From Parabacteroides faecis (GTDB lineage: Bacteria; Bacteroidota; Bacteroidia; Bacteroidales; Tannerellaceae): a DNA stretch of 64,000 nt. The DNA lies in the NCBI RefSeq assembly GCF_014647375.1, contig NZ_BMPB01000012.1, positions 186,001-250,000 of the forward strand, in the 5' to 3' direction. The position numbers and the translations under genes are program-made. Of the stretch, positions 1-64,000 are shown piece by piece; position 1 is the stretch's first letter, and each line of letters begins with the position of its first letter. Below the pieces are notes generated by a model, which was not told the DNA's origin, did no database searches, and worked only from the letters and a program-made list of their open reading frames with translations.

Positions 1-2
1 TC

Positions 3-235
3 AGCATCTGTAATTTGGATGCGATGAACTTATTCTCATTACGTGAAACAGGTTTATTGAATTTAATGGAGTTCGTTAAGAACTTTGTTATTTATGTCGG
101 CAAAGATAACAAATACAAAGGATCCACAATCAAATATCAGCTAAAATTCATCTCATATGCTTCGTTAAGTCCTTCGTACCAATGATTATTGAGAAGAATC
201 CGGATTCTATTGAAGTACCATATAAGAATGAATAA
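3..235 (+). pseudogene. Gene remnant at the left edge, unidentified
   Basis: A frame open from the window edge runs to a stop at 183-185 (about 60 residues, containing MEFVKNFVIYVGKDNKYKG). An overlapping second frame continues across 176-235 (VPMIIEKNPDSIEVPYKNE, then stop). The composition of both pieces looks coding, which suggests one gene C-terminus broken by a frameshift, or two related tails: both frames contain FVK followed by N or S and then FV. The first frame runs through the AGTTC-N5-GAACT site at 70-84, so inversion at that site would cut the peptide off just after FVKN. I do not recognise the family. It could also be chance open frame. Confidence 0.3.
70..84. repeat. Inverted site A, AGTTCGTTAAGAACT
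   Basis: The 15-bp sequence has palindromic arms AGTTC and GAACT around the core GTTAA. Its exact reverse complement occurs at 475-489. The architecture (5-bp arms, 5-bp core) is the same as the sites flanking the SusC switch at 33616 and 35272, where the core is GTCTA. It is a candidate crossover site for a site-specific recombinase acting in trans. Confidence 0.55.
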
Positions 236-299
236 GAGGTAGAAGTAAATTATGTTTCCTCTGATAGAGAGATGTAATATTCATTATATGCTAAAGGTA

Positions 300-372
300 G
301 TGGCATAGCAGTGGCACTGTAATGCCACCCTAGTGGCACAACTGGGCCATTATAGTGTCACTACCATGTCAC
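300..372. repeat. Cluster of GTGGCA/TGCCAC short repeats
   Basis: GTGGCA occurs at 300-305, 311-316 and 333-338, and its complement TGCCAC at 323-328. Related GTGTCAC and ATGTCAC follow up to 372. Adjacent copies can form alternative 6-bp hairpins (311-316 with 323-328, or 323-328 with 333-338), and TAGTGGCAC at 331-339 faces GTGTCACTA at 355-363 with one mismatch. No coding frame explains this. The cluster lies inside the candidate invertible segment 70-489. Its function is unknown; a protein-binding array or the scar of a mobile element are possibilities. Confidence 0.5.
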
Positions 373-474
373 AATCTAGCTGGAACCTCTTTCTCTTACA
401 CCTCTTTATTACCATTAGGAGAAGATAATAGGACTCTCCCTATGAAATAGCATGTAGTTTACTGAATTTTCCTT

Positions 475-489
475 AGTTCTTAACGAACT
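475..489. repeat. Inverted site B, AGTTCTTAACGAACT
   Basis: This is the exact reverse complement of site A at 70-84. Read on the minus strand, it continues with AAG after the last arm, which the SusC switch sites also do. The pair would define an invertible segment of about 420 bp ending some 20 bp before the enhancer-like sites of the TolC operon. Confidence 0.55.
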
Positions 490-508
490 ACGTCCTATTC
501 CCTCGATG

Positions 509-543
509 ACTTCATTATCGGACAGACTGTTCATTATCGGACA
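509..543 (+). promoter_or_regulatory. Tandem enhancer-like sites for the NtrC-type regulator
   Basis: The 14-bp sequence TTCATTATCGGACA is repeated at 511-524 and 530-543, a 19-bp period. The second copy lies in TGTTCATTATCGGACA (528-543), an imperfect palindrome of the form TGTTC-N6-GGACA. The pair ends about 45 bp before a sigma-54 promoter that drives an operon encoding an NtrC-type activator, so these are the likely upstream activator sites of that protein. The position and repeat are seen directly; the identity of the binding protein is inferred. Confidence 0.7.
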
Positions 544-586
544 CTTCTTTTGTTTGTATAGGGCAGATAATCAATGGTATAAGTTT

Positions 587-603
587 TTGGCATAGCTTTT
601 GCC
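587..603 (+). promoter_or_regulatory. Sigma-54 (RpoN) -24/-12 promoter
   Basis: TTGGCATAGCTTTTGCC matches the RpoN consensus TTGGCAC-N5-TTGCW, with GG (589-590) and GC (601-602) exactly 10 bp apart as required. Transcription would begin near 614, leaving a leader of about 16 bases before the ATG at 630. The second gene downstream encodes a sigma-54 activator, which makes an autoregulatory loop likely. Confidence 0.8.
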
Positions 604-629
604 TATAGCTGGGTAAAACATATATTACG

Positions 630-2114
630 ATGAAAAAGATCTATATAGCCATTACTTACTTATTGCTGACAAGCTTTGGTTTGCGAGCCGAAGAACAAGA
701 TAATATTGTCCATCTGACGTTGAAAGAAGCGATCACATTGGCACAACACCAATCTGTAGATGCCGCCGTCGCTTTGAATGAGTTGAAAACGTCCTACTGG
801 GAATACCGTACCCATGTAGCCGACCAGTTGCCGGAGGTCAATTTTAAAGGAACGATCCCTAGTTACAGCAAGCAATATACCCGTTACCAGCAGTCGGACG
901 GAACCTATGCCTTTGTGCAGGATAATAACCTGTCGATGAGCGGTGCGATCTCTGTCGACCAGAATATAGCCTTGACCGGTGGCAAAATATCGTTGAATTC
1001 TTCCCTTAATTTCTCCCGCCAATTGGGAGATGGAGCTTTCAATGAATATATGAGTGTACCGATCGGCCTGACCCTGACGCAACCGATCTTCGGAGTGAAC
1101 GACCAGAAATGGAACCGCCGGATCGAGCCTGTCCGTTACCAGGAGGCAAAGGCTGCCTATATCGAAAGTGTGGAAGGTGTAACGATCTCTACGATCGCTT
1201 ATTTCTTCAACCTGTTGCTGGCAAAAGAGAATCTGGTAACCTCTGTCCAGAATCTGGATAATGCGAACAAACTCTATGATATTGCCATCGCCAAACGAAA
1301 GATCGGACATATATCCGAAAGTGAACTGATGCAATTGAAATTGTCGGCATTGCAGGCAAAGGGTAAATTGACGGAGGCACAGTCCAATCTGAATGCCAAG
1401 ATGTTCCAGTTGCGCTCTTTCCTCGGGTTGAGCGAGGACGATGTGATAGAACCTGTCGTTCCTGAATCGGTACCGAATATGCGCCTTGTATATCAGGAAG
1501 TGTTGGAAAAGGCGCAGGAAAACAACTCATTTGCAAAACGTATTTTACGCGAACAACTGGAAGCCGATTATGCTGTAGCGACAGCGAAAGGAAAACGTCG
1601 CGATATCAATCTGTTTGCGTCTGTAGGATATACGGGAAAAGACAGTGACTTCAGAGGTGCTTATAATCCGTTGCGAGACAATCAGGTGGTCGAGGTCGGT
1701 TTTAGTATTCCTTTGCTGGACTGGGGGAAGCGGAAAGGTAAAGTAAAGGTAGCCGAGTCCAACCGCGAAGTCGTACTCTCCAAAAACCGGCAGGACCAGA
1801 TGACCTTCAACCAAAATATCTTCCTGTTGGTGGAGAATTTTAATAATCAGGCTGCCCAGCTGGAAATAGCGGAAGAGGCGGACGAGATTGCCCAGAAGCG
1901 TTACCGGACATCTATCGAAACATTTATGATCGGAAAGATTAATATCCTTGACCTGAATGACGCCCAACAATCGAAAGACGAGGCAAAACAGAAACATATC
2001 CAGGAGTTGTACGGGTTCTGGAGTTATTTCTATAATGTCCGTAGTGTGACACTTTATGATTTCCTGAACGATCGCAATCTCGATGCAGACTTTGAGGATA
2101 TCGTCAGAAAATAG
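630..2114 (+). CDS. TolC-family outer membrane efflux protein
   Basis: The 494-residue protein is an outer-membrane channel of the TolC/OEP family, the exit duct of a tripartite exporter or type I system. A signal peptide covers about residues 1-20 (ending LRAEEQ). The body has the two OEP repeats: long helical stretches rich in Ala, Gln and Glu around 185-275 and 370-460, alternating with strand segments. Length is normal for the family. It is the first gene of an operon with an NtrC-type regulator 29 bp downstream and its kinase. No inner-membrane pump or adaptor is present here, so the partners are either left of the window or elsewhere. In Bacteroidetes such regulator-linked TolC genes often serve MacB/FtsX-type ABC exporters; that link is inference. 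Regulation is probably by sigma-54 from the promoter at 587-603. Confidence 0.9.
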   Translation: MKKIYIAITYLLLTSFGLRAEEQDNIVHLTLKEAITLAQHQSVDAAVALNELKTSYWEYRTHVADQLPEVNFKGTIPSYSKQYTRYQQSDGTYAFVQDNNLSMSGAISVDQNIALTGGKISLNSSLNFSRQLGDGAFNEYMSVPIGLTLTQPIFGVNDQKWNRRIEPVRYQEAKAAYIESVEGVTISTIAYFFNLLLAKENLVTSVQNLDNANKLYDIAIAKRKIGHISESELMQLKLSALQAKGKLTEAQSNLNAKMFQLRSFLGLSEDDVIEPVVPESVPNMRLVYQEVLEKAQENNSFAKRILREQLEADYAVATAKGKRRDINLFASVGYTGKDSDFRGAYNPLRDNQVVEVGFSIPLLDWGKRKGKVKVAESNREVVLSKNRQDQMTFNQNIFLLVENFNNQAAQLEIAEEADEIAQKRYRTSIETFMIGKINILDLNDAQQSKDEAKQKHIQELYGFWSYFYNVRSVTLYDFLNDRNLDADFEDIVRK

Positions 2115-2143
2115 TATCTTTACAAATCCAAAAAGAAACCTAT

Positions 2144-3523
2144 ATGATATTGATTGTTGATGATGACGCTGCTGTCCGTTCTTCGCTTACCTTTTTGTTG
2201 AAGCGGGCAGGCTTTGAACCGGAAGCTGTTCCGGGGCCTAATGAAGCGTTGGCTATCGTCCGCCGGGAAGCGCCGCAGCTGATTTTGATGGATATGAACT
2301 TTACCTTGACTACGACGGGAGAAGAAGGAATACAGTTATTAAAGCAAGTAAAGATATTTCAACCGGACGTCCCGGTTATATTGATGACTGCCTGGGGGTC
2401 TATCTCACTGGCTGTACAAGGTATGCAGGCAGGAGCTTTCGATTTTGTCACCAAGCCCTGGAATAACCTCGTGTTGCTGAAGTCGATCCGTACGGCGCTT
2501 GAGTTGAATGAACAGAAAAAGGAAAAGAATTCGCCCCTGAACCGGAGTGATGCCGATAATAAATTCCACTTTGAAAAGATAATCGGCCAGAGTGATGCTT
2601 TGATGGAGGTGTTGGGTACTGTTTCACGTATAGCCCCAACGAATGCTTCCGTGTTAATCACCGGCGAGAGTGGAACGGGGAAGGAGTTGATCGCTGAAGC
2701 GATCCATGCCAATAGTCCGCGGATGAAAGAAGCCTTCGTAAAGGTTAATCTGGGTGGACTGTCGCAAAGCCTTTTTGAAAGTGAGATGTTCGGACATAAA
2801 AAGGGAGCATTTACGGATGCCTATATCGACCGTACAGGACGTTTTGAAATGGCCAATAAGGGAACTATCTTTCTGGATGAGATAGGCGACCTGGAATTGT
2901 CTTGCCAGGTAAAACTATTACGTGTGCTGCAGGATCAGACATTTGAAGTGCTGGGTGACAGCCGTCCCCGCAAGGTCGATATCCGGGTGGTCAGCGCAAC
3001 TAACTGTAATCTGCCGGAAATGGTGGCAACACGTACTTTTCGCGAGGATCTGTTCTACCGGATCAACCTGATCACCATTCATCTACCTGCACTTCGTGAA
3101 AGAAAAGACGATATTCCTTTGCTTGCCCGTTATTTTGCGGATAAGCAATCGGATATAAACGGTTTGCCGAGAGTTTCTTTCTCTTCCGATGCCGTCGGTT
3201 TTCTGCAGCGTCTTCCTTATCCGGGAAATATCCGTGAGTTGAAGAATCTGGTGGAAAGGACCATGTTGGTATCCGGCAAATCGTTGCTGGATGTTTCCGA
3301 CTTTGAAGGGCAGTGTCTGAATCTGGGTAATAACCAGCCGGTACGGAAAGGCGGAAGCGTCAATTTCGAGGGAATGACATTGGATGAGATAGAAAAACAG
3401 ACCATCTTGCAGGCACTGGAAACACATGAAGGGAATCTTTCGCATGTCGCCTCCGCTTTGGGCATCAGTCGGGCGGCCCTGTACCGCAGGCTGGAAAAAT
3501 ATGGAATACCTACCGATAAGTAA
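2144..3523 (+). CDS. Sigma-54-dependent response regulator, NtrC family
   Basis: This 459-residue cytoplasmic activator has three domains. The receiver (about 1-120) has acidic residues D6-D8, phospho-acceptor D50 and conserved K104. The AAA+ domain (about 145-380) has Walker A GESGTGKE at 174-181 and Walker B ending in D245-E246. A Fis-type helix-turn-helix closes the protein (about 425-457). The loop that contacts sigma-54, normally GAFTGA, reads GAFTDA at 221-226. The downstream histidine kinase begins 11 bp later and is its likely phosphodonor. The likely target is the operon's own promoter at 587-603 through the sites at 509-543, plus unlinked promoters outside the window. Confidence 0.95.
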   Translation: MILIVDDDAAVRSSLTFLLKRAGFEPEAVPGPNEALAIVRREAPQLILMDMNFTLTTTGEEGIQLLKQVKIFQPDVPVILMTAWGSISLAVQGMQAGAFDFVTKPWNNLVLLKSIRTALELNEQKKEKNSPLNRSDADNKFHFEKIIGQSDALMEVLGTVSRIAPTNASVLITGESGTGKELIAEAIHANSPRMKEAFVKVNLGGLSQSLFESEMFGHKKGAFTDAYIDRTGRFEMANKGTIFLDEIGDLELSCQVKLLRVLQDQTFEVLGDSRPRKVDIRVVSATNCNLPEMVATRTFREDLFYRINLITIHLPALRERKDDIPLLARYFADKQSDINGLPRVSFSSDAVGFLQRLPYPGNIRELKNLVERTMLVSGKSLLDVSDFEGQCLNLGNNQPVRKGGSVNFEGMTLDEIEKQTILQALETHEGNLSHVASALGISRAALYRRLEKYGIPTDK

Positions 3524-3534
3524 ATGATATTCAG

Positions 3535-4836
3535 ATGAAGGTCAAAGGATTGTTTTGGATATTGACAGGGTTACTGCTGACTATTTTAGGAGTGATTACT
3601 TATTATGTCTTCTACAATTTATCTTCTGCCCTGTTCTTCCTTGTAGAGGGACTTATCCTGATAACTATTCTGTATCTTTTCCTCTTTTATCGCCGCATCA
3701 TCAAACCGTTGGATATTATCGGTAATGGTATGGAGTTGCTGAAAGAACAGGATTTCAGTTCCCGTCTGAGCCGCGTCGGACAGAAGGAAGCCGACCGTAT
3801 CGTGGATATTTTCAATAAGATGATGGAACAGCTGAAGAACGAGCGTCTGCATCTGCGGGAGCAGAATCATTTCCTGGATTTGCTGATCAACGCATCTCCT
3901 ATGGGTGTGATCATGCTGAACCTGGACGGTGAGATCATTTCGCTTAATCTGTCGGCCCGTATGATGTTCGGTCAACCGTCGTCTGTCGATTTTGCCGGGA
4001 AATCTTTTGCAGAAATAGACTCTCCGCTGGCAGTGGAGTTGGCGCGCATCCCTTTGTATGAATCGCAGACTGTCCGCCTGAATGATGCCAATATATATAA
4101 ATGTACGCATTCTTCTTTTGTGGACAGGGGATTTCATCATTCGTTTTATCTGGTGGAGATACTGACACAGGAGGTATTCAAGGCAGAGAAGAAAGCCTAC
4201 GAAAAGGTGATCCGTATGATTGCGCATGAGGTAAACAATACAACAGCAGGCATCACTTCTACCCTGGATACCCTGGAGTCGACTTTCAGCGAGATGGAAA
4301 ACACGGAAGATATATGCGACGTGTTACGCGTCTCTATCGAACGTTGTTACAGCATGAGCCATTTCATAACGAACTTCGCTGATGTCGTGCGTATCCCGGA
4401 GCCGCAGTTGCGTAACCATGAATTGAATACAGTGGTGACTTCCTGTAAACGGTTTATGGAAACGATCTGTCAGAATCGTAATATCCGGATCATCATGGAA
4501 CTGGATGAAATTTCTCCGGTTGTGAAGCTGGATAGTTCGCTTTTCGAACAGGTCCTGGTCAATATTATCAAGAATGCTGCGGAGTCTATCGGACATGACG
4601 GCCAGATCTATATTCGTACTTCACGCAATCCGGTCTGTCTGGAAATTACCGATACAGGTAAGGGCATAGATAAAGAGACTGAAAAGAAACTGTTCAGTCC
4701 TTTCTTCTCTACCAAACCCAACGGACAGGGCATCGGGTTGATCTTTATCCGCGAGGTACTACAGAAGCAGAATTGTTCTTTCTCCCTTCGTACCTATACG
4801 GATGGCCTGACCCGGTTCCGTATCCTTTTCGAATAA
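3535..4836 (+). CDS. Sensor histidine kinase, NtrY/NtrB-like
   Basis: The 433-residue membrane kinase is the partner of the preceding NtrC-type regulator. Two adjacent membrane helices (about 7-27 and 31-52) with almost no periplasmic loop are followed by a HAMP-like linker (about 53-105) and a PAS-like segment (about 110-210). The dimerisation helix carries the phospho-acceptor H231 in IAHEVNN, and the HATPase domain has NIIKNAAES, DTGKGID and GQGIGL. Lacking a sizeable periplasmic domain, it probably senses a membrane or cytoplasmic cue, for example envelope stress or substrate load on the exporter. It ends the operon; the next gene is convergent 30 bp away. Confidence 0.92.
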   Translation: MKVKGLFWILTGLLLTILGVITYYVFYNLSSALFFLVEGLILITILYLFLFYRRIIKPLDIIGNGMELLKEQDFSSRLSRVGQKEADRIVDIFNKMMEQLKNERLHLREQNHFLDLLINASPMGVIMLNLDGEIISLNLSARMMFGQPSSVDFAGKSFAEIDSPLAVELARIPLYESQTVRLNDANIYKCTHSSFVDRGFHHSFYLVEILTQEVFKAEKKAYEKVIRMIAHEVNNTTAGITSTLDTLESTFSEMENTEDICDVLRVSIERCYSMSHFITNFADVVRIPEPQLRNHELNTVVTSCKRFMETICQNRNIRIIMELDEISPVVKLDSSLFEQVLVNIIKNAAESIGHDGQIYIRTSRNPVCLEITDTGKGIDKETEKKLFSPFFSTKPNGQGIGLIFIREVLQKQNCSFSLRTYTDGLTRFRILFE

Positions 4837-4865
4837 GATTATTTACTCGATCGACAGGAGGCTTT

Positions 4866-5750
4866 CTACTCTTTAAAAGAATAAACAGCCGATATGTTCA
4901 CAATATCCGGATGAAGGGGAAGCGTCCATACGACCCGGTTATCCGGATCGACTTCTATCAGCAAAGGTTGCGATTTATCTTGGCTATGTCCGTTCCAGTT
5001 GCTTATCAATGTGTTCCCGTTCTTATATCGAACCAGTTCAGCTACGAATAATAAAGAGATGTTTGACAGGTCATCGTTTCCGACTTTCCTGACAATCTGT
5101 TTGCTTTCCGGGGCAATCTCGACGAAATAGTGCGCATCCCCGCATGAAACCAGCCAGTTCCCGTTTTTCAATATCTGGATAGCAAAAGGATTTCCTCCGC
5201 ACTCGACCTTGTTGATGACCTCTTTCTCCTTATTCATTTCTATAACCTCTCCTTTTCCCATTAGCGGTATCAGATAGGTGTTTTGAGGTGTTTTTACAAT
5301 TTGACGGAATTGGTCATGTACGCCGGTAATACTGGTATCGAACTCTATTTCTTCTACGGGTTGCCCGTGCGGATCGAGTTCGATGATTCGGGAAGGTGTA
5401 CCGCAGATAGCCAGCATATAACGGCCGGACGGCAATTGGGTGGCAGTAAATAATTCTTCCCCCTTCTTGGCCTTGAAGTCCCACAGCGTCTGCTGTTCAC
5501 GGTTGATCAGCCGGGCACCGGAGGTATAGGCATAGAAGATATTCCCTTCTTGGGTTATTTCAACATCGTTGCAATCCTCATGAGCTGCCAGCGGATGGCT
5601 CCATTCGATCTCTCCTGTTTTTTTGTCGAGAATCGCTACCTGTTTCCAGCCGCAGCCGGAAACGAGTAGCTTTTCTCTGGTGTCATTACATGAGCAATAA
5701 GTGCTAATCATTGCTATGAAAAACAAGTATCTGAAATATCGGTATATCAT
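4866..5750 (-). CDS. Secreted beta-propeller (PQQ-like) lipoprotein
   Basis: The 294-residue protein has an N-terminal export signal ending in a Ser-Cys at about residue 21 (ISTYCSCND), compatible with a lipoprotein. The rest consists of repeated strand motifs such as VAILDKKTGEIEWSHPL, TLWDFKAKKGEELF and ITEL-type blades, as in PQQ-like or WD-type propellers. Its ATG overlaps the stop of the upstream 1108-residue cytochrome/FGE-like protein by 4 bp (ATGA), indicating translational coupling and a shared function. No PQQ dehydrogenase catalytic residues are apparent, so an interaction or sensory role is more likely than catalysis. The substrate is unknown. Confidence 0.75.
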   Translation of the reverse strand: MIYRYFRYLFFIAMISTYCSCNDTREKLLVSGCGWKQVAILDKKTGEIEWSHPLAAHEDCNDVEITQEGNIFYAYTSGARLINREQQTLWDFKAKKGEELFTATQLPSGRYMLAICGTPSRIIELDPHGQPVEEIEFDTSITGVHDQFRQIVKTPQNTYLIPLMGKGEVIEMNKEKEVINKVECGGNPFAIQILKNGNWLVSCGDAHYFVEIAPESKQIVRKVGNDDLSNISLLFVAELVRYKNGNTLISNWNGHSQDKSQPLLIEVDPDNRVVWTLPLHPDIVNISAVYSFKE

Positions 5751-8700
5751 TCTTCTGTCATTACTACACGGAATCCTACATTGTAAACTTTCTGATATTC
5801 ACGGTATGGCAGACGGAAAGACGAGGTCGAGCGGTAAGGACGATCGTACCAGGAACCGCCACGAACAACCCGTTTACCGTTTTCTGAAACGGTTTCGTTT
5901 CGCCCGTCCTTTTCATTGTAAGGATAGGGCTGGTAGGAAGATAAGGTCCATTCCCATACATTTCCGTGCATGTCGAACAGGTCCCAGGGGTTGCGGACGT
6001 AACGCCCTACCGGTTCGGAAATAAATCCTCCGTCATTATAAGTCGTATCGCGTGGAATCCAGTCGTCGTATTTATTCGGATTCTCAATGACCATAGCACT
6101 TTCATAGAATTTGTAGGCGGTACAGGCGGCAAATTCTTTCAGTTTGATATCTCCGAGGTTGGCATAACGGGAGAAATCGGCCGACATGTCACCATACCAG
6201 AAAGGCGTGTCGCTTCCCGCCCGGCAAGCCCATTCCCATTGCGCTTCCGTAGGAAGGGAGAACTTCATACCGGTCTTTTCGGATAACCACTTGCAATAGT
6301 CCATTGCTTCCTGCCAGGAGAGGCGTACGGCAGGCTGATCCGGATGATTCATCGAATAACCTTTCCGTCCGAACTGGTAACCGTGGCGATGTTCGTCGCG
6401 GCTGTCGTGTGCCGGGTTATAAGCTCTGAACTGTGCGTTCGTTATCTCGAAACGTCCCATCCAGAAAGGTTTGTCTATCTGTACGATCGTTTGCGGCAGT
6501 TCGTCCGGGTTCCGGTTGCTTCCCATAATAAAAGAACCGGCCGGTATTTTTACCAGTTCCAAAGTAATGCCGTTACCCAGCGGAATGCTTTTCTGGAAAT
6601 TCCCTAGATTTAGTTGTTTCTGATGGGTTGCTCCCCACTGTGCATATGTTTTTTCTGTCGGGTTGTAGATCGGCCATTTCTCTAGTAAGGTATCGCCTAT
6701 AGCTTTCTGTTCCTTCTCAAACCGGACCGGTTCGATATTCTGTGGAATCTCCGGCAGCCATTCAGCGGTCGACTCCGGTGCACCGAACATTTCGCGGTAT
6801 AGTTCGCGCAATTCATTGCTCTTTTCTGTATCTTCAAATTTCGGAATGTCAGAACGGCGTCCGTGGAAAGGTGCGTTGAAGTCTATCCAGCAGGCCAGCT
6901 TCTCCATAGACTCTTTGTCCAGCTTGACACCGTAATGGCCTTTCTGGAGAATCTGCATCAGTTCGGTCTGATCGGCATGTACGTCCATCGGAACCAGCAT
7001 GTGCATATCGCTCTCGATACCCGGCCGACGCACGTAACGATGCAGGTTGGCATACGAAAGTGTAAAATGTCCGCCGTTCTTCCAGGCTCTTCCCGATATG
7101 TCCGAAGTCCAGTCATCGATCCATTTATCTCCTTTTAGGTATGGTTTTCCGGGTTTGTCCTGATTGTGACAGGAGATGCAATATTTATCCAAAACAGGCT
7201 GTACTTCGTGACGGTAGCTGAATCCTCTCTCTTTCCCGTACCATTCTTTGATGGCCTGCGGTTTTTGCAGGGATGCTTTCGTCCGTTTCGGAATGGCTAT
7301 TGTCGATTTTTCCTCATGGCAACCGATGCAAGAGACTGTTTCGCCCGGCATTCCGGTGAACCAGCTTCTCATGACCTGTAATGCTTTTCCCTCTGCATCC
7401 AGCGGTTGTACGAATACGGCCGTATTGGCGGGGATGGTAAACATGGCCGAGCCGTCTTCTTCGACATCCACTTCACCCAGGATCCGTTTGATGTCCCACG
7501 GTCCGTCCATACCGATGGTGCCCAGCAATCCGCCTTGACCCCACGGGCTGAAGTTGAAAGAACCGATGCGTAGTTTCTTTACTGTACCACGCGGAATACC
7601 TTTTAGTCCTTCACCTTCATAAATGTCTTGCAGGAAAACTGTGGAAGTTGAAGATGCCAGATTGATACGGTCGGGGATTACATTTGGTGATTTACGATTA
7701 TCCATCAATACTGGTTCGAGGTAGGCTACATCTTCCTCTTCGGCAATTAGAGTACGGTTATCGAACGTGTCGACCAGGTAAAGCCCCCACAGGCTTTCCG
7801 GATTTTCCTTCATGGAAACCAGATAGTATGTATCGTTCAATGGATACGGTTGCAGGAACTGCGGCCATATACCGTCGGGTAGGCGGTCGCGAACGACTGC
7901 TTCCACTTTTCTACCGGCATACGGGATTTCGGCAACGACTCCGTCCGCTTCGTGACGCCCTTTATTGGTATCGATAATCAGCATGCGCCCGCTACGTGAA
8001 ACGCTGTGATGACCGGAGGCAATGCCGACCACGGCCGACGGTCGTCCTGGTATGGGGCGGGCATTGAAGAATGAAGTCGGGAAGTAGGAGTTGGAACCAT
8101 AGAAAGCCGATTGCGTGGTACCGTCCGGATTCATGGTAAACAACAGGCGTGAATTGGAATGGGGCAGATCTGCATACTCCCAACGCTGGTAGAGCACGGT
8201 GCCGTTGTCCATCATGACCGGTCCCCAATTGCTGTCCTGGTCGTATGTCAACTGGCGGGTTTGTTTTGTTTTCGGATCATACAGGAATAATCCGCACATT
8301 TTATTTCCTCCATCCGTACAAGGCAATCCCAGGAAGGTTCCTGTCGAACAGAAAATATAACGTCCGTCCGGTGTATAGCAACCGTCGAAACTGTCGAAAT
8401 CTTTATATGTATCCGGGGTTAGTTGATGGGTTTTTCCTGTTGTGATGTCGAGTTCGAACAAATGCCAGCGGTCGGAGGAGCCGATAGAGGAATACATCAG
8501 TTTCTTTCCGTCGAAATAAGGTTCCGGATCGGTAACGATCATTCCCGCTTCCGGTTTGTATAAGGTCGATTGTTTGATTTTGCCGGGATTGATGGTAAGC
8601 GAGACAAACTCGTTGGTCCAACCTGTTTTAGGATTCCATATCTCGGAGTTATTCTGGAAATTGGAGGGGGCGATACCCAGTTCGCCACTCATGGCTTTGC

Positions 8701-9073
8701 GTGCCTTCTCGCCGAGTGTCCTGCGGATTGCGATCACTTGCTTATCTGCCAGAAGAGGGTTTGCCAATAGGGCTGCGTCCAGTTGTTTCAATAACTTCTG
8801 AGCTTGTTTTTCAGCCTTCGGGTCTTTGGCCTTCAAACCGTTGATCAGTGTTTTTTTGTCTGTCTTCAGTTCTTCGAGTGCTTTTTCCCAGCTTTTATCC
8901 GGACGATAGCTGTCGGGATATTTCTTCTTCAGATTATCTATTGCTGATTTGTATTTTTCCGGTGAATAATAAGTAAGCCGGTCGATCAGGCCTTGCCAGG
9001 AATCCTGTGCTGAAAGCAGCAACGGACTACATAGTCCGGAAAAGATGATCAGTGCTGTAATGATCCGTTTCAT
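5747..9073 (-). CDS. Exported protein: propeller, HZS-alpha-like domain with two CxxCH motifs, FGE-like domain
   Basis: This 1108-residue protein has a signal peptide (about 1-22). A helical segment is followed by a TolB/PD40-like propeller (about 170-470; blades such as SSIGSSDRWHLFELDI and GRYIFCSTGT). Next comes a domain resembling the hydrazine synthase alpha-subunit middle domain ('HzsA-related' proteins). Two haem c motifs follow, CIGCH at 581 and CISCH at 632. The C-terminus (about 835-1106) has the FGE/SUMF1/EgtB fold (PAGSFIMGS, SLPTEAQWEWACRAG, GNVWEW, RVVRGGSW). The active-site cysteines of formylglycine-generating enzyme are absent: the segment reads RGGSWYDRPYRSTSSF. It is therefore unlikely to mature sulfatases, and no sulfatase lies nearby. 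A redox or binding role in the periplasm or on the surface is inferred. Confidence 0.8.
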   Translation of the reverse strand: MKRIITALIIFSGLCSPLLLSAQDSWQGLIDRLTYYSPEKYKSAIDNLKKKYPDSYRPDKSWEKALEELKTDKKTLINGLKAKDPKAEKQAQKLLKQLDAALLANPLLADKQVIAIRRTLGEKARKAMSGELGIAPSNFQNNSEIWNPKTGWTNEFVSLTINPGKIKQSTLYKPEAGMIVTDPEPYFDGKKLMYSSIGSSDRWHLFELDITTGKTHQLTPDTYKDFDSFDGCYTPDGRYIFCSTGTFLGLPCTDGGNKMCGLFLYDPKTKQTRQLTYDQDSNWGPVMMDNGTVLYQRWEYADLPHSNSRLLFTMNPDGTTQSAFYGSNSYFPTSFFNARPIPGRPSAVVGIASGHHSVSRSGRMLIIDTNKGRHEADGVVAEIPYAGRKVEAVVRDRLPDGIWPQFLQPYPLNDTYYLVSMKENPESLWGLYLVDTFDNRTLIAEEEDVAYLEPVLMDNRKSPNVIPDRINLASSTSTVFLQDIYEGEGLKGIPRGTVKKLRIGSFNFSPWGQGGLLGTIGMDGPWDIKRILGEVDVEEDGSAMFTIPANTAVFVQPLDAEGKALQVMRSWFTGMPGETVSCIGCHEEKSTIAIPKRTKASLQKPQAIKEWYGKERGFSYRHEVQPVLDKYCISCHNQDKPGKPYLKGDKWIDDWTSDISGRAWKNGGHFTLSYANLHRYVRRPGIESDMHMLVPMDVHADQTELMQILQKGHYGVKLDKESMEKLACWIDFNAPFHGRRSDIPKFEDTEKSNELRELYREMFGAPESTAEWLPEIPQNIEPVRFEKEQKAIGDTLLEKWPIYNPTEKTYAQWGATHQKQLNLGNFQKSIPLGNGITLELVKIPAGSFIMGSNRNPDELPQTIVQIDKPFWMGRFEITNAQFRAYNPAHDSRDEHRHGYQFGRKGYSMNHPDQPAVRLSWQEAMDYCKWLSEKTGMKFSLPTEAQWEWACRAGSDTPFWYGDMSADFSRYANLGDIKLKEFAACTAYKFYESAMVIENPNKYDDWIPRDTTYNDGGFISEPVGRYVRNPWDLFDMHGNVWEWTLSSYQPYPYNEKDGRNETVSENGKRVVRGGSWYDRPYRSTSSFRLPYREYQKVYNVGFRVVMTEE

Positions 9074-9237
9074 AGTGTGTTAGAATTATGTTATATAAGA
9101 TGAAGTTTAGTAGTTACAAAAATAAAGCTTCTCTTTTTCCAAACATTGACAAAATAAGACGAATACTTTGCATAATCCGATATTGTGATTTGAATTTAAT
9201 TCCTATATTTACGACGGTTAACTAATAAACATCTGAT

Positions 9238-10161
9238 ATGCTTGTTTCTTATTCTCCGTACGACTTGTCACTGCCTTTGCTTTATGCCGATCATTCCCGG
9301 GTGGAAACCTGGTGGAATTATCAGGATGTTATCAGTCCGTTTTATAGGCTTTACCTGATTACCAAAGGAAAAGGGAAGGTTTATATCAACCAGAAAGGAT
9401 ATGAATTGCTGCCCGGCCAACTGTTCCTGATACCTAAATTTGCATTCCATAGTTATGAGTGTGACGATTTCATGGAACATTATTATATCTGTTTTTTCGA
9501 TGAAACGACTGGAGGAAAAGGTATCAGTAATCCTATGAAAATGAATTTGCAGGTGGAGGCCACTGCGATGGATTATTCCCTGATGGAACGTTTTCTGGCT
9601 CTTAATCCGTATAAATCGTTACCGGCGGTGGACCCGAAACAGTATGATAACAACCGGAATATTTATGCTAAAGAAGATGGTGTTTCTATTTCGACATTCT
9701 CCAACCGTGTGGAGAGCAGCGGCATCCTGTTACAGCTCTTTTCCCGTTTTATAACAGAAGAATGCCTGCTTTTGCCGGAAGGGAACAGTCTGTATGAGAA
9801 GCTGGATGTGACAATACAGTATATCAATAAAAATTTGGAGCAACGTATCTCCGTTTCAACCCTAGCCGATCTGATGTGCATTACTTCTGACCATTTCTCC
9901 AAAGTGTTCAAACGGATAGTCGGTATGCCCCCTTGTGAATATATCCAGATGAAACGGATCGAGCGGGCGCAGACTTTATTGCTTACTTCCCACATGTCGA
10001 TTGTAGAAATAGCGGAAAAAGTAGGGATCAGCAATCTGTCCCAGTTCTCCCGTTTGTTCTCGAAGATGATCCGTTGTTCTCCGAGAGAGTACCGCCTGAG
10101 ACAATTCAATGCACTGAAATCGGATAATCATCTTAGGCATGAAACAAAAGTTTCTCCCTGA
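9238..10161 (+). CDS. AraC-family transcriptional regulator
   Basis: The 307-residue regulator has an N-terminal cupin-type sensor domain (about 1-150; YLITKGKGKVYINQKGYEL, then LIPKFAFHSYEC) and a C-terminal AraC double helix-turn-helix (about 190-295; ISVSTLADLMCITSDHFSKV and IVEIAEKVGISNLSQFSRLF). Such proteins bind a small sugar or other effector and activate nearby catabolic genes. It is divergent from the cytochrome/FGE-like gene (164 bp apart) and convergent with the glycosidase cluster, so either the 9073-4866 operon or the glycosidase genes could be its target. Confidence 0.9.
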   Translation: MLVSYSPYDLSLPLLYADHSRVETWWNYQDVISPFYRLYLITKGKGKVYINQKGYELLPGQLFLIPKFAFHSYECDDFMEHYYICFFDETTGGKGISNPMKMNLQVEATAMDYSLMERFLALNPYKSLPAVDPKQYDNNRNIYAKEDGVSISTFSNRVESSGILLQLFSRFITEECLLLPEGNSLYEKLDVTIQYINKNLEQRISVSTLADLMCITSDHFSKVFKRIVGMPPCEYIQMKRIERAQTLLLTSHMSIVEIAEKVGISNLSQFSRLFSKMIRCSPREYRLRQFNALKSDNHLRHETKVSP

Positions 10162-10190
10162 TGAAACTAATGTTCCGTTAGGGAGAAACT
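10149..10190. terminator. Hairpin between convergent genes
   Basis: AGTTTCTCCCT (10149-10159) pairs perfectly with AGGGAGAAACT (10180-10190) around a 20-nt loop. It overlaps the stop of the AraC gene and lies before the convergent gene ending at 10222. The T-run is poor, so it may act as a bidirectional or Rho-assisted terminator. Confidence 0.6.
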
Positions 10191-10221
10191 ATTTGAAATA
10201 AAGTAGGCGATTATGCCTTTG

Positions 10222-12639
10222 TTACTTCTTCAGCTTTATTACTTCCGGTGTTCCTTTGGTAATATAACGGATAATCACCTCCGGTGCATCTTCGCTGATC
10301 TGTTCGCAGGAGAATGCGACGGCCGATGAACCGGCAGGAAGTACCGCATTTCCCTGGGGTTGCACTTCGCTGATTACATTGTAATTCTTGTCGGTAACTA
10401 CTGCCTTTCCGTCGAAAGTATAAAGCAGATACTGGCGGTCGGAAATCTCGCAAGGGAACTTGATCACTCCTTTAGGGGTTGTGAAAGACGGGTCTTTGAT
10501 CGTGCCGTCTCCATCCACTTTCAGACGGATAGCATACACACTTTCATAAGGACTTTCCCATGACCAGTCGGCTCCACCCGGTTGTCCTGGTTGCATTTCT
10601 GCCAGGTTACAACGATAATGCTTGGAGATATGGAGCGGGTAGAGGTTATAATTCTGTTCGTCTGTTTTCTCCAGATGCCATTCGGTCTGCGGATCTCTCA
10701 GGCGGGCCTTCTGTTCTTCGGTGAAGGCTTCTGCTTCGCGCAATTTATCCCAGTCTTTGATGGCTCCCAGCAACTTGTCGATTTGTCCGTGACGGCGCAA
10801 TGTGTTGCTGTTGATCGTCATAGCATAACCGGCATCGAAACCGGCTGACTCGGATAATGCCCATTCCAAATCTTCCAAAGAAGAGCATTCGAAGTTGCGG
10901 TCTGCCAGGCGTATCAGGAACCATCCCAACATACGCGGGAAAAGATTACGTTTGAAGAATGCCTGGTTCTTGATACGGTTTTCTACCTGGCCTGTACGCA
11001 TTGCTTCTCCCCAGGGTTCACCCCAGTTCATGCGGGTATGGATATGCCATAAATTATGGCTGAGGCGGCTGGCATCGTTCAGTACGTTATGGTTCAGCTG
11101 ATTGTACCAGCGATAGACGAAGCGGTTGTTTGCATATTCGTCTTGTCCGGTGTAAGAGCATCCTTCCAGACCGTCGAAAGATATCTGGCAAAGTCCTGTT
11201 TTATTCATGATCTCCGCCAGTCGGTCGGAGAATTTGTCCTGCAGGACCAGGTCCGGAAACAGAGTTTTGTACGGATAATCCCATAGCTTGTAAAGCGGAG
11301 TTTTTTGTGAATGGGCTGCGGCTGTCGTACCGTATGCTCCTCTTTTACAATTTTTCAGCAGGAATGTTTCCCCTTTGTCTTCCATACTTCCGTAAGTGAT
11401 CAGTTCTTTGTCGATCTGCATGGCGTTCAGGCTCATCGGCATAGAGAACAGGTCTGATTTCTTGATTGTCATCTCCGTTTGATCCTTGTCCAGATCGGAG
11501 GTGAGCGACAATACGCCTTGTTTCAATAAATGGTCGGAAGGGACGGGAGTTACATAGGCATCGTTGGTAGTCATAAAGTTACTGAGGGTATGTACACCGA
11601 TGGCAATACCTTCCGCCTTTGCCTTGTCTACCATTTTCTTTACACCCTCGTCACCGTTTTTCGTGAATTTAGGATCCCAGTTGAAATGTCCCCAGTCCAG
11701 GAACGGGCCGCTATGGTATACATATTCGAATCCGGCAATCTTAGCCTTATCGAGGATCATATCGAGATTATCTTCCGAGAAATCGGAGATCAGATAAGAT
11801 TTCATGGCTGCACGGGCTGTTTTACCCCATTCTCCGTCAAACAACGGGTGAGGAAGCCCCTGTTCGATCTCGATTTCACCGATACGGGCCAGTGCATCCG
11901 TATTCTTGCTTCCGAAGAACGCTATTTTCGAACCTTTGATCAGGCCGTCTTCTCCTTCTACCGGGAGAACCAGTGATTTTCCGATCTGTTGTACTTTGCG
12001 GTATTCCTGTTTGTTCCTTCTGCGAGCGGAGAAATGGAATACTGTACCGTCGGAGATATCGGCAGCAGCTAGTTTATAGTCAGGAATACTGGCAACGGAT
12101 AGTTCGGCAGATTTTCCGGTGTAACCGTAAGTCTGTGTGACCAGTTGACCGTATTCTTCCGGGATACCCGCATTCGTCTTAATATTCAGAGCCTGTATGC
12201 CGAAAGCAATGCCTTTGCCCTGAGCTACACCGACTACATCGCCGACCACTTCATTGATATTAACGGCTAATGGACCGAATAGCAATACTTCATATTTTTC
12301 CGGGATATTAGCCACTTCCAGCGTGATGCAGACATCGCTTTCCTTATGTTTCAGGGCGATGGTACCGCCATCGGACATCGTTAGTTTTAGTTGGTTTCCG
12401 CTGGAAGTCAATTTTGTCGGGGTGACCAGTTCATTTCCTGTGCAAGCTGTTACGAGCGGATATTTTCCTGTATGGAGGATATCTTTGCCTTCTACCTGGA
12501 TGGAAGAGAAATAACCTTCGTTATTGATTCCGATTTGAGTAGAACGAGTTTTTAGATTTACATTCTGTGCCCCGGCCTGAAAGACCAGTGCGAATGCGAA
12601 AAGCAGAACGATTCTGCCGATTAGAGAGAGTTGTTTCAT
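10222..12639 (-). CDS. Secreted glycoside-hydrolase-like protein, family not assigned
   Basis: The 805-residue protein has a signal peptide (about 1-24, ending FQAGAQ). The N-terminal third is beta-rich and resembles the sandwich domain that precedes many glycosidase barrels. The middle (about 280-560) looks like a TIM barrel: FEYVYHSGPFLDWGHFNW, GIAIGVHTLSNF, and CQISFDGLEGCSY, where an Asp in ISFDG sits as a barrel-end catalytic Asp would. A small beta domain follows. The overall design recalls clan GH-D (GH27/GH36-like) enzymes, but I cannot assign a family. It lies 10 bp downstream of a GH29 fucosidase-like gene and probably shares its transcript, so it should act on the same glycan. Confidence 0.6.
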   Translation of the reverse strand: MKQLSLIGRIVLLFAFALVFQAGAQNVNLKTRSTQIGINNEGYFSSIQVEGKDILHTGKYPLVTACTGNELVTPTKLTSSGNQLKLTMSDGGTIALKHKESDVCITLEVANIPEKYEVLLFGPLAVNINEVVGDVVGVAQGKGIAFGIQALNIKTNAGIPEEYGQLVTQTYGYTGKSAELSVASIPDYKLAAADISDGTVFHFSARRRNKQEYRKVQQIGKSLVLPVEGEDGLIKGSKIAFFGSKNTDALARIGEIEIEQGLPHPLFDGEWGKTARAAMKSYLISDFSEDNLDMILDKAKIAGFEYVYHSGPFLDWGHFNWDPKFTKNGDEGVKKMVDKAKAEGIAIGVHTLSNFMTTNDAYVTPVPSDHLLKQGVLSLTSDLDKDQTEMTIKKSDLFSMPMSLNAMQIDKELITYGSMEDKGETFLLKNCKRGAYGTTAAAHSQKTPLYKLWDYPYKTLFPDLVLQDKFSDRLAEIMNKTGLCQISFDGLEGCSYTGQDEYANNRFVYRWYNQLNHNVLNDASRLSHNLWHIHTRMNWGEPWGEAMRTGQVENRIKNQAFFKRNLFPRMLGWFLIRLADRNFECSSLEDLEWALSESAGFDAGYAMTINSNTLRRHGQIDKLLGAIKDWDKLREAEAFTEEQKARLRDPQTEWHLEKTDEQNYNLYPLHISKHYRCNLAEMQPGQPGGADWSWESPYESVYAIRLKVDGDGTIKDPSFTTPKGVIKFPCEISDRQYLLYTFDGKAVVTDKNYNVISEVQPQGNAVLPAGSSAVAFSCEQISEDAPEVIIRYITKGTPEVIKLKK

Positions 12640-12649
12640 GTTCGTTTGT

Positions 12650-14362
12650 TTAATATGTTAACCTTTTGATCGTTATCTCGCCGATTGATGATGCCCCTTT
12701 GTTTTTTACTTTTACATTCAGGGTAGTAGGAAATTCATCCAGTGTTTGTTGTGAACGGGTAATCCTGAAAGTGTGTTTCTTTGGTAAAAGGGCGAGCGAA
12801 GATAATTGTTTTTCTCCATACATGAAAAGTACGGGGTCTTTAAATTCCAGATCAGAGGGTTTGTTACTCAGATAATCGGTCGCCAGCCGGGAGAAAACGA
12901 TCTCATATTCGCCGATCTGATTGACGTAAGGAGTGAGGTCGAGACTGATCTCTGTCCATCGGTCAGGGTTGAATGTCTTGGCAGACCAGGTTTCTATGAC
13001 CTGGGGTTTATCCTGTAGACGATCGTCTTGCAGATCATCGAGTTCGCTGACCACATGAAACGCGGAGAATTTCTTTATGAGCGGTGTTGCTTTCGATTGC
13101 GTGAAATGAACACGTAGCTTTTTCAGGCGGAGTGAAGGGAAATGATCTATCTTTTTATTTCCGATGGAACTACCTTTGTAAACAGGTATCCATTGATTGT
13201 CTTCCGTATATCCTTCCAGCTGATAGGCGAGAACGCGCTGTCCTCCGCTCAGGTCTTCCTGTAGAATACAATGGTTGACGGTTGTCGGCCCGGAAAATTC
13301 AAGTTCAAGCATGTCGCCATTGCCTGCCGTTTGTTTCAGCGGGTGGGCGAACCGGTTCTCTATTTCTTTGCCGAAAGCCTGATAGACGGCGGCATGTGTA
13401 TGGGGGATGACTCCGGTCGTATCGGGTGTGGAATTAAGGAGAAGGACGGAACCCCGTCCGACTGATTTATAATACAGGTTCATCAGTTGCTCCTGTGTCA
13501 TCAATAGCGTATCGCATCCGGGTGCCCAGAACCATTTGTGTCCTTTGTTCTTGAGTAACGGAACATCGACTTCCACGGGCGCATAGCAATCACCCTCCAC
13601 ATCCGAGTGAAGGGCGGTGGAGACTCCGGAAGTAAGGTCCTCTTTCTTTACCGTGTACCAGTTCGGATAAGGGGCATAGCCATCCTCATTCCCCACCCAT
13701 CGGAGATTTGCCTGTTCCCCTTGGAAGATGACGGAGTTGGAAGCATATTTATCGAGGATATCTTTCACCGGGATGCGGCAGTTACCGTCGAACCAGACTT
13801 CGCTGATCGGACCGTATTGGGTGAGGACTTCGATCAGTTGGGTACGGAAGACTTTGTTGTAGGCTTCCTGTTTGGACGGGTCTTGCGTGATTCCTCCGCT
13901 ACCGATACCGGCTCCCCAGCGGTCGTCGCCCGGATAGATGTAGACACCCAGGTCGAGACCATACTTTTTACAGGATTCGGAGAGGTCTTTCAGCACATCG
14001 CCTTTACCGTTCTGCCAGGGTATTTCCTTGACTCCGTAATCGGACGTCCCTGTTTGCCACCAGCAAAAGCCGCCGCAATGTTTGGCTACGAAAAGAACCA
14101 TTCCGGCTCCCCACGACCGGGCCACTTCACACCATTGGTCGGTATTCAGGTCGGGTACTTTCAGACGGTCGAGCGGGGTGGTAAAATTATCATATTCCCT
14201 TCCTTGCCAGGCTGCCGGACCGTAATGGACGAACATCACACGCTCGTAATTATGCCAACGCAGTTGTGCTTCCGTCGGCAAGGGAATCTTATTCTCCTGT
14301 CCTTGTGCTACCGGAGATAGGAAGGACAGGAGAATAAGTATGGTTAAAGTTATTTGTTTCAT
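12650..14362 (-). CDS. Alpha-L-fucosidase-like enzyme, GH29
   Basis: The 570-residue secreted enzyme (signal peptide about 1-21) has the GH29 barrel at about 35-330: FVHYGPAAW, LFVAKHCGGFCWW, GVYIYPGDDRWG, and VWFDGNC, whose D192 is the expected nucleophile. A C-terminal discoidin/F5-8-like domain (about 340-440) and a further beta domain follow. It should release alpha-L-fucose with retention. The usual GH29 active-site string KHHDGF reads KHCGGF here, so one substrate-contacting His and the Asp are changed; linkage preference, or even fucose specificity, is therefore open. It sits between GH2 and an unassigned enzyme in the locus 1 operon. Confidence 0.82.
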   Translation of the reverse strand: MKQITLTILILLSFLSPVAQGQENKIPLPTEAQLRWHNYERVMFVHYGPAAWQGREYDNFTTPLDRLKVPDLNTDQWCEVARSWGAGMVLFVAKHCGGFCWWQTGTSDYGVKEIPWQNGKGDVLKDLSESCKKYGLDLGVYIYPGDDRWGAGIGSGGITQDPSKQEAYNKVFRTQLIEVLTQYGPISEVWFDGNCRIPVKDILDKYASNSVIFQGEQANLRWVGNEDGYAPYPNWYTVKKEDLTSGVSTALHSDVEGDCYAPVEVDVPLLKNKGHKWFWAPGCDTLLMTQEQLMNLYYKSVGRGSVLLLNSTPDTTGVIPHTHAAVYQAFGKEIENRFAHPLKQTAGNGDMLELEFSGPTTVNHCILQEDLSGGQRVLAYQLEGYTEDNQWIPVYKGSSIGNKKIDHFPSLRLKKLRVHFTQSKATPLIKKFSAFHVVSELDDLQDDRLQDKPQVIETWSAKTFNPDRWTEISLDLTPYVNQIGEYEIVFSRLATDYLSNKPSDLEFKDPVLFMYGEKQLSSLALLPKKHTFRITRSQQTLDEFPTTLNVKVKNKGASSIGEITIKRLTY

Positions 14363-14395
14363 GAATATTCGCTTTAATGTTGATCACTGAAATCT

Positions 14396-17200
14396 TTATT
14401 TTTGATATAAAGCCTTCACCAATGCCGGGTCGAGCGAAGTAGACGGATTGAAACGGCTGGATGCCATATATTGCAGGATACTCTGTCGGAGCTGGCGTGC
14501 TGCCGGGCGTTTATCTAGGTCTTTTTGAAGGTCCGCACTGCATACCATCAGTTTGCCATTGCCTATTTTGCCTTCCAGCAGGATTCCCAGTTTCCGGTTC
14601 GTGAACCAATCGTCTACCAGTTGCACTACCGGACGGTAATCTGCCGGAAAGTCATCCAGTACCATTGCATTGCAATTGCTTACGAGGTCCCACCATTGAT
14701 AATCACTGTATCCTTCGGTAGGGAAGGCTGCCAGTGCCGGATGTGCCGGGTCGCAGAGGATTCCTAGCGTGTGGGGAGGTTGTTTGTTTGTCCAGGCTGT
14801 ATTCCAGAAGATGGAAGAGAAACCGACACGGATATCTCCGCCTTTTTCCGGCAGGATACTTCCGGGAGCTAACAGGAGTAGCACGTTTTCGCCTTTGTCG
14901 AGGCGTGCCATCGTCTGGTTGTCGAGTGTGGAGGTTATATAGGGTAGTTGCTCTACGGCTTCTTGCTTGGCGGGATATACCCAGATATTCCATTGGTTCT
15001 TACTGTTTGTCTCTTTCACTTCCACGCTGACAATCAGTTGCGACGGTTCACCGATACCGGAAAGGGCGTATTCGATTTTACCGGCCGGGATACAGTTGGT
15101 TACCGGAAGGTCTTTCGTGAAACTGCCTTGTGCCAGTTTTGTACCGGCCCGGTCACTGATTTGCCAGTTGATATGGGCGGCCTGTAAAGGCTTTTCTCCG
15201 AAATGGGCTATTTCGACCGGGACATTCAATGTCTCATTGTTCAGCCAGACCATTTTCGGAAAGCGGATAAGCGGAACTGTATTATTACAGAATGTGCTGT
15301 ATTCTTCGCCTGTTACATATCCTTTTTCATCCCAGAACGGATCGAGAACGCCGACAAGCGCCGTTCCCTGTCCCGGAAAATCATGCAGGTCGAGCAGTTG
15401 GAAACCGGCAAAGCCCGGAGTACGTAATGCTGCTTCTATATCGGCTTTGTAACAGAGCGTTTGTAACCGGCCGGAAGCATACAGGAATGCGTCGGCAAGG
15501 TCGGCCATGTGATGATCTTTCAATGTTTCGCGGAATATCTCGAAGTTTTTAGCTTTCAGGACTCCGGTGTATTTATCCATCTCCTTTAAGTTCGGATATA
15601 CACACCATTGCCCGATCTCATGGCTGACTGTCGGCATATTTTCCCGGATGATATGGGCGAAATCATAATCGGTACGGGGTGGTTGTGCATTGATGATGCT
15701 GCGCAATCCTTCTCCCCATCCTTGTATACGCGGATCGGGGGCATTCCAGTAGTCTGCATTTTCTACGTAAGGCCATCCTCCGGCACTTGTGTAGGCACGG
15801 CGCAGATCTTTCGATTTCCAGTGGTCGATCAGTTCGGAAAGGTATTTTACCTGGTTTGCTCCACCCGGTTCGTTCCCGTAGGCCATCAAGCAGAAAGAAG
15901 GATGGTTGCCGTATTCTTTCAGTATGCGGTCACTTTCCTCGCGGAACCACTGGTCGGAGTAACCACCGTCGCCTACGGTTGCCCAACCTGCACATTCGAC
16001 CTGCAGATAGAATCCCATGCTGTCGGCAACGGCAAAGGCTGCTTCAGGAGGACACCAGGAATGGAAACGGACATGATTCAGACCGTATGCTTTACACTGG
16101 TTATATATTTTTGTCCAGTAGGCGCGATCTGTAGCGGGATATCCGGTCAGTGGGAATATACAGCATTCTAGGGTTCCCCGGAGGAATACCGGGTGACCGT
16201 TTACTTCGAAACGTGTACCGTTTGCCTTGAACTCGCGGAGACCGAAAGTACGGTATTGCTCCTCTAGCTTTCCATTGCTCTCAACAACGGCACGCAGTGT
16301 GTATAGGTTCGGACTGTGTTCCGACCAGAGCAGGGCATCTTCTCCCATCGATAGAGTGATTTCCTGCGTCATCCCGGTTTCAGGGTCAACGGTGACTTTA
16401 TGAGGTTTGCCAATCACGCCGCCGTCTTTTTTCTCTACCTGAAGAAGGAGGGTGGCATCGTTCGTTGTAGTCGTACCGTCCAATGATACGGCTACTTTAA
16501 TCGTTTTATCGGCGATGTTCGGATATATCTGTATGTCGTCTATATAAAGGGACGGTTTAGCAGTCAGGCTGATTGTTCCGATCACGCCGTTCCAGTTCGA
16601 CTGCGTATGGTCGGAAACGCTGTGTGCATTTACGCCGACTTCAATATTGACCCGGTTGTCTACACGAAGGGTCAGCGTATGTTTTCCGGGTGTCAACTCT
16701 TTGAACGTATAGCGATAGGGAGTAGACAATGATTCATGTTTTCCCATTTCGACACCGTCCAGGAAAAGTGTCGTTTCCCAATGCGTACGTTCCAGTTCGA
16801 GTTGTACCGGATTGCCGGTCCATGAAGCGGGTATATCGATCTCTTTCTGGTACCAGGCAACTCCTACATAATGTCTGTCAGGGTTCAACCAGAAGGGTAC
16901 TTTGATATTTCCCGGCTGGCGGAATTTCTCATATAAAGGGGAGTCGTACCATGACTTGTCGACGATCTGTCCGGTCCAGGGCGTTTCAATCCCGACCTCA
17001 TCGCCATATCCCTGCTCCTGAAGCGAACCGGGCAGATGGATCGTATCGGTTAATGACCGGGTGTACCATTGTTCTGTCAATCCCCGGTCGTTCCGGTCGA
17101 GGGCAAAGCGCCATTCTCCTTGCAGGGATTGTTTATTATCTGCCTGACGGCAGGCTGTCAGAGCTAAAAAGGAAAATAAGATCAACAAGTACTTTTTCAT
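14396..17200 (-). CDS. GH2-family glycosidase, lipoprotein
   Basis: The 934-residue protein is a GH2 enzyme (beta-galactosidase, beta-glucuronidase or related). The N-terminus has a lipobox LTAC with acyl-acceptor Cys17, so it is probably membrane-anchored. Order: jelly-roll sugar-binding domain (about 30-220), immunoglobulin-like domain (about 220-330), TIM barrel (about 335-620) and a C-terminal extension. E444 in YGNEPGG is the acid/base and E528 in SHEIGQW the nucleophile. The substrate cannot be read from the sequence. A hairpin at 17314-17347 separates it from susD; it is otherwise part of the same minus-strand locus. Confidence 0.85.
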   Translation of the reverse strand: MKKYLLILFSFLALTACRQADNKQSLQGEWRFALDRNDRGLTEQWYTRSLTDTIHLPGSLQEQGYGDEVGIETPWTGQIVDKSWYDSPLYEKFRQPGNIKVPFWLNPDRHYVGVAWYQKEIDIPASWTGNPVQLELERTHWETTLFLDGVEMGKHESLSTPYRYTFKELTPGKHTLTLRVDNRVNIEVGVNAHSVSDHTQSNWNGVIGTISLTAKPSLYIDDIQIYPNIADKTIKVAVSLDGTTTTNDATLLLQVEKKDGGVIGKPHKVTVDPETGMTQEITLSMGEDALLWSEHSPNLYTLRAVVESNGKLEEQYRTFGLREFKANGTRFEVNGHPVFLRGTLECCIFPLTGYPATDRAYWTKIYNQCKAYGLNHVRFHSWCPPEAAFAVADSMGFYLQVECAGWATVGDGGYSDQWFREESDRILKEYGNHPSFCLMAYGNEPGGANQVKYLSELIDHWKSKDLRRAYTSAGGWPYVENADYWNAPDPRIQGWGEGLRSIINAQPPRTDYDFAHIIRENMPTVSHEIGQWCVYPNLKEMDKYTGVLKAKNFEIFRETLKDHHMADLADAFLYASGRLQTLCYKADIEAALRTPGFAGFQLLDLHDFPGQGTALVGVLDPFWDEKGYVTGEEYSTFCNNTVPLIRFPKMVWLNNETLNVPVEIAHFGEKPLQAAHINWQISDRAGTKLAQGSFTKDLPVTNCIPAGKIEYALSGIGEPSQLIVSVEVKETNSKNQWNIWVYPAKQEAVEQLPYITSTLDNQTMARLDKGENVLLLLAPGSILPEKGGDIRVGFSSIFWNTAWTNKQPPHTLGILCDPAHPALAAFPTEGYSDYQWWDLVSNCNAMVLDDFPADYRPVVQLVDDWFTNRKLGILLEGKIGNGKLMVCSADLQKDLDKRPAARQLRQSILQYMASSRFNPSTSLDPALVKALYQK

Positions 17201-17313
17201 GAGTATTGAATTATAAATGAGATATAGTGTGCATATTCTGCAAATTAACAGGATTCTGTATAAAGATTAAATAGATAAAACCATCTAAAAGATGGACAAT
17301 GTTACGATAGGGG

Positions 17314-17347
17314 GCAGACATCGTATCACCCTAAACACGATGTCTGC
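17314..17347 (-). promoter_or_regulatory. Strong intergenic hairpin between susD and GH2
   Basis: GCAGACATCGT (17314-17324) and ACGATGTCTGC (17337-17347) form an 11-bp perfect stem with a 12-nt loop. On the transcribed minus strand it is followed by CCCCC rather than a U-run, so it is not a typical terminator. An mRNA-stability or processing element that keeps susCD levels above enzyme levels is the likely role. A second small hairpin, CCATCT-AAA-AGATGG, lies at 17281-17295. Confidence 0.55.
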
Positions 17348-17365
17348 TCTTTAAAATTATCCCTA

Positions 17366-19396
17366 TTATAGATCTTCAGCTCCCTGATTCGGAGAGGTTG
17401 GCCATCCCGGGTTCTGATAGATCGGAGAGGTGCCCACATCGCTACCGTCTGCAGAGGTATTCAGGAAATTCTGTATGGCGATCGGTGAAAGGTAATGAGC
17501 CATCGCCCATTTGAAACCTCCCTGTTGCATAATCAGTGAATTACCTGCCACTTCCTGCGGACGCAGATACTGGCTCAGTTCCGGTGCGGAGACATTCGAT
17601 CTGGAATCGTTTGCACCATAGATCAGGATACTATTTCCTTCACTGTCTTTATACCAGTCTTTCATCGGTCCCCAAAGTTTGAAACCTTCTATATGATACG
17701 GGCTGGCAATCAGTTGATCCATCGCACGCCAGCGTTTCAGGTCCATATGGCGGAAACCTTCGGCCATCAGTTCGCAGTTGCGTTCGCGACGGATATTGTA
17801 AAGCGTCGGACTGATCAATTGACCGGCAGAGTAGGCTCCCCAGTTATATTTACCCTCTTCACTCATATGGGTAGCTGCGATACTTTTGTTGTAATCCGTA
17901 TCGAGATGGGCACGGGTACGGATGGCACGCCAGTAGGAAGCGGCAGTTCCGTCGATCGCACCGGTTCTTTCGTAAGAGGCTTCGATATAGTTCAGGTAAG
18001 CCTCGGCTGCGCGGAAGGTGATGCTTCCGGTATACGAACCGAAGTTCGCACAATGCTTGGCATCGAAGTTGCCACCTTTGCGGATGGCATACCCTGTGGA
18101 ATAATACACGTCGGCGTTACCGATAGTGATGTCGGGAACCGGTTCAACCGGGGTGGCATGCGTTCCGTCGGAAGAAGGATAGAGCACATTAGTCTGTCCC
18201 GGTTCTTTGAGGAAGAGCCATAGGCGGCCGTCGCGTTCTTTACGTACATCGGAGACATAATCGTCGCCGGCGTAACCCGAACCGGCAGCATAGATCGGTA
18301 ATCCGTTAGCCATCAGGAAGGTATTGACCATACCGCGTGTGATACCTTGGCCTGCATTTCCTTTTTGTGCGAATTGAACGACACCATGTGTCAATGTTAA
18401 TCCTTTGTCATACTGGCGCCACATGAGAATCTCGTCATAACCAGCCATATTTTCATCAGCGTACATATTATAGTATGGGTTCGAGGTATCTTCCGTGCTT
18501 TGTTGTAAAATACCATTGTTTTCTGTCAATGAAACGGCATTGGCTACGACTTTTGCCGCATCCATAGCCTGGCCGAGGAAATAGTCGATCTCATTGTCTA
18601 TACTTCCTGAAGGATATTGGAAGTTAGCATTATACTCTTTGCTTTTTCCGGGCCATCCGCTACCGTCGGGCACGAATGGGGTATTGCGGAAATACTTCAG
18701 CCAGGTACCCTCGAACAATGCAACTCTCGATTTGAACAGATAGGCGCAGTTACGGGAGAGGCGGTTCTTTTTACCGTCGGGCGAAGCGTCTTTCAGCATA
18801 ACGATCGCCGAATCGAGGTCTGCTAGGATAAAACGTGCCACCTCGTTGCGCGGTGCCCGTTTACTGGCTTCGGTCAACGCTTCCTGTTCGTCGATGACCG
18901 GACGGTAAAGGATCGGAAAATCGCCGAAAGCTTGTAGCTTATTGAAATATTCATAGGCACGGAGGAAATAGACTTCACCGATGTAATGTTTTACATTCTC
19001 TTCATTTCCGCTGATCTCTCCGGCTTTCCATTTATCCACAACCCTGCTGAGGAAATAATTACATTTGTATATCTTGGTGAACTCCCAGTCGCCACCGGTC
19101 TGTGCTGTTTTCAACTCGCCGGGAACATAGTCTTTATAATCACCTTTGGCGATCATATTGTCTGTTCCGACATCCCATCCGAATGTACCATACCAGTTGA
19201 TGTCTGTATTGTGTGAAGGCAGGATATCCGGATACACGTTATTTATATAGGAAGCTAGCTGGCTTTCTTCCGTCAGGTAATATTCGGGTGTGATCTGTGA
19301 GAGCGGCTCTCTGTCCAGATAATCGTTACACGAGAATAAGAGTCCGGCCAGGATAATGCCTGCTGTCTGTTTGCATATATTATTTATACGGTTCAT
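17366..19396 (-). CDS. SusD/RagB-family surface glycan-binding lipoprotein (locus 1)
   Basis: The 676-residue lipoprotein has its lipobox at LLFSCND with Cys23. It shows the SusD features: N-terminal YLDREPLSQITPEYY, TPR-like helices (VYFLRAYEYFNKLQAFGDFPIL), and the C-terminal RRERNCELMAEGFRHMDLKRW block. It forms the lid of the SusC transporter encoded 12 bp upstream and captures the glycan at the cell surface. Length is at the long end for the family. Expression should follow the sigma/FecR pair at 24268/23090. Confidence 0.95.
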   Translation of the reverse strand: MNRINNICKQTAGIILAGLLFSCNDYLDREPLSQITPEYYLTEESQLASYINNVYPDILPSHNTDINWYGTFGWDVGTDNMIAKGDYKDYVPGELKTAQTGGDWEFTKIYKCNYFLSRVVDKWKAGEISGNEENVKHYIGEVYFLRAYEYFNKLQAFGDFPILYRPVIDEQEALTEASKRAPRNEVARFILADLDSAIVMLKDASPDGKKNRLSRNCAYLFKSRVALFEGTWLKYFRNTPFVPDGSGWPGKSKEYNANFQYPSGSIDNEIDYFLGQAMDAAKVVANAVSLTENNGILQQSTEDTSNPYYNMYADENMAGYDEILMWRQYDKGLTLTHGVVQFAQKGNAGQGITRGMVNTFLMANGLPIYAAGSGYAGDDYVSDVRKERDGRLWLFLKEPGQTNVLYPSSDGTHATPVEPVPDITIGNADVYYSTGYAIRKGGNFDAKHCANFGSYTGSITFRAAEAYLNYIEASYERTGAIDGTAASYWRAIRTRAHLDTDYNKSIAATHMSEEGKYNWGAYSAGQLISPTLYNIRRERNCELMAEGFRHMDLKRWRAMDQLIASPYHIEGFKLWGPMKDWYKDSEGNSILIYGANDSRSNVSAPELSQYLRPQEVAGNSLIMQQGGFKWAMAHYLSPIAIQNFLNTSADGSDVGTSPIYQNPGWPTSPNQGAEDL

Positions 19397-19408
19397 AATG
19401 ATTCTGTT

Positions 19409-22400
19409 TTATAAGGTTACACTTAAGCCAAACGATAAAGTCTTGGACAAAGGATATCCGCTACCACCGTAACCGGCATCGATCGTTTCCGGGTCGAGGG
19501 TTTTGAATAAACCGGTTCCTGTCCAGAGGTTTTCGCCGGAGACGAATACTCTCAGTTTGGATACATAGAATTTGTTGGTGAGAGACGAAGGCAATGTATA
19601 GCCTAACTGTACGTTCTTCAGACGGATATAAGCTGCGTTTTGCAGGTAACGGGTCTGTATGTTATGGTTCATGTTCGTACGGAAACTGGGGCGCGGGAAA
19701 TAAGCATCCAGATTCACACCGGCTTCACCAGCCTGTACCATAACTGAATTCTCGTCACGGAAATAATCCAGATGAGGTGCATAGCAGGTCGACCACCAGA
19801 TGCCGCCGTGACTTCCCCAGAACGTAGAACTGTTCTGGTAGTAATCGCGTTTCATCACACCCTGGAAGAAGGCGCGGAAGTCGATACCTTTCCAATCGGC
19901 TGTCAGGTCGATACCGAAATGGTAGCGCGGTGTCGAGTTTCCGATGATGGAAAGGTCGCCGTGGTCGCTGATCGTGTTGGCACCGGCATCTACTTTGCCG
20001 TCGCCATTCGTATCGGCGTACATGATATCACCGGCGGCCCAGAGCGAACCCAGCGCACTTTGTCCGCCGTTAGGCAGGCTGGCAAGATGCTGGTCCATTT
20101 CAGCTTGTGTCTTGGCAATGCCGACTGTGGTATAGCCCCATATTTCTCCGACTTTCATTCCTTTCCGGTACGTATCGCTTGCGATGACACCGGTTTTGTT
20201 CGGATAGCGGGTGATCTCAGTCTGTGAGTCGGACAGCATTAGCCGTACACCGTAACCCAGTCCATTTTGCAGGCGGTTATTCCAGCCGACAGAGAGTTCC
20301 CAACCGTAGGTTTTCAAGTCGGTATTATTGGTGCGCGGTACGTTTGTTCCTAACGTGATCGGTAGTTCCGGAGCCGGGCCGATCATATCGAGTGTGTTTC
20401 TGACGAAGTAGTCGAACGATCCGGTCAGCCGGTTGTTCAATGCACCGAAGTCGAGACCTATATTCCATGTTTTTACCCTTTCCCACGTCAGGGAGGAGGC
20501 AATCAGTTCCGGTGTGATAGCGATATTAGGTTTCATTCCGTTGATCAGCCACGTTCCGTTCGAGGCCTGGAATTGCATCTGTGCATATGTCGGGTACAGG
20601 CTTGTCGTATTCTGGTTTCCTAATTCTCCGTAAGAACCTCTGAGTTTGAATGTGCCTACGTGATCGGCGATCGGTTCCCAGAAATTTTCACGTGCCAGGT
20701 TCCACCCCAGTGAGAAAGAGGGGAACAGGTTCCATCGTTCCGATGAACGGAAGCGTGATGTCCCGTCATAACGCAGGTTGACTTCTGCCAGGTATTTACC
20801 CTCGTAATCATAGTTGATACGTCCGAAGAAACCGGCAGTAGCCCAATGATCGGAAGAGCCTTTTACAGTCGGTGTGATCGGGTTGCCATTGATATCGACG
20901 CCGGAAGTAATATCAGTTTCCGGCAATCCCGGCACGATGATACCGTTGCGTTGCAGATAGGTATACTTTTTCTTCGATAACTCAGACTGGAAACCGAACA
21001 TGCCTTTGAAGTTATGACCTGATTCCAGTTGCTTGCTGTATTCCGTATAGGCATTGAAGTTTAAATAATTTTCTTTCGACATGTCTTCGGATACATAGCT
21101 GGTTGAATTATAAACATACGGGTCGCCGGCAACATTGTGGTTATAGGTGATCTGGCGGTCTGTATGCTGTGTCGAGTTGTAGATACGGTAGTTTACGTCG
21201 ACGAATGTTTTCCAGTCTTTGATCGGTTCCAGTACTAACTGTGCCTGCTGATACAGATAGTCGGCCTGTTTCTTGATCCTGCCGCCCTCCACCAGGTCGA
21301 GTGCCGGAGTAGGAGCACTGTAAAGATAACCGTTCGGGTCGTAAGCCGGCATAAATGGCCAGGCCTGGCGGGTTAAACCTTCGTAAACACCGTCCAGTGT
21401 CGTCGGTTTGGATATATCTTCGCGGATAAAACGGCTGCTGTAATTCAGTTGCGCCCAGTCCGTCATTTTGACGTTGATCTTTCCGGTAGCGGTATAGCGG
21501 CCGAAATTATCATCGGAAATCTTTAGCAAACCGTTCTGATCGAGGTAGTTCAAAGACAGATAATAAGTCACTTTGTCATTCCCTCCGTTCAGGCTGAAAT
21601 TGTGTTCCTGTGAAAAAGCCCAATGCCCGAAAATCGTGTTATACCAATCCTGGTTGGCGCTACCCGAACTGTAAGGGTCCATCCAGTAACCCGGATTGCT
21701 GGGGTTTTCGATCATGGTCGGAGTGGATGGATGTCCATCGCGGTTGTCTTTGATCCGTTGTAACCATGTTGCATCAAAATAAGGTGTTTGTCCGGCATTC
21801 GCTCTCGCTTCGTTGAAGTATAAAGCGAATTTATAGGAGTCTACCTGGTCCTGTAACAGAACGGGATCGTTCCAGCGGAAACTGTTGTTATAGTTGATGA
21901 CGGGTTTGCCGCTGACACCGGTTTTCGTGGTGATCAGTATCACACCGAAAGGTGCACGCGAACCATAGATGGAGGAAGCTGCCGCATCTTTCAATACAGA
22001 GATATTTTCTATATCCTGCGGGTTCAGTGCATTGATATCTCCTTCCATCCCGTCGATCAGGATCAGCGGGCTGCCGCTTGAACCTTGTCCGATCGTGGCG
22101 ATACCACGGATGTTTATATCGGCTGTCTGGCTCAGGTCGCCGGAACGTTGTGTGATCTGCAAACCCGGGACTAAACCCTGTAAGGCTTGTGTAGCGGTGG
22201 TTACCGGACGTGCTTCCAGGTCTTTTGCATTAGCGATCCCGACAGAACCTGTCAGGTTTACTTTCTTCTGTGTACCGAAACCTACTACCACGACTTCATC
22301 CAGGCTTTGTGTATCTTCTGAAAGTGTGATGGTAAGTGCTTTACCGGCTTCGGCTCTGATTTCCCGGGATAGATATCCGATATATGATATCAACAGGAGG

Positions 22401-22924
22401 GAGTTCTCGGGAACATCCAGGCTGAAGTGCCCGTCCATATCCGTAATAGTGCCGATCGTAGTTCCTTTGACGGAAACGTTGGCACCGATAACGGGAATGC
22501 CGGCTTCATCTCTGACTGTTCCCTGTACCCGTTTACTTTGCTGGGTGGTAAACGGAGTTCCTTTTTTAGACAAAATGATCTGACGGTCTACAATGCTGTA
22601 TTGTACATCCGTGTTTTTGAATAGTTGGTTCAGTACTTTGCCTATCTCCTGATTTTTAACCTGTATGTTTACCGGTTTACTGATGTCGAGCGTATTGTCG
22701 GTAAACAGGAAGGTAAACTCGGTCTCTTTTTCGATTTGTTCCAATACCTGTTCGACCGTCGCATTTGAAAAAGCGAGCGATAACGATACAGATTGTGAAT
22801 AGGATTCTTCTGCTCTTATCTGCAGGATCGTGATTAACAATAAAAATATACCTATTCTCATTTTTCGACAAGTTTTAAAGAAATATAGGGATCCTATATC
22901 CCCGAATAATTTCTGGATTTTCAT
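19409..22924 (-). CDS. SusC/RagA TonB-dependent glycan transporter with STN domain (locus 1)
   Basis: The 1171-residue outer-membrane transporter begins with a cytosolic leader and signal peptide (to about residue 44). An intact STN domain follows (about 46-120; SLAFSNATVEQVLEQIEKET, then VQYSIVDRQIILS), which signals to FecR. Next are a carboxypeptidase-D-like domain (GTVRDEAGIPVIGANVSVKG), the plug (LDEVVVVGFGTQKKVNLTG) and a barrel ending in FGLSVTL. It energises uptake of the SusD-bound oligosaccharide through TonB. It serves as the in-window reference for a full-length STN-type SusC when judging the split copy of locus 2. Confidence 0.96.
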   Translation of the reverse strand: MKIQKLFGDIGSLYFFKTCRKMRIGIFLLLITILQIRAEESYSQSVSLSLAFSNATVEQVLEQIEKETEFTFLFTDNTLDISKPVNIQVKNQEIGKVLNQLFKNTDVQYSIVDRQIILSKKGTPFTTQQSKRVQGTVRDEAGIPVIGANVSVKGTTIGTITDMDGHFSLDVPENSLLLISYIGYLSREIRAEAGKALTITLSEDTQSLDEVVVVGFGTQKKVNLTGSVGIANAKDLEARPVTTATQALQGLVPGLQITQRSGDLSQTADINIRGIATIGQGSSGSPLILIDGMEGDINALNPQDIENISVLKDAAASSIYGSRAPFGVILITTKTGVSGKPVINYNNSFRWNDPVLLQDQVDSYKFALYFNEARANAGQTPYFDATWLQRIKDNRDGHPSTPTMIENPSNPGYWMDPYSSGSANQDWYNTIFGHWAFSQEHNFSLNGGNDKVTYYLSLNYLDQNGLLKISDDNFGRYTATGKINVKMTDWAQLNYSSRFIREDISKPTTLDGVYEGLTRQAWPFMPAYDPNGYLYSAPTPALDLVEGGRIKKQADYLYQQAQLVLEPIKDWKTFVDVNYRIYNSTQHTDRQITYNHNVAGDPYVYNSTSYVSEDMSKENYLNFNAYTEYSKQLESGHNFKGMFGFQSELSKKKYTYLQRNGIIVPGLPETDITSGVDINGNPITPTVKGSSDHWATAGFFGRINYDYEGKYLAEVNLRYDGTSRFRSSERWNLFPSFSLGWNLARENFWEPIADHVGTFKLRGSYGELGNQNTTSLYPTYAQMQFQASNGTWLINGMKPNIAITPELIASSLTWERVKTWNIGLDFGALNNRLTGSFDYFVRNTLDMIGPAPELPITLGTNVPRTNNTDLKTYGWELSVGWNNRLQNGLGYGVRLMLSDSQTEITRYPNKTGVIASDTYRKGMKVGEIWGYTTVGIAKTQAEMDQHLASLPNGGQSALGSLWAAGDIMYADTNGDGKVDAGANTISDHGDLSIIGNSTPRYHFGIDLTADWKGIDFRAFFQGVMKRDYYQNSSTFWGSHGGIWWSTCYAPHLDYFRDENSVMVQAGEAGVNLDAYFPRPSFRTNMNHNIQTRYLQNAAYIRLKNVQLGYTLPSSLTNKFYVSKLRVFVSGENLWTGTGLFKTLDPETIDAGYGGSGYPLSKTLSFGLSVTL

Positions 22925-23089
22925 AACTTTGTTGCTGATTTAGTGATTAATTATGTCTTTGGATCTTGTGCCAAAGATGTGATTTTCGCGAACAAGAGTG
23001 AGTTGCACCTCGCTCTTGTTTTTCTTATGTCTGTATTTTCAATCTCTCTCCATAGGCTTAATCATTTAAGTTTAACAATTCATACTGTT

Positions 23090-24142
23090 TTATTTTAACC
23101 AAACGTCGATTCGCTGTTTAGCAAATGTGGTATCGCTGTTTTGTTTCATCGCATTCACTTTCCACCTGATCGGTGTGGCTTGTTCCAGATAACTGAATAT
23201 CTGATAGATCGTTTCGTCGGTAAATGTGGCCCAGCAATTATATTCCTTATCCTTCTTCTGATTGTGAAGCACTATTTCTACATTGAAACGCTGACCGAGC
23301 ACCCGGAATACGTCATCAAGCGAAGTATTTCTGAAAACGATTTTACCGTCTTTCCAGGCTGTATTCTCATAGATGTTGACTTTCCGGATCTCATATTTAT
23401 TCGTTCGTTTGTTGTAAGACAACCTTTCTCCCGGTTTTAGCTCGGCAATGAACTTATCGTATGAGTGAATATCCACCAGTCCTTCTACCAGGATTGCTTC
23501 GACTTCTTCACGTTCATCGTATGTGTTTACATTGAATTGCGTACCGTGTGCCATCACTTTCAGACCGGATTTGGTAGTGACGAAGAAAGGGTGTTCCTTA
23601 TCCGATTGCACTTCGAAATAACCTTCTCCTGTCAATTCCACTTCCCTGGTGTTTCCGGTGAAAACGGTCGGGTAACGTAATGTACTTCCTGCGTTCAGGC
23701 AGACTTTCGAGTGATCCGGCAGTTCCAGCCGTGTGACCATACCCGGGGCGGAAAGAACCTCCATGAATTGTACGGAGCTTTCGATCGCCGGTGCTTGCCG
23801 TTCAAAGAACAGATATCCGAAAGTCAGTGTAGAGAGTAGGAGAGGTATACTAATAATCGCAGCGACACGCGATAAATAATTTACCAGGCTCCTTCTTCTG
23901 GTTCTCTTTTCCAGCTCTCTGTTCACTTCGGCAAATGCCTCTTGCGAATTGAATGAATTATGCTCATTTATTTTCGTTTTCAATTCCAGGGCCTGACGGA
24001 GAATGTCTGATTCCTTTTGACAGTCATCCGATTCTTTCAGCCAGGATTCTACCTGCCGGGTTTCTTCCGGGGTGGTTTGTTTCTGTGTATATTTTATTAA
24101 TAATGTCTCCTTTTCCAGATCAAAAAAATCTTTTTCTTTCAT
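23090..24142 (-). CDS. FecR-family anti-sigma factor (locus 1)
   Basis: The 350-residue inner-membrane protein has a cytoplasmic N-terminal domain (about 1-85), one transmembrane helix (about 88-110, ISIPLLLSTLTFGYLFF) and a periplasmic FecR domain (LPDHSKVCLNAGSTLRYP, GEGYFEVQSDKEHPFFV, AHGTQFNVNTYDE). It holds the ECF sigma factor and releases it when the STN domain of SusC signals substrate. It is divergent from the sigma gene at 24268 (125 bp apart) and upstream of susC on the same strand (165 bp apart). Confidence 0.94.
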   Translation of the reverse strand: MKEKDFFDLEKETLLIKYTQKQTTPEETRQVESWLKESDDCQKESDILRQALELKTKINEHNSFNSQEAFAEVNRELEKRTRRRSLVNYLSRVAAIISIPLLLSTLTFGYLFFERQAPAIESSVQFMEVLSAPGMVTRLELPDHSKVCLNAGSTLRYPTVFTGNTREVELTGEGYFEVQSDKEHPFFVTTKSGLKVMAHGTQFNVNTYDEREEVEAILVEGLVDIHSYDKFIAELKPGERLSYNKRTNKYEIRKVNIYENTAWKDGKIVFRNTSLDDVFRVLGQRFNVEIVLHNQKKDKEYNCWATFTDETIYQIFSYLEQATPIRWKVNAMKQNSDTTFAKQRIDVWLK

Positions 24143-24252
24143 TGTCGATTATGTTGTCTTTGATAAATGAAAAATATGCTCCTTTATATATAGGATAACT
24201 GACCGTAAAAAGACCGCCAGTTATTTCGTGATTTTTTTCAGAAAATTTTCAA

Positions 24253-24260
24253 TACATTTG
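24253..24260 (+). promoter_or_regulatory. Bacteroidetes-type -7 box TACATTTG for the sigma gene
   Basis: TACATTTG fits the Bacteroidetes primary-sigma -7 consensus TAnnTTTG. The start codon at 24268 follows only 7 bp later, so the transcript would be almost leaderless; alternatively translation begins at the ATG at 24274. No clear -33 TTTG box was found. Confidence 0.5.
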
Positions 24261-24267
24261 TATCTGT

Positions 24268-24855
24268 ATGAAAATGACTACTCAAATACAGAATCCTGAT
24301 GAATTGTTATGGAAGATTGCCATTAACGATGATAAAGAAGCTTATCGAACACTTTTCGATCTTTTTTATCCGGCATTATGTCTCTTTGCCAAACGCTATG
24401 TCGAAGAGCGGGCTGTTGCCGAAGATCTGGTTCAGGATGTATTTGTAACTTTGTGGGAAAGCAGGAAGAAAATAAGAGTGGAATCGTCTGCCAGAAATTA
24501 TCTGGTTATCAGTGTCAGAAATCAATGCCTCAATTACCTGAAGCGGGAAGGGTACAAGCAAAATTATATCGATGCTTATCTGGCAAAGAATGCAGATCAG
24601 TCCGATTATGATGAATTTTATCTGCTGACCGAACTTCAGAAACTCCTGGATGAAGCACTGGCAAAACTACCGGAGACGTATCGTCTTATTTTTGAAATGA
24701 GTCGGTTGGAGAACAATAGCAATACGGAGATTGCCGAAAAACTGAATATACCTTTACGTACGGTGGAACGTTATAAAGCAAAGGCAATTGAAATACTAAA
24801 AAAGGATTTGAAAGATTATTTGCCGTTGCTTCTTTATTTTCACCTATTGAGTTGA
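24268..24855 (+). CDS. ECF sigma factor (RpoE-like, locus 1)
   Basis: The 195-residue sigma factor has region 2 (about 28-95; LFDLFYPALCLFAKRYV, AEDLVQDVFVTLWE) and region 4 (about 130-185; LPETYRLIFEMSRLENNSNTEIAEKL, then a helix-turn-helix). The protein should direct RNA polymerase to the susC operon of locus 1 after release by the divergent FecR. An ATG two codons in (24274) is an alternative start. A large inverted repeat lies after its stop. Confidence 0.93.
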   Translation: MKMTTQIQNPDELLWKIAINDDKEAYRTLFDLFYPALCLFAKRYVEERAVAEDLVQDVFVTLWESRKKIRVESSARNYLVISVRNQCLNYLKREGYKQNYIDAYLAKNADQSDYDEFYLLTELQKLLDEALAKLPETYRLIFEMSRLENNSNTEIAEKLNIPLRTVERYKAKAIEILKKDLKDYLPLLLYFHLLS

Positions 24856-24860
24856 CAAGT

Positions 24861-24937
24861 GACAGATGACAGTTAATAGTTGAATAGTATGGCTGAAAGC
24901 CGAGTGTCTATTAACTAACTGTCCACTGTCATCTGTC
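24861..24937. repeat. Large interrupted inverted repeat
   Basis: GACAGATGACAGT (24861-24873) is perfectly complementary to ACTGTCATCTGTC (24925-24937). Inside, AGTTAATAG (24871-24879) pairs with CTATTAACT (24908-24916), and GGCTGAAAGCC (24891-24901) makes an apical hairpin. The right arm carries an extra 8-bp insert. It sits between the convergent sigma and kinase genes, so a bidirectional terminator is the simplest role; a mobile repeat is an alternative. Confidence 0.55.
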
Positions 24938-24950
24938 CACTATCACCTGT

Positions 24951-26048
24951 TTACAGCCATTCTTTCATAAAGCCGTCCATCTCTTCAGCATGTTCTTCGA
25001 GGCTTTGCAGCAGTTTGAACTGAGCTTTTGTACGGATCAGATTGTGTTTCGGACTGTGTATCTTATAATAGGTATCACCGTTGATATAGTCTGTCAGAAA
25101 GCGTATGGTCTGCATATAAGTCAATAGACGGCCGCCATAAGGAAGCAGACTGATTTCCAGCGGAGAAAGGAATGCCTTTGCTGTTTCCATGTAACCACGG
25201 GTATATGCTTTGAAGATATTCATGTTCACATTTACGTTGTCCAGATTTTCATCGTCTTCTGCACCGGTGTTTGCTCCTGTACGGATAAAGTCACCGATAT
25301 CCGACAAAACGAATCCCGGCATAACGGTGTCGAGGTCGATCACACAAAGCACTTTGTCTGTGTCGGCATCGAACATCATGTTGTTCACTTTTGTATCGCA
25401 ATGGTTTGTGCGTTTCTGAAGTTTTCCTTCGCGATATAAACGTTCCTGGATACACATGGCTTCCGCACGTTTTTCTACTTCTTCGATCAGGTCTTTTACT
25501 TCTTCCAGACGTCCTGCGGCATTTGCTTTTACTGCATCATGGAATTGTTGCAGGCGGAATTCCATATTATGGAAATTAGGTATTGTTTCACCCAGCGATC
25601 CTTCCGGCAGGTCTGACAGCATGGATTGGAAATCACCGAAAGCTTTTCCTGCTTCATAAGACAGTTCGGGAGTCACTTCTTCATAGCTTTTGCTGTTCGG
25701 GATGAACAGGCATACACGCCAGTAGCTATCGCCGTCGAAGTAATAGGGTTTGCCATCTTTTGTCGGAAGGAAAGTCAGCACTTTACGGTCGATATCGTTT
25801 TCGCCTTTTGCTTCCAGTTTCTCACGGATATGTGTCGTTACAGTGTTGATATTGCTCTGTAACATATCTACATTTGTAAAGATCAGATGGTTGATACGTT
25901 GTAATACGTATTTGATTTCGCCTTTTTCGTTCGTTACTTTCAGCGTATCGTTAATGTGTCCGTTTCCGAAAGGTTCAGCGGAAACAACTTTTTCTGCCAG
26001 TGTGAACTGGTCGAGAATGTTCAGTAATTCTTCTTTTGTTTTTGCCAT
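24951..26048 (-). CDS. NahK-like sugar 1-kinase, aminoglycoside phosphotransferase fold
   Basis: The 365-residue cytoplasmic kinase has the APH fold: N-lobe with FGNGHINDTLKV, catalytic loop NHCDTKVNN (H216, D218) and metal-binding segment VIDLDTVMPG. It resembles N-acetylhexosamine 1-kinase, which phosphorylates GlcNAc or GalNAc at C1 during host-glycan salvage. Relatives are often labelled 'mucin desulfatase' in databases, which does not fit a kinase fold. The substrate is inferred from family resemblance. It is transcribed separately; a -7 box TACATTTG lies upstream on the minus strand at 26124-26131. Confidence 0.75.
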   Translation of the reverse strand: MAKTKEELLNILDQFTLAEKVVSAEPFGNGHINDTLKVTNEKGEIKYVLQRINHLIFTNVDMLQSNINTVTTHIREKLEAKGENDIDRKVLTFLPTKDGKPYYFDGDSYWRVCLFIPNSKSYEEVTPELSYEAGKAFGDFQSMLSDLPEGSLGETIPNFHNMEFRLQQFHDAVKANAAGRLEEVKDLIEEVEKRAEAMCIQERLYREGKLQKRTNHCDTKVNNMMFDADTDKVLCVIDLDTVMPGFVLSDIGDFIRTGANTGAEDDENLDNVNVNMNIFKAYTRGYMETAKAFLSPLEISLLPYGGRLLTYMQTIRFLTDYINGDTYYKIHSPKHNLIRTKAQFKLLQSLEEHAEEMDGFMKEWL

Positions 26049-26149
26049 GGTATTTTATTAATTGACAATTGATAAATGCAGATTGGAAACGACCGGTTAC
26101 TGTGTCATAATCAATCATGCTTGCAAATGTAAAAATAATCTTTGATAAA

Positions 26150-26186
26150 ATAAAAAAGGCAACGAATCTGTTCGCTGCCTTTTTTA
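26150..26186 (-). terminator. Intrinsic terminator of rpmE2
   Basis: On the minus strand GGCAGCGAA pairs with TTCGTTGCC (plus coordinates 26171-26179 and 26158-26166) with one G-U wobble and a 4-nt loop, followed by TTTTTT. The same position on the plus strand would be an A-C mismatch, so the structure favours the minus-strand transcript. Confidence 0.85.
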
Positions 26187-26228
26187 TAAATTCATTTGAA
26201 TTGTCGGTTGACTCAGGTCAACTTCCAA

Positions 26229-26483
26229 TTATTTTTTGTTGCGGTTACCGTAACGGCTCATGAACTTATCAACACGTCCTGCTGTATCCACCAGTTTAGA
26301 CTTACCAGTGTAGAACGGGTGAGAAGTGTTAGAGATTTCGACCTTTACCAACGGATAAGTAACACCGTCAATTTCGATAGTTTCTTTTGCATTGATAGTT
26401 GAACGAGTGATAAATACATCTTCGTTTGACATGTCCTTGAATACTACAGGACGATAGTTTTCAGGATGAATTCCTTTTTTCAT
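26229..26483 (-). CDS. rpmE2: 50S ribosomal protein L31 type B
   Basis: The 84-residue protein is L31 of the zinc-free B type: it begins [17 protein letters not shown] and has [24 protein letters not shown], but lacks the CxxC pair of the zinc-binding form. It is part of the large ribosomal subunit, at the central protuberance. It is monocistronic, with a good promoter at 26544-26574 and terminator at 26150-26186. Confidence 0.97.
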
Positions 26484-26543
26484 TGCTTCTTTATCTAATT
26501 TAATTTATACTCTTATTAGTTTGGTAACCGGTAAATTGGCTTG

Positions 26544-26574
26544 CAAAGGTATGGATTTGCTTCAAACTAACAAA
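26544..26574 (-). promoter_or_regulatory. Bacteroidetes housekeeping promoter of rpmE2
   Basis: On the minus strand TTTG (26571-26574) and TACCTTTG (26544-26551) match the -33 TTTG and -7 TAnnTTTG boxes with a 19-bp spacer. This is the best match to the consensus seen in the window. Confidence 0.85.
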
Positions 26575-26623
26575 GAATTTCCAACTATTTTTTATTGTGG
26601 AACTACTTTTGTGTTATTTTTAT

Positions 26624-26664
26624 ATGCTTAAAAGCATAAAGTTTTCAGAGAGTTCTTATCTTTG
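26624..26664 (+). promoter_or_regulatory. Promoter of the aldolase gene with overlapping palindrome
   Basis: TATCTTTG at 26657-26664 matches the -7 consensus. The palindrome ATGCTTAAAAGCAT (26624-26637) lies where the -33 box should be, so a regulator could occlude the promoter. The -33 box itself is weak. Confidence 0.55.
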
Positions 26665-26704
26665 TGCAGGATTTTCAATCATTAACGTAATAATATATAC
26701 TACA

Positions 26705-27703
26705 ATGGTAAATTACAAAGATTTAGGTTTGGTAAACACTAGAGATATGTTTGCTAAAGCCATCAAAGGCGGATATGCAATTCCGGCTTTCAACTTCAAT
26801 AACATGGAACAGATGCAGGCTATCATCAAGGCTGCTGTTGAAACAAAATCTCCGGTTATCCTGCAGGTATCTAAAGGTGCTCGTCAGTATGCTAATGCAA
26901 CTCTGTTGCGTTACATGGCTCAGGGTGCAGTTGAATATGCAAAAGAATTAGGCTGTGCAAATCCTCAGATTGTTCTTCACCTGGATCATGGTGATACATT
27001 TGAAACTTGTAAGAGCTGTATCGACTCAGGTTTCTCTTCTGTAATGATTGACGGTTCTCACCTGCCTTACGAAGAAAACGTAGCTTTGACAAAGAAAGTT
27101 GTTGACTATGCTCATCAGTTCGATGTAACAGTTGAAGGTGAACTAGGTGTATTGGCTGGTGTTGAAGACGAAGTATCTTCTGACCATCACACATATACTG
27201 ACCCTGAAGAAGTGATCGATTTCGCTACTCGCACAGGTTGCGATTCTTTGGCTATCTCAATCGGTACTTCTCACGGTGCTTACAAATTTACTCCGGAACA
27301 GTGCCACATCGATCCGAAGACTGGCAAGATGGTTCCTCCTCCATTGGCATTCGAAGTATTGGACGCTGTAATGGAAAAACTTCCGGGATTCCCTATCGTT
27401 CTTCACGGCTCTTCTTCTGTTCCTGAAGAAGAAGTTGAAACTATCAACAAATACGGTGGTGCTTTGAAGGCTGCTATCGGTATTCCTGAAGAAGAATTGC
27501 GTAAGGCTGCTAAGTCTGCAGTTTGCAAGATCAACATCGACTCAGACTCTCGTCTGGCTATGACTGCTGCAATCCGTAAGACTTTCGCTGAAAAACCGGC
27601 TGAATTCGACCCGCGTAAATATCTGGGTCCGGCTCGTGACAACATGGAAAAGCTGTACAAACACAAAATTCTTAACGTTTTGGGTTCTGACAACAAACTT
27701 TAA
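26705..27703 (+). CDS. fba: Class II fructose-bisphosphate aldolase
   Basis: The 332-residue cytoplasmic enzyme splits fructose 1,6-bisphosphate into DHAP and glyceraldehyde 3-phosphate, and runs the reverse reaction in gluconeogenesis. Class II signatures include VLHLDHGDTFETCKSCIDSG, the metal-binding region with VEGELGVLAGVEDEV, and VLHGSSSVPEE near the C-terminus. The frame is open upstream to 26597, but the ATG at 26705 is chosen because the promoter -7 box is at 26657 and homologues begin MVNYKDLG. Codon use is noticeably optimised, as in highly expressed genes. Confidence 0.95.
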   Translation: MVNYKDLGLVNTRDMFAKAIKGGYAIPAFNFNNMEQMQAIIKAAVETKSPVILQVSKGARQYANATLLRYMAQGAVEYAKELGCANPQIVLHLDHGDTFETCKSCIDSGFSSVMIDGSHLPYEENVALTKKVVDYAHQFDVTVEGELGVLAGVEDEVSSDHHTYTDPEEVIDFATRTGCDSLAISIGTSHGAYKFTPEQCHIDPKTGKMVPPPLAFEVLDAVMEKLPGFPIVLHGSSSVPEEEVETINKYGGALKAAIGIPEEELRKAAKSAVCKINIDSDSRLAMTAAIRKTFAEKPAEFDPRKYLGPARDNMEKLYKHKILNVLGSDNKL

Positions 27704-27726
27704 TCCAGGTTACAGATTATATATAG

Positions 27727-27763
27727 AAAGCCACTCTGCATTTGCGGAGTGGCTTTTTTATTT
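27727..27763 (+). terminator. Intrinsic terminator of the aldolase gene
   Basis: AAAGCCACTCTGC (27727-27739) pairs with GCGGAGTGGCTTT (27744-27756) around ATTT and is followed by a T-run to 27760. One pair is a T-G wobble. Confidence 0.9.
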
Positions 27764-27863
27764 TTTGTCCTATTTTGTTGTGTAAATATAAAATTAAGTA
27801 TTTTATTATTTGTAAGTTTGTATTTGAATATTAAGGTTTTGCATGACAATTGGCAAGGTATAA

Positions 27864-28403
27864 ATGAAGCAGAAAATTAGTGAGTTCGATAAATGGTATG
27901 AACAATACGTTGATGAGTTGTTCTCGTATGGAATGGCATTCGGTATAGAGAAAGAATATGTGCTGGATGTTATACATGATATTTTTTTGCATTTATACGA
28001 ATCGGCAGATAAAATAGAGATAACGGATAATCCTAAGTTTTATCTGCTTCGCTCTCTGAAAAATAGAATTATATCTTTTAAACAAAAGAGTTCGAACTTG
28101 TTAAGCCTTGACGACAATGTGGATTATGATTTCCAGATAAAGGTGGATGCCCTTGCATTAATGGAAGACGAGGAGGAGAGGCTGGCTTATGAAGAACAAC
28201 TGGAAAGTTTATTCGGTTTATTGACGAATAAACAACGGGAGGTGGTTTATCTGCATTTTATGCAGGAATTGAGTTATCAGGAAATTGCGGAAATACTTCA
28301 TATAACGCCTAAAAGTGTACGCAAAATTATTTATCGCGCATTGGAACGTATGCAGGATGGAGTGGCTCCGCTATGGCTGGTGTTTATTTTTTTGGTAGAA
28401 TAA
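27864..28403 (+). CDS. ECF sigma factor (locus 2)
   Basis: The 179-residue sigma factor has region 2 (about 10-80; WYEQYVDELFSYGMAFG, VIHDIFLHLYESADKIE) and region 4 (about 115-170; LLTNKQREVVYLHFMQELSYQEIAEIL). It lies at the 3' side of susD, convergent with it, which is unusual: its FecR partner is probably the gene at 33729, now on the inverted segment 5 kb away. If so, the sigma gene is fixed while fecR and the start of susC flip. Another fecR could be the partner. Confidence 0.92.
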   Translation: MKQKISEFDKWYEQYVDELFSYGMAFGIEKEYVLDVIHDIFLHLYESADKIEITDNPKFYLLRSLKNRIISFKQKSSNLLSLDDNVDYDFQIKVDALALMEDEEERLAYEEQLESLFGLLTNKQREVVYLHFMQELSYQEIAEILHITPKSVRKIIYRALERMQDGVAPLWLVFIFLVE

Positions 28404-28417
28404 TATAAGGAATAAAA

Positions 28418-28446
28418 AGAGGGTAACCCGTCACGGGTTACCCTTT
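28418..28446. terminator. Bidirectional intrinsic terminator
   Basis: AGGGTAACCCG (28420-28430) and CGGGTTACCCT (28434-28444) form a perfect 11-bp stem with loop TCA. A-rich sequence lies on the left and TTTC on the right. It sits between the convergent sigma and susD genes. Confidence 0.85.
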
Positions 28447-28489
28447 CGAATTAAAAACTCACCTGTAGTTTCGGTCTATTTATTGGTCT

Positions 28490-30448
28490 TTATTCGTCCC
28501 AGAATGGTGCTTGAACAAGCGTAGGGTCTTTATCTATTTCTTCCTGATAGATAGGATACCAATAGAATTTACGTTCATAAACACGTTTGATGTATTGTTT
28601 GCGAACAAAGAAAGCCTTATCGTTATTTGGATCATCAGATAATTCTGTTCCGCCGAAGTTCATACCATACATCGGCTGGTTTAACACTTCTTCTGCTTTT
28701 TTCCATCTGCGCAGGTCAAAATAGCGGATACCGTTTTCACAGCACAATTCTACACGGCGTTCGTGGTAAATAGCCTGTCTGACTTCTTCCTGTCCGTTTA
28801 AAGTAATTTTGTTGAAACCATTGCTATCGACTCCGGTTCCGTATTGTGGAACACCGGCACGTTCACGAATCAGGTTCAGATATTTTAAAATATCCGGATT
28901 TCCAGGATCTGCCTCATTCAATGCTTCAGCATAGTTCAGGTAAGCTTCGCCTAAACGATAAAGGATTCCCGGACGATATGGGTGAATACCGTCACGTTGA
29001 TTCTGTTCCAACGATACCTTTTTGCGGTTCAGATAACCAGCCTGCGGTGCATCGTGCGTAGGCCCTCCATCCTGTTCATTAGACATCATTTGTACTTCAC
29101 GGTTAGCCTGGTGATACCATTGTCTGTTCCACATAACAGTCAAATAGAAACGAGGCTCGCGGTTTACATACATATTATATGTACCTGCTGCTGCAACCTG
29201 GTTGTAAGTGTTACCGTCTGTACCAAGAGAATCTATTGTTGCTCCCGGGCAGTTACGGTACAGATTGTATTTTGTTTTACGGATATCCGGTTCGTTTGAG
29301 AAACCTCGTTCTGTATAACCGGACTTATCGTTGATAACAGGAGAAGCATAGCTGCCTTTATAGCCGGTGATGGGTAATGATCCGTCCTTCATAGAGAATG
29401 CATCAACTAAGTTTTGGTAAACTCCCAAACCACCGTTGCCGGATGCTCCGCGCGGAGTTGCGTGTTTTTCAAATTCACTATAGTTGCTGTCTGCACGTAT
29501 GAACAATGCTTCCGAATTCTGGTCTCCCCGTAAGAACAATACATTATAGCATGACATGAATGGGTCAATACTTCCGTCTGCATTATATGCATATACCAGT
29601 CCATGGCCGGCAGCATGAGCTGCATCAATCAATTCTTTACAAGCATCCGCGGCACGTTTCCATTTTGTAGCATCATATGTCTGACTGAAACGATCTTTAC
29701 CGTCATAATTTTTAAAACCTTTATACCAATCATTGCCATTGACCAGCGGGCTGGCTGCAAACAATAACATGCGGGCACGAACAGCAAGACACATAATTGA
29801 AGTTGCGCGTCCGTAAAACTGTGTCGATTCGCTTACCCAAGAAGACGGCAATTTTTTAGATAAGTCTATTAACTGTCCGTCGATCCAGTCTACCATTTCG
29901 TCGAAAGGAACTTGGCCACGCATTAAAGTCGGGTCGTTTACATCCGCCAGTCCGTCGAAGAAGGGAATACTACCGTAGGCTTCGAGCGTCATCCAATAAT
30001 AGTAGGCGATCAGAAAACGACATTCATTTTTCATTCTTTCAACCTTTTCTTCCGAAACTCCCTGGTCTGGAAGTGCATGCGCATTTTCAATGAATAAATA
30101 TGCGGAACGGATACGTATCGGGCATGAATTCCAAAGAGCAGCGTCCCAGGACGAATTGGTAAACCATTGTCCGATTACAAAATTCAATGAATTTCCCCAC
30201 CATTGATACCAGCGTTGAGAAGGGTCGAGATCGTCTCCCATAGAGTCATAACCATAATCCCTCAGCAGACCCCAATAAGGATCGGGAATTTTGTTATAAA
30301 CACCGGAAAGCCAGTCTTCTGTTCTGGTTTTATCATTAAATACCATTTCTATCGTCAATGTATCGTCCGGTGCATTGTCTAAATAGTCCGAACAACTATT
30401 GAGAGATAAACCTAAAAATGATAGGCCTATATATTTGAGTAGTTTCAT
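28490..30448 (-). CDS. SusD/RagB-family lipoprotein (locus 2)
   Basis: The 652-residue surface lipoprotein has lipobox LNSCSD with Cys19. SusD features are YLDNAPDDTLTIEMVFND, helices with FLIAYYYWMTLEAYGSIPFF, and the C-terminal YHERRVELCCENGIRYFDLRRW. It is the glycan-binding partner of the SusC encoded 29 bp upstream. Because susC is disconnected from its start in this orientation, susD probably loses its transcript too, unless an internal promoter exists. No glycosidase is adjacent. Confidence 0.95.
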   Translation of the reverse strand: MKLLKYIGLSFLGLSLNSCSDYLDNAPDDTLTIEMVFNDKTRTEDWLSGVYNKIPDPYWGLLRDYGYDSMGDDLDPSQRWYQWWGNSLNFVIGQWFTNSSWDAALWNSCPIRIRSAYLFIENAHALPDQGVSEEKVERMKNECRFLIAYYYWMTLEAYGSIPFFDGLADVNDPTLMRGQVPFDEMVDWIDGQLIDLSKKLPSSWVSESTQFYGRATSIMCLAVRARMLLFAASPLVNGNDWYKGFKNYDGKDRFSQTYDATKWKRAADACKELIDAAHAAGHGLVYAYNADGSIDPFMSCYNVLFLRGDQNSEALFIRADSNYSEFEKHATPRGASGNGGLGVYQNLVDAFSMKDGSLPITGYKGSYASPVINDKSGYTERGFSNEPDIRKTKYNLYRNCPGATIDSLGTDGNTYNQVAAAGTYNMYVNREPRFYLTVMWNRQWYHQANREVQMMSNEQDGGPTHDAPQAGYLNRKKVSLEQNQRDGIHPYRPGILYRLGEAYLNYAEALNEADPGNPDILKYLNLIRERAGVPQYGTGVDSNGFNKITLNGQEEVRQAIYHERRVELCCENGIRYFDLRRWKKAEEVLNQPMYGMNFGGTELSDDPNNDKAFFVRKQYIKRVYERKFYWYPIYQEEIDKDPTLVQAPFWDE

Positions 30449-30477
30449 CTTTTTTGTGTTTTATAATTATAATTCTA

Positions 30478-33400
30478 TTAGAAATTAACATCCAATCCGA
30501 AAGAGAAAGATTTCATAATCGGATATTTTGCTCCGTTTGCAGTATCCAATTCCGGATCCCAAAGGTCGAACGCTGAAAATGTCAGAAGGTTAGAGCCTTT
30601 TGCATATACACGGATGTTGGCAAGGCCGATCGAATTGATCCAACGTTTGGGAAGTGTATAACCAATTTCTATATCTTTCATACGGAGCATGCTCATGTTA
30701 CGTAACCACCAGGTTGAATTCTGGCTGTTGTTTGTGTTTGCACCATAGCTCAGACGTGGATAGAAAGCATCCTGTGTTGGATTTTCCTCTGTCCAGCGGT
30801 CGTTATAGTTAGTCAGGATGTTTCCTATAGAACCTTGAGACGAACCTGGTAAGAAATTAGAAGCAACACCTCCGACGAAACGGTAAGTCCGACCATTTCC
30901 CTGGAAGAAGACATTAAAATCTACATTCTTATAGCGTGCTGTAGCTCCGAAACCATAAACAATTTCTGGGTTGACTGTTCCGCCCATTGCTTTTTCGTCT
31001 TTACTTGTGATCGCACCGTCACCATCGACATCGACATATTTGATGTCACCGGGGCGCACTGCGCTGAACGTTTGTGAAGGTATACCTTCTTTCAGTACTA
31101 ATTCTCCTTTATCGTTTGTCGTGAAATCGTCGTCTGTAAATAATCTTTCTGCCACAAGGCCGAAAAGTTCATTGACAGCTCTTCCCGTGCGTTGGCGGTT
31201 TGTACCGATAACACCCATCGCTTCATCCATTTCGATAATCTCGTTGTGTGCGTAAGTGAAAGTTCCTCGGAAACCGATATTCAGGTCTTTATTTATCTGT
31301 TTGTTGTAAGTCAATGAAAGATCCACACCGTTGTTGTTTACCTTTCCGTAGTTGGCCCACGGTGTTTTACGGAAACCGGCGGCAGAAGGAATATTGTTAC
31401 GTTGCATGAAGATATCCCGACGCTGTTCTTTGAACCAGTCTATCTGTAAGTCTAAGGCGTTCCAAAGACCTAACTCTACTCCGACATTCAACTTTTCAAC
31501 AGTTTCCCATGTCAAATCCGTTACACCGAATTCACCTTCAAAACGGGATGAACGGTTGTAATCGTTGTTGACTCCCCATTTATAGGATCCGTCCGTATCG
31601 ATTGTGGGTAAGAAAGCGAATCGGCGTCCGTCTAATTGATCATTACCGGTCAACCCCCATGATGCACGGAACTTGATTTTGGAGAAAGTTTCTTTGAACT
31701 GTTCCATGAATTTTTCTTCTGAGAGCATATAGCCGACAGCTACAGAAGGGAAGAAGCCGAAACGATGTCCTTTCGTAAAGTTTTCCGAACCATTGTAACC
31801 GAAGTTGAATTCGGCGATATACCGGTTGTCAAAAGTATAAGAAGCACGTCCTGCAATACCCATACGGCGGAAAGGAACAACATTACCATCCTGGTAATCG
31901 CGTTGGTTGTAGAGGAACATAGCTCCGACAGTATGTTTTTCATTAAACGTGCGGTCGTAAGTGATATTTCCTTCCAGATAAGTTGCTTTGTTACCCCATG
32001 CAGATTCACTTTTGCTATCCAGAAATTCTTGTCCGTCTGTGCTGACAGTCAGGATCAAGTCACCGGTTTCCGGGTCTCTTCCAGTTGCCGGATTATAGTA
32101 AGTCGGTGTTTTTGAACGTTTAACCCATGAACTGGAATAACGGTCGAAAGAAAAAAGTCCTTTAATCTTTAAACCAGGAGTAATAAATTTTAGGTCTTGT
32201 TCGATAGAAAATAAGGATTCGACTTTTGAATTCGTAGTTGTCTGATAGCCATGTTGTGTGGCTTCCGCCCAAGGGTTATGACGTTCTGTTACACGTACAT
32301 CGCGTCCACCGGAATACTGGATCGGGTGGTAGAAAGGAGGTGTATCGAATGCATAATTCCATATATCCTGACTACTGACTGCCATTCCGTTCTGCTCCTG
32401 TAAATATCCGCCGATACTAATACCGACGACAGTTGTTTTCGTTACATTGATGTCTACATTTGAACGGATGTTGTATTTGTTTAAGCGTGTTGATGAGTCC
32501 CAATTTTTGCTTTTATCGGTCACAAAGATACCACGTTCGCCATAGTAGGATGCAACCAATGCATAGCGGAGAATATCGCTACCACCCGTGATAGTCAAGT
32601 CGCCTCGTGTATTTGAAGCCATGTCTTTAGAAACGGCATCCAGCCAGTTTACGTTAGGATAAAGCTCCGGGTCGACATTGTTGAGGTAGTTATTGATCTT
32701 TTCTTCTCCGTAGAGCGGATTCGGGTTTCCGGCATCCATATATAATTCATCCATCAATGAAAGGTAGTCAGCCGATCCGATATATTTCGGAAGTTGTGTA
32801 GGTTGTGTAAAACCTTGTTCGAGATGGAAATTTACTTTAGGCTTACCTAATTGACCTCTTTTGGTCTTAACGATGATAACACCATTCGCTCCTCGTACAC
32901 CGTAAACGGCACTGGCTGCAGCATCTTTCAATACAGAGAATGATTCGATTTCTGCTGCAGAAAGGTCATCCAGTGTACGTTCTATACCGTCTACCAATAC
33001 CAGCGGTTGTATACCTGTTCCTTTGAAAGAAGAAATACCACGAATCCAGAATTCGGAACCGTCAGACCCTGGTTCACCGCTACGTTGTACAGCGATCACA
33101 CCGGCAAGTTGGCCTGCCAAATTGTTGGAGACAGCGCGGGTCGTTCCTTGTTGTAACTGGCTTGGTTCGATCGTAGTAATAGATCCTACTACAGATACTT
33201 TTTTCTGGGAACCATAACCTACAACAACTACTTCATCCAGGTTATTTGACTCTTCAGACATATTCACATTGATATTGATCTGGTCTCCAACTTTGATTTC
33301 CTGCGCTTCGAAACCGATGTAACTGAAGACAAGTACAACATTTTTATCCGGAACATTAATGAAGTAATTACCATTAATATCGGTAGTTGTACCCGTTGTA

Positions 33401-33634
33401 GTTCCTTTTATAAGGACGTTGACACCAGGGAGTGGAATTTGTTGAGCATCTCTTACTGTTCCGTTGATAGAGATACTTTTTTGTTGTTGTGTTTCTCCCT
33501 TTCGTATAATCATCACCTGTCTGTCGTTGAGAACATAGGTCAGTCCTGTGTTCTTCAGAATTTCAGATAAGATTTGGTCAATTGTTTGAGATTGGATATT
33601 AATGCTTACATTTTTACTTAGTTCTAGACGAACT
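30478..33634 (-). CDS. SusC/RagA transporter body without its 5' end (locus 2, OFF state)
   Basis: The open frame reaches back to 33666 but has no ATG near the true start; the first usable codon is GTG at 33516, which would give 1012 residues without a signal peptide. Upstream of it the frame encodes the second half of an STN domain (VRLELSKNVSINIQ, then NTGLTYVLNDRQVMI), which shows that coding continues to the 19-bp repeat. After it come the carboxypeptidase-D-like domain (GTVRDAQQIPLPGVNVLIKG), plug (LDEVVVVGYGSQKKVSV) and barrel ending FSFGLDVNF. There is no decay: no internal stop or frameshift. The missing half is at 35069-35290 on the other strand, and inversion at the shared repeats would give a 1119-residue protein. 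As sequenced, no exported product should be made. Confidence 0.93.
33616..33634 (-). repeat. Left crossover repeat of the SusC switch
   Basis: Read on the minus strand this is AGTTCGTCTAGAACTAAGT, identical over 19 bp to 35272-35290 on the plus strand. Identity stops immediately on both sides. It contains arms AGTTC and GAACT around the core GTCTA, and it encodes VRLELS inside the STN domain, in the same frame as the right copy. Confidence 0.93.
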
Positions 33635-33728
33635 AATTCAAGGGGAGGATGTATTATTAACCCTAATTAACAAATAAAATGGGGTCAAATCAGAGTGTTT
33701 TTTGTCTTATTCAAAATTGATAATAAAA

Positions 33729-34955
33729 ATGAATAAAAAACAACATATAAAAACGATTGATCAGTTAATACATGACGATGCTTTTATTCTTTGGTGCCTG
33801 TTTCCTACGGAAAAGCTGGAACAGGTGTGGATTGATGATTATCTTACACTTTATCCGGAAGAAAGAGAAAATATAGAAAAGGCTAAGCAAATGGTTCGTT
33901 TACTAAAATTGAATAATAGTAAGCTATCATCCTTTGAAAAAGACTCTCTCAAAAAGAACATTACCAGAGATTTGGAAAAACGCAGAAAATCAAGGCAAAT
34001 CCGTTTGATATGGCAATATGCAGCAGCTTGCATTCTTATTGTATGTACATTAGGTTCATTATATCTGATCAATAAAGAAAATGTGTTTCAAGGAGGAGAG
34101 GCTCTTTCCCTGGTAGACGAGATCCAGTTGGATACTGATCAAACAGAGGTAGAGCTCCATTTGGCAGAAGAAAAAATGGAAGTTGCGGATAATGCTACTA
34201 TTCTAGTTGATCAACAAGGGAAAATCAAGGTTGCAGATAAAAGTAATAAAAATGTGGAGGCTGTAGACTGCGAAAGTTATGCGGAAAACAGGGAGGAAAA
34301 GAAAATTCGTATGAATCTGTTGAGCGTACCTAAAGGACGTCATTCTTCATTGATTTTACCGGATGGCACGAAAGTCTGGGTAAATTCTGGTACGGTAGTT
34401 CAATTCCCTGAAATCTTTGAAAAAGAGAAAAGAATGATTTATGTGGAAGGAGAAGTTTACCTGGAAGTCACCAAAGACGAATCTCGTCCATTTTATGTCA
34501 AAACGAATCAAATGGAGGTTAAAGTTTTGGGAACATCATTTTGTGTTGTAGCATATAATGATGAAAATTATCAGTCCGTCATACTAAAAGAAGGAAGTGT
34601 CGCCGTCGAAGGAAACAAAGGTGGAAAACAAGTCATAAAACCGAACGATCTTTTAGTTCTTGAAAACGATCAAATATCTGTTAGACAGGTGAATGTGTAC
34701 GATTATATTTCATGGATAGATGGTATCCTTCAATTTAATGAGAAAAACTTGGGTGAGGTATTACGTAGTATTTCACGTTATTATCGCGTTCAATTCAGTT
34801 ATTCTTCCGATATAGAACAGATAAAATGTTCAGGGAAGTTGGTCTTGTTTGATAATATGGATCAAGTGCTTCAAACACTTCAGAAAACATTATCAATTTC
34901 ATTCCATCGCAAAGATAATTTAATAGAAGTAAATAGTATTAATAATCAAAAATAA
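33729..34955 (+). CDS. FecR-family anti-sigma factor on the invertible segment (locus 2)
   Basis: The 408-residue inner-membrane regulator starts at the ATG at 33729; the frame is open from a TTG at 33702, but MNKKQ is the natural start. It has a cytoplasmic N-terminal part (about 1-95), one membrane helix (about 98-118; YAAACILIVCTLGSLYLI) and a periplasmic FecR domain (LPDGTKVWVNSGTVVQFP, VEGEVYLEVTKDESRPFYV, VKVLGTSFCVVAYND). It is 60-80 residues longer than the other two FecR proteins here, because of an acidic linker (about 120-200) between the membrane and the FecR domain. In this orientation it reads away from the SusC body; after inversion it lies 113 bp upstream of susC on the same strand. 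Confidence 0.93.
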   Translation: MNKKQHIKTIDQLIHDDAFILWCLFPTEKLEQVWIDDYLTLYPEERENIEKAKQMVRLLKLNNSKLSSFEKDSLKKNITRDLEKRRKSRQIRLIWQYAAACILIVCTLGSLYLINKENVFQGGEALSLVDEIQLDTDQTEVELHLAEEKMEVADNATILVDQQGKIKVADKSNKNVEAVDCESYAENREEKKIRMNLLSVPKGRHSSLILPDGTKVWVNSGTVVQFPEIFEKEKRMIYVEGEVYLEVTKDESRPFYVKTNQMEVKVLGTSFCVVAYNDENYQSVILKEGSVAVEGNKGGKQVIKPNDLLVLENDQISVRQVNVYDYISWIDGILQFNEKNLGEVLRSISRYYRVQFSYSSDIEQIKCSGKLVLFDNMDQVLQTLQKTLSISFHRKDNLIEVNSINNQK

Positions 34956-35068
34956 GTGCCTATGAATAGATAAAACATGTCGTAATTTAGTATTGTATCA
35001 AAACAATAGACCATTGTGTTGTTAACAAGTGAAATTTTAATATCAAGGAAAAAAATTATTATATTATT

Positions 35069-35293
35069 ATGGAATATCTAAAAATTAAAAGAAAAATACA
35101 CGCCGTTTGTGTGATGTTGTGTTTGCTTTTTACTGTGAATTCATCTCTTTTAGCGGAGTTGTCCTATGCACAAGCTACACGTTTGTCTTTGGAGTTGTCA
35201 AATGTAGCTATCAGTGATGTTTTCGCGTCTGTAGAGAAAAATAGTGAGTACGTATTTTTTTATTCTGACGGAGTTCGTCTAGAACTAAGTTAA
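35069..35293 (+). CDS. Displaced 5' end of susC: signal peptide and half STN domain
   Basis: The 74-residue frame starts at the ATG at 35069 and ends at TAA 35291-35293, immediately after the 19-bp repeat. It has a signal peptide (about 1-34, ending LAELSYAQA) followed by the first half of an STN domain (TRLSLELSNVAISDVFASVE, then YVFFYSDGVRLELS). The last six codons, VRLELS, lie in the repeat and are the same codons in the same frame as in the SusC body at 33616-33634. Alone it would make a short exported peptide with no known activity. It is not an independent gene but the missing start of the locus 2 transporter. Confidence 0.92.
   Translation: MEYLKIKRKIHAVCVMLCLLFTVNSSLLAELSYAQATRLSLELSNVAISDVFASVEKNSEYVFFYSDGVRLELS
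35272..35290 (+). repeat. Right crossover repeat of the SusC switch
   Basis: AGTTCGTCTAGAACTAAGT on the plus strand is the inverted partner of 33616-33634. The next base already differs (T here, A in the partner), and that change creates the stop codon TAA at 35291, which ends the displaced susC fragment. Confidence 0.93.
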
Positions 35294-35433
35294 TTTTGAA
35301 ATTCTATACTAATTGATTGTATGGGTTGAAAAATAAGAGATTGGTTGAATGAGGCTTGTTTTTCAGTCATCTTGTGTTTGTTTTATTTCTCAATAAAAAT
35401 ATTAGTTAATAACTGGTGCTATATCATCAATTC

Positions 35434-36837
35434 TCATTTAAAACCTTTTAACGGTCGCGGTTGTGAGATCCTTAGACAACTGACTATTGCAGCTACAATT
35501 GCAAAACCTGTAGCTAAATATAAACATGCTTGCGTACTATTATTTGGAACCAGATTGAATATCATGGCGACCAATGTGGCACCCAGAGTCTGCCCCAGTA
35601 AACGGGCTGTTCCCAACATACCACTGGCTCCGCCGCTCCGGTTGGATGGGGCGGATGAGATAATGGTACTGTTGTTTGGGGTCTGGAAAAGTCCGAACCC
35701 AGCTCCACAGATAAACAGACGCCATACTATATCCATATCTGTCGGATTTTCAGGTAGAATGGCTAGTAAAAAAAGACCTGCTGCGAATATCGTCATGCCA
35801 ATGCCACCCAATATGCCCGCATGAATCCGTTCCACCAAGCGTCCGGCAAGGGGAGCCATGATCATGGTAGCCAGCGGCCAGGGAGTCAGGAGCAATCCTG
35901 TTGTCACATCACTGCGTCCCAACGAGCCTTGCAGAAAAAAGGGGAGGGATATCATTGCCAGCATCTGTCCGGTGAAGGAACAGATCGATGTGCCGATCGA
36001 CATGGAGAAGATCGGAATACGCATCAGGTCGACCGGAAGTAACGGAAACTGCTGATGCAATTGACGGCGTACGAAGAAATAACCGATCACGAACAAAGCA
36101 AGGACTCCGGCTATGATCAATGTTGTGCTCTCTTTGTGAGCAATACCTTCTAACGAGAAAATAAGCAGGCCGAAGGTGACCGCGTTCATCAGGCAACTGA
36201 GTTTGTCGAAACGGCGTCCGGTTACTTTCACCGGATTGTCAGGCAGATGCATCAGTCCGATAATGAGTGCGGCGATTCCGATCGGAATATTAATGGCAAA
36301 AAGCCAATGCCATGAACCCAGCGAGAGAATGATTGAAGCGATCGTTGGTCCGGCTGCAATCGAGACGGCAACAACGAGGGCATTGATCCCCATGCCACGA
36401 CCGAGGAAACGTTTTGGATAAATGATCCGGAGCAGTGCTGTATTCACGCTTGTGATGGCTGCTGCCCCGAATCCCTGTAAGATACGGGCGGCTGTCAGCA
36501 TCCAGAACGAATCGGCGAGGGCGCAGATGGCAGACGTGATGCTGAACAGGACGATCCCTGATAAGTAAATCTTCCGGTAACCGTAAATATCTCCCAATGA
36601 AGAGAAGGAGAGAAGCGAAATGGTGATCGCCAGCTGATAAGCATTGACCACCCAGATCGTTACGGACGGTGAAGTTCCCAGGTCGCGGGCTATTGTCGGT
36701 AAAGCCACATTGGCGATGGTACCGTCTATCACTGACATTCCAACGCCCAAGGCTGTGGCTAATATGGCCCAGTAACGCTTGGGTAACGGTAATCCGTCGT
36801 TCTCATTTACAGTTATGGCGTGATTTTGTAATATCAT
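35434..36837 (-). CDS. MFS drug/proton antiporter, DHA2 family
   Basis: The 467-residue integral membrane protein has many hydrophobic helices, consistent with the 14-helix DHA2 (EmrB/QacA) group. The family motif VIDGTIANVALPTIARDLG lies in helix 1, and GSLGDIYGYRKIYLSGIV-like motif A follows between helices 2 and 3. It probably exports toxic compounds using the proton gradient; the substrate is unknown. It ends 140 bp from the SusC switch and is convergent with the displaced fragment. It is 10 bp downstream of the metallopeptidase gene, so the two are likely co-transcribed. Confidence 0.92.
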   Translation of the reverse strand: MILQNHAITVNENDGLPLPKRYWAILATALGVGMSVIDGTIANVALPTIARDLGTSPSVTIWVVNAYQLAITISLLSFSSLGDIYGYRKIYLSGIVLFSITSAICALADSFWMLTAARILQGFGAAAITSVNTALLRIIYPKRFLGRGMGINALVVAVSIAAGPTIASIILSLGSWHWLFAINIPIGIAALIIGLMHLPDNPVKVTGRRFDKLSCLMNAVTFGLLIFSLEGIAHKESTTLIIAGVLALFVIGYFFVRRQLHQQFPLLPVDLMRIPIFSMSIGTSICSFTGQMLAMISLPFFLQGSLGRSDVTTGLLLTPWPLATMIMAPLAGRLVERIHAGILGGIGMTIFAAGLFLLAILPENPTDMDIVWRLFICGAGFGLFQTPNNSTIISSAPSNRSGGASGMLGTARLLGQTLGATLVAMIFNLVPNNSTQACLYLATGFAIVAAIVSCLRISQPRPLKGFK

Positions 36838-36847
36838 TTGATCGTCA

Positions 36848-38860
36848 TTACTTAATAACTTCTCTTACCGCTTCCAGCATTGGTTCGACTGTCAGCGGGT
36901 TGCCGGTAGCCAGTATTATCCACTGGTTCGGTGTCAGACATCCCTGTCGGAAAATGCGTTCGACCTCATTGGCAAAATCCTTTCCTTCCAGATACTGATC
37001 GAGTTGGAATTCGATGATCTGTCCGAATGCATAGGCTGATAAGTACAGCGGATAACTGATCATATGTGAATAAACAGCCAATACGGTTTCGTCCTTTACT
37101 CCGAAAACAGGAGCATAATATTTGTTCCATATCTCTTTTGACAGCGCGATGGTTGCTTCTTTCAGTTGTTCCGCAGTAGCATCCGGATGGGCATACATCC
37201 ATTTCCAAACAGAAATATCCAGCATGGAAACACCGCATATTTCATACATACTCCAGATTTTATCCAGTACATCCATTGCTTGCTTTTCCGGATTGGGATC
37301 GGTGATACCTAAAATTTCAAGATCACGTTTCTGAAAAACAAAAGCCAACGCTTCGGTGAAAGCCGTGTTCGGAACGCCATGCAGCATGTAATAATCCACG
37401 TCATAGAGCGATAGGGTCTGTTCCACATTATGTCCGAATTCATGAATAGCAATATTGTATCCTTTATAATTCATCCCGGAAGAAGGGATACGGGTACGAA
37501 GACGTGATTGCTGTCCTTTCATCGATGCTCCCCATGCGTGACCTGAACCACGAGCGGCATCGACCGTGATCTTATCAGCCAGATAATTAGCACGTTCGGC
37601 GCTGAACCCCAGTTTTATCAGAATGTCCGGTAATTTCTTATCCAATGTCGCTGCATCCGGGTAAAGAGCTTGCGTTTGTGCATCCAGCTTGGTTTCATCC
37701 AGGTTACTGCGAGCCTTAAAACCATCGTACCAGATATCGTAAGCTTCCAACTTACGTCCCAGACGTTTTGAGATCATTTTGCCGACTTCTTTCAGTTCGG
37801 GGGCAGAAAGGAATTCGTCAAACAGTTTTTCGACATCCTGTAAAGCAACTTCCATGTCATCGTTGAATTTACGGTCGATATAGGTATCTCCTGTGTATTT
37901 ATCGATACCTTGCATGGCTTTGAAATTATTCAGCATCTTCTGGTAACGGATAGTCGATTCAGGAGTCGACTTGACCTCTTTTCCGTCCTTCCTGATCGTG
38001 TTTGCATACGGATCCCATTCATAGGTTCCTGAGTTGATCACTTCGACCGGTATTTCCTGCGATATGATGCGTTTCATTACTTCGTAAACTGTGCGTTGTT
38101 TATCCAACCCTTCTTTCCCTTTGTTGTAATTGGCTTTGATCTCGTCACGCAGGTTCCAGTGTGATAACAGGACCATGTCTTGCGGAAACAACAACTGTCC
38201 TTTTTTGTTTGCCACGTGTCCCATATAAATATTGTATTGGGAAATATAAATATCGGCATCGCTTTCTGCGTTTGAAGCTGCTTGTTTCAAAGGAGCAGGG
38301 ATACGTTCGGTGAACAGATCGCCCATACGTGCATAAGCCCATGCTTTACGATCAGTGCCGAGTGCCTCTTTTTCTTCGAGGGTCAGATGAGGAAAGTTCA
38401 GGGCTATGATAAAGGCGATTTTATTGTCATACAAGTCGTCGCTCAGGTGACTGGACGGACTGTACGAACCGAACTTTTCATCGATAGATAGCAACGGGCC
38501 GTTATCCAGATGCAGGTTCTTCTGAAGCCGAAGGGACATTTCGTTGAAATGCCCGTAGATAGTTTCCATATAATCACTGATTTTAAGAAATGTCTGGTAT
38601 TTCACCTCCGGATCGGTGATATAGTTTGTTTCACAGAATGTCTGGAAAGCAGCGTTGTCACCGTCTGTTTCCTGCCAGAGACGGGCTACCTGGTTAACTC
38701 CTTTCTCGATTCCGTTTTTGTTACTGTTGTCTTTTGCGGTTAGCGTGTTAATGGTCGATTGTACGATGGACGGGTCGATTGCCGCTTGTCCGTTCAAATA
38801 GGCTAATGAGCAAATAAGCATGATGCAAATGCGTTTAGTTAGATTTTCCATAAGACTCAT
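36848..38860 (-). CDS. Secreted zinc metallopeptidase (HEFGH type)
   Basis: About 670 residues. The frame is open to 38908, but the ATG codons at 38860 and 38851 give a normal signal peptide (MENLTKRICIMLICSLAYLNGQA) and are preferred. The active site is IAIHEFGHN with zinc ligands H473 and H477 and catalytic E474 (numbered from 38860); the third ligand is probably the Glu in AFTEALAF about 28 residues later. This is a gluzincin arrangement like families M2 and M3, and the long helical body fits. Substrates are probably peptides or small proteins in the periplasm. The exact family is uncertain. Confidence 0.82.
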   Translation of the reverse strand: MSLMENLTKRICIMLICSLAYLNGQAAIDPSIVQSTINTLTAKDNSNKNGIEKGVNQVARLWQETDGDNAAFQTFCETNYITDPEVKYQTFLKISDYMETIYGHFNEMSLRLQKNLHLDNGPLLSIDEKFGSYSPSSHLSDDLYDNKIAFIIALNFPHLTLEEKEALGTDRKAWAYARMGDLFTERIPAPLKQAASNAESDADIYISQYNIYMGHVANKKGQLLFPQDMVLLSHWNLRDEIKANYNKGKEGLDKQRTVYEVMKRIISQEIPVEVINSGTYEWDPYANTIRKDGKEVKSTPESTIRYQKMLNNFKAMQGIDKYTGDTYIDRKFNDDMEVALQDVEKLFDEFLSAPELKEVGKMISKRLGRKLEAYDIWYDGFKARSNLDETKLDAQTQALYPDAATLDKKLPDILIKLGFSAERANYLADKITVDAARGSGHAWGASMKGQQSRLRTRIPSSGMNYKGYNIAIHEFGHNVEQTLSLYDVDYYMLHGVPNTAFTEALAFVFQKRDLEILGITDPNPEKQAMDVLDKIWSMYEICGVSMLDISVWKWMYAHPDATAEQLKEATIALSKEIWNKYYAPVFGVKDETVLAVYSHMISYPLYLSAYAFGQIIEFQLDQYLEGKDFANEVERIFRQGCLTPNQWIILATGNPLTVEPMLEAVREVIK

Positions 38861-38926
38861 GTTGTTTAGTTCAATATCTTTTGCTGCGTAAATAAATGTA
38901 AGGAGCAAATGTAGGGATAATATTTG

Positions 38927-38934
38927 TATCTTTG
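38927..38934 (+). promoter_or_regulatory. -7 box TATCTTTG
   Basis: TATCTTTG matches the TAnnTTTG consensus and lies 30 bp before the ATG at 38965. No convincing -33 box is visible. Confidence 0.5.
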
Positions 38935-38964
38935 TACGTTTTTAAAAAGAGTAAAACTAGAGAA

Positions 38965-39585
38965 ATGAAAAAAGCGTGGGGATTAATGGTTGCTATTAGC
39001 ATCCTGCTGTCTGTATCCGGTCAGGCATACGGACAATCGTTGAAAGATTTATTGAATTCGTCTGCAGTAAAAGATGCGGTGACTTCCGTGACTGGAGGTA
39101 AGAAACTGACTGTTGAGAATCTGGCGGGAACCTGGACGTATACGAATCCGGCTGTTCAGTTGGAAGGTGATAATGCTTTGAAGAATGTAGCCGGAAGTGT
39201 TGCTGCCGGTGAACTGGAAAAGAAGCTGAAGACATATTGTGCCAAAGTGGGTATAGTAGAGGGCATGTTCAATTATGTATTCAATAATGACAGTACATTT
39301 ACGAATGCATTGAAGAAGAAAACCTTGAAAGGTACCTTTTCCATTAATCCGGACGAAAAAACAGTCGAGCTGAAATATGCTCTAGGCGGAAAACTGAAAG
39401 TGACGACTTTAACTGCTCATGTCGTTATCTCCGGCGATGAACTGTCGTTGTTGTTCAATGCCGATAAGTTACTTGATTTTCTGTCGAAGATATCTTCCAT
39501 TTCCGACAACACCACATTGAAAATGGTGAATAAATTAGCCAGTGAATATGATGGAATGATGCTAGGGTTTGAATTGAAGAAATAA
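38965..39585 (+). CDS. Exported DUF4923-like protein
   Basis: The 206-residue protein has a signal peptide (about 1-24, ending VSGQAYGQ). A short helix follows (LKDLLNSSAVKDAVTSVTGG), then a lipocalin-like beta domain beginning LTVENLAGTWTYTNPAVQL. This resembles the Bacteroidetes family DUF4923, function unknown. The frame is open to a TTG at 38932, but MKKAWGLM at 38965 is the natural start and lies downstream of the -7 box at 38927. It is monocistronic and divergent from the metallopeptidase. Confidence 0.75.
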   Translation: MKKAWGLMVAISILLSVSGQAYGQSLKDLLNSSAVKDAVTSVTGGKKLTVENLAGTWTYTNPAVQLEGDNALKNVAGSVAAGELEKKLKTYCAKVGIVEGMFNYVFNNDSTFTNALKKKTLKGTFSINPDEKTVELKYALGGKLKVTTLTAHVVISGDELSLLFNADKLLDFLSKISSISDNTTLKMVNKLASEYDGMMLGFELKK

Positions 39586-39645
39586 CGATGTCTTAATTGA
39601 TTAATATACCAATCAAGATAGAACCAGACCGGTTTGTGAAATGTG

Positions 39646-39697
39646 TTGTTCCGCTATCATAATGGTAATGTTTATCGATAGATGGCGGAACAATTTT
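39646..39697. terminator. Terminator hairpin between convergent genes
   Basis: TTGTTCCGC (39646-39654) pairs with GCGGAACAA (39685-39693), followed by TTTT. The 30-nt loop contains a further short ATC/GAT pairing. It lies between the DUF4923-like gene and the convergent membrane gene ending at 39732. Confidence 0.7.
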
Positions 39698-39731
39698 CAG
39701 AGCGATGATCGTTCGTATAAAATTACTTTGT

Positions 39732-40403
39732 TTATTTTAAACCGGGCAATAACTTGTAAAGCGTTTTTCTTGTCATAATCCTCTGGTTCAGAAAGCTAAC
39801 GATATATCCCGTTATACAGGCTGCGATAAGCGATCCTTCACGTATCCCTTCGATCCCTTGAGTGAATATAAGTGAAATTAGTATGGCTAAAGTAACTAAT
39901 GTAACATCGAAATACACCTTGAATTTTCCGAACTCTTTATTATAACAGCGGGATGCGTATTTAACAAAAGCTTCGGCACTCATCATGGCTACCTTCGGTT
40001 TTATTTCGAGTACGACGCCAACAGACTGAATAAGACATCCTGTGAGTAATAATGCCATTGACATGCCGTAACCGGAAGGCTGCAAATTACTTGTCAGGGC
40101 CATATTGAAGTCTATAAAAGCCGAGAATATGAAAGAGAATGGTATCTGAAGAAGAATTTCTATCGTATCCTGTCGGCTTCTGTCTTTTCTGATCAGCCAG
40201 AATTGTCCCATGATCAATAAGAGATTCACGATAAAAGTCCACGTTCCCAGCGAGAAGGGAGTATTAAGACTTAGCACATAATTTACACTGGAAATAGGAG
40301 TGGTGCCTAAAGCAGAACGTACAATCAATACAATACCTACAGCTAAAAAATATAATCCTAAAATGAAAACCGAATACTTTTTTAATAAATCTTTTATATC
40401 CAT
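39732..40403 (-). CDS. YczE/YitT-like membrane protein (DUF6198-like)
   Basis: The 223-residue integral membrane protein has about five to six helices. It has the family opening GLYFLAVGIVLIVRSALGTTPISSVNYVLS and a conserved polar segment KVAMMSAEAFVKYASR between helices. It resembles the YczE/YitT group, whose function is poorly known; transport or control of a surface process has been suggested for relatives. Upstream lies a 675-bp non-coding region with palindromes that may control it. Confidence 0.75.
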   Translation of the reverse strand: MDIKDLLKKYSVFILGLYFLAVGIVLIVRSALGTTPISSVNYVLSLNTPFSLGTWTFIVNLLLIMGQFWLIRKDRSRQDTIEILLQIPFSFIFSAFIDFNMALTSNLQPSGYGMSMALLLTGCLIQSVGVVLEIKPKVAMMSAEAFVKYASRCYNKEFGKFKVYFDVTLVTLAILISLIFTQGIEGIREGSLIAACITGYIVSFLNQRIMTRKTLYKLLPGLK

Positions 40404-41078
40404 ATTAAATCTCTATTTGCCTGATCTTTTCATTTTTTGTCGTTATGAAAAAGATATACAAAGATCCGGTTTTTTTTATTAAAACGAAATGATCGGGATT
40501 GATAAATTGGTGTCAAAATGATAATTTAACATACGAATGGTTCTCCTGTTTGGAGTTGGCATCGGATGAGGTGTTGTATACGTCGTCGTTAGTGAGTTTA
40601 TGGTTGATGTTTAGATGCTGTTAGACTTGTTTTGCTATCAAAAAGAACTACTATACTTGTTTCTGCATTTGTTTGTTTTCATATTGAAGCTTAATGGGTG
40701 TATTTTGTTATTGTGGAAACGCATGAGACAAGCTCCCTTTTAGGTGGGGTAATATGCTATATAGCATAAAAATAAGGCTATTTATACTGCTTGTTTGGGA
40801 TGAAATCTCGTGTGATTAACAAAAATTTGCTTTAAAATAAAGATCACATCCATTTAAAACGGGAAAAATTTCGTTTTAAACGAATGTGAAATTTGTTTTA
40901 AATGAGATTTTCAAAATGACTTATTATCGAAGTGTGTTAAAATATGTATTTGTCAAATCCCTGTAATGTCGTTTTATAAAATATGTCTGTTTTCGTTTTG
41001 CTGTTATTTGTGTCAAAATTTATCGAATATATTTGATATACGATCATAATGATATTTCAAAGAAGATTTGTTCCTCTT
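40404..41078. other. Non-coding AT-rich region with palindromes
   Basis: No convincing gene is seen. The region contains a 16-bp perfect palindrome TATGCTATATAGCATA (40753-40768). It also has TTCGTTTTAAACGAA (40870-40884, 7-bp arms), followed by a near copy of the same motif at about 40890-40905 (AATTTGTTTTAAATGA). These could be operators for the membrane gene to the left or part of an unannotated small RNA. Confidence 0.5.
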
Positions 41079-43205
41079 TTATTTGTTCTTATATTTTTCA
41101 ACAAGTTCCAACAATACGCCTCCATAGTTTTCAATTACTTTTTTCCCTATTCCCGGAATAGCCAATAACTCTCTGGAGCTGGTCGGTAATGTATTGACGA
41201 TACCTAACAGGGCTTTCTGTTGTAGGATCGTGTAGGGCGGTAATCCTTTTTCCGTGGCTAGTTCGTAACGCCAGTTTCTGATGCTGTTGTAAAGATCCGG
41301 ATGTAAGATATCGCTGGAAACGGTAACCTTTGCCGGTTGTGATGAAGAACGTTCGGAACGCTTTTTGGTGGATGCAGGCGGCTCAATCGATGCTTTTGCT
41401 TTGGCGGTCAGATAGCAAACGACAGAGAAACCGTTCTGGCATGCTTTTAATATTTCCTGTTTCTGGTGTAATTCTTCCGTAAATTTACTGATTGCATTGT
41501 TTACGGCTTTCCGACTCTCCTTGTTATCTATTTCGACGGCCGAATTTTCTTCCAGAGAAGTACAAAGACTGTCGATATGGTCTATAAAATAAGCCACACC
41601 TTTCCGGATGCGTTCTTGTATCGCTTCATCTTCGCGGTAATTCGGATTACCTGTGACCATACGGATTAGTTGCTGCTGGAAGCGTCCTCCGACTTCCGTT
41701 ATCACGGAACGGAAGGCATCACGGGTATTGGCATATTGTGTATTGAGCTCCGGATATAACTTCTGTAAATGAGTATAAACCATGTAAGCGGCATATTGCA
41801 ATCGCTGCTGGATACTTTCAAAATTGAAAAGCTCGATGGCGAGTTCCAGGAAATATTGTTGTTGTGCCAGTTCCAACTGCTCTTTTTGCGGTTGTTTCGT
41901 GGCGACGGACGATGAAAACTCCTGTATCCGTAAATCTTTGATCATGGCATTGCGGGTAATAGGACTGCTCAATACCAAGCCTTCCAATGTTTTGCACCGG
42001 CTGAGAGCGACATATACCTGGCCATGTGAGAAAGCGGCCGAGGCATCGATGATGGCGTGATCGAAAGTCAGTCCCTGACTCTTATGGATCGTGATCGCCC
42101 ATGCCGTTTTCAGCGGATACTGGCTGAAAGTTCCGGCAATCGTTTCCGTTATTTCTTTAGTCTCCGGATTGATCGTGTATTTGACATTGCTCCAGGTCTC
42201 TTTTTCAACCTGTATTTCATTTCCGTCTTCTCCGACAACGGTTATTTTGTTCGGGTTGATAAAAACGATCTTGCCGATTTTGCCATTATAGTACCTGTGT
42301 TCACCTGAAGAATCGTTTTTCACGAACATGACCTGGGCACCGTTTTTCAGTTCCAGATGTTGATCGGTCGGGTAGGAATACTCAGGGAAGTCGTTGTTTA
42401 TTTCTGCCTGAAATGTATATGACTTGCCGGGCAACTCCGCCAGTTTCCGGTTGTTGAGTTGCTGTGCCTGGTAGTTGTGTGTTGTCAGGGTGATGTATCC
42501 CTGTCGATCGTCCGGCTTGAAGTCCGGTATGTATCGCTGGTTGAGGCAATGCAATGTATCGTCGTCGAATCTGTTTTCTCTGATGTTATTCAATAGGTTG
42601 ATAAATGAGCTGTCGTTCTGGCGGTATACCTGTATCAATTCGATACAGTAGTAATTGCTTTCAGAAAGCGCTTTGCTGTCAAAGAAAAAGGTGGAAGGAT
42701 AATGAGCTTTCAATAAATTCCATTCATCGTCTTTGGCTACCGGTGCCAGCTGTTGCAGGTCACCGATCAACAGTAACTGCACTCCGCCGAATGGTTTTGT
42801 CCGGTCTTTATAGCGGCATAGTACATCGCTGATAGCGTCCAGCAGGTCTGCTCGTACCATACTGACTTCGTCTATCACGAGTAAATCCATGCTCCGGATG
42901 ATATTGATCTTATCCCGGCTGAATTTATTGGCATAATTGTTACTTTGATTTCCTTCTTTGTTTGCCGAAGGAATGTAAGGGCCAAAAGGTAGCTGGAAGA
43001 AGGAATGAATAGTAACACCTCCTGCGTTTATGGCTGCTACACCGGTTGGAGCGACAACGATCATACGTTTGGGAGAAACCTCTTTTAGCTTTTTCAGAAA
43101 CGTAGTTTTTCCGGTTCCGGCTTTCCCCGTCAGAAAGAGGTGTGTTCCCGTATTCTGTAGAAAGTTGAAGGCCAGGTCAAATTGTTGGTTCATTTGCATT
43201 ATCAT
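41079..43205 (-). CDS. Pif1-like superfamily 1 helicase with C-terminal HRDC domain
   Basis: The 708-residue ATPase has Walker A GKAGTGKTT (about 27-35), IVVAPTGVAAINAGGVTIHSF (motif Ia), LVIDEVSMVRADLLD (Walker B) and LLIGDLQQLAPV. A late motif, WAITIHKSQGLTFDHAIID, with VALSRCK, closes the core. An HRDC-like domain is at the C-terminus (HPDLYNSIRNWRYELATEKG, then LLAIPGIGKKVIENYG). It should unwind DNA 5' to 3' and act in replication-fork or G-quadruplex processing. The start may be M1, M3 or M5. A -7 box (TACATTTG, minus strand, 43229-43236) lies just upstream. Confidence 0.92.
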   Translation of the reverse strand: MIMQMNQQFDLAFNFLQNTGTHLFLTGKAGTGKTTFLKKLKEVSPKRMIVVAPTGVAAINAGGVTIHSFFQLPFGPYIPSANKEGNQSNNYANKFSRDKINIIRSMDLLVIDEVSMVRADLLDAISDVLCRYKDRTKPFGGVQLLLIGDLQQLAPVAKDDEWNLLKAHYPSTFFFDSKALSESNYYCIELIQVYRQNDSSFINLLNNIRENRFDDDTLHCLNQRYIPDFKPDDRQGYITLTTHNYQAQQLNNRKLAELPGKSYTFQAEINNDFPEYSYPTDQHLELKNGAQVMFVKNDSSGEHRYYNGKIGKIVFINPNKITVVGEDGNEIQVEKETWSNVKYTINPETKEITETIAGTFSQYPLKTAWAITIHKSQGLTFDHAIIDASAAFSHGQVYVALSRCKTLEGLVLSSPITRNAMIKDLRIQEFSSSVATKQPQKEQLELAQQQYFLELAIELFNFESIQQRLQYAAYMVYTHLQKLYPELNTQYANTRDAFRSVITEVGGRFQQQLIRMVTGNPNYREDEAIQERIRKGVAYFIDHIDSLCTSLEENSAVEIDNKESRKAVNNAISKFTEELHQKQEILKACQNGFSVVCYLTAKAKASIEPPASTKKRSERSSSQPAKVTVSSDILHPDLYNSIRNWRYELATEKGLPPYTILQQKALLGIVNTLPTSSRELLAIPGIGKKVIENYGGVLLELVEKYKNK

Positions 43206-43251
43206 AGATTTATTGTTTATGGTATCTGCAAATGTAAAATAAAAAAACGTG

Positions 43252-43298
43252 AAAAACGAGCTTATTGGCTAAAAATCAAGCCGAGAAGCCCGTTTTTT
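43252..43298 (-). terminator. Terminator of the AspT-like gene
   Basis: On the minus strand ACGGGCTT pairs with AAGCTCGT through one G-U wobble, with an inner partial stem, flanked by A- and T-runs on either side. It follows the stop at 43314 and precedes the helicase promoter. Confidence 0.75.
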
Positions 43299-43313
43299 TA
43301 TTAGATACTTTTA

Positions 43314-44912
43314 TCAGGCGATCAGATTTGCGATCAGCTGAATGAATAAAATAAGGAAGACCATTGCAATCGGATAGACCGTCGCATAGGCAATACTTGG
43401 AGCTGAACTGTCTGTCATGGAGTCGGCTGCTGCGAGTCCCGGTGTACTGGTCATTCCGCCTGCTATTGTTCCGATCAGGTCGAGAATGTTGATTTTAAAT
43501 ACCCAGTATCCGAAGCCGAGGGCGACGAGCATCGGTATCATCGTGATGGCCATACCGACACCGAATAAAGTCCAGCCGCTTTCCTGGAATGTGGATACCA
43601 GATTGACTCCCGCCGATGTCCCGACCTCTGCCAGGAATAACAATAATCCTAATTGGCGTAGCAACTGATTGGCGGAACCTGACATAGACCAGACGATCGG
43701 TCCGGTTTTTCCGATCGCACTCAACACAAGTGCCACCATCAGGATACCTCCGGTCAATCCCGGGGAGAAAGAGAATGAGTCGGAAAACGACAGGTTCAGT
43801 TTTCCGAATAATACTCCTAATACAATACCGGCTGCAATCGGGAAGAAGTCTGTGTCGGAAAGTTTTTTCTCATCGTTACCAAGTACTTGTCCCAGTTCTT
43901 TCAGGTCTTCTTTTTCTCCGGCTATCATCAGTTTGTCACCGAACTTCAGCGTCAAATCCGGTTCGGGAGGGAGGTCGATACCGCTTCGGCGGACCCGTGT
44001 CACGGTACAGCTGAAAGTACTCTGCAAGTTTAAATATCCCAGTGTTTTATTGATTACGTTCTTGTTGGTAACAAGCATGGACTGAAGTTCCTGCGTGCTG
44101 TTGAAAGGGAGGTCTTCTTTAATGCGTTCGCCTACCAGTATCTCCAGTTGTTCCAGCGATTTGTCATTACCGACAGCTTTGATCAAATCTCCTTCCTTCA
44201 ATACCGTTTGTGCTGTTGGAATGGACGTTTTGTCTTTGTGCTTGATACGGGAAATGACAGCTCCCGTCATGCTGCGCAGTTGAAGTTGAGCCAATGTTTT
44301 ACCGCAGATATTACTATTGATAATGCGGAATGCCGCTGTATGCAACGGAGGATATTTGCCTTTTCTTTTGGCCTCCAATGCCTGGGCTTCGGCATTCAGA
44401 TCTATGCGGAGTATCTTGGGTAATAATTTGACAAATAGAATAACACCGATCACACCGAACGGATAAGCGATACCGTAAGCGATAGAAGCGGAAGACGATT
44501 GAGTGGTATCGATAGCAACGGCCAAACCCGGTGTACTGGTCAGTGCTCCGGCGATCAGTCCGACGATGCTGGGTGTATCGATCCCCAGGGCATATTTGAA
44601 AATCAATCCGGTCAGACAGGCTGATCCGATGATGAGCAGAGTCAGGAAAATCAGCGTTTTCCCTTTTGACCGGAAAGAGTCGAAGAACCCGGGACCGGCC
44701 TGGATGCCGATGGTAAAGATAAATAGTACCAAACCGAAATTTCCTAATTCTTTTGGAATGATCACTCCAAAGTGTCCGAACAAAAGGGCGATGAAAATAA
44801 CAGCGGAAACGTCCAGGGAAAGACCTTTGATTTGTATCCTGCCCAGAATAAATCCTAATGCAACGATCAGAAACAAGGCAAAATAAGACGATTGAAGCAA
44901 TGTTGCAAACAT
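43314..44912 (-). CDS. AspT/YidE/YbjL-type transporter with two TrkA-C domains
   Basis: The protein has 532 residues from the ATG at 44912; the frame is open to 44948, but MFATLLQSSYFALF begins the first helix. It has two copies of the AspT-type membrane domain (about 1-170 and 365-532), each ending in a repeated motif (LTSTPGLAVAIDTTQ and MTSTPGLAAADSMTD). Two TrkA-C-like regulatory domains sit between them (about 195-275 and 280-365; GDLIKAVGNDKSLEQLEILV and GDKLMIAGEKEDLKELGQVL). The family contains amino-acid/anion exchangers such as AspT. The substrate is unknown. Confidence 0.87.
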   Translation of the reverse strand: MFATLLQSSYFALFLIVALGFILGRIQIKGLSLDVSAVIFIALLFGHFGVIIPKELGNFGLVLFIFTIGIQAGPGFFDSFRSKGKTLIFLTLLIIGSACLTGLIFKYALGIDTPSIVGLIAGALTSTPGLAVAIDTTQSSSASIAYGIAYPFGVIGVILFVKLLPKILRIDLNAEAQALEAKRKGKYPPLHTAAFRIINSNICGKTLAQLQLRSMTGAVISRIKHKDKTSIPTAQTVLKEGDLIKAVGNDKSLEQLEILVGERIKEDLPFNSTQELQSMLVTNKNVINKTLGYLNLQSTFSCTVTRVRRSGIDLPPEPDLTLKFGDKLMIAGEKEDLKELGQVLGNDEKKLSDTDFFPIAAGIVLGVLFGKLNLSFSDSFSFSPGLTGGILMVALVLSAIGKTGPIVWSMSGSANQLLRQLGLLLFLAEVGTSAGVNLVSTFQESGWTLFGVGMAITMIPMLVALGFGYWVFKINILDLIGTIAGGMTSTPGLAAADSMTDSSAPSIAYATVYPIAMVFLILFIQLIANLIA

Positions 44913-44945
44913 GTCAAATAGTTTTATTGTGTAGATTTGAGAGCG

Positions 44946-45004
44946 CAAAAGTACACTTTTTTGGACGTATGAGCAATCTCCTGGCGATAATTCTGTTACC
45001 TTTG
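44946..45004. promoter_or_regulatory. Divergent promoter pair for the AspT-like gene and truA
   Basis: On the minus strand TACTTTTG (44946-44953) matches the -7 box, with ATTG about 20 bp upstream (44974-44977). On the plus strand TACCTTTG (44997-45004) matches the -7 box for truA, whose start codon is at 45037. Confidence 0.65.
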
Positions 45005-45036
45005 CAGCGAAATATTAAGAAGTAAATATCCTGCGC

Positions 45037-45789
45037 GTGAATCGGTATTTTATTTATTTAGGTTATAATGGCAAGAATTTCAGTGGTTGGCAGGTACAGC
45101 CCAATGGTGTAACCGTGCAGCAATGCCTGGAAGAGGCATTGGCAACGTTATTGCGCCGGCCGGTTCCGGTCGTCGGAGCAGGGCGGACGGATGCGGGAGT
45201 ACATGCCCGGTCGATGGTCGCTCATTTCGATTGGGAAGAACCGATCGACGATCTGGCTTTCCTGGCAGAAAAACTGAACCGTTTGCTTTCGAAAGATATT
45301 GCCGTTTATCGTATTGTACCGGTCAGACCGGAGGCACATGCTCGTTTTGACGCCACTTCACGTACATATAAATATTATGTTACGACCCGGAAGGACCCGT
45401 TTAATTATGATCTGGTTTACAGGATGAGTGGAAAGCTGGATTTCGGGGCGATGAATGAAGCGTGCAAGGTCTTGTTCGATTATATTGATTTCACCAGTTT
45501 TAGTAAATTGCATACGGATGTCAAAACGAACAACTGCCGTATTTACCAGGCCGGATGGGAGCAGGAAGGAGATGTTTGGGTATTTACCGTGCAGGCAGAT
45601 CGTTTCCTGCGTAATATGGTACGGGCAATAGTCGGAACTTTGCTGGAAGTGGGGCGGGGTAAACTGACGATCGATGGTTTTCGTAAAGTAATAGAGGCAA
45701 AAGACAGATGCAAAGCCGGAGGGTCTGTTCCCGGTCATGCGCTTTTTCTGGTGGATGTGACTTATCCCGAAGAATTGTTTAATAGTTAA
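45037..45789 (+). CDS. truA: tRNA pseudouridine synthase A
   Basis: The 250-residue enzyme isomerises uridines 38-40 in the anticodon stem of tRNAs. The catalytic Asp is D52 in [12 protein letters not shown]; other family segments are [18 protein letters not shown] at the start and [20 protein letters not shown] near the C-terminus. The start is GTG (45037), chosen because the family motif begins four residues later and no ATG lies upstream in frame near the promoter. The EamA gene follows after 3 bp. Confidence 0.96.
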
Positions 45790-45792
45790 GAT

Positions 45793-46689
45793 ATGTGGGT
45801 AGCATTAGCGTTTGCCTCTGCATTCCTGTTGGGATGTTATGAGGTGAATAAGAAGATTTCCCTGAACGGGAATGCCGTAATTCCGGTGTTATTTCTGAAT
45901 ACGTTGATAAGTAGTCTTATCTTCGTTCCTTTTATACTTTTATCGTTCTACACAAATGTGTTGGACGGTACGATGTTTTATGTTCCGCGTGTTTCGTTTG
46001 AAGCACATGTGGCGGTGCTTATCAAGGCGGTGATCGTATTATCCTCCTGGATATCCGGTTATTTTGCACTGAAACATTTACCGCTTACCATAACCGGACC
46101 GATCAAGGCTACACAGCCGGTGTTGACACTGGTCGGTGCGATGGTTATTTTCGGCGAACGGTTGAATCTGTACCAGTGGATCGGTGTGTTGCTGTCGGTC
46201 GCTTCCTTTTATATGCTTTCATCTTCTGGAAGGAAAGAGGGAATCAACTTTACTCATAATAAGTGGATCTTTTTCACGGTGATCTCTATATTGACCGGTG
46301 CGATGAGCGGCTTGTATGACAAGCATCTGATGGGGAGTATGGATGTAATGACGGTGCAGGTATGGTTCAATGTTTATCAATGTCTGATCATGTTGCCGAT
46401 TCTGTTGTTGTTATGGTATCCGCAGCGGAAAAAGAGCACTCCGTTCGTATGGCACTGGAATATCGTATTTATCTCCGTCTTTCTGATCATCGCCGACTGG
46501 ATTTACTTTTATGCCTTGAGTTTCCCGGATTCCATGATCTCGATCGTGTCTATGATACGTCGTAGCAATGTGCTCGTCACTTTCATAGCCGGAGCACTTT
46601 TCTTCCATGAAAAAAACTTAAAGAGCAAGGCTGTGGACCTCTTTTTAGTATTATTAGGAATGATATTCTTATATCTGGGTACACGCTGA
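45793..46689 (+). CDS. EamA-family (DMT) transporter
   Basis: The 298-residue inner-membrane protein has ten predicted helices in two EamA repeats (about 3-135 and 150-296), including LPLTITGPIKATQPVLTLVG at the end of helix 4. It is likely a metabolite exporter or uptake protein; the substrate is unknown. It is translated together with truA (3-bp gap), a common arrangement that need not mean shared function. Confidence 0.88.
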   Translation: MWVALAFASAFLLGCYEVNKKISLNGNAVIPVLFLNTLISSLIFVPFILLSFYTNVLDGTMFYVPRVSFEAHVAVLIKAVIVLSSWISGYFALKHLPLTITGPIKATQPVLTLVGAMVIFGERLNLYQWIGVLLSVASFYMLSSSGRKEGINFTHNKWIFFTVISILTGAMSGLYDKHLMGSMDVMTVQVWFNVYQCLIMLPILLLLWYPQRKKSTPFVWHWNIVFISVFLIIADWIYFYALSFPDSMISIVSMIRRSNVLVTFIAGALFFHEKNLKSKAVDLFLVLLGMIFLYLGTR

Positions 46690-46726
46690 AGGTTATTCTA
46701 TTATTTTTGTACATGTAAAATTGTAT

Positions 46727-46871
46727 ATGGATATGAAAACAGGAGATAAAGTACAAGTTTCACCTGATCTTACAGGTCTGGATGACTGGCTTATGTACGC
46801 AATAGCTTTTCAGAGCCTTTAAGGTTGAAGACTGGTCTGATTTTACTGATATTATAAAAAAAGGGAAATAA
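46727..46871 (+). pseudogene. Broken small gene
   Basis: The frame from the ATG at 46727 (or 46733) encodes MKTGDKVQVSPDLTGLDDW and a few more residues, stopping at 46822. A second frame, 46809-46871, encodes FRAFKVEDWSDFTDIIKKGK and stops directly before the ATG of the next gene at 46872. Together they look like the two ends of a small (about 60-70 residue) SH3-like protein that lost its middle through a deletion with frameshift. A -7 box TATTTTTG is at 46702-46709. The family is not named with confidence. Confidence 0.55.
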
Positions 46872-47504
46872 ATGAAACGACTTATTTTTTCTATATTGAT
46901 TTGTGTTTTTGCATTTGGGGTGAAAGCTCAGGAAATGGATGCTTTATTCGTTTCCATGCCGGATAATAATATTCCCCAGCTGGAAAATGCCTGGCGTAAA
47001 GATTTGATTGATCTGTTTAAAACGGGAAAAGAAGCCCGTTTGAAGAATACGATGAACGGTTTTTCCACACTGAAAAATCTGACTTCCGATTATTTATTAC
47101 TACAGGTAACCGAACGGAGTACTGTTGAGATGAAATTATTACCGTTGGTGAACAATACGAATGTAATTTGTATGGTGAAAACGGTTAATGGTCCGGTAGC
47201 TGACAGTCAGGTAGAATTTTTTACGACTGAATGGAAACCGTTGGCAGCGTCCGATCTGTTTACCCCGGTTTCTCCGGACTGGTTTATTAAAGAGGATGCA
47301 GATAAAAACAGTACAGCCTTTCTGGATGCAACTTCCCGTTTGGATATGGATCTGATACAATATAGTCTGAGTCCCGACAGTCTGACATTGACGGCAACTT
47401 ATACAACCCCTTTGTATCTTAGCCAGGAAGACCGGAAGAATGTCACCCCTTTTATAAAAGAATCTCCGAAGGTCTATACATGGGAGAAATTTCATTTCAA
47501 ATAA
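46872..47504 (+). CDS. Exported DUF3256-like protein
   Basis: The 210-residue protein has a signal peptide (about 1-20, ending FGVKAQ). The mature part begins with LFVSMPDNNIPQLENAWRKDLIDLFKTGKEARLKNTMNGFS and is mainly beta in its second half. It resembles DUF3256, a Bacteroidetes family of unknown function. Its ATG abuts the stop of the broken small gene, so it depends on that upstream promoter. Confidence 0.7.
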   Translation: MKRLIFSILICVFAFGVKAQEMDALFVSMPDNNIPQLENAWRKDLIDLFKTGKEARLKNTMNGFSTLKNLTSDYLLLQVTERSTVEMKLLPLVNNTNVICMVKTVNGPVADSQVEFFTTEWKPLAASDLFTPVSPDWFIKEDADKNSTAFLDATSRLDMDLIQYSLSPDSLTLTATYTTPLYLSQEDRKNVTPFIKESPKVYTWEKFHFK

Positions 47505-47570
47505 TGTCCGTAAATAATTGATATTTCTGAAGATATGTATATATCTTTTTTGTAACAGGTAATATAATAG

Positions 47571-47599
47571 TTGAAATATCAATTTTAATGTTACATTTG
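47571..47599 (+). promoter_or_regulatory. Promoter of the locus 3 sigma gene
   Basis: TACATTTG at 47592-47599 matches the -7 consensus, with TTG at 47571-47573 about 18 bp upstream as a partial -33 box. The start codon is at 47637. Confidence 0.6.
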
Positions 47600-47636
47600 C
47601 TTACTGATTTGTTTTGAAAGGGAGAACTTTTTCTTT

Positions 47637-48179
47637 ATGGATTTTGAGCAATTGTATATAACGTGGTATTCCCGTCTGAAATTTTTTGCACGGGAATATG
47701 TGTTGTTGGATGCTGATGCCGAGAATATCGTGCAGGATGTGTTCACGGAATTGTATGAAAAAAGGGAGGTTCTGACAATGCCGGTTAATACGGTCGCTTA
47801 CTTGTTTACCGCTACTAAAAACAGATGTATCAATCATATTCAACGTAAAATACTAGAAAAAGAAACCGCCCAGTGGATGCAGGATGAATATAGTTTGACT
47901 TTACGAATGAAATTTGATTCCCTGGAAGCGTTTGATCTGGAATTTGCATCTGAGGATGATATAGAATCCCGTTTGGACAAGGCTTTACAATCTTTACCCC
48001 AACGATGCCGGGAGATTTTTATCATGAATAAATTTGAGGGAATGAAACAGAAGGATATAGCAAAACATTTTAATATATCTGTGAATACGGTGGAAAACCA
48101 AATGGCTGTTGCTTACAAGAAATTGCGGGAAGATTTGAAAGATTACGTACCGCTATTGATTTTACTATTCGGAGTTTAA
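47637..48179 (+). CDS. ECF sigma factor (locus 3)
   Basis: The 180-residue sigma factor has region 2 (about 8-75; YITWYSRLKFFAREYV, AENIVQDVFTELYE) and region 4 (about 115-170; LPQRCREIFIMNKFEGMKQKDI). It heads the colinear locus sigma, fecR, susC, susD, GH172. A strong terminator follows at 48190, so fecR is transcribed separately. Confidence 0.94.
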   Translation: MDFEQLYITWYSRLKFFAREYVLLDADAENIVQDVFTELYEKREVLTMPVNTVAYLFTATKNRCINHIQRKILEKETAQWMQDEYSLTLRMKFDSLEAFDLEFASEDDIESRLDKALQSLPQRCREIFIMNKFEGMKQKDIAKHFNISVNTVENQMAVAYKKLREDLKDYVPLLILLFGV

Positions 48180-48189
48180 AAAAAAGAGA

Positions 48190-48240
48190 AAACGAAGATG
48201 AACATAAAAAATGGACATCTTCGTTTTTTGTTTTTTAAAT
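48190..48240 (+). terminator. Intrinsic terminator after the locus 3 sigma gene
   Basis: AAACGAAGATG (48190-48200) pairs perfectly with CATCTTCGTTT (48216-48226), followed by TTTTGTTTTTT. The loop is 15 nt. Confidence 0.9.
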
Positions 48241-48321
48241 CGCAATTTCTTTAAAAATGTATAGTGGATTTTTTTCGCTTGTTTGTCTACCTTATAAACA
48301 GGATAAGAAAGCTTTGATAAT

Positions 48322-49299
48322 ATGGATGAACGTATCAGTAAATATTTTCAGGATGAACTGACAAAGTCGGAACGGGTAAAATTACTACAGGAGGCTGTGC
48401 ATGATGATAAATTGAAAGAACAGATCATCGAATATCAGAATATACATACCCTTTCCGGAATGGCTCCTCAGGGGACTAATAAAGATGCCGGACGTCAAAG
48501 CCTACAGCTATTTATGGAAAAGCAACGCCGTACTGTCCGGAGAAAATATCTGATAAAAAGTATGGGATATGCCGCCGCCGTGGCTGCTCTGGTTGTGATT
48601 GTCTGGATAACTGCTGTTAATTATGTAGGCATTCCTGAAAATTATATTGCGGAACAACAAGAGTTTTTTGTACCTGCCGGACAACGGGCACGGTTAAAAT
48701 TGCCGGATGGGACTTTTGTCTGGTTGAATGCCGGATCGACCTTAACTTATCCTTCTGTATTCGGAAAGGAGAGAAAAGTCTATTTGCAAGGGGAAGGCTT
48801 TTTTGATGTGGCAAAAAATCAGGATTCTCCTTTTATAGTTTCTGCCGGATCGTTGAATATAAGAGCGTTGGGGACACAATTCAATGTCTTTTGTTATCCG
48901 AATGTAGAAATGATCAGTACCAGTCTGATCGAGGGGGCAGTGAAAGTGTATCGTCCGGAAGATGAGGTGAATGGAATTGTGCTGGAGCCGAACCAACAAT
49001 TGATATATAATCAAAAATCTTTTCAGATGCTCCGGATGCAAAATAAAGACGACTTGCTTTGGAAAGAGGGTATTTACAATTTCAAATCCGAACGGCTGGA
49101 AGAGATCCTGAAAAAGTTGGAATTGTATTATGATGTAAAGATTATAGTTAAAAGCCCGGAAATATTGACCTATCGGTATACCGGTAAGTTCCGGCAGAGG
49201 GATGGAGTAGCGGAAATATTACGTATCATTCAAAAGATACATCATTTCAAAATAAGTGAGAATGAAGAACGTAGTATTATCACTTTATACAGAGAGTAA
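48322..49299 (+). CDS. FecR-family anti-sigma factor (locus 3)
   Basis: The 325-residue protein has a short cytoplasmic part (about 1-72), one membrane helix (about 75-96; AAAVAALVVIVWITAVNYVG) and a periplasmic FecR domain (LPDGTFVWLNAGSTLTYP, GEGFFDVAKNQDSPFIV, ALGTQFNVFCYP). It controls the sigma factor encoded upstream in response to the STN domain of the following SusC. This is the normal colinear order, against which locus 2 can be compared. Confidence 0.94.
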   Translation: MDERISKYFQDELTKSERVKLLQEAVHDDKLKEQIIEYQNIHTLSGMAPQGTNKDAGRQSLQLFMEKQRRTVRRKYLIKSMGYAAAVAALVVIVWITAVNYVGIPENYIAEQQEFFVPAGQRARLKLPDGTFVWLNAGSTLTYPSVFGKERKVYLQGEGFFDVAKNQDSPFIVSAGSLNIRALGTQFNVFCYPNVEMISTSLIEGAVKVYRPEDEVNGIVLEPNQQLIYNQKSFQMLRMQNKDDLLWKEGIYNFKSERLEEILKKLELYYDVKIIVKSPEILTYRYTGKFRQRDGVAEILRIIQKIHHFKISENEERSIITLYRE

Positions 49300-49377
49300 G
49301 TGTTGATCTGTAAAATGAATGTTTAACTTTAAAATAGAATGCCTATGATGAAAAAATAAAAAATCCTGCTATAAAAA

Positions 49378-49404
49378 TCGGCGGATGCGACCAACATCCA
49401 CCGA
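49378..49404 (+). promoter_or_regulatory. Hairpin in the fecR-susC spacer
   Basis: TCGGCGGATG and CATCCACCGA form a stem with one internal mismatch and a 7-nt loop. It has no T-run, so a leader element or mRNA-processing hairpin is more likely than a terminator. Confidence 0.4.
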
Positions 49405-49465
49405 CTGAATAAAGCAATCCCAGTGTGACTTAAAAATCTAGTAATTACTTTAATGAAACAAAGAT

Positions 49466-52400
49466 ATGAAAAGAAATCCTTTGTTAACACCCCTGGTATG
49501 TTTAAAAAAAAGAAATAATATACTTCGTGTTATGAAAATATCCCTGATCTTTTTATTTGCTTTTGTCTTCCAGCTGGTGGCTGTTGAAAGTGAAGCGCAA
49601 AATGCTATAGTGAAATTACCCGATACCCAATTGACCGTAGGAGAACTGATTCGTGCCATAGAGCAACAGACGAATTATCTGGTTGTGTTCAGTGATACGG
49701 AGATAGATACGGAACAGATTGTACGGGTGAAAAATGACCATGCGAAAGTTTCGGAATATCTGGTGGAAGCTTTTGGAAATAATGAGATAAAATATGAATT
49801 CGAGAATGATTATATCATATTATCCAAACGTACTGTTTTTACTACAGTTCAGCAAGGCCAGAGAAATATAACAGGAAAAGTCGTGGATCAGAATGGTGAT
49901 CCCATTATCGGAGCCAATATCGTAATCAAAGGTACTACGACCGGAGTTGTAACGGATGTCGATGGGCAGTTCAGTCTGACGGCATCAGATCAGGATCGTT
50001 TATTGATCAGTTATATAGGCTATGTACCGGTTGAAATGGCAGTAGGTAGTAAAAATGTCCTGAATATACAGATGAAGGAAGAGACCTTGGCTCTGGATGA
50101 ACTGGTGGTGATCGGTTATGGAACAAGGAAAAAGTCAACGTTGACCGGTTCTGTTTCGATGATAGATAAAGAAGTATTGGAGGACAGACCGGTTGCCAGA
50201 ACGACTGATTTACTACAGGGGATAGCTCCCGGTGTACAAATAACCCGTTCGAATCAGGGAAAAATCCGTGGAACCAATAGCAGTATTTCCATTCGTGGAA
50301 CCACCTCTAAAAGTGATCCTGGTGTATTGGTCGTTATTGACGGGATAGCTCAGAAAGACAATAATACTTATGCTTTGGATAATATTAATCCGGATGACAT
50401 TGAAAGTATCAGTGTATTGAAAGATGCCCAGGCCGCTATTTACGGAGCCCGTGCTGCAGGTGGAGTTATTCTGGTCACAACAAAAAAAGGGCAGACCGAT
50501 AAGCCTACCATTAATTTTACAGGGACATTTACGATCCAACAACCTTCGTTGATGAAAAAAAGTACGAATGTACTTCAGTTGGTAGAGATGATGAATGAAG
50601 GGTTTGTGAATGACGGGCAGAAGACCAATATGTATAGCCATATTGTAAAGTATATTGCAGATAACAGTCTGACAATGGATGTTATCAAACAAAACAACGG
50701 GCAATATTCTTGTCAATGGCCTTTTGATAACAGTGCAAATTTTGTATTTGGCGATTATAACTGGCCGGATATAATGTTTAGTCCTGCACCGATGCAAAAT
50801 TATAATCTCTCGGTTTCCGGTAAGACACAGCGATTGAACTATTATAACTCGGTTGGATATGTAGGTCAGGATGCTATGCTGAATTATGGTGATAATTATA
50901 ATAAACGTTTTTTTGTCAAGCTGAAAAATGATTATGATATCACCAGCTTTTTAAAAGTAAAGACAATATTTGACTTTGAACGGCAGAAAGTGACGGAACC
51001 TTACAGATATGATCAGGTAGAGTTTTGGCAGGGATTGATATGGCCGGTATTCATGCCGTTTAATTCAGCAGGTCATTTGTATAATTTCGGCTCTCATCAG
51101 AATCCGATAGGTTATGCCCGGGATGGAGGTAATTCAACGGATTTGAATTACAGGATTAAAGCCCTGCTCGGATTTGTCCTGACACCGATTAAGAATTTGT
51201 CGATAACGGGTGAATATTCAGCCAGTTTCGATATTAATGAGAATGAATGGGCTGAACTTGGATTCGATATGTATGACGAAAACAATAAGTATTCCTATAA
51301 TTCGACAAATGGCAGGAATTCTGCCGGGTCTTTATATGGTCGTTCACGCTATACGGTAGCTAATATTTATGCTAACTATCAATATACGTTATTGGAAAAA
51401 AACCAGTTTGACCTGATGGCGGGATATTCCCATGAAGAGGAAGACTATCGTAAATTTGAAGCCTATAGACGGCTGGGATTGATCAGTCCGGAATTACCTA
51501 CTTTTGGTGTAGGAAGCAGCGATGAACAATATAATAATGAAAGTAAGTCGGATCGTGCTTTGAATTCGTTTTTTGCCCGGTTGGGTTATTCGTTCGACAA
51601 TAAATATTTATTGGAAGGTACATTCCGTTATGACGGTTCTTCTCGTTTTGCCAAAGGGCATAGATGGTCGCCTTTCTTTGGGGTATCGGGGGCCTGGACT
51701 ATTTCGAATGAATCGTTCATGCAACCAGTCAATCATATCGTGAACTTCCTGAAATTACGGGCATCATGGGGACAGATGGGTAATGAGGCCAGTATCGGTT
51801 TATACGATTATATAGCCCAGATCAATATAAACGGACAATACCCGATGGGTAATAGCTTATCCCCTTCACTGACCCAACAAGCAACCTTATCCGGTATGGC
51901 TAGTAAGACACGTTCGTGGGAAAAGATCGATACCAAGAACTTGGGATTGGATATCGCTTTGTTGGATTCGCGTTTGAATGCTTCCCTCGATCTCTATATC
52001 AAGAACAATCCGAATATGTTCTTTACTCAGGAATTTCCGCAGGTTTTAGGAGTAACAGCGCCTAGTATTAACGGGGCTTATGTCCGTTCGAAAGGCTGGG
52101 AATTATCAGTCGGTTGGCGTGACCAGGTAGGAGACTGGGGATATTCTGCGAATGTCAATATCAGCAACAACACCAGTAAAGTATTGAAACTGGCTGATTC
52201 GACAATTCCGAATTCGGGATATAATTCTTTCGTGGAGGGTTATCCGGTAGGTTCTTATTTTGGATATGACTTTGACGGTTTCATCCGGACGGAACAGGAA
52301 TTAGCTGCCTATAATGAGAAAATGACATCCGGTATTCCGAATAATCTATCTTTGGGCGACGCCCGTTATAAAGATTTGGATGGTGACGGGAAATTACTAC

Positions 52401-52957
52401 CCCAGGTTTATAAGTTGGGAGAAGATGGAAAACCGGCATCGGGTTCAGGTGATATGATACATTTGGGAGATAACGGACAACATTATTTGTTTGGTATCAA
52501 TTTAGGTGTGAACTGGAAAAATATTGATTTGAGTATGTTCTTCCAGGGGGTACTGAAATGGCAGGTTTTGGAATCAAATAAGCCGATAGAGTATGATTCA
52601 TGGCCTCCGCAGGAATATTTCTATGGTAAATACTGGACAAATGATAATACAAATGCGTTCTATCCGCGCTTGTCACAGAATGATGCAGTTAAAAACCATG
52701 ATTATGCCTCGTCCAATGCCCCCTATAAATTCTATAACAATAAATATATCCGTTTGAAGAATTTACAACTAGGATACACCTTTCCGAAGAGTCTGATAGA
52801 AAAGGCAAAGATTGAGAAGCTCCGGGTTTATTTTAGTGGTACGGATATATGGGAAACGTATTCTATTCCAGGTATCTATGATCCGGAAAAACCGTTTAAT
52901 CCCCGTATTACTCCATTCCCCAGAGGTTATTCATTCGGGATCAATGTTACACTTTAA
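49466..52957 (+). CDS. SusC/RagA TonB-dependent transporter with STN domain (locus 3)
   Basis: The 1163-residue outer-membrane protein has a signal peptide (to about residue 45, ESEAQ) and an intact STN domain (about 48-115; PDTQLTVGELIRAIEQQ, then FENDYIILSKR). A carboxypeptidase-D-like domain (GKVVDQNGDPIIGANIVIKG), plug (LDELVVIGYGTRKKSTLTG) and barrel ending FGINVTL follow. It imports the substrate captured by the SusD encoded 14 bp downstream. Glycosidase GH172 in the same locus suggests a furanose-containing glycan. Confidence 0.96.
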   Translation: MKRNPLLTPLVCLKKRNNILRVMKISLIFLFAFVFQLVAVESEAQNAIVKLPDTQLTVGELIRAIEQQTNYLVVFSDTEIDTEQIVRVKNDHAKVSEYLVEAFGNNEIKYEFENDYIILSKRTVFTTVQQGQRNITGKVVDQNGDPIIGANIVIKGTTTGVVTDVDGQFSLTASDQDRLLISYIGYVPVEMAVGSKNVLNIQMKEETLALDELVVIGYGTRKKSTLTGSVSMIDKEVLEDRPVARTTDLLQGIAPGVQITRSNQGKIRGTNSSISIRGTTSKSDPGVLVVIDGIAQKDNNTYALDNINPDDIESISVLKDAQAAIYGARAAGGVILVTTKKGQTDKPTINFTGTFTIQQPSLMKKSTNVLQLVEMMNEGFVNDGQKTNMYSHIVKYIADNSLTMDVIKQNNGQYSCQWPFDNSANFVFGDYNWPDIMFSPAPMQNYNLSVSGKTQRLNYYNSVGYVGQDAMLNYGDNYNKRFFVKLKNDYDITSFLKVKTIFDFERQKVTEPYRYDQVEFWQGLIWPVFMPFNSAGHLYNFGSHQNPIGYARDGGNSTDLNYRIKALLGFVLTPIKNLSITGEYSASFDINENEWAELGFDMYDENNKYSYNSTNGRNSAGSLYGRSRYTVANIYANYQYTLLEKNQFDLMAGYSHEEEDYRKFEAYRRLGLISPELPTFGVGSSDEQYNNESKSDRALNSFFARLGYSFDNKYLLEGTFRYDGSSRFAKGHRWSPFFGVSGAWTISNESFMQPVNHIVNFLKLRASWGQMGNEASIGLYDYIAQININGQYPMGNSLSPSLTQQATLSGMASKTRSWEKIDTKNLGLDIALLDSRLNASLDLYIKNNPNMFFTQEFPQVLGVTAPSINGAYVRSKGWELSVGWRDQVGDWGYSANVNISNNTSKVLKLADSTIPNSGYNSFVEGYPVGSYFGYDFDGFIRTEQELAAYNEKMTSGIPNNLSLGDARYKDLDGDGKLLPQVYKLGEDGKPASGSGDMIHLGDNGQHYLFGINLGVNWKNIDLSMFFQGVLKWQVLESNKPIEYDSWPPQEYFYGKYWTNDNTNAFYPRLSQNDAVKNHDYASSNAPYKFYNNKYIRLKNLQLGYTFPKSLIEKAKIEKLRVYFSGTDIWETYSIPGIYDPEKPFNPRITPFPRGYSFGINVTL

Positions 52958-52971
52958 ATACATGAAAGATT

Positions 52972-54672
52972 ATGAAAAATAATATAGTATATTCGATGTG
53001 TTTCCTGTTGGCCGTGATTTTATTTTGTTCTTGTGAAAAGGATTTGAGCCTATATCCGCAGGACAAATATTCGGAGTCGACATTTTTTCAGAGTGCAGGC
53101 CAATTTGAACTGTTTGCCAATCAGTTTTATTTTACTTTACCCAGTTCGGGAGTCGGTCAGGATGTCCGTTCCGATATTTTGGTTGACTGGAGTGAAAATA
53201 CGGTGAGTAACGGTAGTTATTCTCCTGAACCGAACAGTGATTTGTGGAAAGCTCCTTATGTCAATATAAGGAATACGACGTACTTGCTGGAAAAAGCTGT
53301 ATTAGTTCCCGAGTTAACGGATCAGATCAATGAATATGTCGGTGAAGCACATTTCTTTAGAGCATTTGCCTATTTTGAATTACTGAGATATTACGGAGGG
53401 GTTCCTATTATCGATAAAGTACTTGATTTGAATGATACGGAATTGCTTTACGGGCCGAGAAACAGCCGGGAAGAAGTTGTTGCTCATATTTTGAAAGATT
53501 TGGATCAGGCAATTTCTTTGCTACCAAAAGAAAATGAAATTGCTGAAGGAAAGAAAGGACGGGTAAGCCGGGAGGCCGCGCTTTCTTTTAAAGGTCGTGT
53601 GGCTTTGTTTGAAGGTACCTGGAGTAAGTATCGCGGACAGAGTGGGGACGATTTGTTGGAACTGGCAATTTCTGCTACGGGTGAAGTGATCAACGGTAAC
53701 CAGTATGCTCTTTTTGACCGTAGGGATGTTTTGGGTGATGAAAGTTACCGGTATTTCTTTTTGCTGGATAAAGGGAAAACAAATGTTGCCGGGTTAACGA
53801 AGTTGGATCAGAAAGAATATATTTTAGCGAATCGCTTTGACGCGGATATCAGGGCGGCGGGTACCAGCAGCGCGCATAAATACCCGAGTGCCACCCGTAA
53901 ATTTGTGGATATGTTTTTGTGTACAGATGGTTTACCTATAAATAAATCTCCTTTATTCCAGGGACGAAAAACGGTGGAAAGCGAATATGAAAACAGGGAT
54001 CTTCGTATGACAAATATATTGCAGAAACCGTTTACTCGTTTTTGGGCGAATAATCCTCCCGAATATAACCGTGACTGGAATAATCCTTTTAATGGGGGAA
54101 ATGTTTATGATATCAATTTCGGAAACACGACACGAACGGGGTATTATGCTGTTAAGTTCAGGGTGGAAGTGCCTTCTCCGTTCGGGGTAGACTGGCCTGT
54201 TATCCGTTTGGCTGAAGTACTATTGATACATGCGGAGGCCTTATTTGAGAAGAATGGTAGTATAACGGATCAGCAACTGGACTTGACCATTAATAAACTG
54301 AGAGATCGTGCGGGACTTCCTGCTTTGACAAACTCTTTCGTTTCTACGAATGGTTTGGATATGCGTACTGAAATTCGCAGGGAAAGAACAATCGAACTTT
54401 TCCTTGAAGGGTTCCGTTTCGATGATCTGCGTCGCTGGAAAAATGCGGAAACAGAGATGCCGATGGCATTGGAAGGAGTTTTATGGAGGGGGACCCAGTA
54501 TGACACGGATTCAAGATGGGGAGATATTGATTTTCCTCAGAATGGAGATGGTTACATTATTGTAGAGCCGACCGGTAAACGTAAATTTGAAGAGAAACAT
54601 TATTTGTTCCCTCTTCCTACCAGACAGATACTTCTGAATCCGAACCTGGAGCAAAATCCGGGCTGGTCATAG
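52972..54672 (+). CDS. SusD/RagB-family lipoprotein (locus 3)
   Basis: The 566-residue surface lipoprotein has lipobox LFCSCEKD with the acceptor Cys at about 21. SusD features are LSLYPQDKYSESTFFQS, GEAHFFRAFAYFELLRYYGG and IRRERTIELFLEGFRFDDLRRW. It is the glycan-binding lid of the preceding SusC and the last gene before a hairpin at 54703-54758. Confidence 0.95.
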   Translation: MKNNIVYSMCFLLAVILFCSCEKDLSLYPQDKYSESTFFQSAGQFELFANQFYFTLPSSGVGQDVRSDILVDWSENTVSNGSYSPEPNSDLWKAPYVNIRNTTYLLEKAVLVPELTDQINEYVGEAHFFRAFAYFELLRYYGGVPIIDKVLDLNDTELLYGPRNSREEVVAHILKDLDQAISLLPKENEIAEGKKGRVSREAALSFKGRVALFEGTWSKYRGQSGDDLLELAISATGEVINGNQYALFDRRDVLGDESYRYFFLLDKGKTNVAGLTKLDQKEYILANRFDADIRAAGTSSAHKYPSATRKFVDMFLCTDGLPINKSPLFQGRKTVESEYENRDLRMTNILQKPFTRFWANNPPEYNRDWNNPFNGGNVYDINFGNTTRTGYYAVKFRVEVPSPFGVDWPVIRLAEVLLIHAEALFEKNGSITDQQLDLTINKLRDRAGLPALTNSFVSTNGLDMRTEIRRERTIELFLEGFRFDDLRRWKNAETEMPMALEGVLWRGTQYDTDSRWGDIDFPQNGDGYIIVEPTGKRKFEEKHYLFPLPTRQILLNPNLEQNPGWS

Positions 54673-54702
54673 TATATTAGAATAATAATCAATAGAATAA
54701 GA

Positions 54703-54758
54703 AAAGCCCGGTATCCTGAGTATATAAGTAAAACCAGCAGGAACAGGGACCGGGCTTT
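54703..54758 (+). terminator. Long-loop hairpin between susD and GH172
   Basis: AAAGCCCGGT (54703-54712) pairs perfectly with ACCGGGCTTT (54749-54758) around a 36-nt loop that can fold further (CCTG with CAGG). Only a short T-run follows, so it is probably a partial terminator that lowers expression of the downstream enzyme. Confidence 0.6.
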
Positions 54759-54782
54759 CAAATTCAAAATAGTTGTATTTTT

Positions 54783-56903
54783 ATGGGTCAATTATTATTA
54801 TATGTGAAAGCGGCAAGAATAAAATTCTTTTTGGGAATAACTGCCTGTTTGTTTGGTTTTCAGCCATATATCGAAGCTCAGCAATATGATGTGACTTTTG
54901 AATCGCTGTTGAACGAAATGACTGATCGTACAGTTGTCACAAAGAAGCCGGAGTTTCCGTACAAATCATTGCAGAATAGTAGTTATAACCGTGCTTCTGT
55001 GACACCGGACGATCCGGCAGGCTGGTTTGCGAATGGAGACCAGGGATTTGATCTGCGTAAAGAAATGAATAACGGTAAGGAGGAGTCTGTCTTAATGGAA
55101 TGTCATGGTCCCGGGGTATTGACCAGAATATGGACTCCCTTTTTTTATAAAGATTTCAATGATCGTCAAGGGCCGGATATTTTGATTTACCTGGATGGCG
55201 CTAAAGAACCAACGATACGGACCAATATGATCCGTCTGTTGACCGGTAAATCTTTTGCTCCAGAGCCTTTCGCTGTTTATACTTGCCGGGCCGGCGATCT
55301 GTATTTACCGATTCCGTTTGGAAAAAGCTGTAAAGTGACTGTCGAAGGGGATTCTTTTTTCTACATTATAAATTATAGGGCCTATTCCCCCAATGTGGAA
55401 GTTCAGACATTTCAGCCGGATTTTATGGACCGTTACCATGCTACAGTAGAGCAGGTTGGGGAAGAATTGAGAAATCCACCCCCTTTTACTAAAGGGGAAA
55501 AAGTCTGTTTTTCCGGTTCCGTAGGTAGTAAACGGACAGAGACTATCTTATTACCGGAAGGAACGTCCGCGATCCGTAATATGGAGTTTAAATTATCAGC
55601 AGAAAATTTACCGCAGGCTTTGCGTTCGACTGTTCTTGAGATAGTGTTCGATGATATACCGGCAGTCTGGTGTCCGTTAGGTGATTTTTTCGGAAATGTG
55701 AATGCAGTTGATCCTTACCGGACCTGGGAACGGGAAGTTCGCCAGGACGGAAGGATGGTTTGCCGTTGGATTATGCCGTACAAGAAAAAAGGAGAGATTC
55801 GTATCCATAACTATTCTTCGTTTCCTGTAACGTTGGAATCTGATCTGGTAGTTTCTCCCTGGAAATGGACGAACGATACCTATTATTTCCATGCGAACTG
55901 GTGGACAGATGAACCTTATTTGGCAAATCCGGTCCGTGACATGACCTTTGTCGAAGTAATAGGTGAAGGTATCCATGTTGGAGATAATTTTGCCGTTTTG
56001 AATCCATTGCCCTGGTGGTGGGGGGAAGGTGATGAAAAAATTTATATAGATGAGGATTTCGACCGTCGTTTCCCATCTCATTTCGGAACCGGGACAGAAG
56101 ATTATTATGGCTGGGCGGGTGGTGTTCATCCGAGTCGTGAAGATGAATTTTCAACTCCTTTCCTGGCGAATATCCGGGTAGGAGGAGAGACTCGGGGTTT
56201 TACCGGAGAAAATCCTCATACACGTGGGTATAACATTTGTACGAGAAGTCGTAGTCTGGATGCGATACCTTTTAATAGCCGGTTCAGGTTGGATATGGAG
56301 GCTTTTAATTTCTCTACAGGTCCGGATGCGATCCTGCAATATGCACTTACTTCTTTTTGGTACGGAAAAGAAGGGGCAACTCATAACAGGGTTCCGATGA
56401 TCGAGGCAGCAGCAAGTCCGGTTCCTCAGATAGAAGATTTGGAAAAGATAACTCAGACAAATAAATTCCGTATAAAAGATGCTGTTGAGTTGGAAGATAT
56501 ACAACCGGACTCTTTTTCTGACGGATTGATCTGTAAAGTTCAGGCGATGGATAATGATAAGGGTGATGCGAAATGGAGTATGGCAAAACAACTTTTAGCA
56601 GAAGCTAAAAATGTGGGCGATTATCTCTCTTTCCGTTTTGGAGAACAATATCATCCTAAAAAAGTCATTCTTTATCTGACTACTACCCCTGTCTCTGCTA
56701 AATTGAATATTTATATGAATAATAAATTGGTCATAGAGGATTGGGATGCTTACAGTCCGGATATCTTGAATAAAGAACTTGACTTGGGAGTACAGCAACC
56801 GGTGAACAATACATTTGAACTAAAAGTAGAAGTGTCCGGTAAAAATGAAAAGGCTTCCGCTTATCATTTCGGATTGGACTGCATTTTGTTTAAAGACAAT
56901 TAA
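54783..56903 (+). CDS. GH172 (DUF2961) glycosidase
   Basis: The 706-residue secreted protein (signal peptide to about residue 33, YIEAQ) has the DUF2961 fold, now GH172. Members are known to act on alpha-fructofuranosides or D-arabinofuranosides. Family blocks are MECHGPGVLTRIWTP and FGTGTEDYYGWAGG, which hold candidate catalytic Glu residues. A C-terminal beta-sandwich (about 585-706) is an added binding module. It follows SusCD of locus 3 and precedes an RbsD/FucU-like lipoprotein, consistent with degradation of a furanose-rich glycan. The exact substrate is not readable. Confidence 0.87.
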   Translation: MGQLLLYVKAARIKFFLGITACLFGFQPYIEAQQYDVTFESLLNEMTDRTVVTKKPEFPYKSLQNSSYNRASVTPDDPAGWFANGDQGFDLRKEMNNGKEESVLMECHGPGVLTRIWTPFFYKDFNDRQGPDILIYLDGAKEPTIRTNMIRLLTGKSFAPEPFAVYTCRAGDLYLPIPFGKSCKVTVEGDSFFYIINYRAYSPNVEVQTFQPDFMDRYHATVEQVGEELRNPPPFTKGEKVCFSGSVGSKRTETILLPEGTSAIRNMEFKLSAENLPQALRSTVLEIVFDDIPAVWCPLGDFFGNVNAVDPYRTWEREVRQDGRMVCRWIMPYKKKGEIRIHNYSSFPVTLESDLVVSPWKWTNDTYYFHANWWTDEPYLANPVRDMTFVEVIGEGIHVGDNFAVLNPLPWWWGEGDEKIYIDEDFDRRFPSHFGTGTEDYYGWAGGVHPSREDEFSTPFLANIRVGGETRGFTGENPHTRGYNICTRSRSLDAIPFNSRFRLDMEAFNFSTGPDAILQYALTSFWYGKEGATHNRVPMIEAAASPVPQIEDLEKITQTNKFRIKDAVELEDIQPDSFSDGLICKVQAMDNDKGDAKWSMAKQLLAEAKNVGDYLSFRFGEQYHPKKVILYLTTTPVSAKLNIYMNNKLVIEDWDAYSPDILNKELDLGVQQPVNNTFELKVEVSGKNEKASAYHFGLDCILFKDN

Positions 56904-56914
56904 ACTTATCGGAT

Positions 56915-57457
56915 ATGAAATATAGGAATTACCGGAGTTATATATTGATTGGTTTGTTGTTTCTTTTTCTGGAGGGATGTATTTCCAAACCGCTTTCCTG
57001 GAAAGATGAGTTGCATAAGGATATTTTTTTATTGGGACATCGTAACTGGATTGTTGTAACTGATATGGCTTATCCGTTGCAAAGCCAGGAAGGTATTAAA
57101 ACATTTTATACAGGAGAAGATTATCAGGATATATTGTCGTATGTTATGTCTGAAATAAATCAGACACCGCATATCAAGGCTACTATATATCAGGATCGGG
57201 AATTGATGTTTATGGAAGAACCGGATGCGCCCGGTGTGACGGAACTCCGGTTGCGTGCAGGGGATTTATTGGGTGATCGGTTGCAATATATACCTCATGA
57301 ACAGTTAATTTCCCGTTTGGATAGTGTAAGCCGTATTTTTAATGTGATCATATTGAAAAGTAATTTGACAATACCTTATACATCCACTTTTTTTGAGTTG
57401 GATTGCCGGTATTGGGATAATATCCGGCAGAAGGAATTGGAGAAGCGCATTCAATAA
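56915..57457 (+). CDS. RbsD/FucU-like lipoprotein
   Basis: The 180-residue protein has a lipobox LEGCIS with Cys22, so it should be anchored in the envelope. The mature part begins WKDELHKDIFLLGHRNWIVVTDMAYPLQ, which resembles the start of ribose pyranase RbsD and fucose mutarotase FucU (a Gly-His followed by an Asp, then a Pro-rich turn). These enzymes are normally cytoplasmic; an exported version would interconvert sugar anomers outside the inner membrane. It is 11 bp downstream of GH172, so it may process the released sugar. The assignment rests on motif resemblance. Confidence 0.6.
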   Translation: MKYRNYRSYILIGLLFLFLEGCISKPLSWKDELHKDIFLLGHRNWIVVTDMAYPLQSQEGIKTFYTGEDYQDILSYVMSEINQTPHIKATIYQDRELMFMEEPDAPGVTELRLRAGDLLGDRLQYIPHEQLISRLDSVSRIFNVIILKSNLTIPYTSTFFELDCRYWDNIRQKELEKRIQ

Positions 57458-57469
57458 GGTTGTGAAGAG

Positions 57470-57506
57470 TCCTCCGGAATGGATCCGGAGGATTTTCTTT
57501 TTTATT
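57470..57506 (+). terminator. Intrinsic terminator of locus 3
   Basis: TCCTCCGGA (57470-57478) pairs with TCCGGAGGA (57484-57492) around ATGGA, followed by TTTTCTTTTTTATT. Confidence 0.92.
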
Positions 57507-57951
57507 CTATCAGTTGTCCTTCCGAATCGAAGGTGAGTTTTACCTCATTATTATCCATTTTCAGTTCAAAAGTGTAGAACATACCTGCCGGTTTTTCTAT
57601 CGCATCCACTTCCAACACTTTATATTGATTATAAGCGGAGCTGGCCAGTTCATCCATGACGGCAACAGGTACATCTTCCGGACGGGTATCCCATTTAGTA
57701 CTGATCCATTCGTTCTTATCATTGAATAAAACCTCTTTGTCAAGATCCTTGTCTTTTATATCGACTTCTGTACCATTCTTTTCCTTGTCAAATTTCAGGA
57801 CTGTTGCCTGCGGATATTTTGTAGAGATAAAGTTTTGGAGAGCCTGCGGGATTTCGACGGTTTTATTTACTTTTTTCTGGTGGTCGTTGCAACTGATAAA
57901 TACTGAGATACAACATACGAGAATAGCTAAAACAGATAGTTTTTCTTTCAT
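57502..57951 (-). CDS. PepSY-like lipoprotein
   Basis: The 149-residue lipoprotein (lipobox FISCND, Cys21) has one PepSY-like domain (DUF2874-type). Its sequence, IPQALQNFISTKYPQATVLKFD, then EWISTKWD and IEKPAGMFYTFEL, closely matches the second domain of the neighbouring gene at 58074 (IPQAITDAINEMY, EWVSTEWD, IEKPAGTFYLFEL). It arose by duplication of that domain or is its source. It lies beyond a terminator (57984-58019), so it probably has its own promoter. Bacteroidetes PepSY-like proteins next to two-component systems are thought to sense or buffer envelope signals; the function is unknown. Confidence 0.8.
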   Translation of the reverse strand: MKEKLSVLAILVCCISVFISCNDHQKKVNKTVEIPQALQNFISTKYPQATVLKFDKEKNGTEVDIKDKDLDKEVLFNDKNEWISTKWDTRPEDVPVAVMDELASSAYNQYKVLEVDAIEKPAGMFYTFELKMDNNEVKLTFDSEGQLIE

Positions 57952-57983
57952 GACGTTTAATTTTAATTGTTTATAAAAGAAAA

Positions 57984-58019
57984 CACGAATACAATGGAGG
58001 TTCAGCCATTATATTCGTG
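57984..58019 (-). terminator. Intrinsic terminator of the PepSY-like operon
   Basis: On the minus strand CACGAATATAATGG pairs with CCATTGTATTCGTG with one U-G wobble and an 8-nt loop, followed by TTTTCTTTT. It follows the stop of the gene at 58074. Confidence 0.87.
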
Positions 58020-58073
58020 CAGTTTATTCTCGTAAGAAACAAATTCACTCTATACAAAGTTCTTTTTACATTG

Positions 58074-58922
58074 TTAATCTTTACGGACGTTTTCGATCTT
58101 ACCTTCGGCACTGATCATTACTTCGACATCTTTATCTCCTTGTTCCAGTTCAAACAAGTAGAAAGTACCTGCCGGTTTTTCGATCTGGTCTATATCGTCG
58201 ATCCGGTAATTTTTATATTCGGAAGTTTTGAGTGCATCCATGACGATTGCCGGTACTTTATCTTCTGTGATGTCCCATTCCGTAGAAACCCATTCATTGT
58301 TTGAATTAAAATAGACATCTTTATAAATACCGTTGTGCAGGATGTCGACTTCAAAACCGGTCTTTTCCTGGTCGAACTCAACTATGGTCGCGCCTGCATA
58401 CATTTCGTTGATAGCGTCAGTGATAGCTTGCGGAATAGTTACGGGCTGGAAGTTATTGTTATCATTAATAGAATCGTCAACGACTTTTATAAGCGTACCG
58501 TCTTCTGTGTAATACAGGTCAACTTCTTTTTCGCCCTGCTCTGCTTCGATCACATACACTGTAGCGGCATTGGAACGTTCGAGTTTATCGTATTCAGTGT
58601 ATTTCCAGTCTTTATATTCATTTGCTTTCAGGCTTAGACGTATATCTTCAGGTAGCAAACCGAAATTAATCTCAGTCTTGGTCATCAGCCAGTTGCCTTT
58701 ATTATCGAACCAGGCTTCAGTATCATTTCCGCCCAAATGGAAATCTGCAACCTCGTAGCCGTTCTTTGTTTCCCATTCCACTTTTCCGGCATCCGGATAT
58801 TTGGTTTCGAATGCTTTTGTGACGGTTTGGTCGGGCAGATAATTGTTGTCATCGTCATCGCAGCTCGTGAAAGTTAACAAGCCGCACATCGCTAGTGCTA
58901 ATACTGATAATTTTGTTTTCAT
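58074..58922 (-). CDS. Two-domain PepSY-like lipoprotein
   Basis: The 282-residue lipoprotein (lipobox FTSCDD, Cys21, followed by an acidic run) carries two PepSY-like domains in tandem (about 30-145 and 160-280). The second is closely related to the separate protein encoded at 57502; the first is more divergent (AFETKYPDAGKVEWETKNGY). The acidic residues after the Cys are typical of surface-export signals in Bacteroidetes lipoproteins. It is probably transcribed with the kinase and regulator upstream, spaced 23 bp from the next gene. Confidence 0.82.
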   Translation of the reverse strand: MKTKLSVLALAMCGLLTFTSCDDDDNNYLPDQTVTKAFETKYPDAGKVEWETKNGYEVADFHLGGNDTEAWFDNKGNWLMTKTEINFGLLPEDIRLSLKANEYKDWKYTEYDKLERSNAATVYVIEAEQGEKEVDLYYTEDGTLIKVVDDSINDNNNFQPVTIPQAITDAINEMYAGATIVEFDQEKTGFEVDILHNGIYKDVYFNSNNEWVSTEWDITEDKVPAIVMDALKTSEYKNYRIDDIDQIEKPAGTFYLFELEQGDKDVEVMISAEGKIENVRKD

Positions 58923-58945
58923 ATTTATTTCTTTTTGTTGTGTTA

Positions 58946-59386
58946 TTAATCGAACTTTTTGAAATTTCCGTTACGGTCGAACTTGAGTTCCAGATCATTA
59001 TTTAGTTTAACTTCATATTCGCGTGTATCTTTATCTACAGAAATAACCGTGTTATCGGGGAAATTCTTCCTGATATAACCGGCTATCCTTTCCGGCAGGA
59101 CTCCTAATGGGATGGAAGAATGGCGCGCTTCAATCTCTTTCCATTCACCGGATTTGTCGAACTCTACGTTTACTCCGTTTGTCAGGATCACATCGTATCC
59201 TTTGGTACCTAACAAATTGCTCTCTATCTTAATATGCGAGATCTCTGTCTGTCCGAAGTTGGCAGAGATGAAATTACGACATACAGAGGGCAATACAGAC
59301 TTGTCTCTTGTTATTTTTTCGTTGTCTGCGAAAATAGCCATTGTCGATAATAACAGGCTGACCATAATTAATCCTAACTTCTTCAT
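58946..59386 (-). CDS. Secreted PepSY-like protein
   Basis: The 146-residue protein has a cleavable signal peptide (about 1-20, ending TMAIFA) and one PepSY-like domain (VCRNFISANFGQTEISHIK, GVNVEFDKSGEWKEIEAR, NDLELKFDRNGNFKKFD). Unlike its two neighbours it has no lipobox and should be a soluble periplasmic protein. It lies 67 bp downstream of the histidine kinase. Confidence 0.82.
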   Translation of the reverse strand: MKKLGLIMVSLLLSTMAIFADNEKITRDKSVLPSVCRNFISANFGQTEISHIKIESNLLGTKGYDVILTNGVNVEFDKSGEWKEIEARHSSIPLGVLPERIAGYIRKNFPDNTVISVDKDTREYEVKLNNDLELKFDRNGNFKKFD

Positions 59387-59453
59387 AATATTCTTCTTTT
59401 AATTTATACTGCAAAGAAAAAGGAACATTTGGGAAAGATTTGGGAAAAACAGA

Positions 59454-60722
59454 TCATTTGAATGTTAAAATGAATTGGTGTAAGCCATTATACTCATATT
59501 TTATTTTTATTCCGTAGATGGATGCAATCGATTTAACGATGGCCAGTCCCAGTCCTGTCGATTCTTTCTTATGCGTTTGTTTCTCGAAACGGTTGAATAA
59601 GGTTGCCTCATTCAGTCCGGGACTGTCGCTGTTGTTTGCAATTGTCAGTGTCCGGTTAGTTACAGTCAGGATGATCGATCCGTTTTCTTTATTGTGTACG
59701 AATGCGTTCTTTAACAGATTGCTGATCAGGGTTGAAGCCAGCGATTCATTCATCGTGCACATCAAAGCGCCGGTTTCCGTATAAGTGACATGTATATTTT
59801 TATGCTCATACATCTCCTTGAAATCCGGCAGATATTTGTTGATCAACTGGTTGATCTCTATTTCGGATGTATCAGGAAACTGTTTATTGTCGATACGGGA
59901 AAGAAGCAGTAGCGATCTATTCATCTTAATAATACCCCGGAGGGTATGATTGATCCCGGCTATTTCAATCAGTTGTTCTTCTGTACAATCCGGATTTTCA
60001 CTAAGAAGTTCCAGTTTATTCATACAGATAGCCAACGGTGTCTGTAGTTCGTGGGAGGCATTTTCAACGAACTGTTTTTGCTGATTGTACATTTCCGTAC
60101 TCCGGTTCATGGTTGTCTGGATTGCCTGATTCAGAATTTTAAATTCCTCTACTTTGGTTTCATTCACCAAAGGAGTCGGTTGTTTTCCCAGTCTGTACTC
60201 TTTCAGCCATTTGATCAATGTATAAAGAGGGCGGAAACTGGTTCTGAATACGAAATGAGATACCAGTAAAATACAGCACAATAAGCTGGCATAAAGGATT
60301 ATAATACTCCAGAAAATAGCTTCTGCCATATCCTCCTTCTCCAATGTGGACGTTTCGATCGTCAGTTCATAATATTTCCGGTCGGCTGTCATGAACCAGG
60401 TACGCAGTACCCGTACAGGTTCATATTCCATCTCTATTTCTATATAAGTTGTCGAGTCGAAAAATTCATCTTTATCCAGATCTGCTTCCTGTTCAGGGAC
60501 TTCACGGATATAGTATTTGGTCATGATGTCCACATGGTCACGTAAAAGTGTACTGTCGGCAAGTACTGTCTTGATGATGATTTCCTTATAATTCTCCAGG
60601 CTGTCGTTGGTCTCGTCGTCTATTTCGTGCATGATGGCAAAATAGAAACAACATGCCCAGGCCGTCAGAATAAGTAGTAACGGGATAGACAGGTTACGGA
60701 ATGTATAATGGATCAGTTTCAT
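59454..60722 (-). CDS. Sensor histidine kinase, OmpR-partner type
   Basis: The 422-residue membrane kinase has helix 1 (about 12-31), a periplasmic sensor of about 105 residues, helix 2 (about 137-159) and a short linker. The HisKA helix carries H224 in NASHELQTPL, and the HATPase has NLLKNAFVHN and STGLGLAIVKS. It phosphorylates the regulator encoded 4 bp upstream. The periplasmic part may interact with the PepSY-like proteins that follow on the same strand; that is inference from gene order. Confidence 0.94.
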   Translation of the reverse strand: MKLIHYTFRNLSIPLLLILTAWACCFYFAIMHEIDDETNDSLENYKEIIIKTVLADSTLLRDHVDIMTKYYIREVPEQEADLDKDEFFDSTTYIEIEMEYEPVRVLRTWFMTADRKYYELTIETSTLEKEDMAEAIFWSIIILYASLLCCILLVSHFVFRTSFRPLYTLIKWLKEYRLGKQPTPLVNETKVEEFKILNQAIQTTMNRSTEMYNQQKQFVENASHELQTPLAICMNKLELLSENPDCTEEQLIEIAGINHTLRGIIKMNRSLLLLSRIDNKQFPDTSEIEINQLINKYLPDFKEMYEHKNIHVTYTETGALMCTMNESLASTLISNLLKNAFVHNKENGSIILTVTNRTLTIANNSDSPGLNEATLFNRFEKQTHKKESTGLGLAIVKSIASIYGIKIKYEYNGLHQFILTFK

Positions 60723-60726
60723 GGAG

Positions 60727-61407
60727 TTATTCTTCGTTTATCATTTTGTAGCCATAACCGTATACTGCTTTTATTTCTGCGGTAGCCCCGGCCGATTTCA
60801 GTTTCTTACGCAGGTTCTTGACCTGGCTGTAGATAAAGTCGAAGCTATCTGCCTGGTCGATATAATCTCCCCAGATAGATTCGGCGAGGGCGCCTTTGCT
60901 GATCAGGCGGTCGGGATTCGTGACAAAATAATACAGCAGGTCGAACTCTTTCCGGTTCAGAACCAACTCTTCATCATTAATATATACGGCATGACGGTCC
61001 GGATAGACAGTAATGTTAGCCAGATTGATATGCAGTTCGCCGTCTTGTTGTTTCCGGCGGATGATACATTTGATACGCGCATTCAGTTCTGCCAGATGGA
61101 AAGGCTTCGTCAGATAGTCGTCGGCACCGAGGTCGAGACCGGTCACTTTATCTTCGATTGAATCTTTGGCGGAAACGATGATCACGCTGTCTTTCTTCCG
61201 CATCTTTTTCAGTTCTTCCAGCAGGTCGAGGCCGCTACCCCCCGGTAGCATGATATCCAGCACGATACAGTCGTAATCATAATCATTGATCTTCAGCAAT
61301 GCTTCATGATAGTTGGCTGCACTTTCCACGACATAACGTTCCTTTTCCAGCGAACGGATCATTACTTCACGTAAAGAATCTTCATCTTCTACAATCAGGA
61401 TTTTCAT
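60727..61407 (-). CDS. OmpR/PhoB-type response regulator
   Basis: The 226-residue DNA-binding regulator has receiver acids E7-D8, phospho-acceptor D51 (IVLDIMLPGGSG) and Lys in YLTKPF. A winged-helix domain (about 130-222) includes VLNRKEFDLLYYFVTNPDRL and VKNLRKKLKSAG. It is the first gene of the kinase/PepSY operon, divergent from the sigma operon starting at 61505. Confidence 0.95.
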   Translation of the reverse strand: MKILIVEDEDSLREVMIRSLEKERYVVESAANYHEALLKINDYDYDCIVLDIMLPGGSGLDLLEELKKMRKKDSVIIVSAKDSIEDKVTGLDLGADDYLTKPFHLAELNARIKCIIRRKQQDGELHINLANITVYPDRHAVYINDEELVLNRKEFDLLYYFVTNPDRLISKGALAESIWGDYIDQADSFDFIYSQVKNLRKKLKSAGATAEIKAVYGYGYKMINEE

Positions 61408-61504
61408 GAGCTATCTTGTTTGTTTACAAAGTTATGCAATAATTCTGGCAAAAAACTGGAATATTCATGTTATGTTTTCTTTCCTTTGCCGTCATATAAA
61501 CAGA

Positions 61505-62014
61505 ATGGAACTCGAAACGTTTAAAATAACCGTCATACCACTCCGGGATAAGCTGATCAACTTTTCCCTGAAACTGATACAGGAAAAGGCCGATGCCGAG
61601 GATATCGTGCAGGAGGCTTTTTTGAAGCTGTGGTATATCCGTGAGAAGCTGGACGGTTATCATAGTGTGGAAGCACTGGCGATGCAGGTGACCAAGAATC
61701 TGGCTTTAGATAAACTGCGTGCCCGTCGTCCGGAAGGTCCCGATATAACCAGTCTCGCGTTGGACTCCGGATACAGGCCGCCGGACGAGCAGCTGGAACA
61801 ACAGGATGCCGCAGCCCGGATCCGGCAACTGATCAGCCAATTGCCGACACTTCAGCAGACTATTATCCGGATGAAAGACGTAGAAGGCTATGAACTGGCG
61901 GAGATCGCCGAAATAACAGGCACACAGATCGAAGCGGTCAGGGTAAACCTTTCGAGAGCCAGAAAGAAGATACGGGAACAATTTTTACAGTTAAACAAAC
62001 AGGAGCAATTATGA
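61505..62014 (+). CDS. ECF sigma factor
   Basis: The protein has 169 residues from the ATG at 61505. The frame is open to 61406, overlapping the divergent regulator, but MELETFKI gives the normal region 2 start. Region 2 has ADAEDIVQEAFLKLWYIREK, region 4 LPTLQQTIIRMKDVEGYELAEIAEI. The next gene overlaps by 4 bp (ATGA) and encodes a membrane protein that is probably its anti-sigma factor. Unlike the three Sus-linked sigma genes it has no FecR or SusC beside it. Confidence 0.93.
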   Translation: MELETFKITVIPLRDKLINFSLKLIQEKADAEDIVQEAFLKLWYIREKLDGYHSVEALAMQVTKNLALDKLRARRPEGPDITSLALDSGYRPPDEQLEQQDAAARIRQLISQLPTLQQTIIRMKDVEGYELAEIAEITGTQIEAVRVNLSRARKKIREQFLQLNKQEQL

Positions 62015-62538
62015 ATATAGAAGAATTATTGGATCGGTATTTTGAAGGAGAGACCTCGGCCGATGAGGAGCGGGAACTTCGCCGTTTCTTTGCTTCGGAC
62101 CATGTTCCGGATCATTTATCCGCTTACAGACCTATGTTCGCTTATTTCGATGAGGAGATTGCGGAAGGGAAAGACAAGGCGGAGGAGATATGGTCGGAGA
62201 TCGCTCCCGGGGTAATTCAGGAACGGTATTTCCGGTTAAGTCGCAGGTCGGTGGTCTATATTCTTTCGACGGTAGCCGCTTGTGTACTGGCATTCCTGGG
62301 AATCAGCCAGTTATTATATCCTGCAGACCCGTGCTTTTGTTCTGATAATTACGTAGTGATAAACGGACGGTGCTATACCGATATACATAAAGTACGCTTT
62401 TCCGCTTTCGAGGCATTGCATGAGGTGGCCACTCCTGCGGATGAATATTTCCCCGAAGAGGATAGCGATGCGGCAGACCGCCGGCTTATAGATAACCAGT
62501 TAAAGGAACTAGGTTCCATTTTTAGTGATGACGAATAA
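62011..62538 (+). CDS. Putative anti-sigma factor with one membrane helix
   Basis: The 175-residue protein has a cytoplasmic N-terminal part with ELLDRYFEGETSADEERELRRFF, as found in many Bacteroidetes anti-sigma factors. One helix (about 88-110) and a short acidic periplasmic tail (SDDE at the end) follow. It has no FecR domain and no zinc-binding HxxxCxxC. The 4-bp overlap with the sigma gene and the N-terminal motif support the role. Confidence 0.7.
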   Translation: MNIEELLDRYFEGETSADEERELRRFFASDHVPDHLSAYRPMFAYFDEEIAEGKDKAEEIWSEIAPGVIQERYFRLSRRSVVYILSTVAACVLAFLGISQLLYPADPCFCSDNYVVINGRCYTDIHKVRFSAFEALHEVATPADEYFPEEDSDAADRRLIDNQLKELGSIFSDDE

Positions 62539-62550
62539 AAATATGTTGCG

Positions 62551-63024
62551 ATGAAACAGATAAAATACACATTATTAGTATGGCTGGCAGCCCTGATCCT
62601 GTTTCCTGCCGGTGCCGGAGCAACGGAGACAGCTGTGATGCAGAAAGATCTGAAGATACAGGACGTTTTCCAACGTTACGGACGGAAGAAGAATGTGACG
62701 ATGGTGGAACTGTCGAACGAGATGCTTGAAACTTATGGGATGACCCGTTATAAAAGTATCACGATCAAGAATGATCCGGAAGCTCTGAACTTTACCCGGC
62801 AATGCCTGGAAGCCGATCAGAAAGGGGCCCGCAAAATCAAGGAGGTAACCGATGATGGCGGCGTTATCTCCGCTTATTATCAGTTACCGGGTAAAGAAGC
62901 CGACATAAATCGTTTTGTCCTCTTCAAGGTCAATGCGAAAGGAGTAATCACTCTGGTCTATATCGAAGGAGATCTGGATAGTGACGACCTGATCACGATT
63001 CTGTTCACTAAAAAAGATTTATAA
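62551..63024 (+). CDS. Small secreted protein, DUF4252-like
   Basis: The 157-residue protein has a signal peptide (about 1-24, ending AGAGA). The mature part has VFQRYGRKKNVTMVELSNEML, KNDPEALNFTRQCL and the ending VYIEGDLDSDDLITILF, which resembles the DUF4252 family often encoded beside ECF sigma genes in Bacteroidetes. Function is unknown. It lies 12 bp after the putative anti-sigma gene. Confidence 0.6.
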   Translation: MKQIKYTLLVWLAALILFPAGAGATETAVMQKDLKIQDVFQRYGRKKNVTMVELSNEMLETYGMTRYKSITIKNDPEALNFTRQCLEADQKGARKIKEVTDDGGVISAYYQLPGKEADINRFVLFKVNAKGVITLVYIEGDLDSDDLITILFTKKDL

Positions 63025-63044
63025 ACGAATAAAACAATACAAAG

Positions 63045-63932
63045 ATGAAAAGATTATTACTGATCATAGCAGCCTGTTTTCCTGTAATGGGCTTGCTGGC
63101 AGCAGAAGTTGAACCGATGCCGACCGATACGGTCATTACATTGGAAAAGAAACGTATAGAAGTAAAGGATAACGGAGACCGATTGAAAGTCCGTGTGTAT
63201 GAACTGTCTGAAGAGGGAGAGGCCATAGACGATGAGATGGTTTTTGAAGGGCAATATCGTGACGGTCGTGTGTACGAACGCCGTAAACATATCAAGACGT
63301 TGAACATTCCTGTTCCTACCTGGGACAGAGATTTCTCTGCTCATTGGGCTGGTTTCGGTATGGGCTTTAATAGCTTTACCGGCGATGATATCTCTCTGCG
63401 AAAAGGAAAATCGCTGGAATATAACCTGAATTTTATAGAATTCAGTTTCCCTTTCTCCCGTTATAACTGGGCGTTGGTAACAGGAGCCGGTTTGCGCTGG
63501 AACCGATACCGTATAGATGAAAATGCCCATTTTCAGGAAGTGGATGGTGTCACCCGATTAGTTCCTGCTGCCGAAGGTATTGTTTATAAAAAGAGCAAAC
63601 TGAATACGACCAGTCTTACCATTCCGGTATTACTCGAATGGCAGACACCGAAGAAAAGGCATAAACCTCGTTTCTTCGTCTCCGGTGGTGTTGTGGGTGT
63701 CATCAAGACAACCTCTTCTTCCAAAGTCGTTTACGACGACGAACGGGGAAAGACTAAAAAGCAGAAGATGGATGGCGGTATGAACCTGCGGCCTGTGACT
63801 ATGGACCTTCTTTTTCAGGCCGGTGTCGGTTGTATAGGTGCTTACTTTAAATACTCACCCATTGAAATGTTTGAGAATAATAAAGGTCCGGCACTTCATC
63901 CGATTTCTTTCGGGTTGCAACTACACTTATAA
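63045..63932 (+). CDS. Outer-membrane beta-barrel protein
   Basis: The 295-residue protein has a signal peptide (about 1-19) and an N-terminal soluble segment (about 20-95). Alternating amphipathic strands follow (YNLNFIEFSFPFSRYNWALV, TTSLTIPVLLEWQ, RFFVSGGVVGVI), closing with ISFGLQLHL. This fits a PorT-like 8-strand barrel. As the last gene of the sigma operon it is a probable target of envelope regulation. Confidence 0.78.
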   Translation: MKRLLLIIAACFPVMGLLAAEVEPMPTDTVITLEKKRIEVKDNGDRLKVRVYELSEEGEAIDDEMVFEGQYRDGRVYERRKHIKTLNIPVPTWDRDFSAHWAGFGMGFNSFTGDDISLRKGKSLEYNLNFIEFSFPFSRYNWALVTGAGLRWNRYRIDENAHFQEVDGVTRLVPAAEGIVYKKSKLNTTSLTIPVLLEWQTPKKRHKPRFFVSGGVVGVIKTTSSSKVVYDDERGKTKKQKMDGGMNLRPVTMDLLFQAGVGCIGAYFKYSPIEMFENNKGPALHPISFGLQLHL

Positions 63933-63965
63933 CATAATTTTAACCAATATATTTGTTTGATGTGC

Positions 63966-63973
63966 TAACTTTG
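63966..63973 (+). promoter_or_regulatory. -7 box TAACTTTG at the right edge
   Basis: TAACTTTG matches TAnnTTTG and lies 27 bp from the window end, so it probably belongs to a plus-strand gene beyond the edge. No -33 box at the right distance was found. Confidence 0.45.
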
Positions 63974-64000
63974 CGACCGAAAATTTAGGTTATCGGTTAT

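Follow-up and report, generated by a model that had tools for sequence, protein, structure and literature searches.

The stretch of DNA analysed here (the window, 64,000 nucleotides, G000:C12:186001-250000) belongs to the 6.66-Mb genome of Parabacteroides faecis, which is assembled in 33 contigs, and it contains a SusC/SusD system of which the susC gene is found in two parts. The larger part, the SusC body, lies on the minus strand at 30478..33633 and encodes the remainder of an STN domain, a CarbopepD_reg_2 domain, the plug and the rest of a SusC/RagA family protein, in a frame that is open from the left repeat of the cassette described below to the susC stop and that has no N-terminus in the sequenced orientation. 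Downstream of it is the gene of a 652-aa SusD partner (28490..30448, minus strand), and convergent with susD is the gene of a 179-aa ECF sigma factor with sigma-70 domains (27864..28403, plus strand). On the other side of the body, on the plus strand, fecR (33729..34955) encodes a FecR-type anti-sigma regulator of 408 aa with FecR and FecR_C domains (Pfam), and it is followed by a 74-aa SusC head (35069..35293) that comprises a putative signal peptide, recognized by eye, and the start of the STN domain. An MFS transporter gene (35434..36837, minus strand) lies beyond this and outside the operon. The first-pass annotation had called the system a SusC glycan transporter; the SusC/SusD pair is clear, and the label glycan goes beyond what the sequence shows.

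The SusC head alone gives no match in Pfam. In an intact relative, the metagenome-assembled locus L019, Pfam places the whole STN domain at residues 64-115; the N-terminus of the joined window protein was compared by eye with those of L019 and of a second relative (L051), the Pfam evidence coming from the body and from L019. With the STN remainder in the body, the whole STN in L019, the FecR and FecR_C domains and the sigma-70 domains, the locus resembles FecI-FecR-FecA signalling, to which it is similar in having an ECF sigma factor, FecR and an STN-bearing receptor. It differs in that the sigma gene is situated at the distal end of the operon, whereas receptor and anti-sigma gene lie on a piece that appears to be switchable.

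This piece is the putative invertible cassette (33616..35290), which contains a promoter motif, fecR and the SusC head, and which is bounded by two 19-bp inverted copies that carry no mismatch, at 33616-33634 (left site, minus strand) and 35272-35290 (right site, plus strand). The coding sequence of the SusC body begins in the left site, where the 15-bp core AGTTC-N5-GAACT occupies 33620-33634, and the right site provides the final codons of the head (VRLELS). Both sites have the spacer GTCTA, and the pair thus belongs to the AGTTC inverton family discussed below. By a uniform-base estimate, 0.007 perfect 19-bp inverted pairs are expected in the whole window, and for the 15-bp core the expectation is 0.07, with four copies actually present. 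Besides the 19-bp pair no other perfect inverted repeat of at least 12 bp was found in 33000-36000, and in a search of the whole genome the 19-mer had no further exact copy. Coordinates, strands, frames and the perfect identity of the copies are all as the first-pass annotation had described them.

Upon inversion of the cassette in silico, head and body are joined into a single uninterrupted frame of 1119 residues, which runs to the stop codon of susC and has a joint that reads FFYSDGVRLELSKNVSINIQSQ. An in-frame break in the rejoined gene, proposed earlier as an observation that would speak against switching, was not found, and the predicted restoration of a 1119-residue SusC is confirmed in silico. 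The split point lies after residue 74 of 1119, so that the coding sequence is not left whole, in contrast to what happens with invertible promoters: the window repeat is inside coding sequence, and a complete gene is contained in the segment. The head does stop at once outside the repeat, with a TAA at 35291-35293. It was also claimed that the body has no ATG; in fact an in-frame ATG is present at 33513, but the resulting 1011-aa product would lack the N-terminus and the STN domain. Similarly, the STN domain is divided as proposed, but to state that half of it is missing from the body is too much, since the body keeps positions 13-52 of the 52 positions of the Pfam profile, leaving 12 to the head.

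Within the cassette and upstream of fecR, a motif GGGGNCA-N16-GTCTT is found at 33681..33708 (plus strand). The two elements, with exactly 16 bases in between, are common to the window and to the related loci L019, L051, L052 and L059, and the motif was derived from these same five loci. A scan of the collected loci with a spacing of 15-17 gave further matches only in front of the fecR homologs (41%) of G081 and G082, copies that are identical to each other, and the motif is absent at the more distant fecR loci L053, L054 and L061. There is one exact match in the 6.66-Mb genome; a reversed control pattern also has one match, so that uniqueness of the motif by itself proves little. The motif looks like a promoter of the ECF sigma type, and we infer that it serves the neighbouring sigma factor. 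If it is indeed a promoter, the cassette brings its own promoter along, and fecR would be expressed in both orientations, susC and susD in the ON orientation only.

Related operons were looked for at the DNA level in 39 genomes of the genus (this genome included) and in a named genome collection, in which one close and one distant relative of fecR turned up; a search of plasmid records gave no match. Head and body are contiguous in all five related operons, which are found in G013 (L051), G053 (L052), G011 (L059), G044 (L060) and the metagenome-assembled L019, with SusC body identities to the window of 89% (L019), 88% (L051), 81% (L059), 80% (L052) and 79% (L060). The comparison with related genomes that had been recommended as a check thus yields the opposite, contiguous arrangement in each of them, whereas the orientation in P. 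faecis is known from one assembly, which has the OFF arrangement. The sigma gene is convergent after susD in the window, L019 and L051 and lies upstream of fecR in L052 and L059. L019, L051, L052, L059, L053 and L054 have no inverted pair comparable to the one in the window; L060, on a short contig that begins inside fecR, does not include the region that would hold a second site and is therefore outside this comparison. Since the testable contiguous relatives have no repeat pair, they show in which order the genes lay ancestrally and are no evidence of switching.

The origin of the sites can be followed to some extent. The susC gene of L019 has the complete 15-bp core, with both AGTTC and GAACT, and differs from the window in only three spacer bases; at these three positions the susC copy of the window agrees with its partner site. 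L051, L052, L053, L054, L059, L060 and L061 do not have the core. With the core present in susC of L019 and the pair missing from the testable relatives, the contiguous susC is most simply taken as ancestral and the core site in susC as older than the switch. In the lineage of the window, the second site, upstream of fecR, and the agreement of the two spacers would most simply have been added; that they were kept from an ancestor is a less simple account. So far, the switch is private to this genome among the testable relatives.

Pairwise dN/dS values between the window and L019 are low throughout, with 0.036 for the body, 0.036 for SusD, 0.084 for sigma, 0.098 for fecR and 0.148 for the head; in this comparison synonymous changes approach saturation, and a loss of recent date would escape notice. 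Head and fecR are by this measure under weaker constraint than the body. More distant SusC bodies, of 67-78% identity, occur in G047 (L053), elsewhere in the same genome (G000:C16, L054), G021 (L061), G014 (L062) and G006 (L063); in all five loci the head is different or unmatched and fecR distant or unmatched, which suggests that bodies and signalling heads have been exchanged over longer times. In L053, L054 and L061 the identity of the distant fecR is 33-42%. The fecR gene of L051 is broken by an insertion at approximately 6309-7630 with a 387-aa ORF that is transposase-like by eye.

The core of the sites, palindromic arms about a 5-bp spacer, is abundant in this genome, with 66 copies against 1 for the reversed control pattern. 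Similar enrichment was found in G019 (54/2), G022 (46/2) and G024 (45/2), intermediate values occur in, e.g., G021 (25/7), G013 (24/7) and G004 (21/2), and many other congeners are at or under the control. Invertible promoters of Bacteroidales have sites of the same family as the window pair, and the repeats of the Tsr0667 shufflons presumably share the AGTTC-N5-GAACT core as well. Inverted pairs with identical spacers were seen at 31 of the 33 site loci read in this genome, the window included, a figure that applies to loci chosen where pairs were visible or likely (56 of the 66 exact core sites lie in them) and is not a rate over all 66 sites. Among the matches listed, seven of the ten sites outside these loci appear singly (C1:563798, C1:756951, C2:205408, C4:7792, C5:152607, C6:72476 and C11:55137). 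With a span of 1652 bp the window pair is the longest of the 31, the remaining spans being 141-592 bp, and most other examined pairs are short and intergenic.

To recognize coding inversions, an ORF test based on ATG ORFs of at least 80 aa was used, which did not flag the window pair, and a second test in which every pair was inverted in silico and an ORF had to cross the site by 30 codons on both sides. ORFs crossing a site after inversion were obtained for the window, L165, L158, L162 and L179. L158 was set aside as it merely lengthens the front of a sigma gene, L162 because the ORF is only 71 aa, and L179 because its ORFs are not gene-like by eye. This leaves two pairs that are clearly coding, that of the window and C10:57039/57595 (57039-57609; L184 16940-17510). 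The latter has a FecR start of about 68 residues between its sites. As sequenced, this FecR head is on the right body, giving a protein of 314 aa, and a 1119-aa susC and a susD-like gene come after it; after inversion in silico it is on the left body, again giving 314 aa, with another susC and another susD-like gene next on that side (susC and susD names were assigned by eye at this locus). Two intact FecR outcomes of equal length speak for the use of both orientations, and the pair suggests that in this genome AGTTC sites are employed for coding inversions of FecR/SusC systems. In G023 (L241 2565-3186) and G047 (L251 3541-4240), alternators of SusC heads were found that have an AGTTC site at susC codon 67, where inversion would hand the head to the other body with products of 1048 and 1026 aa.

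Which enzyme would act on these sites can be approached by comparison across the genus. The genome has 22 places above the PF00589 cut-off, and on contig C12 the nearest (C12:150482) is about 69 kb away from the cassette, with none closer. Two of the recombinases were tested across the genus, of which C3:454683 fits better than C7:55143. The latter was rejected as a master recombinase since orthologs of at least 65% occur only in G004, G021 and G016, and none in the site-rich G019, G022 and G024. The recombinases at C1:630948, C7:71973, C3:184823 and C11:177356 were not considered further, as the inverted repeats that adjoin them are different ones, and NCBIfam did not separate ten of the recombinases. 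The candidate invertase of the AGTTC sites is a 405-aa tyrosine recombinase (G000:C3:454683-455897, L100) that has one match in this genome, adjoins a rarA-like gene and other genes that by eye are housekeeping-like, and has orthologs of 89-92% in G019, G022 and G024. Site enrichment is higher in genomes with a near-full-length ortholog (19 versus 20 genomes, Mann-Whitney p 0.010, uncorrected for kinship, with the ortholog copies of G012 and G050, which contain stops, counted as present). The link is correlative and noisy: G004 (21/2) and G044 (11/2, 80% complete) have sites and no ortholog at the cut-off, and G016 (14/23) and G017 (9/25) have the ortholog without net enrichment.

At 6 of the 18 near-full-length ortholog loci, a same-spacer AGTTC pair is situated 4.4-5.4 kb from the ortholog (G016, G017, G042, G012, G023 and G047). 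These six pairs have four different spacers and lie at divergent susC genes, a site being at susC codon 67 in G023 and G047 and the pair being between the susC genes in G016, G017, G042 and G012. No same-spacer pair was seen near the ortholog in the other 12 loci, among which the contigs of G007 and G048 are short. In the P. faecis genome the contig ends about 4.7 kb past the candidate gene on the susC side.

From the sites, the reading frames, the position of the motif and the gene order in relatives, all of which are seen in the sequence, we infer that the cassette is inverted and that this recurs, i.e. that the locus is a reversible ON/OFF coding switch sequenced in its OFF state. We assign a probability of about 0.8 to this explanation as a whole, the trans-acting recombinase included. 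The phase-variable inversion and OFF state put forward by the first-pass annotation are in this way supported by contiguous relatives, the unbroken joined frame, the genome-wide sites, the second coding inverton and the conserved promoter motif within the cassette. The enzyme would be a tyrosine recombinase working in trans, most probably the 405-aa protein of C3:454683-455897; it would act on the two inverted AGTTC-GTCTA-GAACT sites, and recombination at both would flip the 1.7-kb cassette. In the ON state, the whole cassette, with its ECF-like promoter, its fecR and the SusC head, would face the SusC body, and a single transcript would cover fecR, a SusC of 1119 aa whose STN signalling domain is intact, and SusD. 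In the OFF state, the promoter would still be joined to fecR, and transcription would enter the head, meet the stop codon and continue antisense to the MFS gene, leaving SusC without its N-terminus and susD without a promoter. The sigma gene would remain outside the flipping cassette.

A recombinase may also have inverted the segment just once, leaving an operon that is stuck OFF and bound to decay. Such a history would agree with the absence of the repeat pair from every testable relative, with OFF being the sole arrangement seen, with the faster evolution of head and fecR as compared to the body, and with the state of the same operon in G013, which looks disabled in another way, by the insertion in fecR. 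However, the sites are identical over 19 bp, spacer included, like other pairs of the genome, the spacer of the susC copy has changed relative to L019 to that of its partner, and every reading frame is open, and we therefore consider a single inversion unlikely. That the head works, or once worked, with another SusC body in the manner of SusC shufflons is brought to mind by the alternators with the same sites (the FecR head in this genome, the SusC heads in G023 and G047), but there is an MFS gene instead of a second body by the right site and the genome has no third exact 19-mer, which makes a larger alternator quite improbable. Misassembly can occur at inverted repeats, and the arrangement might in principle have arisen during assembly or binning; since 19 bp is shorter than the usual read length, the locus is on a 265-kb contig and the break falls exactly at a member of the site family, we regard this as very improbable indeed.

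SusC inversions in Bacteroides are known, and the reversible switch proposed for the window is an ON/OFF variant with unusual cargo. According to the accessible text of the reports, Tsr0667 shuffles SusC/SusD genes in Bacteroides fragilis, with one invertase, dispersed sites and an inversion that decides which SusC is made (PMC4747536, PMC11852207), as would be the case here. As far as these accounts go, the shufflons exchange alternative SusC/SusD genes, whereas in the window there is one body, with the MFS gene opposite, which would be switched ON or OFF while promoter and fecR move along. Region EE of B. fragilis NCTC 9343, in the account available, is a region downstream of an invertible promoter to which genes are brought; in the window it is the promoter motif that would move, together with anti-sigma gene and receptor head. 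Intragenic, gene-altering inversions are named as a class of programmed inversions in the accessible parts of several papers (PMC12632263, PMC10939037, PMC11892184), and for gut Bacteroidales these parts speak of intragenic inversions and of invertible regions within or close to SusC/SusD systems (PMC10939037, PMC12632263); the likeness to the window is that the flip would alter a protein. In the literature consulted, to the extent of its accessible text, SusC phase variation has so far consisted of promoter flipping or exchange of alternative genes, and in the open-licence literature that was searched no FecR-SusC cassette turned up. What is distinct here is the ON/OFF state of a single body, the cut within the STN signalling domain, and the carriage of a promoter motif and an anti-sigma gene.

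A flip would cut inside the signalling domain with promoter and anti-sigma gene moving together, and thus transport and sensing would be lost in one event. If true, surface signalling itself, beyond the choice of a transporter, is phase-variable by coding inversion. We consider it an even chance that the full picture holds, in which the inverton carries the only recognisable promoter of the sigma factor, the anti-sigma gene and the signalling head of the receptor, a flip leaves the anti-sigma factor without its receptor and the transporter without its start, and the inverton is one of at least 31 that are probably run by one chromosomal recombinase, another one moving an anti-sigma head between two nutrient-uptake operons. 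With sites throughout the genome and one candidate recombinase, a regulon of linked switches becomes testable by deletion of one gene.

Two minor observations concern other invertons. Four recombinases of 305-322 aa (L112, L113, L114 and L115) each adjoin an inverted repeat of 21-26 bp, the repeat ACCTTATTTATATAATAAGGG being common to three of them, and these recombinases with their repeats are a separate class of invertons. The window itself has a second AGTTC pair, at 70-84 and 475-489, with the spacer GTTAA and a distance of 405 bp, which lies upstream of genes for a TolC-like protein, a sigma-54 response regulator and a histidine kinase and is likely an invertible promoter.
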